IMG/VR virus record: IMGVR_UViG_3300042560_001023
Span: 1-29,967 of that record
From: a virus
DNA: 29,967 bases
Reading direction: 5' to 3' (one strand)
The notes under the pieces were generated by a model. The model saw only the letters and a program-made list of their open reading frames with translations, did not search any database and was not told the origin of the DNA. Below, one piece after another: positions 1 through 29,967 of the stretch. Numbering within the stretch: the stretch's first letter is position 1; every line of letters begins with the position of its first letter. A program made the translations under genes and the position numbers.

Positions 1-1
1 G

Positions 2-976
2 ATTGAAGCATTTGATGCTGTGGTGAATTTTTTAGCTCCAATAAGTTTTAACGATCCTTATGCAGCACAAACCCGAACAAATCTCGGCCTTGGTTGGCCC
101 GCTCTCACAAATACCAATGCAGCGGGATTTAACGCTTCGCTTTACGGCAGTGGCACCAACCCTGTTTTATACAACACCAACGGAGATGTGGTAAGCCCTA
201 CCAACTTCTGGCAACAAGCTCCAATTGCGACAACTGTTGCTTTTTCCGCTCCAGTTACAAACTCTACCAACACAGCGACAAATTCCCGAAACCTGATCAT
301 CCAAAGTCTTTCCTCCAACATTGTAAGCACAACCAACACGTTGCTACTCCCAACCAATACCGCCACATTCAATGGTGATACGGCGGTAGTCATTCATGCT
401 GGTGGTTCGGGATCGGCAACCGCAATTCGTCAAGCTGGACAGACATCGGATCTGATTGTTCTTACCAACTTCGACCATGCTGTAAGATTTCTATACTTTA
501 ATAATACATGGGACTTCTATCATAACTTGGCCTATGTCGAGCCCATCTACTTTTCTGGAACCAATGCATTAGCCAATGCGGCGGCAAGTAGAACGAATTT
601 GGGGCTAGTTTGGAGCGGCCTCACCAACACTAATGATGTAACATTTCAAACTGCTTTGTTTTCTACAAACAGAAATCTTTATGGTGATACAGGCATAGTC
701 GAAGTAAGCTGGGATAGCGGTCAACTATCTTTGGTTGGCCCAATTTCTTGGCCGTATTTGGGAGGGGCAACAGCAGTGGCGCAAACCAGAACCAACCTCG
801 GCCTCCCGCTCCCAGCCCTCACCAACACCAACAATGCCAACTTCCAAGCGGCAGTGTTTGCCACGAATTCCAACCCGACAAATGCGGGAAATTTTAACAA
901 CCATGTTGCTTGGATGGAGGTTACTGTACAAACCAATGGAAGCAATGTAAGCTTCCGTGTTCCGCTTTATAAATGA
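2..976 (+). CDS. Tail fibre protein with RTNLGL repeats, 5'-partial
   Basis: The frame is open to the left edge of the window, so the true start lies upstream; the GTG at 20 is only the first internal candidate. About 324 residues are visible. A unit of the form (A)xxRTNLGL-x-x-x-(A/G)LTNTN-x-x-x-F-x-A occurs three times, starting near nt 62, 569 and 767, and is separated by beta-rich, Asn/Thr-rich sequence. Short ASRTNLGL-type repeats are a known hallmark of trimeric phage tail fibres and tail spike stems. The last codons overlap the next gene by ATGA (973-976), and two further fibre-type genes follow in the same direction. The role is therefore most likely a fibre shaft or receptor-binding component. 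The exact family is not identifiable. Confidence 0.7.
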   Translation: MEAFDAVVNFLAPISFNDPYAAQTRTNLGLGWPALTNTNAAGFNASLYGSGTNPVLYNTNGDVVSPTNFWQQAPIATTVAFSAPVTNSTNTATNSRNLIIQSLSSNIVSTTNTLLLPTNTATFNGDTAVVIHAGGSGSATAIRQAGQTSDLIVLTNFDHAVRFLYFNNTWDFYHNLAYVEPIYFSGTNALANAAASRTNLGLVWSGLTNTNDVTFQTALFSTNRNLYGDTGIVEVSWDSGQLSLVGPISWPYLGGATAVAQTRTNLGLPLPALTNTNNANFQAAVFATNSNPTNAGNFNNHVAWMEVTVQTNGSNVSFRVPLYK

Positions 977-1341
977 CCAACTACTGGAGACTTGAGAGAG
1001 ATATTGATATCGTCCAAGGAAAAACTTGGACTGCGAAGTTTCGTTATCTGACCAAGTCCTGCAAGGGAAAGTCTAATGTTCCAGTTAATCTTACTGGCTA
1101 CGGGGCCAACATGGTGATTCGGGAATGCGTTAAGGATAGCGCCACATTACTCACATTGACTTCTGGAAATGGAATTACCTTGGGTGGTAGCGCGGGAACT
1201 ATTGAAATAGAAATCACCGCCACACAAGCCGCAAACCTCACGGCGGGAGACAACGTCTACGAAATCGAATTATACCTCGGCTATACCTACATTGCATTCG
1301 CTACGGGTAAGGCCAAGGTCTATCAGGAAATCTCCCGATGA
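973..1341 (+). CDS. Small beta-rich tail-associated protein
   Basis: This 122-residue protein starts in an ATGA overlap with the preceding fibre gene and ends in another ATGA overlap with the following one, so it is translationally coupled on both sides. The N-terminus (IDIVQGKTW, then NLTGYGANMVIR near residues 40-50) and the C-terminal alternation of short strands resemble the small Ig-like or baseplate-upper-protein modules found beside phage fibre genes, where a line such as 'x-DLTGYxAxMxIR' is common. I see no catalytic motif, signal peptide or membrane segment. The tail role is inferred from context and from that resemblance. Confidence 0.6.
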   Translation: MTNYWRLERDIDIVQGKTWTAKFRYLTKSCKGKSNVPVNLTGYGANMVIRECVKDSATLLTLTSGNGITLGGSAGTIEIEITATQAANLTAGDNVYEIELYLGYTYIAFATGKAKVYQEISR

Positions 1342-2786
1342 GCCAAGAAGTCATTGAGGTTATCGAAAAACAAATAGAAGTTGTTGAGATAACCGAAAGG
1401 GAGGTAGAGGTTCTTGAGCTTATTGAGCGCGGCCCTCAAGGGCCATCTGGCGCTCCAAGCGGTGCATTGCTTGAGGTTAATAATTTGTCCGATGTTTCAA
1501 ATCCCGCAACCGCATTAACTAATATCGGAGGTGTGCCGACAAGCCGATCCATCAGCGCGGGAACAGGGCTTACAGGTGGGGGAGATCTTACAGCTAATAG
1601 AACTCTCACGGTTAGCTACGGATCTACGGCTGGAACAGCCTGCCAAGGCAATGATGCAAGATTGAGTGACGCAAGAACGCCGCTTTCCCATGTTCACGCC
1701 GCTTCAGATGTAACCTCTGGCACCTTCGACAACGCCCGTGTGAATTTTGCGGAACCAGCGGCAATCGGTTCTACCACTCCCGCCGCAGGCTCTTTCACAA
1801 ATCTAACCGCCTCGGCGGAACTGCAACTTCCGACCAACGCCCCCGCATCGCCTAGTGCGGGCGACATCTACCGTGTTTCGGATACGCTTCGCTACAGGGA
1901 TTCCACAAACACCGAAAAATCCCTTGCCCCTTCCAGCGAAGTCTTCGACTTCTACTACGCCACAGCGCCGTCTGGAGCCACGGGTGGTTCTGGCTCCGTA
2001 TGGGTCTGGAACATTCCGTCATGGTCTACGATGCAAGTCATCACAATGATCGGCGCGGGTGGCGGCGGAGGGGGTGGGCGAATTGGCGCGTCTGGCGCTG
2101 TTTGCGGAGGCGGCGGTGGCGGCGGCAGTGGCGCGTATGGCACGTTCATAACGCGCATCACGGGCGGAGATCAGATTGAAGTTCTCGTCGGCGCGGGGGG
2201 TGCAGGAGCAGCCGCCCGTGGCCCTGCTGTCGCCAATGGATTCACTGGGACGGCAGGCGGCAATACTTCTGTGCGCTGGGTCACACCAAACATTACGCTG
2301 CGCCACGGGTCTGCTTTTGGGGCAGGAGGCGCTGGCGGGGGCGGGCAAAATGGCGTTCTTGGCTCCAATGGAACGGCAGGATCGGTAGGAGCAGGAGCCA
2401 CTATTTTGGGGACTGCGGGCAGCGGGGCCACGGGCAACACAGGAAGTTTAACTGGCAACGCTGGCGGTGGCTCAAACAACAACTCAACGCAAGGCGGACG
2501 CGCAGGCGGATCTATCGACGCGACACCAACGGCATTCAATGGCGGAACGCTGGCGGGCGGTTCTTTTACAGACATTCGTGAATCTTTGCTTCTGCCAAAC
2601 CTCTCGCCAAGAATCGGCACAGGCGCAAAGGGTGGCAACGCCTCAATAACTGCTGACGCACAAGCGGGAGACAACGCTGGTGGGCTTGGCGGCGGTGGCG
2701 GCGGTGGCGGTGCTGCGCTTTCTGGATTTTTAGGTGGCGCTGGCGGCAACGGCGGCAACGGCTTTGTCCGCATACATTGTTTTTGA
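1338..2786 (+). CDS. Tail fibre with glycine-rich tip domain
   Basis: A 482-residue fibre-type protein. Residues 1-35 are an acidic, Val/Ile/Glu-rich segment (repeated EVIE, EVVE, EVLE) followed by a short collagen-like GPQGPSGAPSG stretch. Residues about 40-200 contain sequences frequent in phage fibres, such as GTGLTGGGDL, LSHVHAASDVTSGTF and TPAAGSFTNLTA. From about residue 200 to the end the protein is extremely Gly/Ala-rich, with runs of Gly alternating with Asn, Ser and Thr, and it closes with GNGFVRIHCF. Gly-rich tips of this kind act in receptor recognition in several phages, for example the Gly-rich motifs of T-even gp38 adhesins. Local GC is high in the Gly region, which also produces Pro-rich antisense reading frames that are not genes. 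Confidence 0.75.
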   Translation: MSQEVIEVIEKQIEVVEITEREVEVLELIERGPQGPSGAPSGALLEVNNLSDVSNPATALTNIGGVPTSRSISAGTGLTGGGDLTANRTLTVSYGSTAGTACQGNDARLSDARTPLSHVHAASDVTSGTFDNARVNFAEPAAIGSTTPAAGSFTNLTASAELQLPTNAPASPSAGDIYRVSDTLRYRDSTNTEKSLAPSSEVFDFYYATAPSGATGGSGSVWVWNIPSWSTMQVITMIGAGGGGGGGRIGASGAVCGGGGGGGSGAYGTFITRITGGDQIEVLVGAGGAGAAARGPAVANGFTGTAGGNTSVRWVTPNITLRHGSAFGAGGAGGGGQNGVLGSNGTAGSVGAGATILGTAGSGATGNTGSLTGNAGGGSNNNSTQGGRAGGSIDATPTAFNGGTLAGGSFTDIRESLLLPNLSPRIGTGAKGGNASITADAQAGDNAGGLGGGGGGGGAALSGFLGGAGGNGGNGFVRIHCF

Positions 2787-2787
2787 T

Positions 2788-3210
2788 ATGAATTCACTCG
2801 CCATCATCCGCGAATCAGACGGCAAGGTTGTTACCTTCGTCCGCCCCGATCAGCCGCAGGGCTGGAAACCGCCCGCAGGCACCCGCGCCATTCCTGAGAC
2901 GGAGCTTCCTGATAATTGGGAGCAAGCGGAACCAGAAGAAATTGAATCAGAACCTATTACCGCCGAAGAAGCGGTAGCGGCTTACTTTTCGCCTTATCAG
3001 ATCCAAGCATTGACGCGACTTGAAATGGCCCTGCTACAGGCGGGCAAACCTCTAGGGCCGAATATGCTCGCAGCAAAGACATGGCTAGAGTCAGTAATGC
3101 TCGGATGGGCCATTGATCCAACGCCGAAACCCGCAGCGGCTTTTGGAAGCCCGAATGGTGCGACCTTTGAATCCGCATCAGCGGAGGCTGTAGCAGGATT
3201 GCAGTCTTGA
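2788..3210 (+). CDS. Small conserved protein after the fibre genes
   Basis: The start chosen is the ATG at 2788, one base after the upstream TGA (stop-N-ATG), giving 140 residues; the frame is also open upstream to 2734 inside the fibre gene. The N-terminal part (residues 1-60) is hydrophilic and acidic. The C-terminal half contains a helical segment around YQIQALTRLEMALLQ and KTWLESVMLGWAID, then an Ala/Ser-rich tail. Position directly after the fibre genes would suit a fibre-assembly or tail accessory role, but I do not recognise the family. No membrane segment or catalytic motif is visible. Confidence 0.65.
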   Translation: MNSLAIIRESDGKVVTFVRPDQPQGWKPPAGTRAIPETELPDNWEQAEPEEIESEPITAEEAVAAYFSPYQIQALTRLEMALLQAGKPLGPNMLAAKTWLESVMLGWAIDPTPKPAAAFGSPNGATFESASAEAVAGLQS

Positions 3211-3235
3211 CTTAACCATAAATCAACCATAATCT
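3207..3235 (+). promoter_or_regulatory. Candidate promoter for the portal gene
   Basis: TTGACT at 3207-3212 is followed after exactly 17 bases by TAATCT at 3230-3235. The -10 ends 11 bases before the portal ATG at 3247, so the transcript would start only about 4-6 bases upstream of the start codon. The spacer carries a short direct repeat (AACCATA twice). No Shine-Dalgarno site is seen. The geometry recurs before 22138 (minus), 22352 and 26171. Confidence 0.55.
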
Positions 3236-3246
3236 ATTAATTCATA

Positions 3247-5526
3247 ATGGCTTCTAACGGCAACGCAGAACTGGAAAACCTACCCGAAAGCGGTAGTCCC
3301 CCGAAAAAAAGGATCAAATCATCTGATGGCCTTGTGGCAATCGCCAACAAGTATATCGAACAGGATGAGGATGCGGCATATCTTCGGGCGCGGGCTCAAG
3401 CCCTAGTTAACGGCGAAGCCCCCTACGATGCCGAAGAATTGAAAAGCAAGGGTCTAACCCATGTGGTTAATGCCAACTTCGGGGAAGCCAATGCCATTAT
3501 GGAATCCGCATTGGCTCCGTATATCGAACTCCAGAATGGAGTGCCCCGTATCGCCAACGTTATTATGGACTCTTACAGTGGAGATTCCAATGAGGACTCC
3601 GAAATCATCTCTGAAGAGTTTGACTGGATGCTTAAGGAGTGGAGCGACCATGCCTATAACATGCAGCTTCTTTCCCGCGAGTTTGTGGGTGATGGGGTTG
3701 GGGTTGCCATGTGGCCCGACGAACGCTCCATTTTCTGGGAGCCCTGTGGGCTCAAAGATTTCAAGGTAGCCCGCGATACAAAGGTATCGGATGAGGCTAT
3801 CGAGGTAGCTATCGTCCAACGCTCCATGAGCGTGAGCGAGCTTTACAATTACATCCGCAATCCCAAAGCCGCCAAAGCCTTGGGGTGGAACCTCAATGCG
3901 GTTAAGCAGGCCATCTGGAAAGCTTCGACCAAGCGGGATCAGTGGAAAAATTACACCGCCCACTGGGAAGATTTTGAACGCGAGATTAAGGAGAATGACC
4001 TCTATGCTGGCGAATCGGCCTACCACCGCGCACAGCTAATCTACGGCTACAACCGCGAATTTGATGGCAAGTTTACCCAACTTATTGGTTCCCGTGATTC
4101 TTCGGACTTCCTCTACGAGCGTTATTCTCGTTATGGTAATGTAAACCAGTGCTTTGTCATCTTCACCTATGGAGTTGGACAGGGCACCTTCCATACGATT
4201 CGTGGACTCAAGCAGAAGATTTACAACCAGATCCAAATTTCTAATAGGGTTCTGTGTCAGTCTGCACAAGCCGCCATCACCTCTGGGCTTATCCAATTGC
4301 AGGGTGACGCCGAAGCCATCCAAGACTTTCAATATATTGAGGTCGGGCCTTATACATTCATCCCCAGTGGGTTGACCCCGATCCAACTTCAACCGCCGTC
4401 GATTGCCACTCAGGGTCTTCCTGTTTACAACTTGATGAGCCAAGTATTGCAGAATAATACGGGTAGTTATCGCTCGCGTCAGGCTACTCCAGATGGCCAA
4501 GCCCGTTCTGCCACGGAAGTTGTTCAGCAAGCCCGCCAAGAGTCTACGCTCAACGCCGCAGCACTAGAACTTTTCTATACTCCTTACAACAAGCTTTTGA
4601 CGGAGCAATACCGTAGGGCCGTTAATCCACTACTTACAGCCAACGATAAGGGCGGGCAACTTGCCCTTGAGTTCCGCCGCCGTTGTGCGCGTCGAGGAGT
4701 TTCCATTGATCGCATGCGCCAATTTCTTAAAGTCACGGCATTCCGCGCCATGGGTGATGGAAGTCCTGTTATGACCGAAATGGCGAGCAAGCAACTCATG
4801 GAGCTTTATTCCTTGATGGACGAGAAGGGCAAAGAAAACACCCTCCGTTCTGTCATTGCTGGTATCTCTGGTGTGGGGTGGCAGAAGGTCAATCTCTTCG
4901 TTTCCGATAAAGGCCCGCGCCGTGTGGTGGACTTTGATATCGCTAACCTTGAGAATGGCAACCTCCGTCAGGGCATTCCGCAGATGGTTCACGATAGCCA
5001 GAACCATGCTGTGCATATCGAAGCCCACATCCCGATGATTGCCGAAATTATTGAGGCCCATCGCCAGCAGCAGATTCCTGATGAGCAGGCAATGCAGATC
5101 TTGCGTCCTGCTTCTGACCATGTGACCGAACACCTAGTCTTCTTCTCTAACAACAGCTATCGGGCGCAGGAAGTTCGCGAACTCAAGCGCCAAATCCAGA
5201 ACCTAACTGCTTATATCGATGAGCTTGAGCAACAGGTCATCAATCGTATGATGGCACAACAGAGCAAGGCTCAAGAACAGGCTATGCAGGCTGGACAACA
5301 GCCACAGGGACAGATTGATCCCAAGATGGAAATGGAAATGCAAAAAGCGCAACTCAAGTTGGCAGAAATGCAGGAAAAACGCATGATGAACCAAGAAACC
5401 CATCAACAAAAGATGGAGACTATTCGTCAGCAGATGGCTCTTAATGATCTTAAAACACGCAGTTCTATTCTTGAGAAAACCGCAAGGCCCGCAGGCCGAC
5501 CTCCTATGGCCGCACAAACAGCGTAG
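3247..5526 (+). CDS. Portal protein
   Basis: A 759-residue protein recognised as a podovirus-type portal, the dodecameric head vertex channel through which DNA is packaged and ejected. Supporting features are its length, the position before a scaffold-like gene and the major capsid gene, the N-terminal region with IANKYIEQDEDAA, the body with segments such as FVGDGVGVAMWPD (about 140-155) and the stem/crown region with repeated Gln. The C-terminal about 120 residues form a Gln/Met/Lys-rich coiled coil (QQVINRMMAQQSKAQEQ and following), typical of the long crown or barrel tails in podovirus portals. It probably starts at the ATG 3247 right behind the promoter. The call rests on family resemblance by eye and on gene order. 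Confidence 0.85.
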   Translation: MASNGNAELENLPESGSPPKKRIKSSDGLVAIANKYIEQDEDAAYLRARAQALVNGEAPYDAEELKSKGLTHVVNANFGEANAIMESALAPYIELQNGVPRIANVIMDSYSGDSNEDSEIISEEFDWMLKEWSDHAYNMQLLSREFVGDGVGVAMWPDERSIFWEPCGLKDFKVARDTKVSDEAIEVAIVQRSMSVSELYNYIRNPKAAKALGWNLNAVKQAIWKASTKRDQWKNYTAHWEDFEREIKENDLYAGESAYHRAQLIYGYNREFDGKFTQLIGSRDSSDFLYERYSRYGNVNQCFVIFTYGVGQGTFHTIRGLKQKIYNQIQISNRVLCQSAQAAITSGLIQLQGDAEAIQDFQYIEVGPYTFIPSGLTPIQLQPPSIATQGLPVYNLMSQVLQNNTGSYRSRQATPDGQARSATEVVQQARQESTLNAAALELFYTPYNKLLTEQYRRAVNPLLTANDKGGQLALEFRRRCARRGVSIDRMRQFLKVTAFRAMGDGSPVMTEMASKQLMELYSLMDEKGKENTLRSVIAGISGVGWQKVNLFVSDKGPRRVVDFDIANLENGNLRQGIPQMVHDSQNHAVHIEAHIPMIAEIIEAHRQQQIPDEQAMQILRPASDHVTEHLVFFSNNSYRAQEVRELKRQIQNLTAYIDELEQQVINRMMAQQSKAQEQAMQAGQQPQGQIDPKMEMEMQKAQLKLAEMQEKRMMNQETHQQKMETIRQQMALNDLKTRSSILEKTARPAGRPPMAAQTA

Positions 5527-5540
5527 AAAATATTATCATA

Positions 5541-5587
5541 TTAAGCTATTTGTGCATGGAATGTATTAAAATTTAAGCTATTTGTGC
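5541..5587 (+). repeat. 15-bp direct repeat in portal-downstream spacer
   Basis: TTAAGCTATTTGTGC occurs at 5541-5555 and again, identical, at 5573-5587 (32-base period) in the 100-base AT-rich gap between the portal gene and the next small gene. A TATAAT hexamer follows at 5598-5603, without a convincing -35 at the usual distance. The pair could be binding sites for a regulator acting on a promoter here, but this is inference. Confidence 0.6.
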
Positions 5588-5626
5588 TAGACAAAGATAT
5601 AATCTGAGTATAGTTAGGACTTATTA

Positions 5627-5914
5627 ATGGATTGGACAGATCAAGATGCCCGCGAATGGGCTAAAACATGGGCGATGCCCCATATGCAAAAAGGGCTTAA
5701 GTTTATCTCCAAACGGATTCGTCCGAAGCGGAGCAGTAGTCCTGTGGCACAAGGTTTTGATTTGTCGCCAGTGTTCATTAAGAGCGCGGGTTTTTATGAG
5801 GGCAGTCAAGAGGTTATGGATCTCATTGATACCTTGGGTCATGGACAAGTAAATAAACCTAAATTTGACTTGCCAGAACCATTCTCTCATATAATTTCAG
5901 AAGAAACCAACTAA
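5627..5914 (+). CDS. Small head-module protein, unknown
   Basis: A 95-residue protein between the portal and scaffold-like genes. It is basic in the N-terminal half (segment KFISKRIRPKRSS at about 24-36) and more acidic at the C-terminus. No membrane segment, cysteine cluster or catalytic motif can be seen. There is no clear Shine-Dalgarno site; a TATAAT lies 23 bases upstream of the ATG. Its location suggests a head-morphogenesis role, but the family is not recognised. Confidence 0.6.
   Translation: MDWTDQDAREWAKTWAMPHMQKGLKFISKRIRPKRSSSPVAQGFDLSPVFIKSAGFYEGSQEVMDLIDTLGHGQVNKPKFDLPEPFSHIISEETN
5865..5895 (+). promoter_or_regulatory. Candidate promoter before the scaffold gene
   Basis: TTGACT at 5865-5870 and a perfect TATAAT at 5890-5895 are separated by 19 bases, slightly longer than ideal. 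The start of transcription would be near 5902, giving a leader of about 30 bases before the ATG at 5933. The elements lie within the 3' end of the preceding small gene. Confidence 0.4.
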
Positions 5915-5932
5915 CATAACTAATATACTATT

Positions 5933-7252
5933 ATGGCCGATATCCTCAATTCAGCCCTCACGGGTGACGCAGACTTTGCTGGCACAATCTTTGGCGGCAA
6001 AAATCAAGAACCTGTAGAGCCGACTCCAAATGAGACGCCCGCACCAGAAACCCAGCAAGAAGAGCCAAAGCCCGCTGCTGAAGCTCCGAAAGAGGAAGCT
6101 CCCAAGGCGGAGAAAAAAGCTCCCGTTAAAGCGGAGTCCAAGGCCAAGGCAACCAAGGAAGAGGTAGAGAAGAAGGTTGCAGATATTACCAAGGAAGCGT
6201 CTTCGGGGAACACTACAGAGAAATCAAATGAAAATACTTCGGATGATGATCTTCCGCTGAATCCCCACTTCTCCGACAAGCCCATCTCTGATAAGCCTGA
6301 AGGCGACGATTCTGAGAAGGGCGTCTCAAGCTGGAAAGAGATCAAAAGCGAAATGAAAAAGGCTCGCGAGGAGCGGGATCGCCTCAAGGCCGAACTGGAT
6401 GCCACCAAAGAGAAGGTGGGTAAATATGAAGGCGAAACAGTCAAGACCCTTCAGGAGGAGCTAGAGAGCTATAAAACCCGCATGGCAGAGCTTAATCGCG
6501 AGCTAAAGGCGGCAAACTTTGAGCGAAGCCCCGAATACATCGAAACCATCAAAAAGCCACTCAGTGGCCTTCAGGGCGATTTGAAAGCCATCGCAGAAGC
6601 CAATGACGCAGACTTCTCTAAGCTCTGGCAAGCCATCAGTGAGCCCGATGCCCGTAAACGCATCGACTCCTTGGAAGACCTGACCAGCGACTTTAAGCGC
6701 ATGGAACAGTTGTCCATCGTCAAGATGGCCGATAAATACCATGAACTGGCTCAATACCATGAGCGTTTCCAGAGTGAGGCAGAGTCCCTTGCCGAGGCCG
6801 AAGCTGCTCGCAAGGCCCAATCTGAGCAGGAGTTTATTGAAAACGACCAAAGACTCCAGAAGGCGTTCACAGCTAAAACTTGGACAAATCTGGAAGACCG
6901 CTACAATTTCCTTCAGGAGATTGATGGACAGGATGAATGGAATGGCAGTATCCGTAGTGCCAAGAAAAACGCCGCAGAGACCAATCTGGATCGTCTAAGT
7001 GTCGAGGATCGAAGCGCCATCCTTGCACGGGCTGCTGTTGTCCCCTTCCTTGAAAGCGCCATCAACCACTACTCTGCCCAATTGCAGAAGGTTAGCGAGT
7101 CCAAGGACGCCGAAATTAAAGAACTTAAGACCCAACTAGAAGGACTGGTTGGAGCTACTCCGAGTCTTGGTAAAGCCACCGAAACGGATGCCAGCGAAGA
7201 AGACGAAGATGTGGATAGTTTGATGAATTTCGGAAAATCTATCTTCCGTTGA
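5933..7252 (+). CDS. Head scaffolding protein (predicted)
   Basis: A 439-residue, highly charged protein directly before the major capsid gene, the classical place for an internal scaffold. Residues 20-130 are Pro/Glu/Lys/Ala-rich and probably disordered. From about 130 to 205 and again from about 270 to 400 the sequence is rich in heptad-like Glu/Lys/Leu patterns predicted to be coiled coil (for example KAREERDRLKAELD and ETVKTLQEELESY). The C-terminus ends in an acidic patch followed by SLMNFGKSIFR, a short basic amphipathic end of the kind scaffolds use to bind capsid protein. Scaffold function is inferred from composition and gene order, since these proteins diverge too fast to be recognised by sequence alone. 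Confidence 0.75.
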   Translation: MADILNSALTGDADFAGTIFGGKNQEPVEPTPNETPAPETQQEEPKPAAEAPKEEAPKAEKKAPVKAESKAKATKEEVEKKVADITKEASSGNTTEKSNENTSDDDLPLNPHFSDKPISDKPEGDDSEKGVSSWKEIKSEMKKAREERDRLKAELDATKEKVGKYEGETVKTLQEELESYKTRMAELNRELKAANFERSPEYIETIKKPLSGLQGDLKAIAEANDADFSKLWQAISEPDARKRIDSLEDLTSDFKRMEQLSIVKMADKYHELAQYHERFQSEAESLAEAEAARKAQSEQEFIENDQRLQKAFTAKTWTNLEDRYNFLQEIDGQDEWNGSIRSAKKNAAETNLDRLSVEDRSAILARAAVVPFLESAINHYSAQLQKVSESKDAEIKELKTQLEGLVGATPSLGKATETDASEEDEDVDSLMNFGKSIFR

Positions 7253-7262
7253 AATTCTACTA

Positions 7263-7294
7263 TTGACAATTTAGCGCAAATGTAATAGTTTGCG
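7263..7294 (+). promoter_or_regulatory. Candidate capsid-gene promoter with overlapping inverted repeat
   Basis: A consensus -35 TTGACA lies at 7263-7268. The -10 is less clear; TGTAATAGTT at 7281-7290 is the best region. CGCAAA (7275-7280) and TTTGCG (7289-7294) form a perfect 6-bp inverted repeat with an 8-base centre that spans the presumed -10, so it could be an operator or the first hairpin of the leader. Downstream lies the 170-base capsid leader. Confidence 0.4.
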
Positions 7295-7461
7295 ATTAAG
7301 ACTTAAGTCTGAGTTGGTCGCAGACGCCTCGCTGGCGGGTTAGCCTTCAAAATTTGTAGCCGTAAATCTCTGGTCGCGGCCCAGAAACTTAACCGATAGA
7401 CGGGCATCCTATGCCTATCAATCAAACCTAACCCTTAAACTAAATAGAACAAAATACTAAT
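7295..7461 (+). promoter_or_regulatory. Structured untranslated leader of the capsid gene
   Basis: This noncoding stretch before the capsid ATG contains a perfect 12-bp palindrome AGACTTAAGTCT (7299-7310) and three short inverted repeats in succession: CGCC/GGCG (7325-7328 with 7334-7337), TCTGG/CCAGA (7369-7373 with 7381-7385) and GGCAT/ATGCC (7403-7407 with 7411-7415). The final 45 bases before the ATG are A-rich and unstructured, with no Shine-Dalgarno. Together they suggest a folded 5' leader that affects stability or translation of the most highly made virion mRNA. No known riboswitch is recognised. Confidence 0.45.
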
Positions 7462-8688
7462 ATGTCAGCACAAACTGCTACCACCTGTGAAGCCATTAGT
7501 GATCAGTTTCAACGCGAAACTGGACGCATCGCTCTTGGTACCCATCGCTTGGGTCTTTATAAAGATCCCTATATGCGTTTCGTAACGCAATCCGCTTTCC
7601 CCGACAACATGGGCGCGGTTATCACCAACACCATCGCCCAGCGCACTGTTGCCGTTGGTAGCGGTTGGGAAGATGTCGGCGTCACTGGCGTTGATGGCGA
7701 AGCCAACTCCTGCTTGGCTCCCGTCAAAACCGTTGGCTATGCCTTCGATCAGAAAACCTTCAAGCTCCGCCATCAGGCGATTGAGTCGAACTGGATCTGC
7801 TTGGAAGACGTTCGTACTTCGGCGTTCCCGATTGACGATGTCAACAACTACATCAAGATCCTTGCCGACAACGTCAACAAAGAGTGGGTTGAGCGTTATG
7901 ACAATGACTACTACGCAGCCGTGACGAAAGTCTCTGTGGAACCTGGCCTTGCCGAGTCCACGGGATCGACTTTTGGTTCGCTGCCGAACCCGACCTCCGT
8001 CCTCACGGTTGGCGTCCTTCGCGAACTCTATGATCGTCTCTACCAGAACAACGCTGGTGATGACGGTGATGCGGTGACCGATGACGGCTCGCCTGTGTTC
8101 AACGTGTTTGCCGAACGCGCCACGATTGAGAACCTGATCAAACTCAACGAAGATGTCCGTCAGGATATCCGCTGGAGTGATCGCGTTAATGATCTGCTTG
8201 GTGCCAACGGCTCCTCGCTCCTGCCCCGTAAGGCTTACGGTGGATTCGTGTTCCATAGCCGCCCGTTCCCGAAGCGTTTCAACGACAACGGATCTGGTGG
8301 TTATACCGAAGTTGCTCCTTATGTCTCCACGACTGGCGCGACCAAGGGCACGAAGTTCATCATCAACCCCGCCTACAAGGCTGCGAAATACACCTCCACG
8401 GTTGTTTTCCATCCGAAAGCGGTTGAGTGGCTTGTCCCGAATCCTAACCTGAAAGTTGGAAAACTCGTTTACGATGCCCAAAACTATCGTGGCGATTTCC
8501 GCTGGATCAACGAGTTCGACCGCAATTGTAACCCTGACAAAAACAGTGGTTACTGGCGGGCGAAGATGGCGTGTGCCGCAAAACAGGTGTTCCCTGAATT
8601 CGGCTATTACATCCTCCACTTGCGCTGCAACCTTGCGGCTGACTTGGTGGCATGTCCTAGCGGAAGCGGATACGGTTATCTCGCTTAA
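7462..8688 (+). CDS. Major capsid protein (HK97-fold type)
   Basis: A 408-residue protein following the scaffold-like gene. It has the look of podovirus major capsid proteins. It lacks a signal or membrane segment, has a long alpha-helical spine-like region (residues about 120-160, FPIDDVNNYIKILADNV then KEWVERYDNDYY), followed by the P-domain and A-domain-like mixture with many short strands. Codon use is more biased (GC-ending) than in most neighbours, consistent with a highly expressed gene. The start at 7462 fits an N-terminal Ser/Ala/Gln-rich arm. Several Cys residues occur near the C-terminus (CNPDK, MACAAK, LRCNLAADLVAC), whose role is unknown. The protein assembles the icosahedral shell around the scaffold. 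Confidence 0.8.
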   Translation: MSAQTATTCEAISDQFQRETGRIALGTHRLGLYKDPYMRFVTQSAFPDNMGAVITNTIAQRTVAVGSGWEDVGVTGVDGEANSCLAPVKTVGYAFDQKTFKLRHQAIESNWICLEDVRTSAFPIDDVNNYIKILADNVNKEWVERYDNDYYAAVTKVSVEPGLAESTGSTFGSLPNPTSVLTVGVLRELYDRLYQNNAGDDGDAVTDDGSPVFNVFAERATIENLIKLNEDVRQDIRWSDRVNDLLGANGSSLLPRKAYGGFVFHSRPFPKRFNDNGSGGYTEVAPYVSTTGATKGTKFIINPAYKAAKYTSTVVFHPKAVEWLVPNPNLKVGKLVYDAQNYRGDFRWINEFDRNCNPDKNSGYWRAKMACAAKQVFPEFGYYILHLRCNLAADLVACPSGSGYGYLA

Positions 8689-8710
8689 TAGCTAGTCTCT
8701 ATTCATCAAG

Positions 8711-8740
8711 GCTTGCCTTGGAGTAAAATCTAAGGCAAGC
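8711..8740 (+). other. Perfect 9-bp inverted repeat after capsid gene
   Basis: GCTTGCCTT (8711-8719) and AAGGCAAGC (8732-8740) pair perfectly around a 12-base loop, 22 bases after the capsid stop. No T-run follows, so a classical intrinsic terminator is unlikely. It could act as an RNA-stabilising or processing hairpin that separates the abundant capsid message from downstream genes. Confidence 0.6.
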
Positions 8741-8763
8741 TCTATGAGGAGAGAATAACTATT

Positions 8764-9009
8764 ATGAAAATCGAAATACCTGAAGGATACACCCTACCCG
8801 AAGACGTTGCTGATGGCGGAACTCTAGAAGAACTCGTCACCTTTAAGGTCGAGGGCGAATACCTTGTCCCGACCATGTTGGCTGGCGTCGAGATTGCGGC
8901 TGAAGAGGCCGAGGACGAAGGCGAGATGGAGGACGAAGCCGCTGACGAAATGGAAGCGGGCGTGTCCCCTATGGCTGGCATGGGTGAACGTATCATGGGC
9001 ATGGCTTAA
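8764..9009 (+). CDS. Small acidic capsid-associated protein
   Basis: An 81-residue, strongly acidic protein (Glu/Asp-rich from residue 45 to 70, with repeated EDE and DEA) ending in a Met/Gly-rich tail (MAGMGERIMGMA). The start ATG at 8764 is preceded by GAGGAG (8746-8751), one of the few clear Shine-Dalgarno sites in the window though spaced rather far (12 bases). Its place after the capsid gene would fit a head-decoration or completion protein, but no family is recognised. Confidence 0.6.
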   Translation: MKIEIPEGYTLPEDVADGGTLEELVTFKVEGEYLVPTMLAGVEIAAEEAEDEGEMEDEAADEMEAGVSPMAGMGERIMGMA

Positions 9010-9021
9010 GCTGGTAGGGTT

Positions 9022-9034
9022 CCATAGACTATGG
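9022..9034. other. Palindrome overlapping a start codon
   Basis: CCATAG (9022-9027), one base, CTATGG (9029-9034) is a perfect inverted repeat whose right arm contains the ATG of the next gene (9031). The 1-base centre makes an RNA hairpin with all pairs impossible, so if functional it would be a DNA or dimeric-protein site. It may be chance. Confidence 0.3.
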
Positions 9035-10023
9035 CCCTTCCAACTTTAAATGCTACTTTTGCTTCGGCGGCGGATTTGCCTAGACGACAGATGCTGGCCA
9101 AGTGGCTTGTAGAAGAACTCGGAGAAACCCAAGCTCCTTCTTCTGCTTTGGTTTCTGGCCTGTCGGTTGCTCCATTTAATCAGTATAATGGAATTTACAG
9201 AAAATATGGAACATCAAATGGAAGAGATGCTTATATATACTATGTTAATGGTGTAAATTCAAGTGGTGGTTTTGCTGAAATTGCTTGGGGTGGAGAAAGT
9301 TGGTATCTTACCGAAGGTAATGTTAATGCATCCTCACAATCGGATGTTGAGTATCCTTGGCTTGCCACGGGCTGGTTTAATGATGATGGGTTTAATCCAA
9401 CTGGTTTAGTAATCAACGAATCTCCCGCCCCAAGCCCGATATCCAACTACTCCGATCTTCCTGAACGTTATCTCTGGGCCAAGATTGCCGTAGCTGCTGG
9501 CGCACCCAGAAGCGAAGCAGATTACATATCTCTTCCTAAACAATATGTATGGAAGGCTATCTATGATTCGGTTTCGGGGTCGAGCGCAGGAACTACCGAC
9601 TGGAGCGAGAAACAAGCGTTAGGACGCATCGCCGCCGCTTATCGCGGAGACACGGGCAACCCCGCAAACCTAGCCACCTACATTGACTGGCCTTGGCGTT
9701 ACAAGGTCGCATCCATTATTACCAGTTTGACAGAGCAAGAACCTCTCGTTGATTATTTATATATAGCAAGTGGAGTTGGTTTATCTCCAAATATAAATGG
9801 TTTTAGATTTTATGATAGTGGGCTAACTCAAAGCGGGCAACCGATATACTATGATGAAACTAATGTTTATTGGTTAACATATATTGCTGCTGCTTGGATT
9901 ATTGCTCCAATTGGAACAATCGGCTCATCTGGTTTATTTTTTAAAACTGGCAGCATAAATCCTATTGGGTTATATTTTGGATCTAATGGCTATACTGGAA
10001 ATGTTACAATGGCTACAATTTAA
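9031..10023 (+). CDS. Mosaic structural protein: helical repeats with two beta domains
   Basis: A 330-residue protein built from two kinds of unit. Short helical units sharing a (D/S)LP-x-R/Q-x-x-x-A/W-K pattern occur at about 13-31 (ADLPRRQMLAKWLVEELG), 141-158 (SDLPERYLWAKIAVAAGA), 167-182 (SLPKQYVWKAIYDSV) and 218-233 (DWPWRYKVASIITSL). Two beta-rich segments at about 41-128 and 245-330 share an order of NG, Tyr-rich strand, then W or WLTY-type strands and G-F-x-P-x-G-L. The beta segments (nt about 9151-9414 and 9763-10020) are visibly more AT-rich than the helical parts, suggesting separate acquisition. Position after the head genes suggests a virion surface protein such as head fibre. 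Function is unknown. Confidence 0.65.
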   Translation: MALPTLNATFASAADLPRRQMLAKWLVEELGETQAPSSALVSGLSVAPFNQYNGIYRKYGTSNGRDAYIYYVNGVNSSGGFAEIAWGGESWYLTEGNVNASSQSDVEYPWLATGWFNDDGFNPTGLVINESPAPSPISNYSDLPERYLWAKIAVAAGAPRSEADYISLPKQYVWKAIYDSVSGSSAGTTDWSEKQALGRIAAAYRGDTGNPANLATYIDWPWRYKVASIITSLTEQEPLVDYLYIASGVGLSPNINGFRFYDSGLTQSGQPIYYDETNVYWLTYIAAAWIIAPIGTIGSSGLFFKTGSINPIGLYFGSNGYTGNVTMATI

Positions 10024-10047
10024 TTTTATAGTGAATATCAATAAACT

Positions 10048-10332
10048 ATGAGCATTGAAGAAATACCAAGACGCAGAGGAATGGAGCGTGGGGTAAAACT
10101 CACGATGAGTGAGTTGATTGCGGGGGTTGCCTTGATGATTACTTTGTTTTCGGCGCTTAATGGGTGGATTGTCCTTCCAGAGCAGATGAGGCACATCCAA
10201 ACCAATGATGCCAAGCAGGACGCGACGATTGAGCTTATTCAAAAAGATGCCAACGTCCGAAGTGAGACCTTGGCCCGAATTGACGAGCGCACAAAAAGAA
10301 TCGAAGATTACTTGAAATCCAAGGGATTCTAG
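10048..10332 (+). CDS. Small membrane protein with coiled coil (lysis module)
   Basis: A 94-residue protein with one predicted transmembrane segment at about 22-44 (ELIAGVALMITLFSALNGW) and a charged, heptad-like C-terminal half (about 45-90) ending KRIEDYLKSKGF. The N-terminus before the membrane segment is basic. Such short membrane plus coiled-coil proteins lie in lysis cassettes and can act as holin-associated or inner-membrane spanin-like proteins, comparable in size to XhlA-type proteins but with the opposite arrangement. It could start at 10048 or at Met12 (10081). No Shine-Dalgarno is evident. Lysis role is inferred from context. Confidence 0.6.
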   Translation: MSIEEIPRRRGMERGVKLTMSELIAGVALMITLFSALNGWIVLPEQMRHIQTNDAKQDATIELIQKDANVRSETLARIDERTKRIEDYLKSKGF

Positions 10333-10347
10333 TCTAGCTTTAAATCT

Positions 10348-10632
10348 ATGAAATCATTCTTTGCCAAAATCTGGGGGATCACCTCCAATGTCTTCAACTT
10401 TTTCCTTCCCATTCTTAAAGAAGTGGCATCCTCTTCGGTTGCCGCTCTTCTTCCGATTGCCTTGGAGATTGTTGAGTCTCTTGCCTACACGGATAAAACT
10501 GGGGCACAAAAGCGCGAAGCCGCAGTCAAAAAACTTACCCTCACAGCCAAAAAGCAGGGCATTAGCGCCTCTGAATCCTTGATTCGTTTTGCTATTGAAT
10601 CTGCCGTGCAACGCTATAAATTGGATCTATGA
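10348..10632 (+). CDS. Holin LLH-like small protein
   Basis: A 94-residue protein. Residues 1-45 are hydrophobic (FFAKIWGITSNVFNFFLPIL and following), suggesting a membrane segment, and residues 52-94 form a basic helical region (KKLTLTAKKQG then ESLIRFAIESAVQRYKLDL). This arrangement, with an N-terminal hydrophobic helix and a KK-A-x-x-x-G-I/x-x-x-x-I-x-x-A-I-E-x-A-V tail, resembles holins of the LLH superfamily. It overlaps the next gene by ATGA at 10629-10632. The holin family assignment is by eye. Confidence 0.55.
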   Translation: MKSFFAKIWGITSNVFNFFLPILKEVASSSVAALLPIALEIVESLAYTDKTGAQKREAAVKKLTLTAKKQGISASESLIRFAIESAVQRYKLDL

Positions 10633-10961
10633 AAGACAAACTTCTCGCGTTTCTAGTCTCCAAGATGGGCGGTATTATCACTCCCCTCATTGCCATGGTG
10701 GTTGCCGCCATCGTGTCCCGTCTCGCCATGGTTGATCCCAAGTTGGCAGAGTCCGTCGATCAGGTTAGCCTAACTGGTTTTATTGTGGCCTTGCTCATCT
10801 CTGTTGTTAACTACGTCACTAACGAAGTGAATGTCAGGGGTGTCAAGAAGATCCAAGCCTTGGTCAATACTGACGAGGATGGTGTGGCTGGGCCGATCAC
10901 CTATACTGAAGTTCGTCGGGCCATCGCTATCAAGAAGCCCGTTCGCCGCAAGAAGAAATGA
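10629..10961 (+). CDS. Two-segment membrane protein with PG-binding-like tail (probable holin)
   Basis: A 110-residue protein with two predicted membrane segments, about 14-33 and 47-64, separated by a short loop. Residues about 71-100 (VKKIQALVN, then DEDGVAGPITYTEVRRAI) match the pattern of a peptidoglycan-binding_1 repeat, in which Q-x-L-N...DGxxGPxT is typical, though it is shorter than a full domain. The C-terminus is Arg/Lys-rich (KKPVRRKKK). ATGA coupling with the preceding holin-like gene and the next one places it in the lysis operon. It is probably a class II holin or antiholin, with a possible wall-touching tail. Confidence 0.65.
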   Translation: MKDKLLAFLVSKMGGIITPLIAMVVAAIVSRLAMVDPKLAESVDQVSLTGFIVALLISVVNYVTNEVNVRGVKKIQALVNTDEDGVAGPITYTEVRRAIAIKKPVRRKKK

Positions 10962-11134
10962 GGCTATCCCATGAAACCCTTAAAGCAATACTCGTCCAAG
11001 TCCCGCCCAAAGAAGATCGCAGAAATTTCTTTGTCCGTTTACTCGGTTCCATCCGATTCACTTCCAAAATCAAGTGGCGCAATGATGGAAAAGCTTCCGT
11101 CTCCATTGGAGTCCGAGGCGGAACGGATCTATAG
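10958..11134 (+). CDS. 58-residue protein in lysis operon
   Basis: ATG at 10958 overlaps the upstream TGA as ATGA, and translation runs to TAG at 11132-11134, giving 58 residues. The protein contains RRNFFVRLLGSIRFTSKIKW, basic and beta-like, and ends GVRGGTDL. A competing 66-residue frame from 10971 is Ser/Lys-rich with a less natural composition and runs into the endolysin. Coupling and composition favour the 10958 frame. Function unknown; it may be a lysis regulator or an accessory of the endolysin. Confidence 0.55.
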   Translation: MRLSHETLKAILVQVPPKEDRRNFFVRLLGSIRFTSKIKWRNDGKASVSIGVRGGTDL

Positions 11135-11164
11135 GAATTGGGACATTGGCCAGAGACAGTGCAA

Positions 11165-11683
11165 ATGGTAAATAAACTTGCAGACATTGCGCTTTCGCAA
11201 GTCGGAGTTAGGGAAGTTGGCGGAAACAATCGCGGTAAGAAAATCCGCGAGTACCAAGCTGCAACTAACTTAGCACCAGCAGCTTGGCCATGGTGTGCTG
11301 CTTTTGTTGATTGGTGTGTGGCTCAATGGCTCAATGACAAGGAAGTTGTGTCTTGGCTTGGCCTAAAGACCATGACTACTAGTAAGTGGCGTCCAAGGAC
11401 TGCCGCTGCTTTCGGGCTGATTGAATGGGCTAAGAAGCGCCCAAACACCACCCAAGTCATCTATAATACCAAAACTCCAAAGGTTGGGGACATTGCGGTC
11501 TTTGACTTCTCTCATACGGGAATTGTGGTGGCTACAAGCAAAACAATGTTTGATTGTGTTGAGGGCAATACAAACCAGCGCGGAACCAGAGACAGTGATT
11601 CGGGTGACGGGGTTTGGATCAAGAGCAGAAACCACTCTTTGGCAAGATGTTACATCAGAATTAATCAGTCGAAAGTTAAATGA
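11165..11683 (+). CDS. CHAP-domain endolysin
   Basis: A 172-residue protein resembling CHAP-type peptidoglycan hydrolases (amidase or endopeptidase), the lysis enzyme. Numbered from the ATG at 11165, Cys44 lies in PWCAAFVDWCV, His117 in FDFSHTGIV, and the polar triad partner in DCVEGNTN (Glu133, Asn135); these match the CHAP Cys-His-(Glu/Asn) arrangement. The frame is also open from a TTG at 11138, but that would add only GHWPETVQ and overlaps nothing convincing, so the ATG is preferred. No signal peptide is visible, so export presumably depends on the holins directly upstream. It overlaps the next gene by ATGA at 11680-11683. Confidence 0.85.
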   Translation: MVNKLADIALSQVGVREVGGNNRGKKIREYQAATNLAPAAWPWCAAFVDWCVAQWLNDKEVVSWLGLKTMTTSKWRPRTAAAFGLIEWAKKRPNTTQVIYNTKTPKVGDIAVFDFSHTGIVVATSKTMFDCVEGNTNQRGTRDSDSGDGVWIKSRNHSLARCYIRINQSKVK

Positions 11684-11835
11684 AAGAACAACCCAGTCCC
11701 CGAAAGAAAAAGACCTACCGCAAGCCCGAAAACAAAACTTGCCCCTATTGCGGCTCAGAAAATATTGAACGAATCCAAGTTCACCATGTCGGAGTAATCA
11801 AGACATGCAAGAACTGCCGCGAACAAATCGACTAA
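11680..11835 (+). CDS. 51-residue zinc-ribbon protein
   Basis: ATG at 11680 overlaps the endolysin stop (ATGA), and the frame ends at TAA 11833-11835. The basic N-terminus (RKKKTYRKPENK) precedes a C-x2-C-G (CPYCG, Cys21 and Cys24) and a second C-x2-C (CKNC, Cys43 and Cys46), a typical small zinc ribbon. The role is unknown; such proteins can bind nucleic acid or other proteins. It is coupled to the endolysin, so it is co-expressed with late genes. Confidence 0.6.
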   Translation: MKEQPSPRKKKTYRKPENKTCPYCGSENIERIQVHHVGVIKTCKNCREQID

Positions 11836-11839
11836 ACTC

Positions 11840-12103
11840 ATGGCTTCCCATGATAAAAGACTGCAAGAAGTCTTGGATAAATTGGCCAAGGATCTTGTTG
11901 AATACTTTGATTCGGGCTTTGTCGTTGCCACTTTTCAGGACGGGGCCGAAACCAAAAATGCTTTCCTTAAGTTCGGAAATGATTACGCCATCGAAGGCAT
12001 TGTATCCAATATCCATGACATCCTTTACGGGCAAGAAGAGGATGAGGACGGGGATGACGATTTAGATGACGGGGATCTTAAGAAGATTATCAAAGACTCT
12101 TAA
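11840..12103 (+). CDS. Small acidic protein, unknown
   Basis: An 87-residue protein starting 4 bases after the preceding stop. It has an N-terminal helix (MASHDKRLQEVLDKLAKDL), a mixed central segment and a strongly acidic C-terminal run (EEDEDGDDD and nearby) before a final basic KKIIKDS. No motif is recognised. Confidence 0.6.
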   Translation: MASHDKRLQEVLDKLAKDLVEYFDSGFVVATFQDGAETKNAFLKFGNDYAIEGIVSNIHDILYGQEEDEDGDDDLDDGDLKKIIKDS

Positions 12104-12107
12104 TACA

Positions 12108-12329
12108 ATGGCTAATGGAACCCTATCTTTCTCCCTTCCAGAAGAGCGACAAGAGTTTGAAGATGCTTGCAAAGCAGGGGATTTTCGCGCTGTTCTTGAC
12201 AATTTTGATAATGAGTTACGCTCTCATCTTCGCCATAATTCTCATCCCGATTGGAATAGCGCAACTATTGAAGAAGTTAGGAAAACTCTTTACGATCTGA
12301 TTGCCGACTACGGCATCCAAATCCACTAA
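12108..12329 (+). CDS. Small conserved phage protein
   Basis: The ATG at 12108 sits 4 bases after the upstream stop and gives 73 residues beginning MANGTLSFSLPEERQEFEDA; the frame is open to 12066 but that start lies inside the previous gene. The pattern (LxFxLPEExxEFxxA, then a NFDNELRSHLR-type helix, then IEEVRKTLYDLI) resembles a family of short phage proteins of unknown function I have seen in many phages. No enzymatic motif. Confidence 0.6.
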   Translation: MANGTLSFSLPEERQEFEDACKAGDFRAVLDNFDNELRSHLRHNSHPDWNSATIEEVRKTLYDLIADYGIQIH

Positions 12330-12347
12330 CCACCGCCAATACAACAC

Positions 12348-12950
12348 ATGACTACAGTATACATCTGTGGGCCTATGCGCTCACATCCAAACCTTAATCA
12401 TCCAGCCTTCTTTGAGGCCGAAGAAACCCTACTGAAAGCGGGGCATAAAGTGATTAACCCCGCAAGGATGGATCAAGAGCTAGGGTTAGACCCGCATAAC
12501 TCGCAAATGGATAGCAAGTTCATTGAGGAATGCGCCCGAAGGGACATTGATGCGGTCTTTGAGTGCGACGAGTTGGTTCTTCTTCCCAAATGGGAGAAGT
12601 CTAAAGGAGCCAGAGCGGAGGTCGCCGTAGCCCAATGGCTGGAAAAACCCTTGCGTCTTTATCCATCTATGGTTAGATTGGACAAAGAAGATGTGTGCGA
12701 CATTGCCAAGCGTCTTACCTCCTATGATCGGCAGACCGACTACGGAAGCCCAATTGAAGACTTTACCAAGCAAGCCAAGATGTGGGGAGCCATCCTTGGG
12801 GTCAATGTAACCCCGCAACAAATCGCCATGTGCATGATCGCGGTTAAACTTTCCAGACTCACCAATTCACCCCGCCATCGTGATAGTGTGGCTGATATCT
12901 GTGGCTATGCGCGGTGTTTAGATCTCTGTAACCAAGCAACCTCTTTATGA
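12348..12950 (+). CDS. DUF4406-DUF6378-like fusion protein
   Basis: A 200-residue protein in two parts. Residues 1-105 resemble DUF4406, a nucleoside 2-deoxyribosyltransferase-like fold: YICGPM (5-10), INPA (36-39), RRDIDAVFECDELVLLP (64-80) and KSKGARAE (84-91). Residues about 115-200 resemble DUF6378: DYGSPIEDF (131-139), KMWGAILG, VKLSR (166-170) and the D-x-x-GYAR motif (DICGYAR, 183-189). The two domains are usually separate small phage genes. The family functions are not established beyond a link to nucleotide or base-modification contexts. It ends in an ATGA overlap with the phosphoesterase gene, suggesting a shared pathway. Confidence 0.7.
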   Translation: MTTVYICGPMRSHPNLNHPAFFEAEETLLKAGHKVINPARMDQELGLDPHNSQMDSKFIEECARRDIDAVFECDELVLLPKWEKSKGARAEVAVAQWLEKPLRLYPSMVRLDKEDVCDIAKRLTSYDRQTDYGSPIEDFTKQAKMWGAILGVNVTPQQIAMCMIAVKLSRLTNSPRHRDSVADICGYARCLDLCNQATSL

Positions 12951-13735
12951 GTAAAAAAATAGCAGTCCTATCGGACTTCCACTGCGGCCACAAAGTAGGG
13001 TTAACCCCGAAAGGCTATCTGCCAGAAGAGCCAGCCGAAGAGCGATCACGTTGGGTTAACGCCAATAAAGCTTACTACAACTGGTATAGCCAGAACATCC
13101 GCAAAAACGGCCCCTACGATATCATTTTTATCAATGGGGATCTTGTGGACGGAACTGGCAAGAAGTCGGGCGGAACGGAGCAGATTACCACCGATATGGA
13201 GGAGCAATGCGATATGGCGGTTAAGATTATCCGCGAAATCCCGAAATCCAAAAACTGCAAGATTGTTATCACTAGGGGCACCCCATATCATACAGGAGAT
13301 TCAGAGGATTGGGAGAACATCATTGCAGAGCGTGTAGACGCCACAATCGGAGAACATGAGTGGGTGGACGTAGAAGGGGTTGTATTTGACCTTAAACACC
13401 ATCCAGCAGGCTCCAGCGGCATTCCCCATGGTCGGCACTCAGGAGTGGCCAGAGATCGCCTCTGGAATCTTATATGGTCTGAAAAGGAACTACAGCCCAA
13501 GGGGGATGTCTTTATCCGCTCTCATGTCCACTACCACAATTTCGCAGGAGGCCCAGATTGGCTGGCTATCACTACGCCAGCCCTTCAGGGGTTTGGCAGT
13601 CGTTTCGGAGCCAGACGATGCACAGGTATCGTGGACTTCGGATTCTTGATCTTTACAGTTAACAAAGGAACATACACATGGCAACCCATTATAGCAAAAC
13701 TAGAGGAGCAAAAAGCTCCAATGATAAAATTGTAG
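12947..13735 (+). CDS. Calcineurin-like metallophosphoesterase
   Basis: A 262-residue protein with the metal-binding layout of metallophosphatases: SDFH (D10, H12), FINGDLVD (G64-D65), GTPYH (111-115) in the place usually occupied by GNHD/E, LKHHP (H151, H152) and RSHVHYH (H193, H195). Two metal sites seem formed, but the GTPYH variant lacks the catalytic Asn-His order of the classical motif. Reaction is likely hydrolysis of a phosphoester, in DNA, a nucleotide or a sugar phosphate. It is ATGA-coupled to the DUF4406-like gene. The next gene starts inside its 3' end (13678). Confidence 0.75.
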   Translation: MSKKIAVLSDFHCGHKVGLTPKGYLPEEPAEERSRWVNANKAYYNWYSQNIRKNGPYDIIFINGDLVDGTGKKSGGTEQITTDMEEQCDMAVKIIREIPKSKNCKIVITRGTPYHTGDSEDWENIIAERVDATIGEHEWVDVEGVVFDLKHHPAGSSGIPHGRHSGVARDRLWNLIWSEKELQPKGDVFIRSHVHYHNFAGGPDWLAITTPALQGFGSRFGARRCTGIVDFGFLIFTVNKGTYTWQPIIAKLEEQKAPMIKL

Positions 13736-13968
13736 TCCCGTCTTGGGATAGTGTGTGGGAGTCGTTCGACAACCACAATCAGAAGACCACCATCGAGGCA
13801 ATGAACTCCGAAGGGTGGAGGACAATCGATCAGGTTATGCGGAAGACTGGTCTGTCAAGCCCTCGCATCTATAATATGGTTCGCGAAGGAAAATTTGAGA
13901 CAGTTAAAAAGAAAGTGTTTTATGGTGGAAAAACCAGAGACATTAAGTTTGTCAGACCAAAATGTTAG
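13678..13968 (+). CDS. Small HTH-like DNA-binding protein
   Basis: A 96-residue basic protein starting inside the phosphoesterase gene (58-base overlap) behind an AAAGGA Shine-Dalgarno-like site, which supports the start. The C-terminal half contains GWRTIDQVMRKTGLSSPRIY NMV, a helix-turn-helix-like arrangement, followed by FETVKKKVFYGGKTRDIKF, similar to a winged-helix wing. A role as a phage regulator is plausible but not shown. It ends in a short overlap with the sugar epimerase gene. Confidence 0.55.
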   Translation: MATHYSKTRGAKSSNDKIVVPSWDSVWESFDNHNQKTTIEAMNSEGWRTIDQVMRKTGLSSPRIYNMVREGKFETVKKKVFYGGKTRDIKFVRPKC

Positions 13969-14390
13969 TCCAAATTAAACAGTTGAAGGTCAACATTGAT
14001 GATCGTGGGTGTTTGACTGAAATATTTAGATTAACTGATGATCCTTATGGATTTGGCCAAGCTTATATCACAACTTGTACACAGGGAGTAATTAAAGCTT
14101 GGCACCGCCACAAAGAACAAGTAGATCGCTGGTATTGTATTAATGGTGCGGCAAGACTTGGTCTATACAATAGCGAATCTAAACTTAGTCAAACTGTCAT
14201 TCTCTCATCTTCGGTTCCTGTAATTGTCACAATTCCTGCTGGCATTTGGCATGGATTTACGCCAGCTTGGGGGTATCGCGAAGCAACCATACTGAACATG
14301 CCTTCAAAACCATATAATATTGAAAATCCAGATGAAGATAGGGTTGAGCCATATGCTTTTGATTATAACTGGAATCCAAAATCACGATGA
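13962..14390 (+). CDS. RmlC-like dTDP-sugar epimerase family, single domain
   Basis: A 142-residue cupin-like protein matching the dTDP-4-dehydrorhamnose 3,5-epimerase family: NIDDRGCLTEIFR (11-23), VIKAWHRHKEQVDRW (43-57, with H48 and H50), IPAGIWHGF (91-99, with H97) and PSKPYNIENPDEDRVEP (114-130). It is shorter than canonical RmlC (about 180 residues), as are several related phage and bacterial homologues. It should make or bind a dTDP- or NDP-hexose. The neighbouring glycosyltransferase overlaps by ATGA (14387-14390), so the pair probably provides and transfers a sugar to a phage or host structure. Low GC here relative to the head module hints at horizontal origin. Confidence 0.8.
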   Translation: MLVQIKQLKVNIDDRGCLTEIFRLTDDPYGFGQAYITTCTQGVIKAWHRHKEQVDRWYCINGAARLGLYNSESKLSQTVILSSSVPVIVTIPAGIWHGFTPAWGYREATILNMPSKPYNIENPDEDRVEPYAFDYNWNPKSR

Positions 14391-15418
14391 TCGCTATAGC
14401 TACTTACGCCACTAAAAAATATTTTTATTGTTGGACTCAGTTTTTGCGGCATATTACTGCCGCAGCAGCCCATCATAAAGAAGCTTATTTTATTTTGGCT
14501 ACCGACACTAGCAGTGAAGCCAAGGAAGCTTTGGAGGTAGCTCGACACGAATTACCTGAAGGGTGGAAGATATCATCCATTAATATAAATGTTAATGATG
14601 AAAACAAAGAAAAATATAAAGAAAAAAGTCAGCTTCTCATTTCTGCTCTTCAGGGGGCGGCATTTGGACTTGCTCGCAAAATTAGGGCAACTTCTTTGTG
14701 GAGTGTTGAAAGCGATATGCTTGTTAGTGCAGAAAGTCTCAGAGTTGCCGAATGGACATTACAGATGCCACAGGCCGATGGAAGCCCATATTATGATGTA
14801 GCAGCGGTTACTTACCCCAACGGCTTATTCTTGGGAGGGTTTGGGAGTCCGCAATCTGCCATTAATGAAGATTTTACAATGGAGGAACGCAAGGTTCCAC
14901 AAAAATTAAAAAATGCCATTAAGACTTGTAAGGAAAGACTTGAAAAATGCAGAGATCAAAATCTGGCCGAAAAAGAAATAAAGCGCATGGGCAGACTGCA
15001 AGAGCGCGTAAAAAAATGCGCCCCAGAAGGAAATGTTTGGGAAGTGACCGCAAAACATGGCTGGAGGCGTAGAGGATGGATGGATTTTGCTTATCCCGCC
15101 ATAGGCCGTGGATCTATTGTTCCGTCTGATTGGTGTGGCTTGGGGTGTACCCTATTAAACCAAAAAGCACTTTCTTTGGCTACATTTGGGGGTTATGATG
15201 GCAAGGGAACTCAGGATTTATTTCTTTGTTGGCATAAGTGGCATCCAGCGGGAATTCGTATTGCTTGTATTCCCCACACGGTTTGCGACCATGTAAAACG
15301 AAAACCATCAGATGCAACAGAAGACGTTCCAGATATTATTCATTATCGGGCATATCACGAAAATCAAGGTGAATGCAAAGGACATCTTCGTGTCAAGCAG
15401 CAACCTTGGGTTGAATAA
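14387..15418 (+). CDS. Glycosyltransferase, GT-A-like
   Basis: A 343-residue protein with GT-A-type features: a short DxD-like SVESDM (E108-S-D110), the acceptor-side pattern GCTLLNQKAL (253-262) followed by GGYDGKGTQDLFLCW (268-282), and a late metal-binding-like CDHVK (300-304). Between 164 and 215 there is a charged, coiled-coil-like insert (KNAIKTCKERLEKCRD and LQERVKK). No membrane segment. It is coupled to the epimerase upstream and ends 26 bases before the convergent minus-strand fibre gene. Substrate is not predictable from sequence. It could decorate the Ser/Thr-rich fibre directly downstream or a host glycan. Confidence 0.75.
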   Translation: MIAIATYATKKYFYCWTQFLRHITAAAAHHKEAYFILATDTSSEAKEALEVARHELPEGWKISSININVNDENKEKYKEKSQLLISALQGAAFGLARKIRATSLWSVESDMLVSAESLRVAEWTLQMPQADGSPYYDVAAVTYPNGLFLGGFGSPQSAINEDFTMEERKVPQKLKNAIKTCKERLEKCRDQNLAEKEIKRMGRLQERVKKCAPEGNVWEVTAKHGWRRRGWMDFAYPAIGRGSIVPSDWCGLGCTLLNQKALSLATFGGYDGKGTQDLFLCWHKWHPAGIRIACIPHTVCDHVKRKPSDATEDVPDIIHYRAYHENQGECKGHLRVKQQPWVE

Positions 15419-15444
15419 ATAATTGCGATACTATTTGATGCAAG

Positions 15445-17355
15445 TTATGGTCTGATTGCTCCTAAAGGAGGAGCTAAGTTAAGAGATATTGTCCCTGTAA
15501 TTGGTGTTCGGTTTACTGGCAAGCCAACTGGTGATCCAAGCTGGATGGCTGTGTGCCATATACGATGACTTGTCATTCCAGTATAAGTTGTGTTTTCACC
15601 GTTATTAAAACTTGTTGTGGCGCGATTAATTGCATCTATGTATGCACCAGCGGCGGCGATTTCTGTAACGCTGGCTTTAGAATGATTTACGTTCCCTCTT
15701 GAGTTTAAAAAAGCGCCTATAGTGGTTTGGGTTTGTCCCGAAACCCCAACTGAAAGGGTTGTAGACAATGTTTGAGTTCCGTTTAAAGAGCTAGAAGTAA
15801 TAAATGGCCCGTTTGCCGAATATGTTGCCGTTGGAACAAAGGAGCCCAAAGAAAATCTAGAAAACAATTGATTTGTCGGCATAATTGTTCGGCCATGAGT
15901 TCCGTTTCCATCTAGAACTACACTCATAAATGACAAAGATTGATTCGCTGTAAAAAATCCTCCCTCTCTATTTTCAACTATGGCCCCGCTTGTGGCAGCA
16001 ACGATTTTTTGAAAGAGTGGGCCAATATATACGCTTGGCGTATGTTGAACAACTGGAGGTGGCCCAATAAGTGTAATAATACTGGACGCAAACTCTTCTG
16101 AAGAAAATCCACTGGCAGAAACAAGGTTAGAAGAACGCGAACCAGACACAGTAACGCTGAAATCTTCATAAGCTATAGAATCTGTGGATTGCCAATCTGT
16201 CCTAAAAGATGTTGAAGCGGTTTCTGTTTTGTATACCCCGAATTTTGTTGTTGAAGAAATGGTTGTTGAATATGGTTTTAAAATAATTTCGTCAACTATG
16301 AGGTTGCTAGTTTCTAGTTGTGTTAGCGCAACGCTTGTAAGCCAGCTTGTAATAGCGGTTGTCGTAATTACTCCATCGCTCACAGTTTCTCCATAAATAA
16401 ATGAGGAGGATGGCAAAAGTGTAAAAGAAGCATAAGAATTTTCTGTAGTAGAAATATTCTCAGATACTACAAAGGTTGAATTTGGTAAAATATCAAAACG
16501 CGAAACAGAAGTTTTTGTTGTTCGCGTTAGTCCAGCCAGCACCCTTCTTACATATGAAGATGATATTTCTTCTACGGAAAAGCTCGATGTGCTTGACGGA
16601 ACGTGCAAAACAATATTTATTGTCGAAAAGCTTGGGGAAATTGTTGTTCGGGTTGCTGTTAGAAATGTTGTGGTGCTGTATCCATTCCATGTGGTTACTG
16701 GAGATTCGATAACATAAAGAATGTGAGGAGATTCCAAAACTGTTGCTGCTTCTTGTGCAAATATAGTAGATTCAACAAAACCAGTAGCAATTTTCTGAGT
16801 TGGGGATCCAATATCTGTATAAGTTGTAATTGCTGTAAATGTTCTACTTACGATTGGTGGGCTTGAAGAGGGAAATGTATTTAAAAATGTGCTTGTTTTT
16901 GTAAGCGTAACAATAGCTCCAAACTCAGTAGTTGTACTTGTGTTAAAATAATTAACACCAAACGTTTCAGAGAATGTCGTTTCCGATGAAAGGGTTTCCG
17001 TTGATTGAGAAGTAACAAATACTGCTGCTGTAAAGGTTTCTCCCCAAGATTCAGTAAATGTTTTTGTTTGTAAGGCTCCAACTGTAATATCGTATATTCT
17101 ACTTTCTGAGGTTTCTCCTTTGAAAGATGATCCATCGAAAGAACGATACCCATATAGGGTATAACTTGAAAAAAAGCTGGATGTTTCTGTTAGTCCATCG
17201 CTTCTTGTAAGAGTTTCTTCCCCCGTAATGGTCGTTCCTGCACCAAGGATCATAGTTGAGTAAGATTCTGATCGCGAGCTTGAATATTTTATATAATAAA
17301 AGCTATGATTGTTTGCTGTTGTTGGAATTGTCCAACTAACTGTATTAGTCCACAT
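15445..17355 (-). CDS. Ser/Thr-rich fibre-like structural protein
   Basis: Minus-strand frame of 636 residues. An upstream GTG (17403) is also possible but overlaps the previous gene; the ATG at 17355 lies one base after the upstream stop (TAG-C-ATG) and gives MWTNTVSW, so it is preferred. The protein is exceptionally rich in Ser and Thr (roughly a third by eye), with short alternating strands such as SSETTFSETF, TTTFLTATRTT and TETASTSF, and has no charged or coiled segments except near its end. The C-terminal part has GRTIMPTN and a GIRP-type end. Such composition fits a beta-fibre shaft. It also offers many acceptor sites for O-glycosylation by the sugar genes next door. AT-rich codon use relative to the head genes. 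Confidence 0.65.
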   Translation of the reverse strand: MWTNTVSWTIPTTANNHSFYYIKYSSSRSESYSTMILGAGTTITGEETLTRSDGLTETSSFFSSYTLYGYRSFDGSSFKGETSESRIYDITVGALQTKTFTESWGETFTAAVFVTSQSTETLSSETTFSETFGVNYFNTSTTTEFGAIVTLTKTSTFLNTFPSSSPPIVSRTFTAITTYTDIGSPTQKIATGFVESTIFAQEAATVLESPHILYVIESPVTTWNGYSTTTFLTATRTTISPSFSTINIVLHVPSSTSSFSVEEISSSYVRRVLAGLTRTTKTSVSRFDILPNSTFVVSENISTTENSYASFTLLPSSSFIYGETVSDGVITTTAITSWLTSVALTQLETSNLIVDEIILKPYSTTISSTTKFGVYKTETASTSFRTDWQSTDSIAYEDFSVTVSGSRSSNLVSASGFSSEEFASSIITLIGPPPVVQHTPSVYIGPLFQKIVAATSGAIVENREGGFFTANQSLSFMSVVLDGNGTHGRTIMPTNQLFSRFSLGSFVPTATYSANGPFITSSSLNGTQTLSTTLSVGVSGQTQTTIGAFLNSRGNVNHSKASVTEIAAAGAYIDAINRATTSFNNGENTTYTGMTSHRIWHTAIQLGSPVGLPVNRTPITGTISLNLAPPLGAIRP

Positions 17356-17356
17356 G

Positions 17357-18235
17357 CTACTGTAGTAAATAGTATTGATCGTATGGCGATTGCCCAATCT
17401 CACGCGGAGGATCTGCTGGCGCTGTTAGCCAAATTCTGGGCAAAAGAGTAATATGGCCACTTGCAATAGTTCTAACTGCTCTTTCTTCATAAAACATACC
17501 AAACAAATATTCAACACGCGAATTAATAGCAAACTTTTGGGGTTTTTGAATGTCAGGCGGGGATGTGTTTATAGCAATAGACACGCTTGTAATTGAACTT
17601 TGGTTTGTGTTTATTATAGCTTTTGCATAATACAGCCCCGTCAAACCAACACTAACTTCAATGTCCCAGTTTGATGGCAGGATACCGCTAAGTGTTCCAG
17701 CTTGGACGCGAATTTTATAACCAGTAACATTGCCTGAATTATCTCTTACTGGAGTGGCGATTAAATCCCAAGGCCCAGACTTGGAGGCAACTCTTGAAGC
17801 TAATTCAATTTTTGGTTCTTTATGAAGAGACGCAAAAGGTATGCCAACATTTAATTCTAAAGGATTCTGACTGGTTGACACAACATCTACAACAGCTTGA
17901 CGAAATGCAGATTGTTGCGCTGCATTTTGTGCTGCTTCGGCCTTAATTGTTTCTCCAGCAAGCCAACCACTTACCTGTCCAGTTTGTTCAAACCTCCTAA
18001 TTTCTCTTTCAATTCTTCTTCCCAGAGCCCCGCCCTGTCTTGCGATTTCTTGCAAGTTTACACTTCCAGACGTAATAGATTGAATGGCCGTTTCTCGTTC
18101 TGTTCTCCTTTCGGAGTTTTTTAATGATTGTTGTTGTACCCGCTCTTCTATAGTCGCGCTTCGCTCTTTAGCCACCCTTTCGCGATCAGCCTCAACAATC
18201 CTGCTTCTTTCTATTGCCGCCTCCTCGTAGGTCAT
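17357..18235 (-). CDS. Coiled-coil structural protein (fibre connector-like)
   Basis: Minus-strand, 292 residues, starting 3 bases after the stop of the large repeat gene and ending one base before the fibre ATG, so the three genes form one transcription unit. Residues 1-120 are a charged, Arg/Glu-rich coiled coil (EEAAIERSRIVEADRER, then ERRTERET). Residues about 130-292 are beta-rich with GIPFASLHKEP, TPVRDNSGNVTGYKIRVQ and SGHITLLPRIWLTAPADPP. That layout, coil then beta domain, is usual for proteins that connect fibres to the tail or multimerise. No family is recognised. Confidence 0.6.
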   Translation of the reverse strand: MTYEEAAIERSRIVEADRERVAKERSATIEERVQQQSLKNSERRTERETAIQSITSGSVNLQEIARQGGALGRRIEREIRRFEQTGQVSGWLAGETIKAEAAQNAAQQSAFRQAVVDVVSTSQNPLELNVGIPFASLHKEPKIELASRVASKSGPWDLIATPVRDNSGNVTGYKIRVQAGTLSGILPSNWDIEVSVGLTGLYYAKAIINTNQSSITSVSIAINTSPPDIQKPQKFAINSRVEYLFGMFYEERAVRTIASGHITLLPRIWLTAPADPPREIGQSPYDQYYLLQ

Positions 18236-18238
18236 AAA

Positions 18239-21200
18239 TTAAGAGAATATTTTAGCGTCAGAGAATATTTTAGCGTCAAGCGTTACGGCCCGAACCAAGA
18301 ACCAGCCAAATTTATACGGTTCTGCCGAAGAGCTTATTACATACGTTCCAGTAGTTGGAATTTCCTTGGGTGTCGTTTCGGCAATATTAATAGACACTTC
18401 AGCCTTAAGCTTGTGTTTCAGTTCTTTTTTTATTAACACCTCAGGAAGCGTAATAGTTTCATCGGGCGTTGTAATAACTATTTGCTGGTATTTTAATTCT
18501 ATTTCCTTACTATCAAATTCAATTTCTTTTTCTTCATTAATGTCAAAGCTTGAACTTATGCATGGGGGTATATTGATCGATACTGGAATTAGCCTTACCT
18601 CACTCTTTTGTCTAAATCCATCTGATGGTTGATATCCATATCCAAAAATAGTGTCATTTACTTGCATTGCTCTTGAAACATAAACCTGAAGCTCTTTCGT
18701 TTCCGACTTTCCATAAACAGTTTTTATGGTGCTTTTAGGTTTAAAAGTTGGCCAATTTGCATTCGCGCCAACCTTTGATCTTATTTTTGAATCGTTAAGG
18801 TCTTCCTTTTTTAAGAAAAATAAATGTATTTTTGCTGGAAGGTTTTTGCCCCAAATGTCTTTGAATTTGACTTCAATTTTTGGAACAACTGATAGCGTCG
18901 AAGAAAGCAATCCGTCATCTTGCTGTGTTAGCGAGTTAAAGGATCCTGTTATGTTTGGAACATTGGTCGAGCTTTCTGTTACCGACTTGGACTCTTCCCA
19001 AGTAACTTCGATATCTTCAAGAACTCTCGGCAGATCCAAGTCTATGGATGTTGGAATCTGCACATCAAAAGCTGATAGATTCTGTTCAAGTTGTGTCTTG
19101 TCATATTCTCTTACGATATGCTGAGTATCACTTAACCCCTCTCCCTCAAAAGTTTCACCATCTGGAATTTCGTCAGAAATATATTCTTTAAAAGGAATAT
19201 TGATTCCCCAATTCTCTTCCAGCCTTTTGCTTTTAACCTCATTAAAATCTTCTTCTCTTGTTACTGTTGTTTTTTGAACGGTAAACTCTGTAATTCTTTG
19301 TTCTGTTTTGGAAAGTTCGTTACCAGAAAGTGATTGTTCTTCAACATTTGATTTTTCAACAATCTCCTCACTTCTTTTGACTGGGGCATTAACCCTAAAT
19401 TTTTCTGGAATGGTTTCGGGTTTTGTGGAAGAAGTTGTTTTGCTGTCAAAAACCTCATCAATTCTTGTTTCTGTTTTTACCGTTATTCCATCACCCAATG
19501 ATTCGACATTTCCACTAATCCTTGCCGATGGTTTTATGGATTGAGCAGACTTTTTAAGTGTTCGGGTTACATCAACCTTTTGACCGAATTGGTTGATCTG
19601 TTCGTCTTTTAACTCAACAGTGTCTACATTTTCTCTGGTTGTAGTTCTGATTCGCTTAAGGAACTTTGTGATCTGTTGTTCACTCTTTGAAATTTCATCC
19701 CCTTCAAGAGATGGTTTCCCTACGTCTCCCTCAACTGTTTTTTCGTCTACTTCTGTTAATTTTTCGGCTCGGAAGGCAACTGGAATTATTTCGGGCTTTT
19801 CGATAGAAAATGCTTGGCCTTTAAAAACCTCATCTCTGGTATCCTCCACCTTGAGAGTATAGCCATCTCCCAAAGCTTGAACCTGTCCACTGACGGTTGC
19901 GGTAGGCGTAATGAATTGTTCCCCATCAACAACTGTTCTTTTTCTGGATACTTTTATTCCATCACTATCAATTAGCTCTTCATTTAATGCAGGATATGGG
20001 CCTTGCGCCCTGATTATTTTTGTTTCACGGATCTTATGTTCGGTGATTCGCTGAACCGTTTTGGACATTTCGTCTTCGGCCAATTCACCGATAGTTGCCG
20101 TTGTTCCAGACTTTATTTCTTCCGTTGTAAGATCTTGAAGTGACGCCCGAAATTCAGGAGGAATAATATCTGGCTTCTGTTTGGACTCTTGTTTTTCATC
20201 AAAAACAGTATTTACCCTGACTTCCGTTTTGATCGTTCTGCCGTCTCCAAGTTCTTCAATGGAGCCGTCTATCAATTCTTCATCTGGCTGAATTGTTTGT
20301 ATTCCATCGGCCAATCGGAGTGTTCTGGTGGCCAATTGTCCTTGTGGCGTCAAAACTTTTTCTTCAAGCGAAACTGCGGAAGTAATATCTCTTGATGTGG
20401 CAGAAACCCTTTTGACAAATTCTGTCAACTGTTCTTCCGATTTTCGGAATTGCCCGCTTCCTAAAACAATTTCGGGATTAACTGTTCCAACAATAGTTTC
20501 TTCCGTTGTTGTGTCTTCTTGTTTAGCTTTGAACTTTTCGGGTGTTAAATCTGTTTTGACTTTTTGAATCGTTTTTCCAGCAAAAACCGAAGGCACTCTA
20601 ACTTCCGTTTTTACCGTTCGCCCATCTCCCAAAGACTCCACGTTAGCGTCAATCAATAGGGCCGAAGGAGAAAATGACTGGGTTCCCGAATCCAAAGTAA
20701 GAGTTCTAAAGCCAATCTGACCCTGTGGAGTCAACACGCTCTCAAGCAAAGTTACAGCTTGGGTAATTACTCTGGAGGTAGTAGAGACCCTTTTGACAAA
20801 CTTGTTAATTTGTTGTTCGCTCTTGGCAAATTCTCCAGAACCAAGCGTTGGTGTGGTTGCTATTCCAATAATATTTTCTTCAGTTGTGTTGCTTTCCTGT
20901 GCCCCGCGAAACTTTTGCGGAGTAAGATCTTCTTTGGTTTTTTGAAATGTTAGCGCAGAAAAAACTTCAGGAACTTCGGTTTTGCGAATAACAAAATTGC
21001 CATCACCCAAAGCTTCAGACTCTACGGTTTTTGTGGCCGTGGGGACTTCGTTGGTATCACCAAGTTGAAGGGTTTCGGTAATCGTGACTTTTTGACGATC
21101 ATTGTCTGTGGCCTTCTGAATAAGCGTCTTGGGCAATACCGTCTGATCCCGCGAGGTGGCGGTAGTCCGCTTGAGAAATTTGTTGCGCTGTTCTTCGGTT

Positions 21201-22138
21201 CGGGAAATCTCGCCCTTGGAAAGGGTTGGAAGTTCGGCTTGTCCTTCAACGATTTCCTGTTCAGATTGAAGTGGGACGGCTACGCGAAACTTTTGAGGAA
21301 TGGGATCAGGGCGTTCAAGGGAGAAGGTCTTGGCGGTAAAAACTTCTGGCGTATCAACAATGCGCTCAACTAAAGATTCGGCATCCTCGCGGGAAACTTC
21401 AACTGTTCTAGTGGCGGTGGGGTTCGGCGGGACATATCCATCAGCCCCCTTACGCTGGGTTGTAACAGTGACCATTTGTCCATCATTGTCAGTGGCCTTG
21501 CCAATCAGTTGCGGCCCATCCACTGAATAGGTCTGAACAATCTTGATCGAAAGAAACTCGTTGTAAGATTCGTAGGAAGTTTGGGTAATGACTCCGTTTA
21601 TGTTTTCTAAAGATCCTTCCTCCTCGCCTGTAGGGACAAAAAGTTGGCGGCGTTCTTGGACGGGGCCACGAGTAGGATCATAAAAATCCCGATCCCGAAT
21701 AGGGAAAAGGGAATTGCCGTCTTCGTCAGTAGCAATCGACCAAGACTCCTCGATCTCGGTATAAACAATTGCGGAACCCTCACGGGCTTCGTAGGTAACT
21801 CGTTTGTCAGCGACAAGGCTGGCTACCTGTCCTTCGTTTTTGACAGAACGGCGTCTGCCCTGAATCGGGCCTAAATCATCATCGTAGCGAGTAAATGGCA
21901 CCCAAGGCGCTGGTAGAATCTCGTAGACATGGGTAACAACTTGGTCTCCAGAGGACGGCTGGGCACCCGTGAATACATGGTTGGGGTAGCGTTTGGAATC
22001 GGGGTGGGGGCTAAGATCTTCTGGAATCCTATAGCCAGCAACGCGAGGATCTTTTTTAATCCCGATTACGGGGAAGTCGCGGTCATTGGCCGCATAGGAG
22101 ACAACATAGAATTTGTCAAAAGGAGGATAAGATGCCAT
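18239..22138 (-). CDS. Giant repeat structural protein (1299 residues)
   Basis: The largest gene here, transcribed leftward from ATG at 22136-22138. Residues 1-210 form a distinct N-terminal region (YVVSYAANDRDFPVIGIKKD, DPTRGPVQERRQ). Residues about 251-1009 consist of six tandem repeats of 125-127 residues, marked by LGDG at 377, 503, 630, 756 and 881 (the first repeat degenerate) and by the recurring blocks P(E/D)xIPxKFR, SEQQITKFxKR and VLTPQGQ; a half repeat precedes them at about 190-250. The C-terminal 290 residues are different, with FKDIWGKNLPAKIHLFF and a final DAKIFS duplication. Repeats of this kind make long fibre or stalk proteins. No secretion signal or catalytic motif. Virion fibre is the likeliest role. 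Confidence 0.75.
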   Translation of the reverse strand: MASYPPFDKFYVVSYAANDRDFPVIGIKKDPRVAGYRIPEDLSPHPDSKRYPNHVFTGAQPSSGDQVVTHVYEILPAPWVPFTRYDDDLGPIQGRRRSVKNEGQVASLVADKRVTYEAREGSAIVYTEIEESWSIATDEDGNSLFPIRDRDFYDPTRGPVQERRQLFVPTGEEEGSLENINGVITQTSYESYNEFLSIKIVQTYSVDGPQLIGKATDNDGQMVTVTTQRKGADGYVPPNPTATRTVEVSREDAESLVERIVDTPEVFTAKTFSLERPDPIPQKFRVAVPLQSEQEIVEGQAELPTLSKGEISRTEEQRNKFLKRTTATSRDQTVLPKTLIQKATDNDRQKVTITETLQLGDTNEVPTATKTVESEALGDGNFVIRKTEVPEVFSALTFQKTKEDLTPQKFRGAQESNTTEENIIGIATTPTLGSGEFAKSEQQINKFVKRVSTTSRVITQAVTLLESVLTPQGQIGFRTLTLDSGTQSFSPSALLIDANVESLGDGRTVKTEVRVPSVFAGKTIQKVKTDLTPEKFKAKQEDTTTEETIVGTVNPEIVLGSGQFRKSEEQLTEFVKRVSATSRDITSAVSLEEKVLTPQGQLATRTLRLADGIQTIQPDEELIDGSIEELGDGRTIKTEVRVNTVFDEKQESKQKPDIIPPEFRASLQDLTTEEIKSGTTATIGELAEDEMSKTVQRITEHKIRETKIIRAQGPYPALNEELIDSDGIKVSRKRTVVDGEQFITPTATVSGQVQALGDGYTLKVEDTRDEVFKGQAFSIEKPEIIPVAFRAEKLTEVDEKTVEGDVGKPSLEGDEISKSEQQITKFLKRIRTTTRENVDTVELKDEQINQFGQKVDVTRTLKKSAQSIKPSARISGNVESLGDGITVKTETRIDEVFDSKTTSSTKPETIPEKFRVNAPVKRSEEIVEKSNVEEQSLSGNELSKTEQRITEFTVQKTTVTREEDFNEVKSKRLEENWGINIPFKEYISDEIPDGETFEGEGLSDTQHIVREYDKTQLEQNLSAFDVQIPTSIDLDLPRVLEDIEVTWEESKSVTESSTNVPNITGSFNSLTQQDDGLLSSTLSVVPKIEVKFKDIWGKNLPAKIHLFFLKKEDLNDSKIRSKVGANANWPTFKPKSTIKTVYGKSETKELQVYVSRAMQVNDTIFGYGYQPSDGFRQKSEVRLIPVSINIPPCISSSFDINEEKEIEFDSKEIELKYQQIVITTPDETITLPEVLIKKELKHKLKAEVSINIAETTPKEIPTTGTYVISSSAEPYKFGWFLVRAVTLDAKIFSDAKIFS
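18243..18278 (-). repeat. 18-bp perfect tandem duplication at gene 3' end
   Basis: GAGAATATTTTAGCGTCA occurs twice in direct tandem (18243-18260 and 18261-18278), within the 3' end of the giant repeat gene on the minus strand. It encodes two copies of DAKIFS as the last residues before the TAA at 18239-18241. Perfect identity implies a recent in-frame duplication or slippage. Confidence 0.85.
19109..21508 (-). repeat. Six-fold coding repeat, about 378-nt period
   Basis: The repeated block within the giant gene, covering about residues 211-1010. The units are diverged at the DNA level but conserved in protein pattern: LGDGxTxKTExRxxEVF opening, P-(E/D)-x-(I/L)-(T/I)-P-x-(K/E)-F-(R/K) in the middle, (S/T)EEQxxxFxKR later and a (T/P)QGQ block near the end. 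Periods between LGDG marks are 126, 127, 126 and 125 residues. Confidence 0.75.
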
Positions 22139-22151
22139 GGAGAATCCCGAA

Positions 22152-22180
22152 AACTTACTCTAAAAAAGGTTGAGCGGCAA
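22152..22180 (-). promoter_or_regulatory. Candidate promoter for minus-strand cassette
   Basis: On the minus strand TTGCCG (22180-22175) and TAAGTT (22157-22152) are separated by 17 bases. The -10 ends 13 bases before the ATG at 22138, giving a very short leader, as for the portal gene. Both hexamers are imperfect, so confidence is moderate. Confidence 0.35.
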
Positions 22181-22193
22181 GATCATTTTCCGC

Positions 22194-22221
22194 TTGCATG
22201 GATTATCATCTATGCTAAACT
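22194..22221 (+). promoter_or_regulatory. Candidate promoter of small RNA
   Basis: TTGCAT (22194-22199) and TAAACT (22216-22221), 16-base spacer, with an extended -10 TGC directly before the -10 (22213-22215). Transcription would start near 22228 and read into the hairpins and terminator below. Confidence 0.5.
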
Positions 22222-22227
22222 CCGCAT

Positions 22228-22304
22228 TTGGAGGACATTCGTCTTCCTGTTTTCATGTGTATGTGGGGCGGGGTCGGACTAAAAATTCGGCCCCGCTTTT
22301 TTTT
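22228..22304 (+). ncRNA. Candidate small RNA between divergent genes
   Basis: About 77 nt, bounded by the promoter above and a strong intrinsic terminator. It contains a first hairpin GGAGGAC-ATTC-GTCTTCC (22230-22247, seven pairs including one G-T, 4-base loop) that hides a GGAGG Shine-Dalgarno-like element, a single-stranded linker, and the terminator hairpin. The only in-frame start in it (ATG 22255-22257) leads into the terminator, lacks an exposed ribosome site and is not a convincing gene. A small regulatory RNA is the best reading, but the alternative is an attenuated leader of the downstream gene at 22352, which however has its own promoter after the terminator. No known RNA family is recognised. 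Confidence 0.5.
22268..22304 (+). terminator. Strong intrinsic terminator
   Basis: An 11-bp stem, 22268-22278 with 22286-22296 (GC-rich GCGGGG base, two G-T wobbles), a 7-base loop (CTAAAAA) and a run of eight T at 22297-22304. It is oriented on the plus strand, so it ends the small RNA rather than the minus-strand gene, and it insulates the downstream promoter. Confidence 0.85.
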
Positions 22305-22310
22305 GAACGC

Positions 22311-22339
22311 TTGACAAGTTAGGGTGTCGGATATAACGA
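22311..22339 (+). promoter_or_regulatory. Candidate promoter for the nuclease-module operon
   Basis: A consensus TTGACA (22311-22316) directly after the terminator. A -10 is TAACGA (22334-22339, 17-base spacing) or the overlapping TATAAC (22332-22337, 15). Either ends 12-14 bases before the ATG at 22352, giving a transcript with only about 6-8 bases upstream of the start. Confidence 0.6.
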
Positions 22340-22351
22340 ACATCTACCTAT

Positions 22352-23008
22352 ATGGCATATCAATCAAACCAACCCAAAGCTCCAGTCCTCTCACACTTCA
22401 CCTTGGCCAAGAATGGGCCCAAACTCGTAGCCGTTAAATCGCCCCCTAAGTGGGTGAAGAACAACTCATTGTGTGTCATTGAGTTGATTGTTGATGGTGT
22501 GGCCCATGTGTATTTCACTGAGAATAAGGACATTGCGTCGAAGTTCCAGCAATATGTTGGCAAGTCCGTAGTACTCATTGCCTCTGGTAACTCCAAGCAG
22601 AAGACCGATTCCATGGAGATCCAGCCTGCTGGGGTTCCCGCTTCCAGTCTGCCTGCGGCCCCCACTCAATCGAAGCCCGTTACATGGAACACCATTAACA
22701 CCTCTCAATCGCCCCAGAAGCCCGCAGAAAAGGTTGTTACGGCTCCGCCCCACCCAGACAAAGACGCCAAGCAATTCCTCTGTCAGGCGGCAAACCTGAT
22801 GCGTTTGTGCGTCAAGAAGGCCAACGACATTGCGGTGGAGCTAAACCTTCCAGAGCAGCATCGTCAGGGAATAGCGACCACTCTCTTCATTCAGGCAGAT
22901 CGCCAAGGCCATATTTCAGCCATGCCCATTACGGCATACACCCCAGAACAACTTGGCTTCGGGGCAAGCAAGGCCGAATCCCTGAACAGTCCACAAGCGA
23001 ATGACTAA
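22352..23008 (+). CDS. Possible ssDNA-binding-like or DNA-metabolism protein, unknown
   Basis: A 218-residue protein, first gene behind the promoter. Residues 1-90 have short strands (HFTLAKNGPKLVAVKSPPK, CVIELIVDGVAHVYF, SVVLIASG) compatible with an OB or similar beta barrel. Residues 91-135 are a Pro/Ser/Thr-rich linker. Residues 136-190 form a helical domain containing FLCQAANLMRLCVKKANDI and RQGIATTLFIQADRQ. That combination suits a nucleic-acid-binding role beside the nuclease genes, but no family is certain. It overlaps the SWIM gene by 8 bases. Confidence 0.6.
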   Translation: MAYQSNQPKAPVLSHFTLAKNGPKLVAVKSPPKWVKNNSLCVIELIVDGVAHVYFTENKDIASKFQQYVGKSVVLIASGNSKQKTDSMEIQPAGVPASSLPAAPTQSKPVTWNTINTSQSPQKPAEKVVTAPPHPDKDAKQFLCQAANLMRLCVKKANDIAVELNLPEQHRQGIATTLFIQADRQGHISAMPITAYTPEQLGFGASKAESLNSPQAND

Positions 23009-23258
23009 CTATGGAGGATGCGGCATCGAAATTTTGTCGCATGATAAGGGATCATTCCTCGTTCAAAGTCGGACGAATCGCGAAGACTACTACATGGTGG
23101 AATTCACTACCGATGAAGTCGGGGATATCACAGGGTGTTCCTGCACTTGTTCAGGCTATCAATTCCGCAAAGAGTGCTTCCACATCCGATACCTCTGCAA
23201 ACTCTTGGGCGTCCAAACGCCGAAGTCAAACAACAACAACCAACTAATAGCAGCATAA
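23001..23258 (+). CDS. Small SWIM-type zinc-finger protein
   Basis: An 85-residue protein containing C-x-C-x8-C-x-H (Cys48, Cys50, Cys59, His61 in CTCSGYQFRKECFHI), the SWIM zinc-binding signature, preceded by another Cys46. Residues 12-40 have alternating strands (FLVQSRTNREDYYMVEF) typical of the region before SWIM domains. SWIM domains bind DNA or protein and occur in recombination mediators and transposases. It starts at the ATG 23001, overlapping the previous gene, and lies just before the endonuclease VII gene. Confidence 0.75.
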   Translation: MTNYGGCGIEILSHDKGSFLVQSRTNREDYYMVEFTTDEVGDITGCSCTCSGYQFRKECFHIRYLCKLLGVQTPKSNNNNQLIAA

Positions 23259-23261
23259 TAT

Positions 23262-23726
23262 ATGAAGAAATGCACCCAGTGCAAAACCTTTAAAACGCTG
23301 GATTTGTTTCATAAAAATCCAAGCAGTTCTGATGGTCGCGCTTCTTGGTGCAAAAAATGCCAGCATGAGCTTTTGAAGAAGCAAAGACAAGATCCTAAAA
23401 TGAAAGAAAAATTTAAGATCTATAGATTCCGAAGTCTCATTAGAAAAAGATATGGCATAACAGAAGATCAATATCATCAAATGCTGAAAGAGCAAAATGG
23501 TGTTTGTTCTATTTGCAAGCTTCCTAATAGTGGTGGATTTCGGCCAAAACAAAGACTCGCAATCGACCATGATCACAATACAAAATTTGTTCGCGGGCTA
23601 TTGTGCCAAAAGTGCAACCGTGGACTTGGGCTTTTTAATGATAACATTGAAAAGCTAAAATCAGCAATAAAATACCTAGAAAGAGCAAATAAAAATGAAA
23701 AAATCCAAAGGCAAAAACAAGATTAA
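23262..23726 (+). CDS. Endonuclease VII family HNH nuclease
   Basis: A 154-residue protein with an N-terminal zinc ribbon (Cys4, Cys7, Cys30, Cys33) and then the endonuclease VII pattern: CSICK (Cys82, Cys85), AIDHDHNT (D102-H103-D104-H105) and VRGLLCQKCNRGLGLF (Cys115, Cys118, Asn119). T4 endonuclease VII resolves branched DNA during packaging; free-standing phage copies may also act as homing endonucleases. Its codon use is more AT-rich than its neighbours, hinting at insertion. The following short gene begins inside its 3' end (23695). Confidence 0.85.
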   Translation: MKKCTQCKTFKTLDLFHKNPSSSDGRASWCKKCQHELLKKQRQDPKMKEKFKIYRFRSLIRKRYGITEDQYHQMLKEQNGVCSICKLPNSGGFRPKQRLAIDHDHNTKFVRGLLCQKCNRGLGLFNDNIEKLKSAIKYLERANKNEKIQRQKQD

Positions 23727-23856
23727 AACCGTCATGCGCGAGTATGGCAGCGGTAAACTCAAAAGCAGTTCTGGCCAGAAGGTCAAGAACCCCAAACAAG
23801 CCATTGCTATCGCACTCAGCGAGGCTGGCATGAGCAAAAAGAAAAAGAAACGCTAA
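23695..23856 (+). CDS. DUF6496-like 53-residue basic protein
   Basis: ATG at 23695 begins inside the endonuclease gene and the frame ends at TAA 23854-23856. The protein opens MKKSKGKNKIKTVMREYG, has KVKNPKQAIAIALSEAGM and ends KKKKKR. The core 'VMREYxxGxLxSSSGxKVxNPxQAIAIALSEA' arrangement matches DUF6496, a small family I know from phages and bacteria. It is strongly basic and likely binds nucleic acid. The gene is below typical ORF-size limits. Confidence 0.7.
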   Translation: MKKSKGKNKIKTVMREYGSGKLKSSSGQKVKNPKQAIAIALSEAGMSKKKKKR

Positions 23857-23878
23857 GTCTACAATCACACTGGGGTAT

Positions 23879-24748
23879 ATGCCTACTATTACCAATATAT
23901 TCGGACTACCCCAGCCCTTTGTGGATTTGGTGAGCGAATCTAGCTATTCGGCTGGCGAGGCCGATATTACAACCACCAGCCTATTCCAACCCCCAAAGAT
24001 TCGGGAGTTGCTGACGCGCCACGGCGACAAGGTTACTGAGGATGCTTCGGATCGCGTATGGACAATGCTCGGAACGGCTAACCACTACGTTCTTGAACAG
24101 ATTGCCAAACGCAATCCTGAACGCTACCTGACCGAAGAGCGTTTCTACATGGATGTAGATGGTGTGAAGCTTGGTGGACAGATCGACCTCTATGACAGGC
24201 AAGAGCAAGTCCTCTATGACTACAAGGTCAGTAGCGTCTATAAGGCCTTATCCGATGACAAGTTCGACTGGACGGCGCAAGCCGCCATCAACACACTCCT
24301 GCTTGGGCACAATGGATATCCAGTAAAACGTGCGGCCATCATTCTTGTAATGAAAGACTGGAAATTGCGCGATTCCAAAATCAAAGCCGACTATCCCAAG
24401 TGCGCCATTGTTGAAATTAAGCTTGAGCCATGGAAGCCCGAAGAAACGTTTGCATATATCAAAAGTCGGATTAATCTACACCAGCAAGCAAAAGACATTC
24501 CCGATGACCAGATCCCGATCTGCACCGAATCCGAACGTTGGCGCGTCCCAGACCTTTATGCCGTCCTCCCGAAAAAAGGAGCAAAGCGAGCGGTTAACAA
24601 TGGGACTTACGAAGACCGACTACAGGCTGAGTCTCACGCCAAGAGTATCGGAGGTGTTGTTGAGGAACGGCTTGGGGAAGATAAACGTTGCGCGGACTAC
24701 TGCCGTGTTAGAGGCCATTGCAACTACTGGAGAAACCTAAAAAAATGA
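23879..24748 (+). CDS. PD-(D/E)XK nuclease with Cas4-like cysteines
   Basis: A 289-residue protein with the RecB/Cas4-type nuclease core: GTANHYVLEQ (H69, E73), GGQIDLYD (D103), VLYDYKVSS (D114, K116) and a following helix with WTAQAAIN (Q134). Four cysteines, Cys215 (in PICTESERW) and C-terminal Cys271, Cys275 and Cys281, match the spacing style of AddB/Cas4 4Fe-4S clusters. No helicase is fused. A role in recombination, end processing or host DNA degradation is expected. It overlaps the next small gene by ATGA (24745-24748). Confidence 0.8.
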   Translation: MPTITNIFGLPQPFVDLVSESSYSAGEADITTTSLFQPPKIRELLTRHGDKVTEDASDRVWTMLGTANHYVLEQIAKRNPERYLTEERFYMDVDGVKLGGQIDLYDRQEQVLYDYKVSSVYKALSDDKFDWTAQAAINTLLLGHNGYPVKRAAIILVMKDWKLRDSKIKADYPKCAIVEIKLEPWKPEETFAYIKSRINLHQQAKDIPDDQIPICTESERWRVPDLYAVLPKKGAKRAVNNGTYEDRLQAESHAKSIGGVVEERLGEDKRCADYCRVRGHCNYWRNLKK

Positions 24749-24981
24749 AAAAGAAATTCAGCAAAACTGTAACCAACCCTGAAACAGGGCGAAAGAAAAC
24801 CGTGAAATACGGAGAGAAAGGGAGCAAGATTGGCCCCATTGGTAGCCCCCGTGCCGATGCCTACTGTGCCCGTAGCAACAAAATCAAGGGGGATTGGCGA
24901 AGCGACCCAAACTCACCCAATAAACTTTCCCGCAAGAAGTGGGGATGCAGCGGAAGCAAATCAGTTAAGAAAGGAAAATAG
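24745..24981 (+). CDS. Conserved small basic phage protein (DUF6321-like)
   Basis: 78 residues from the ATG at 24745 (ATGA with the nuclease stop); the frame is open upstream to 24718 but that part lies in the previous gene. It begins KKKFSKTVTNPETGRKKTVKYG and continues DAYCARSNKIKG and SPNKLSRKKWGCSG, the pattern of a Lys-rich phage family of unknown function. No enzyme motif. Confidence 0.65.
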   Translation: MKKKFSKTVTNPETGRKKTVKYGEKGSKIGPIGSPRADAYCARSNKIKGDWRSDPNSPNKLSRKKWGCSGSKSVKKGK

Positions 24982-24983
24982 TT

Positions 24984-25121
24984 ATGAAAAAACGAGGACT
25001 ATACGACAACATTAATGCAAGGAAGAAGTCTGGCACTAGCCGCCCGAAATCAAAATCTACTATCGACCCTAAAGTCTATAAGAAGATGAAGAGCAAAAAG
25101 GGTGGGTTCAAAGAGAAATGA
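24984..25121 (+). CDS. 45-residue basic protein, unknown
   Basis: ATG at 24984 with an upstream AAGGAAA site, three bases after the previous stop, ending in ATGA overlap at 25118-25121. It begins MKKRGLYDNINARKKSG and ends KKMKSKKGGFKEK, a composition seen in tiny phage genes near replication or packaging genes. Too short for most gene finders. Confidence 0.55.
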   Translation: MKKRGLYDNINARKKSGTSRPKSKSTIDPKVYKKMKSKKGGFKEK

Positions 25122-25342
25122 AACCACACCCAGACGATAGTATCTTCAAGGTCAAAGACTTCATCAACGAACTTTCGCAGGTTCAAGACTCCTACTTTGA
25201 GTCATTGTGCTTTGAGCTTGAATTAGGTGAGGGAGAACTTAAAGATCATCTATTTGACTACGTTTACAACGACCAAAAGATGGTGACCTTTGGAGAATAT
25301 CTAGACGAGCTTGGTCAGGGAGATCTTTGGGACGGGCTGTGA
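25118..25342 (+). CDS. Small acidic protein, unknown
   Basis: A 74-residue protein in ATGA overlap with the preceding basic protein. It is acidic and helical (VKDFINELSQVQDSYFESL, DEL at the end). It pairs a very basic gene with a very acidic one. Function unknown. It ends in a GTGA overlap with the glycosyltransferase. Confidence 0.6.
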   Translation: MKPHPDDSIFKVKDFINELSQVQDSYFESLCFELELGEGELKDHLFDYVYNDQKMVTFGEYLDELGQGDLWDGL

Positions 25343-26124
25343 CCCTCAATATCTTTACAATTGTTCTTGATGGCTCTCCGTGGATCGGGGCGCAATTTGC
25401 TGAACTGTGCCGATTAAGGGACACGGACTGGCATTGGTCGATTGTCGAGGGGGCGGCGATGCCTGTAAAAGATACGGGCTGGATGGGTAATCAGAGTGGG
25501 AAGGTTTCCCATGATGGTACCAATCAATTCCTGCAAGCCTTGGCCACCCATCCCCGAATCACAGTTAATTCCAAATCGGAATGGGGCGGTAAGACGGAAA
25601 TGATCAATGCGGCATTGACTGCGTTTAAAAAGGATGGCGTCTTGCTTCAAATGGATAGCGATGAGTTGTGGACGTTTCACCAGATGATTGAACTGCTTTA
25701 TCTATTTGAGAAAAACGCCGAAGCCAATACCGCTCAGTTTGAAATGGATTACATGCTTGGGCCAAACGTAATATCCACATCCACAGATGGTTATGGGAAT
25801 AGAGCCAATGAGTGGGTGCGGGCTTGGAGGTATAATGTCGGGCTTTGGATGGAGCGCCATGAGCCCCCCGTATTCAATGGAAATAGAGGCGGGCTACTGG
25901 ATCGTCAGGCAACGTCTGCGACAGTCGGAAGCATTCTTCACATGGCATGGGTGACCCCGCAACAAGTGGCCCAGAAGCAACGTATATACAAGGGTGGATA
26001 CGAGAATGCCTGCGAGGATTGGGAGAGACTACAAAACAATACGGAGTGGCCCGTAAAAGATCTTAAACAGTTTTTGCCTTGGGTTGGAAGTGGGGCTTCG
26101 GCAAATTTACTTTTTAAGCAATAA
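25339..26124 (+). CDS. Glycosyltransferase-like protein
   Basis: The start chosen is GTG at 25339, overlapping the upstream TGA as GTGA and giving 261 residues beginning MTLNIFTIVLDG; the TTG at 25327 would lie inside the previous gene. The N-terminal LNIFTIVLDGSPWIG looks like the first strand of a GT-A fold. LLQMDSDELW (D106-S-D108-E109) is a DxD-type metal and sugar-nucleotide motif. Later motifs include FEMDYMLGPN and a HMAWV (late His). A second sugar transferase in the same window; acceptor unknown. Confidence 0.65.
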   Translation: MTLNIFTIVLDGSPWIGAQFAELCRLRDTDWHWSIVEGAAMPVKDTGWMGNQSGKVSHDGTNQFLQALATHPRITVNSKSEWGGKTEMINAALTAFKKDGVLLQMDSDELWTFHQMIELLYLFEKNAEANTAQFEMDYMLGPNVISTSTDGYGNRANEWVRAWRYNVGLWMERHEPPVFNGNRGGLLDRQATSATVGSILHMAWVTPQQVAQKQRIYKGGYENACEDWERLQNNTEWPVKDLKQFLPWVGSGASANLLFKQ

Positions 26125-26131
26125 TCTGCTA

Positions 26132-26160
26132 TTGACCTTGTAAAGAGGGCATGGTAACTT
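26132..26160 (+). promoter_or_regulatory. Candidate promoter for the right-end virion operon
   Basis: TTGACC (26132-26137), 17-base spacer, TAACTT (26155-26160) with an extended TGG before it (26152-26154). The -10 ends 10 bases before the ATG at 26171, so the transcript would begin within about 4 bases of the start codon. No Shine-Dalgarno. Confidence 0.65.
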
Positions 26161-26170
26161 CGCGGGCAAA

Positions 26171-27145
26171 ATGTCATCTCTTACCCTTGGCCTTGCCGTA
26201 GAACGACTCCCCGCATCCGTTGTGCCCCAGCCCGATCCTCCTGATCTGGAGGGGTTTGACGCGCAAGCCGAACTCCGTAACAACATTAACCGCTTTTGTG
26301 AGCGTGTAATTTCGGAAGGTAAGTGGATTGGTACTCTAGTGCAGGCAACTATCACTGCCTACGAGGACGCCAACGACAACAAGTTTATTACATTACCCCG
26401 TCATCTGGAGACCTGTATTCGGGCAGGCAAGGCGGGGTATAAAACCTCCGCAGTCCAGAGCGAGTGGTACCAGTATCTTCCTCAAGGGCGCGGCATCCGA
26501 AAAGCGGATGAGAAATACTTCGGCCCGATTCAGGACATGGGAGAGGGGTTTGTTACATTTCGGGACATTGAGACGCCGTCCCAGCTTACCCTATCTAGCA
26601 GCGAAACAGAGTGTGCAGGAAGCTACATCTGGATTCGTGGAAAGGATTCAAATGGGAATAAAATTTATTCTACAGTGGATGGAGAACGAGTGGAGGGAAT
26701 TCGTCTTGACCTTGGAGATGGAACCCAAACCACAACCCAGACATTTGCGGAGATCTATTCTGTCGAGAAAACCCCTACCACGGGCGTTGTCTCTCTGTCG
26801 GCTGGGGCCACAACCTTGGCGAAGTATGAGGCAGGCGAGCGGGTTATAAGCTACCGCCGCTATCTGGTAGATCGCAATTGGGACAGCGTCCAAGGCATCT
26901 TCAAGCGCAAGCATTGCTGGGCGATTAGCGACAATGACCCTCTCTATCCAGATTCTCTGGAAGCCATCAAGCTTGGTCTCATGGCCCTGAACGCCGAAGA
27001 GAAAGCCGATGTCGAGCGCGGACAATATTACATGGACAGAGCAATTTTGCTTCTCAATGCAGAACTAAAAGAGTATAACGCAGGGCAAGAAGGGGTTATG
27101 CAAATCGCTCCTTGGCTTACCCGCCGACTCGTAAACATGACTTGA
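26171..27145 (+). CDS. Structural protein, possible head-tail adaptor
   Basis: A 324-residue protein that opens the right-end operon. The N-terminal half has a helix (AELRNNINRFCERVISEG) and several beta segments (YIWIRGKDSNGNKIYSTV, VISYRRYLVDRNW). The C-terminal helical part (SLEAIKLGLMALNAEE, then YYMDRAILLLNAELKEYN) resembles helices found in head-tail connector and tail-tube-A type proteins, where a helix of the type 'A-I-x-x-G-L-x-A-L-x-x-E' precedes a long helix. Position before the internal virion proteins fits an adaptor. No certain family. Confidence 0.5.
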   Translation: MSSLTLGLAVERLPASVVPQPDPPDLEGFDAQAELRNNINRFCERVISEGKWIGTLVQATITAYEDANDNKFITLPRHLETCIRAGKAGYKTSAVQSEWYQYLPQGRGIRKADEKYFGPIQDMGEGFVTFRDIETPSQLTLSSSETECAGSYIWIRGKDSNGNKIYSTVDGERVEGIRLDLGDGTQTTTQTFAEIYSVEKTPTTGVVSLSAGATTLAKYEAGERVISYRRYLVDRNWDSVQGIFKRKHCWAISDNDPLYPDSLEAIKLGLMALNAEEKADVERGQYYMDRAILLLNAELKEYNAGQEGVMQIAPWLTRRLVNMT

Positions 27146-27146
27146 T

Positions 27147-28244
27147 ATGACTGAAGAGGAAAGACAACAAATGCTTCGCAATCGAAGCACAATGATTGGA
27201 GCAGCACAGGGGCCACTTAATCTTGGTGGTGCTGTTCCTGCATTTCCTACAAATTTTCAAAATATTAATCCACAACCAGCAGCACCACTTATTCCTTTTC
27301 GCGGTGGTGGCACCGCAGAAATTAGTGTTGGCGGGGCGCAAGTCAACTATCCTTCGCGACTTGGACTTACTGGAGGAACTTATGGACAAAGAGAAATGGG
27401 TGCTAGGGATTTTGGGGCTGTCGGTCTTCCGCAACCACAGCGTCAAGAGATGTTACTCCAATACACGGACAATCCATTTGCCACACCAGCGCAAAGGTTT
27501 GCACCAACATTAACTCAAGGGCTTACACAACTTCCAATAACCACCTCGCTGCCTATTGAGCAGGGCCCACTTTCCGCAAATATCAACGCCCCAAGAAGCG
27601 CCGAAGCACAGGGAAGGCAGGCAATTCAAACTCCCTACGGAACTATTTATGCTACAGCAGAGCAAGCGGCAAACATGCAAACTCCGCGCACGATGGCTCA
27701 GTCAAGCTCCAGAACACCAGAGCAACAGCAAGCATTGTTGGCGCAAATGAGGGAGGCTGGCGTTGGAATTGGGCAGCGCATTGCCCAAGACCAACAAAGG
27801 CGCGACCAAGAGTCTATTCAGCGTGGATATGCATTTCGTCAGGGTCTGGCAGAGACGGCTGCACAAAGGGCACTTACCCCATCATTTGGCACAGAGCCGT
27901 CAAGCGAGTCAAAAACTAGGGGGGCACAGGCACTGGCGGAAGCTGAACGCTGGAGGCAAGCACAGGCTGGACGAAGCCCAATGAGCAGAGAACCTTTTGT
28001 TTTTGGTGGGGGCGGTGGGCCGCAACCCGCAGCAACAACTGCAACAATGCCAACACTATCAATGGCTGGCCCATCTACAATGGGTATGGGCGCGAGTGCT
28101 TTTTCATATACTCCATTTGCTCAAAGAGTTCAACTGCCAGAAGAATCTTCACTTGGTAGATTTACAGCAGCAATAAATCCCGCAAGAACTGGAAGCAGAT
28201 TCAGGCCATTCCCGTTTGGAATGCGGCGATTTGGCGTGATTTAA
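27147..28244 (+). CDS. Gln/Ala-rich virion protein, unknown
   Basis: A 365-residue protein starting one base after the previous stop. It is rich in Gln, Ala, Pro and Gly with a charged helical middle (LLAQMREAGVGIGQRIAQDQ, then RQGLAETAAQR) and a low-complexity end with GPSTMGMGAS. Such composition is common in proteins carried in podovirus capsids. Function unknown. It is coupled to the next gene by stop-N-ATG (TAA-T-ATG). Confidence 0.55.
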   Translation: MTEEERQQMLRNRSTMIGAAQGPLNLGGAVPAFPTNFQNINPQPAAPLIPFRGGGTAEISVGGAQVNYPSRLGLTGGTYGQREMGARDFGAVGLPQPQRQEMLLQYTDNPFATPAQRFAPTLTQGLTQLPITTSLPIEQGPLSANINAPRSAEAQGRQAIQTPYGTIYATAEQAANMQTPRTMAQSSSRTPEQQQALLAQMREAGVGIGQRIAQDQQRRDQESIQRGYAFRQGLAETAAQRALTPSFGTEPSSESKTRGAQALAEAERWRQAQAGRSPMSREPFVFGGGGGPQPAATTATMPTLSMAGPSTMGMGASAFSYTPFAQRVQLPEESSLGRFTAAINPARTGSRFRPFPFGMRRFGVI

Positions 28245-28245
28245 T

Positions 28246-29205
28246 ATGGCTGAAGAAAATCTAACTACCACACCCTCTGGGCTTGCTGGCGCAATGCAGG
28301 GAATGCAATTTGTTCGTGGGTCTATGGGACAATATGAACCCGTTGCTGCAACAAAGCCAACCATGGGAGCAAGAGAGCTTCCAGAAGAATGGGGTGGTCG
28401 CCCTACAGGAGAGTCGCGTAGGGCCATTCGCATGCAGGAAGAATGGGACAAACAACGAGGTCAGCAACTTGAAGAGATGCGCCTAGCGCAACAGATGGAA
28501 ATGGAGCAAAGAAGGTTTGCCTTAAGTGAAAGAGATCAGGTTCTTCAGGAGCGTCAAGAGGCTAGACTTCAGGCGGCAGAAGCCAAGGCCCAAGAAGAAA
28601 TTCTGAAGATTAGCGAGCAAGCTGACTCCGCGCTGAATGAAGTTTTGGGAGGATTTGATCCCGCTGGAAATCCGATCTCTGGGCTTGATCCCGATGCCCC
28701 CGATTATATGCAACGCCGAAACGATATCATTAAGCGATATCCCAAAGCCCTTCAGGATGATGCTTTTAAAACAACCATAGCCACAACTGACAAATCATAT
28801 TTTGATACAGTAAACTTCAATCAGCAATTAAAGTCACAAGAGGAAAGCTCTGGACGAATACTTGAAAGGCAAGTTGCCGCAGAAGAAAGAGCCACTGAAA
28901 GACAGGCGGGAATCAGAGAAGAGGAAAGGGTTGCACAAGAGGAGCGCGGAATCGTCTCTCAAGAGCGTGAGATTGATAAACAGATTCGCGCACAGCGTCA
29001 GGTTTTGGCTGGTCTTCAAGGGCAAAAATCAACCAAAACCCTTGAGAAGGCGTCAACTGAGGCCCGCAATAAGCTTTTGGATCTTCGCATTGAGCGTTCG
29101 GCGCTGCGGGGCCTTGTTTTTGAAACAGAAGAAGAGGCTAATGCAGCCAATCCGCCTAGCGGTTCTACTATTTACATTGGAAGAAAACCCTTTAAAGTTC
29201 CTTAA
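28246..29205 (+). CDS. Coiled-coil virion protein
   Basis: A 319-residue protein with long Glu/Gln/Arg-rich coiled coils at about 60-135 (EEWDKQRGQQLEEMRLAQQ, QERQEARLQAAEAKAQEE) and about 200-275 (RQVAAEERATERQ, EREIDKQIRAQRQVLAG). The C-terminus has GSTIYIGRKPFKVP. Adjacent to a large ejection-type gene, it may be an internal virion or ejection-associated protein. The final base of its stop overlaps the next ATG (TAATG). Confidence 0.6.
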   Translation: MAEENLTTTPSGLAGAMQGMQFVRGSMGQYEPVAATKPTMGARELPEEWGGRPTGESRRAIRMQEEWDKQRGQQLEEMRLAQQMEMEQRRFALSERDQVLQERQEARLQAAEAKAQEEILKISEQADSALNEVLGGFDPAGNPISGLDPDAPDYMQRRNDIIKRYPKALQDDAFKTTIATTDKSYFDTVNFNQQLKSQEESSGRILERQVAAEERATERQAGIREEERVAQEERGIVSQEREIDKQIRAQRQVLAGLQGQKSTKTLEKASTEARNKLLDLRIERSALRGLVFETEEEANAANPPSGSTIYIGRKPFKVP

Positions 29206-29967
29206 TGGCATTTACTCCCATAGATGAAGAAGAAATCATCGATGAGCCTGTGGCGGAAGAGGTAAAGCCGAGGTTTGTTCCCATAGAGGACGATGAGTTT
29301 TTCGGTATTGGTGGAGGAGAGGAACCAGAGCCAGTCATAACTCCAGAAGCCATAGAGCCAGCAGGAGCGCCCAAGTCGCGCTTCACTCCAATAAGTGATG
29401 AGGAATTTTTCGGGATTGAAGCTCCAATAGATCCTATTCCTGTAACTGGAGAAGAGGGATTCTTGCGTCAAGCCGCCGATGTTCCTCTTAAAATCGGTGA
29501 AAGTATCAATACCAGTCTTCGTGCTTTAACTGATCTTTTCGGTGCTGATAATGCGGTATCTCAGAATTTAACTCAGAATGCAGACTGGTATCGTTCTCTT
29601 CTTTCGGCACAAGCCTTGGAAGACGAACAGGAAGTTGGGCGCATTTTACAAGAGGCTGAAAACGAAGGGGTTTTAGACCAGCTTGGTGCTGGCCTTGAAG
29701 CATTCTCTGTGGCCCCTGTAGATTTTGTTGCTTCAGGAGTTGGTTCTCTTGCGGTGTTCGCAGCCACGGGTGTTGCTGGCAGAGCGGCGGCGTTAGCTGG
29801 TGCGGCCCGTGCGGGGTTGACTGGGGCACAAGCTGCACAGTTTGTTCAGCGAGGTGTGCAAGCTACTCAACTTGCCACTGGTGCTGGCATGGGGGCTGGT
29901 ATCGTTAAGGGTGAGATCTACCAATCAGTTAAAGACGAGATGTTGGCACAGGGCAAAACCGAAGAAG
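29205..29967 (+). CDS. Large ejection-type virion protein, N-terminal part
   Basis: The frame from the ATG at 29205 is open to the right edge (254 codons seen), so only the N-terminus is present. It begins with three linked acidic motifs of the form F-x-P-I-x-(D/E)-(E/D)-E: FTPIDEEEI, RFVPIEDDEFFGI and RFTPISDEEFFGI. From about residue 120 comes a helical, Ala/Gly-rich stretch (GAGLEAFSVAPVDFVASGVG, then VFAATGVAGRAAALAGAARAG), which could insert in membranes. Long proteins with such an acidic head and hydrophobic body follow the tail genes in podoviruses and are ejected into the cell. The specific family is unproven. Confidence 0.55.
   Translation, partial: MAFTPIDEEEIIDEPVAEEVKPRFVPIEDDEFFGIGGGEEPEPVITPEAIEPAGAPKSRFTPISDEEFFGIEAPIDPIPVTGEEGFLRQAADVPLKIGESINTSLRALTDLFGADNAVSQNLTQNADWYRSLLSAQALEDEQEVGRILQEAENEGVLDQLGAGLEAFSVAPVDFVASGVGSLAVFAATGVAGRAAALAGAARAGLTGAQAAQFVQRGVQATQLATGAGMGAGIVKGEIYQSVKDEMLAQGKTEE

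Follow-up and report, generated by a model that had tools for sequence, protein, structure and literature searches.

Comparative analysis of a 29,967-base stretch of an IMG/VR virus record (the window), whose phage genes include endonuclease VII and an exonuclease, indicated that a functional small RNA (sRNA) gene very probably exists at positions 22194-22304 on the plus strand. The gene is located in a noncoding gap of 213 bases between the divergent starts of a long minus-strand gene (from 22138) and a plus-strand gene for a protein of 218 amino acids (aa; from 22352). An earlier sequence-only reading of the window had proposed a discrete RNA of about 77 nt; covariation and the conserved order of the parts support a noncoding RNA of about 75-80 nt that has a promoter and a terminator of its own.

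Along the plus strand the gap contains TTGCAT-16-TAAACT with an upstream TGC, a 7-bp hairpin, the unpaired stretch UGUUUUCAUGUGUAUGU and a terminator with eight T. The gap, the extended -10 promoter, the hairpin, the 11-bp terminator stem and the T run had all been described in that reading, and each was confirmed in its place. The -35 element TTGCAT occupies 22194-22199 and the extended -10 element TGC-TAAACT 22213-22221 (TGC 22213-22215; TAAACT 22216-22221). The sRNA is predicted to start near 22226-22228 and to end within the T run (22226-22304). Its parts are hairpin 1 (GGAGGAC-ATTC-GTCTTCC, 22230-22247), an unpaired G/U-rich core that is the candidate seed (UGUUUUCAUGUGUAUGUG / UGUUUUCAUGUGUAUGU, 22248-22264) and an intrinsic terminator (22265-22304). 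The terminator stem pairs 22265-22278 with 22286-22299, with 11 strong pairs in the fold (22268-22278 / 22286-22296), and the eight T follow at 22297-22304. Compared with dinucleotide shuffles, the fold of the 111-nt module had a z-score of -6.3; that of the 79-nt predicted transcript was -4.65 against shuffles. The terminator ranked strongest among 15 terminator hits in 15 kb.

The -35 and -10 elements match the consensus only moderately, and the promoter was therefore unconvincing on its own; a generic sigma-70 scan requiring 9/12 matches did not list it and was uninformative. It is the comparative data, not the consensus score, that establish this promoter. In 31 distinct homologous promoters whose spacer is 16 nt long, no change occurred in TTGCA, in the G of the extended -10 element (TGN), in TA or in the final T, while the spacer was otherwise variable and much of it drifts freely. 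Most contigs contained no second site matching the sRNA promoter equally well. The terminator was compared in 15 distinct versions, in all of which the 11 core pairs were intact (100% paired) even though the stem sequence had completely diverged, with a two-sided change somewhere at each of the 11 pairs. When the 3' arms were reassigned among the sequences, mean pairing was 61%, and 100% was reached in 0/5000 reassignments. A T run follows the stem in the homologues. Selection is thus visible both in promoter elements that stay invariant beside a drifting spacer and in a terminator that has diverged yet remains paired.

Compensatory changes were likewise present in hairpin 1, at pair positions 2, 3, 4 and 6, and the hairpin was retained with such changes in groups 1 and 2 and in L055; it was weak, different or missing in L036-L038, L040-L042 and L044. 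The best-conserved transcribed segment was the core (U-rich, then CAUGUGUGUG), which is shared by divergent groups and persists where both stems have changed. The lengths of the UG run and of the T run differ between close relatives and shift the reading frame, so that no peptide is encoded; a peptide starting at the AUG in the core was rejected, as its frame is not retained between relatives.

Sixty-six viral contigs of IMG/VR were found to encode the 218-aa protein, and all 66 have retained the sRNA module, 64 of them directly upstream of the 218-aa gene. In L027/L067 and L057/G045 the intact module lies about 0.7-1 kb upstream, with an inserted gene in between. The order from promoter to terminator was retained in every member, and the 33 contigs read at length carried one copy each. 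A scan of 2.9 million viral contigs that was independent of the neighbouring genes, using two promoter-plus-core patterns, gave matches essentially confined to the same lineage. Given the fixed locus, the single copy and the confined matches, the module is a single-copy gene at a fixed position in one lineage of uncultured phages, with promoter, structure and terminator all shown to be conserved by comparison. It persists where HNH or similar genes have been inserted next to it, to the left or to the right. Such HNH-type endonuclease genes or similar inserts adjoin the sRNA gene in L001, L007, L027/L067, L057/G045, L058 and L059; in L001 the HNH stop codon seems to fall within the spacer of the sRNA promoter. 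Searching Rfam 15 at the gathering score gave no match in the window, and in the related loci only a tRNA, in four of them. By this comparison the sRNA, though of a known kind, forms a new family that is absent from Rfam.

From these data we infer transcription, pairing in trans, a target and a direction of effect along the following lines. RNA polymerase would start near 22226-22228 from the extended -10 promoter and terminate at the intrinsic terminator, yielding an untranslated RNA of 75-80 nt in which a 5' hairpin usually precedes the open G/U-rich core and the terminator stem. The core would pair in trans with C/A-rich start regions of phage mRNAs that are poor in Shine-Dalgarno (SD) sequences. 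The pairing (CAUGUGUGUG of the sRNA with CACACAUG of the mRNA) would overlap the start codon and there block or tune initiation. A DUF4406 / nucleoside 2-deoxyribosyltransferase-like gene, encoded on the same strand at a distance of 4-12 kb, is the leading candidate target. That the sRNA acts in trans by base pairing on phage start regions seems plausible to us, if somewhat short of probable. A broader version, in which one sRNA with a UG-repeat seed serves this SD-poor lineage as a multi-target, GcvB-like switch on CA-rich start regions, acting directly at start codons without SD, is doubtful.

By inspection, very few genes of the window have a Shine-Dalgarno sequence, and many starts have A/C-rich leaders; SD-like sequences preceded 20% of the ORFs compared with 13% when the upstream sequences were shuffled, although some of the ORFs counted are spurious. 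The rarity of SD sequences together with the A/C-rich leaders points to a host with SD-independent initiation. Any G/U-rich RNA would be expected to match some leaders here, since these are often C/A-rich.

The target screen covered 32 contigs and 80 orthologous families and matched the core of each phage against the start region of every ORF of that phage. The start region of the DUF4406 gene (AATACAACACATGACTACAG, 12318-12360 on the plus strand; gene at 12348 of the window) had the lowest mean rank of the 80 families, 0.094 (z = -2.28 compared with shuffled start regions). None of 265 dinucleotide-shuffled cores ranked this region as low (nominal); after correction for taking the best of 80 families the level was reached in 32/265 shuffles (~0.12), so that DUF4406 is not significant. 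With the screen limited to intergenic start regions the value was 0.156 compared with 0.228 ± 0.040 (0/60). In L044 the core could pair over about 17 nt, with one bulge, across the phage's own DUF4406 start. Comparing cognate with swapped core and start pairs in ten divergent pairs, the cognate combinations were not clearly better (p = 0.085). True cores gave 30 strong start-region matches compared with 14.7 ± 4.2 for shuffled cores (0/160), a twofold excess due largely to DUF4406 and to the coding-constrained start of a 96-aa gene, with one match being an antisense artefact; over all start regions, the mean pairing of true cores was slightly worse than that of shuffled ones. Several phages bearing the sRNA had no DUF4406 gene on their contig. 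In view of the correction over 80 families, the swap result and the slightly worse mean pairing, the DUF4406 gene is the leading target at a suggestive level only.

A weaker candidate was the start of the 96-aa gene (AACATACACATGG, 13660-13690 on the plus strand). It was rejected as a second target, because the site is part of the end of the upstream coding sequence and its pairing was not above that of shuffled cores (38/265). The 96-aa protein itself (13678-13965), whose gene begins before the upstream one has ended, weakly matched an excisionase/transcriptional-regulator PHROG (E = 9e-7). Exact sites of the CACACATGAAAA type were no more frequent in the window than expected by chance. The best single duplex of the screen (in G027; -26.3 and -43.4 in two runs) was the opposite strand of the sRNA itself and was discarded as an artefact.

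The core might instead act outside the phage, on host mRNAs or host sRNAs, or soak up an RNA-binding protein. We regard this as rather unlikely, although phage groups differ less in the core than in the DUF4406 start region, its cognate covariation with phage targets is weak, and other phage sRNAs, for instance AgvB and VpdS (PMC12197685), are known to act on the host or as sponges; the excess of strong matches to phage start regions would then be a coincidence. A further reading, improbable in our view, is an insulator, with a functionless short transcript and a terminator that halts stray transcripts coming out of the divergent promoter region. In its favour, the most strictly kept parts are the promoter and the terminator, and some phages do without hairpin 1. 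Against it, the core is kept across groups whose hairpin and terminator sequences have changed completely, and an insulator has no need of such a core.

Slightly less probable still is an attenuated leader acting in cis, with the promoter serving the 218-aa operon and the terminator being conditional. This would fit the position of the terminator just upstream of the 218-aa gene in 64/66 contigs. However, a separate promoter of that gene is predicted downstream of the terminator (TTGACA ... TATAAC, 22311-22337 on the plus strand) and is retained in relatives, in L067 and G045 the sRNA is intact although an inserted gene puts it about 0.7-1 kb from the 218-aa gene, and the predicted folds show a very stable stem and no antiterminator. 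The sequence-only reading had also considered regulation of the two flanking operons, which is not indicated by our data: for the 218-aa gene downstream, a promoter of its own is predicted beyond the terminator, and its start region does not rank among the best pairing sites. Its other proposal, that the GGAGG of hairpin 1 titrates or masks ribosome-binding sequences, is very improbable and largely refuted by comparison, as this motif is present in the hairpin of the window but is a minority variant (GGAAGG in most relatives, GAGGG in another group, absent in others), is predicted to be paired within the stem, belongs to a hairpin missing in some members, and would act in phages with few SD genes.

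A dyad, CAAGATCATTTTCCGCTTGC, lies at 22178-22197 between the divergent promoters, occurring once per contig and nowhere else in the contigs. On the minus strand, a motif scan predicted the promoter of the divergent tail operon, TTGCCG-17-TAAGTT (22152-22180). In phages with an HNH gene in place of the tail gene, the dyad is broken or lost and the sRNA promoter is intact from TTGCA onward. With its pattern CAAG..ATTTT..CTTGC, single per genome, the dyad resembles an operator.

The preferred reading, trans pairing at phage start regions, has a tested precedent in GcvB, whose GU-rich R1 seed silences ACA translation enhancers (PMC3879156). Like the R1 region of GcvB (RF00022), the core is a G/U-rich unpaired candidate seed that could pair with C/A-rich (ACA) leaders, and both RNAs have their own promoter and an intrinsic terminator. 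The sRNA described here differs in being phage-encoded, in its promoter and structure, and in candidate sites that overlap the AUG in SD-poor mRNAs. GcvB is more than twice as long, and its covariance model gave no hit at the gathering score or at E values up to 10. P22 sar, P1/P7 c4 and lambda OOP are also short RNAs by which phages act on phage mRNA, and two of them, sar and c4, do so close to the start site. Sar and OOP are located opposite or beside their targets, and c4 arises by processing from its own operon; here, in contrast, a distance of 4-12 kb separates the sRNA from its candidate target, and there is no evident temperate switch. PreS, VpdS and AgvB are short phage transcripts acting in trans, as is proposed here, but their phages infect enteric bacteria or Vibrio, and Hfq takes part in the action of PreS and VpdS.

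The conserved promoter, covarying terminator and fixed locus allow metatranscriptomes to be searched for the sRNA directly. Should the predicted target be right, it would show how an sRNA can repress translation by occluding start codons where mRNAs make little use of Shine-Dalgarno sequences.

Among about 50,700 phage records no close relatives of the lineage were found; the 218-aa protein and a 759-aa protein had no relatives among phage isolates, and the terminase had one weak match. A search for the host via related proteins in bacterial and archaeal genomes found none. G012, G014 and G022, which are among the largest contigs, have terminal direct repeats, implying complete genomes of about 68-73 kb. 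G003 contains, at 28100 on the plus strand, an ORF of 3556 codons that takes up about 15% of the contig.
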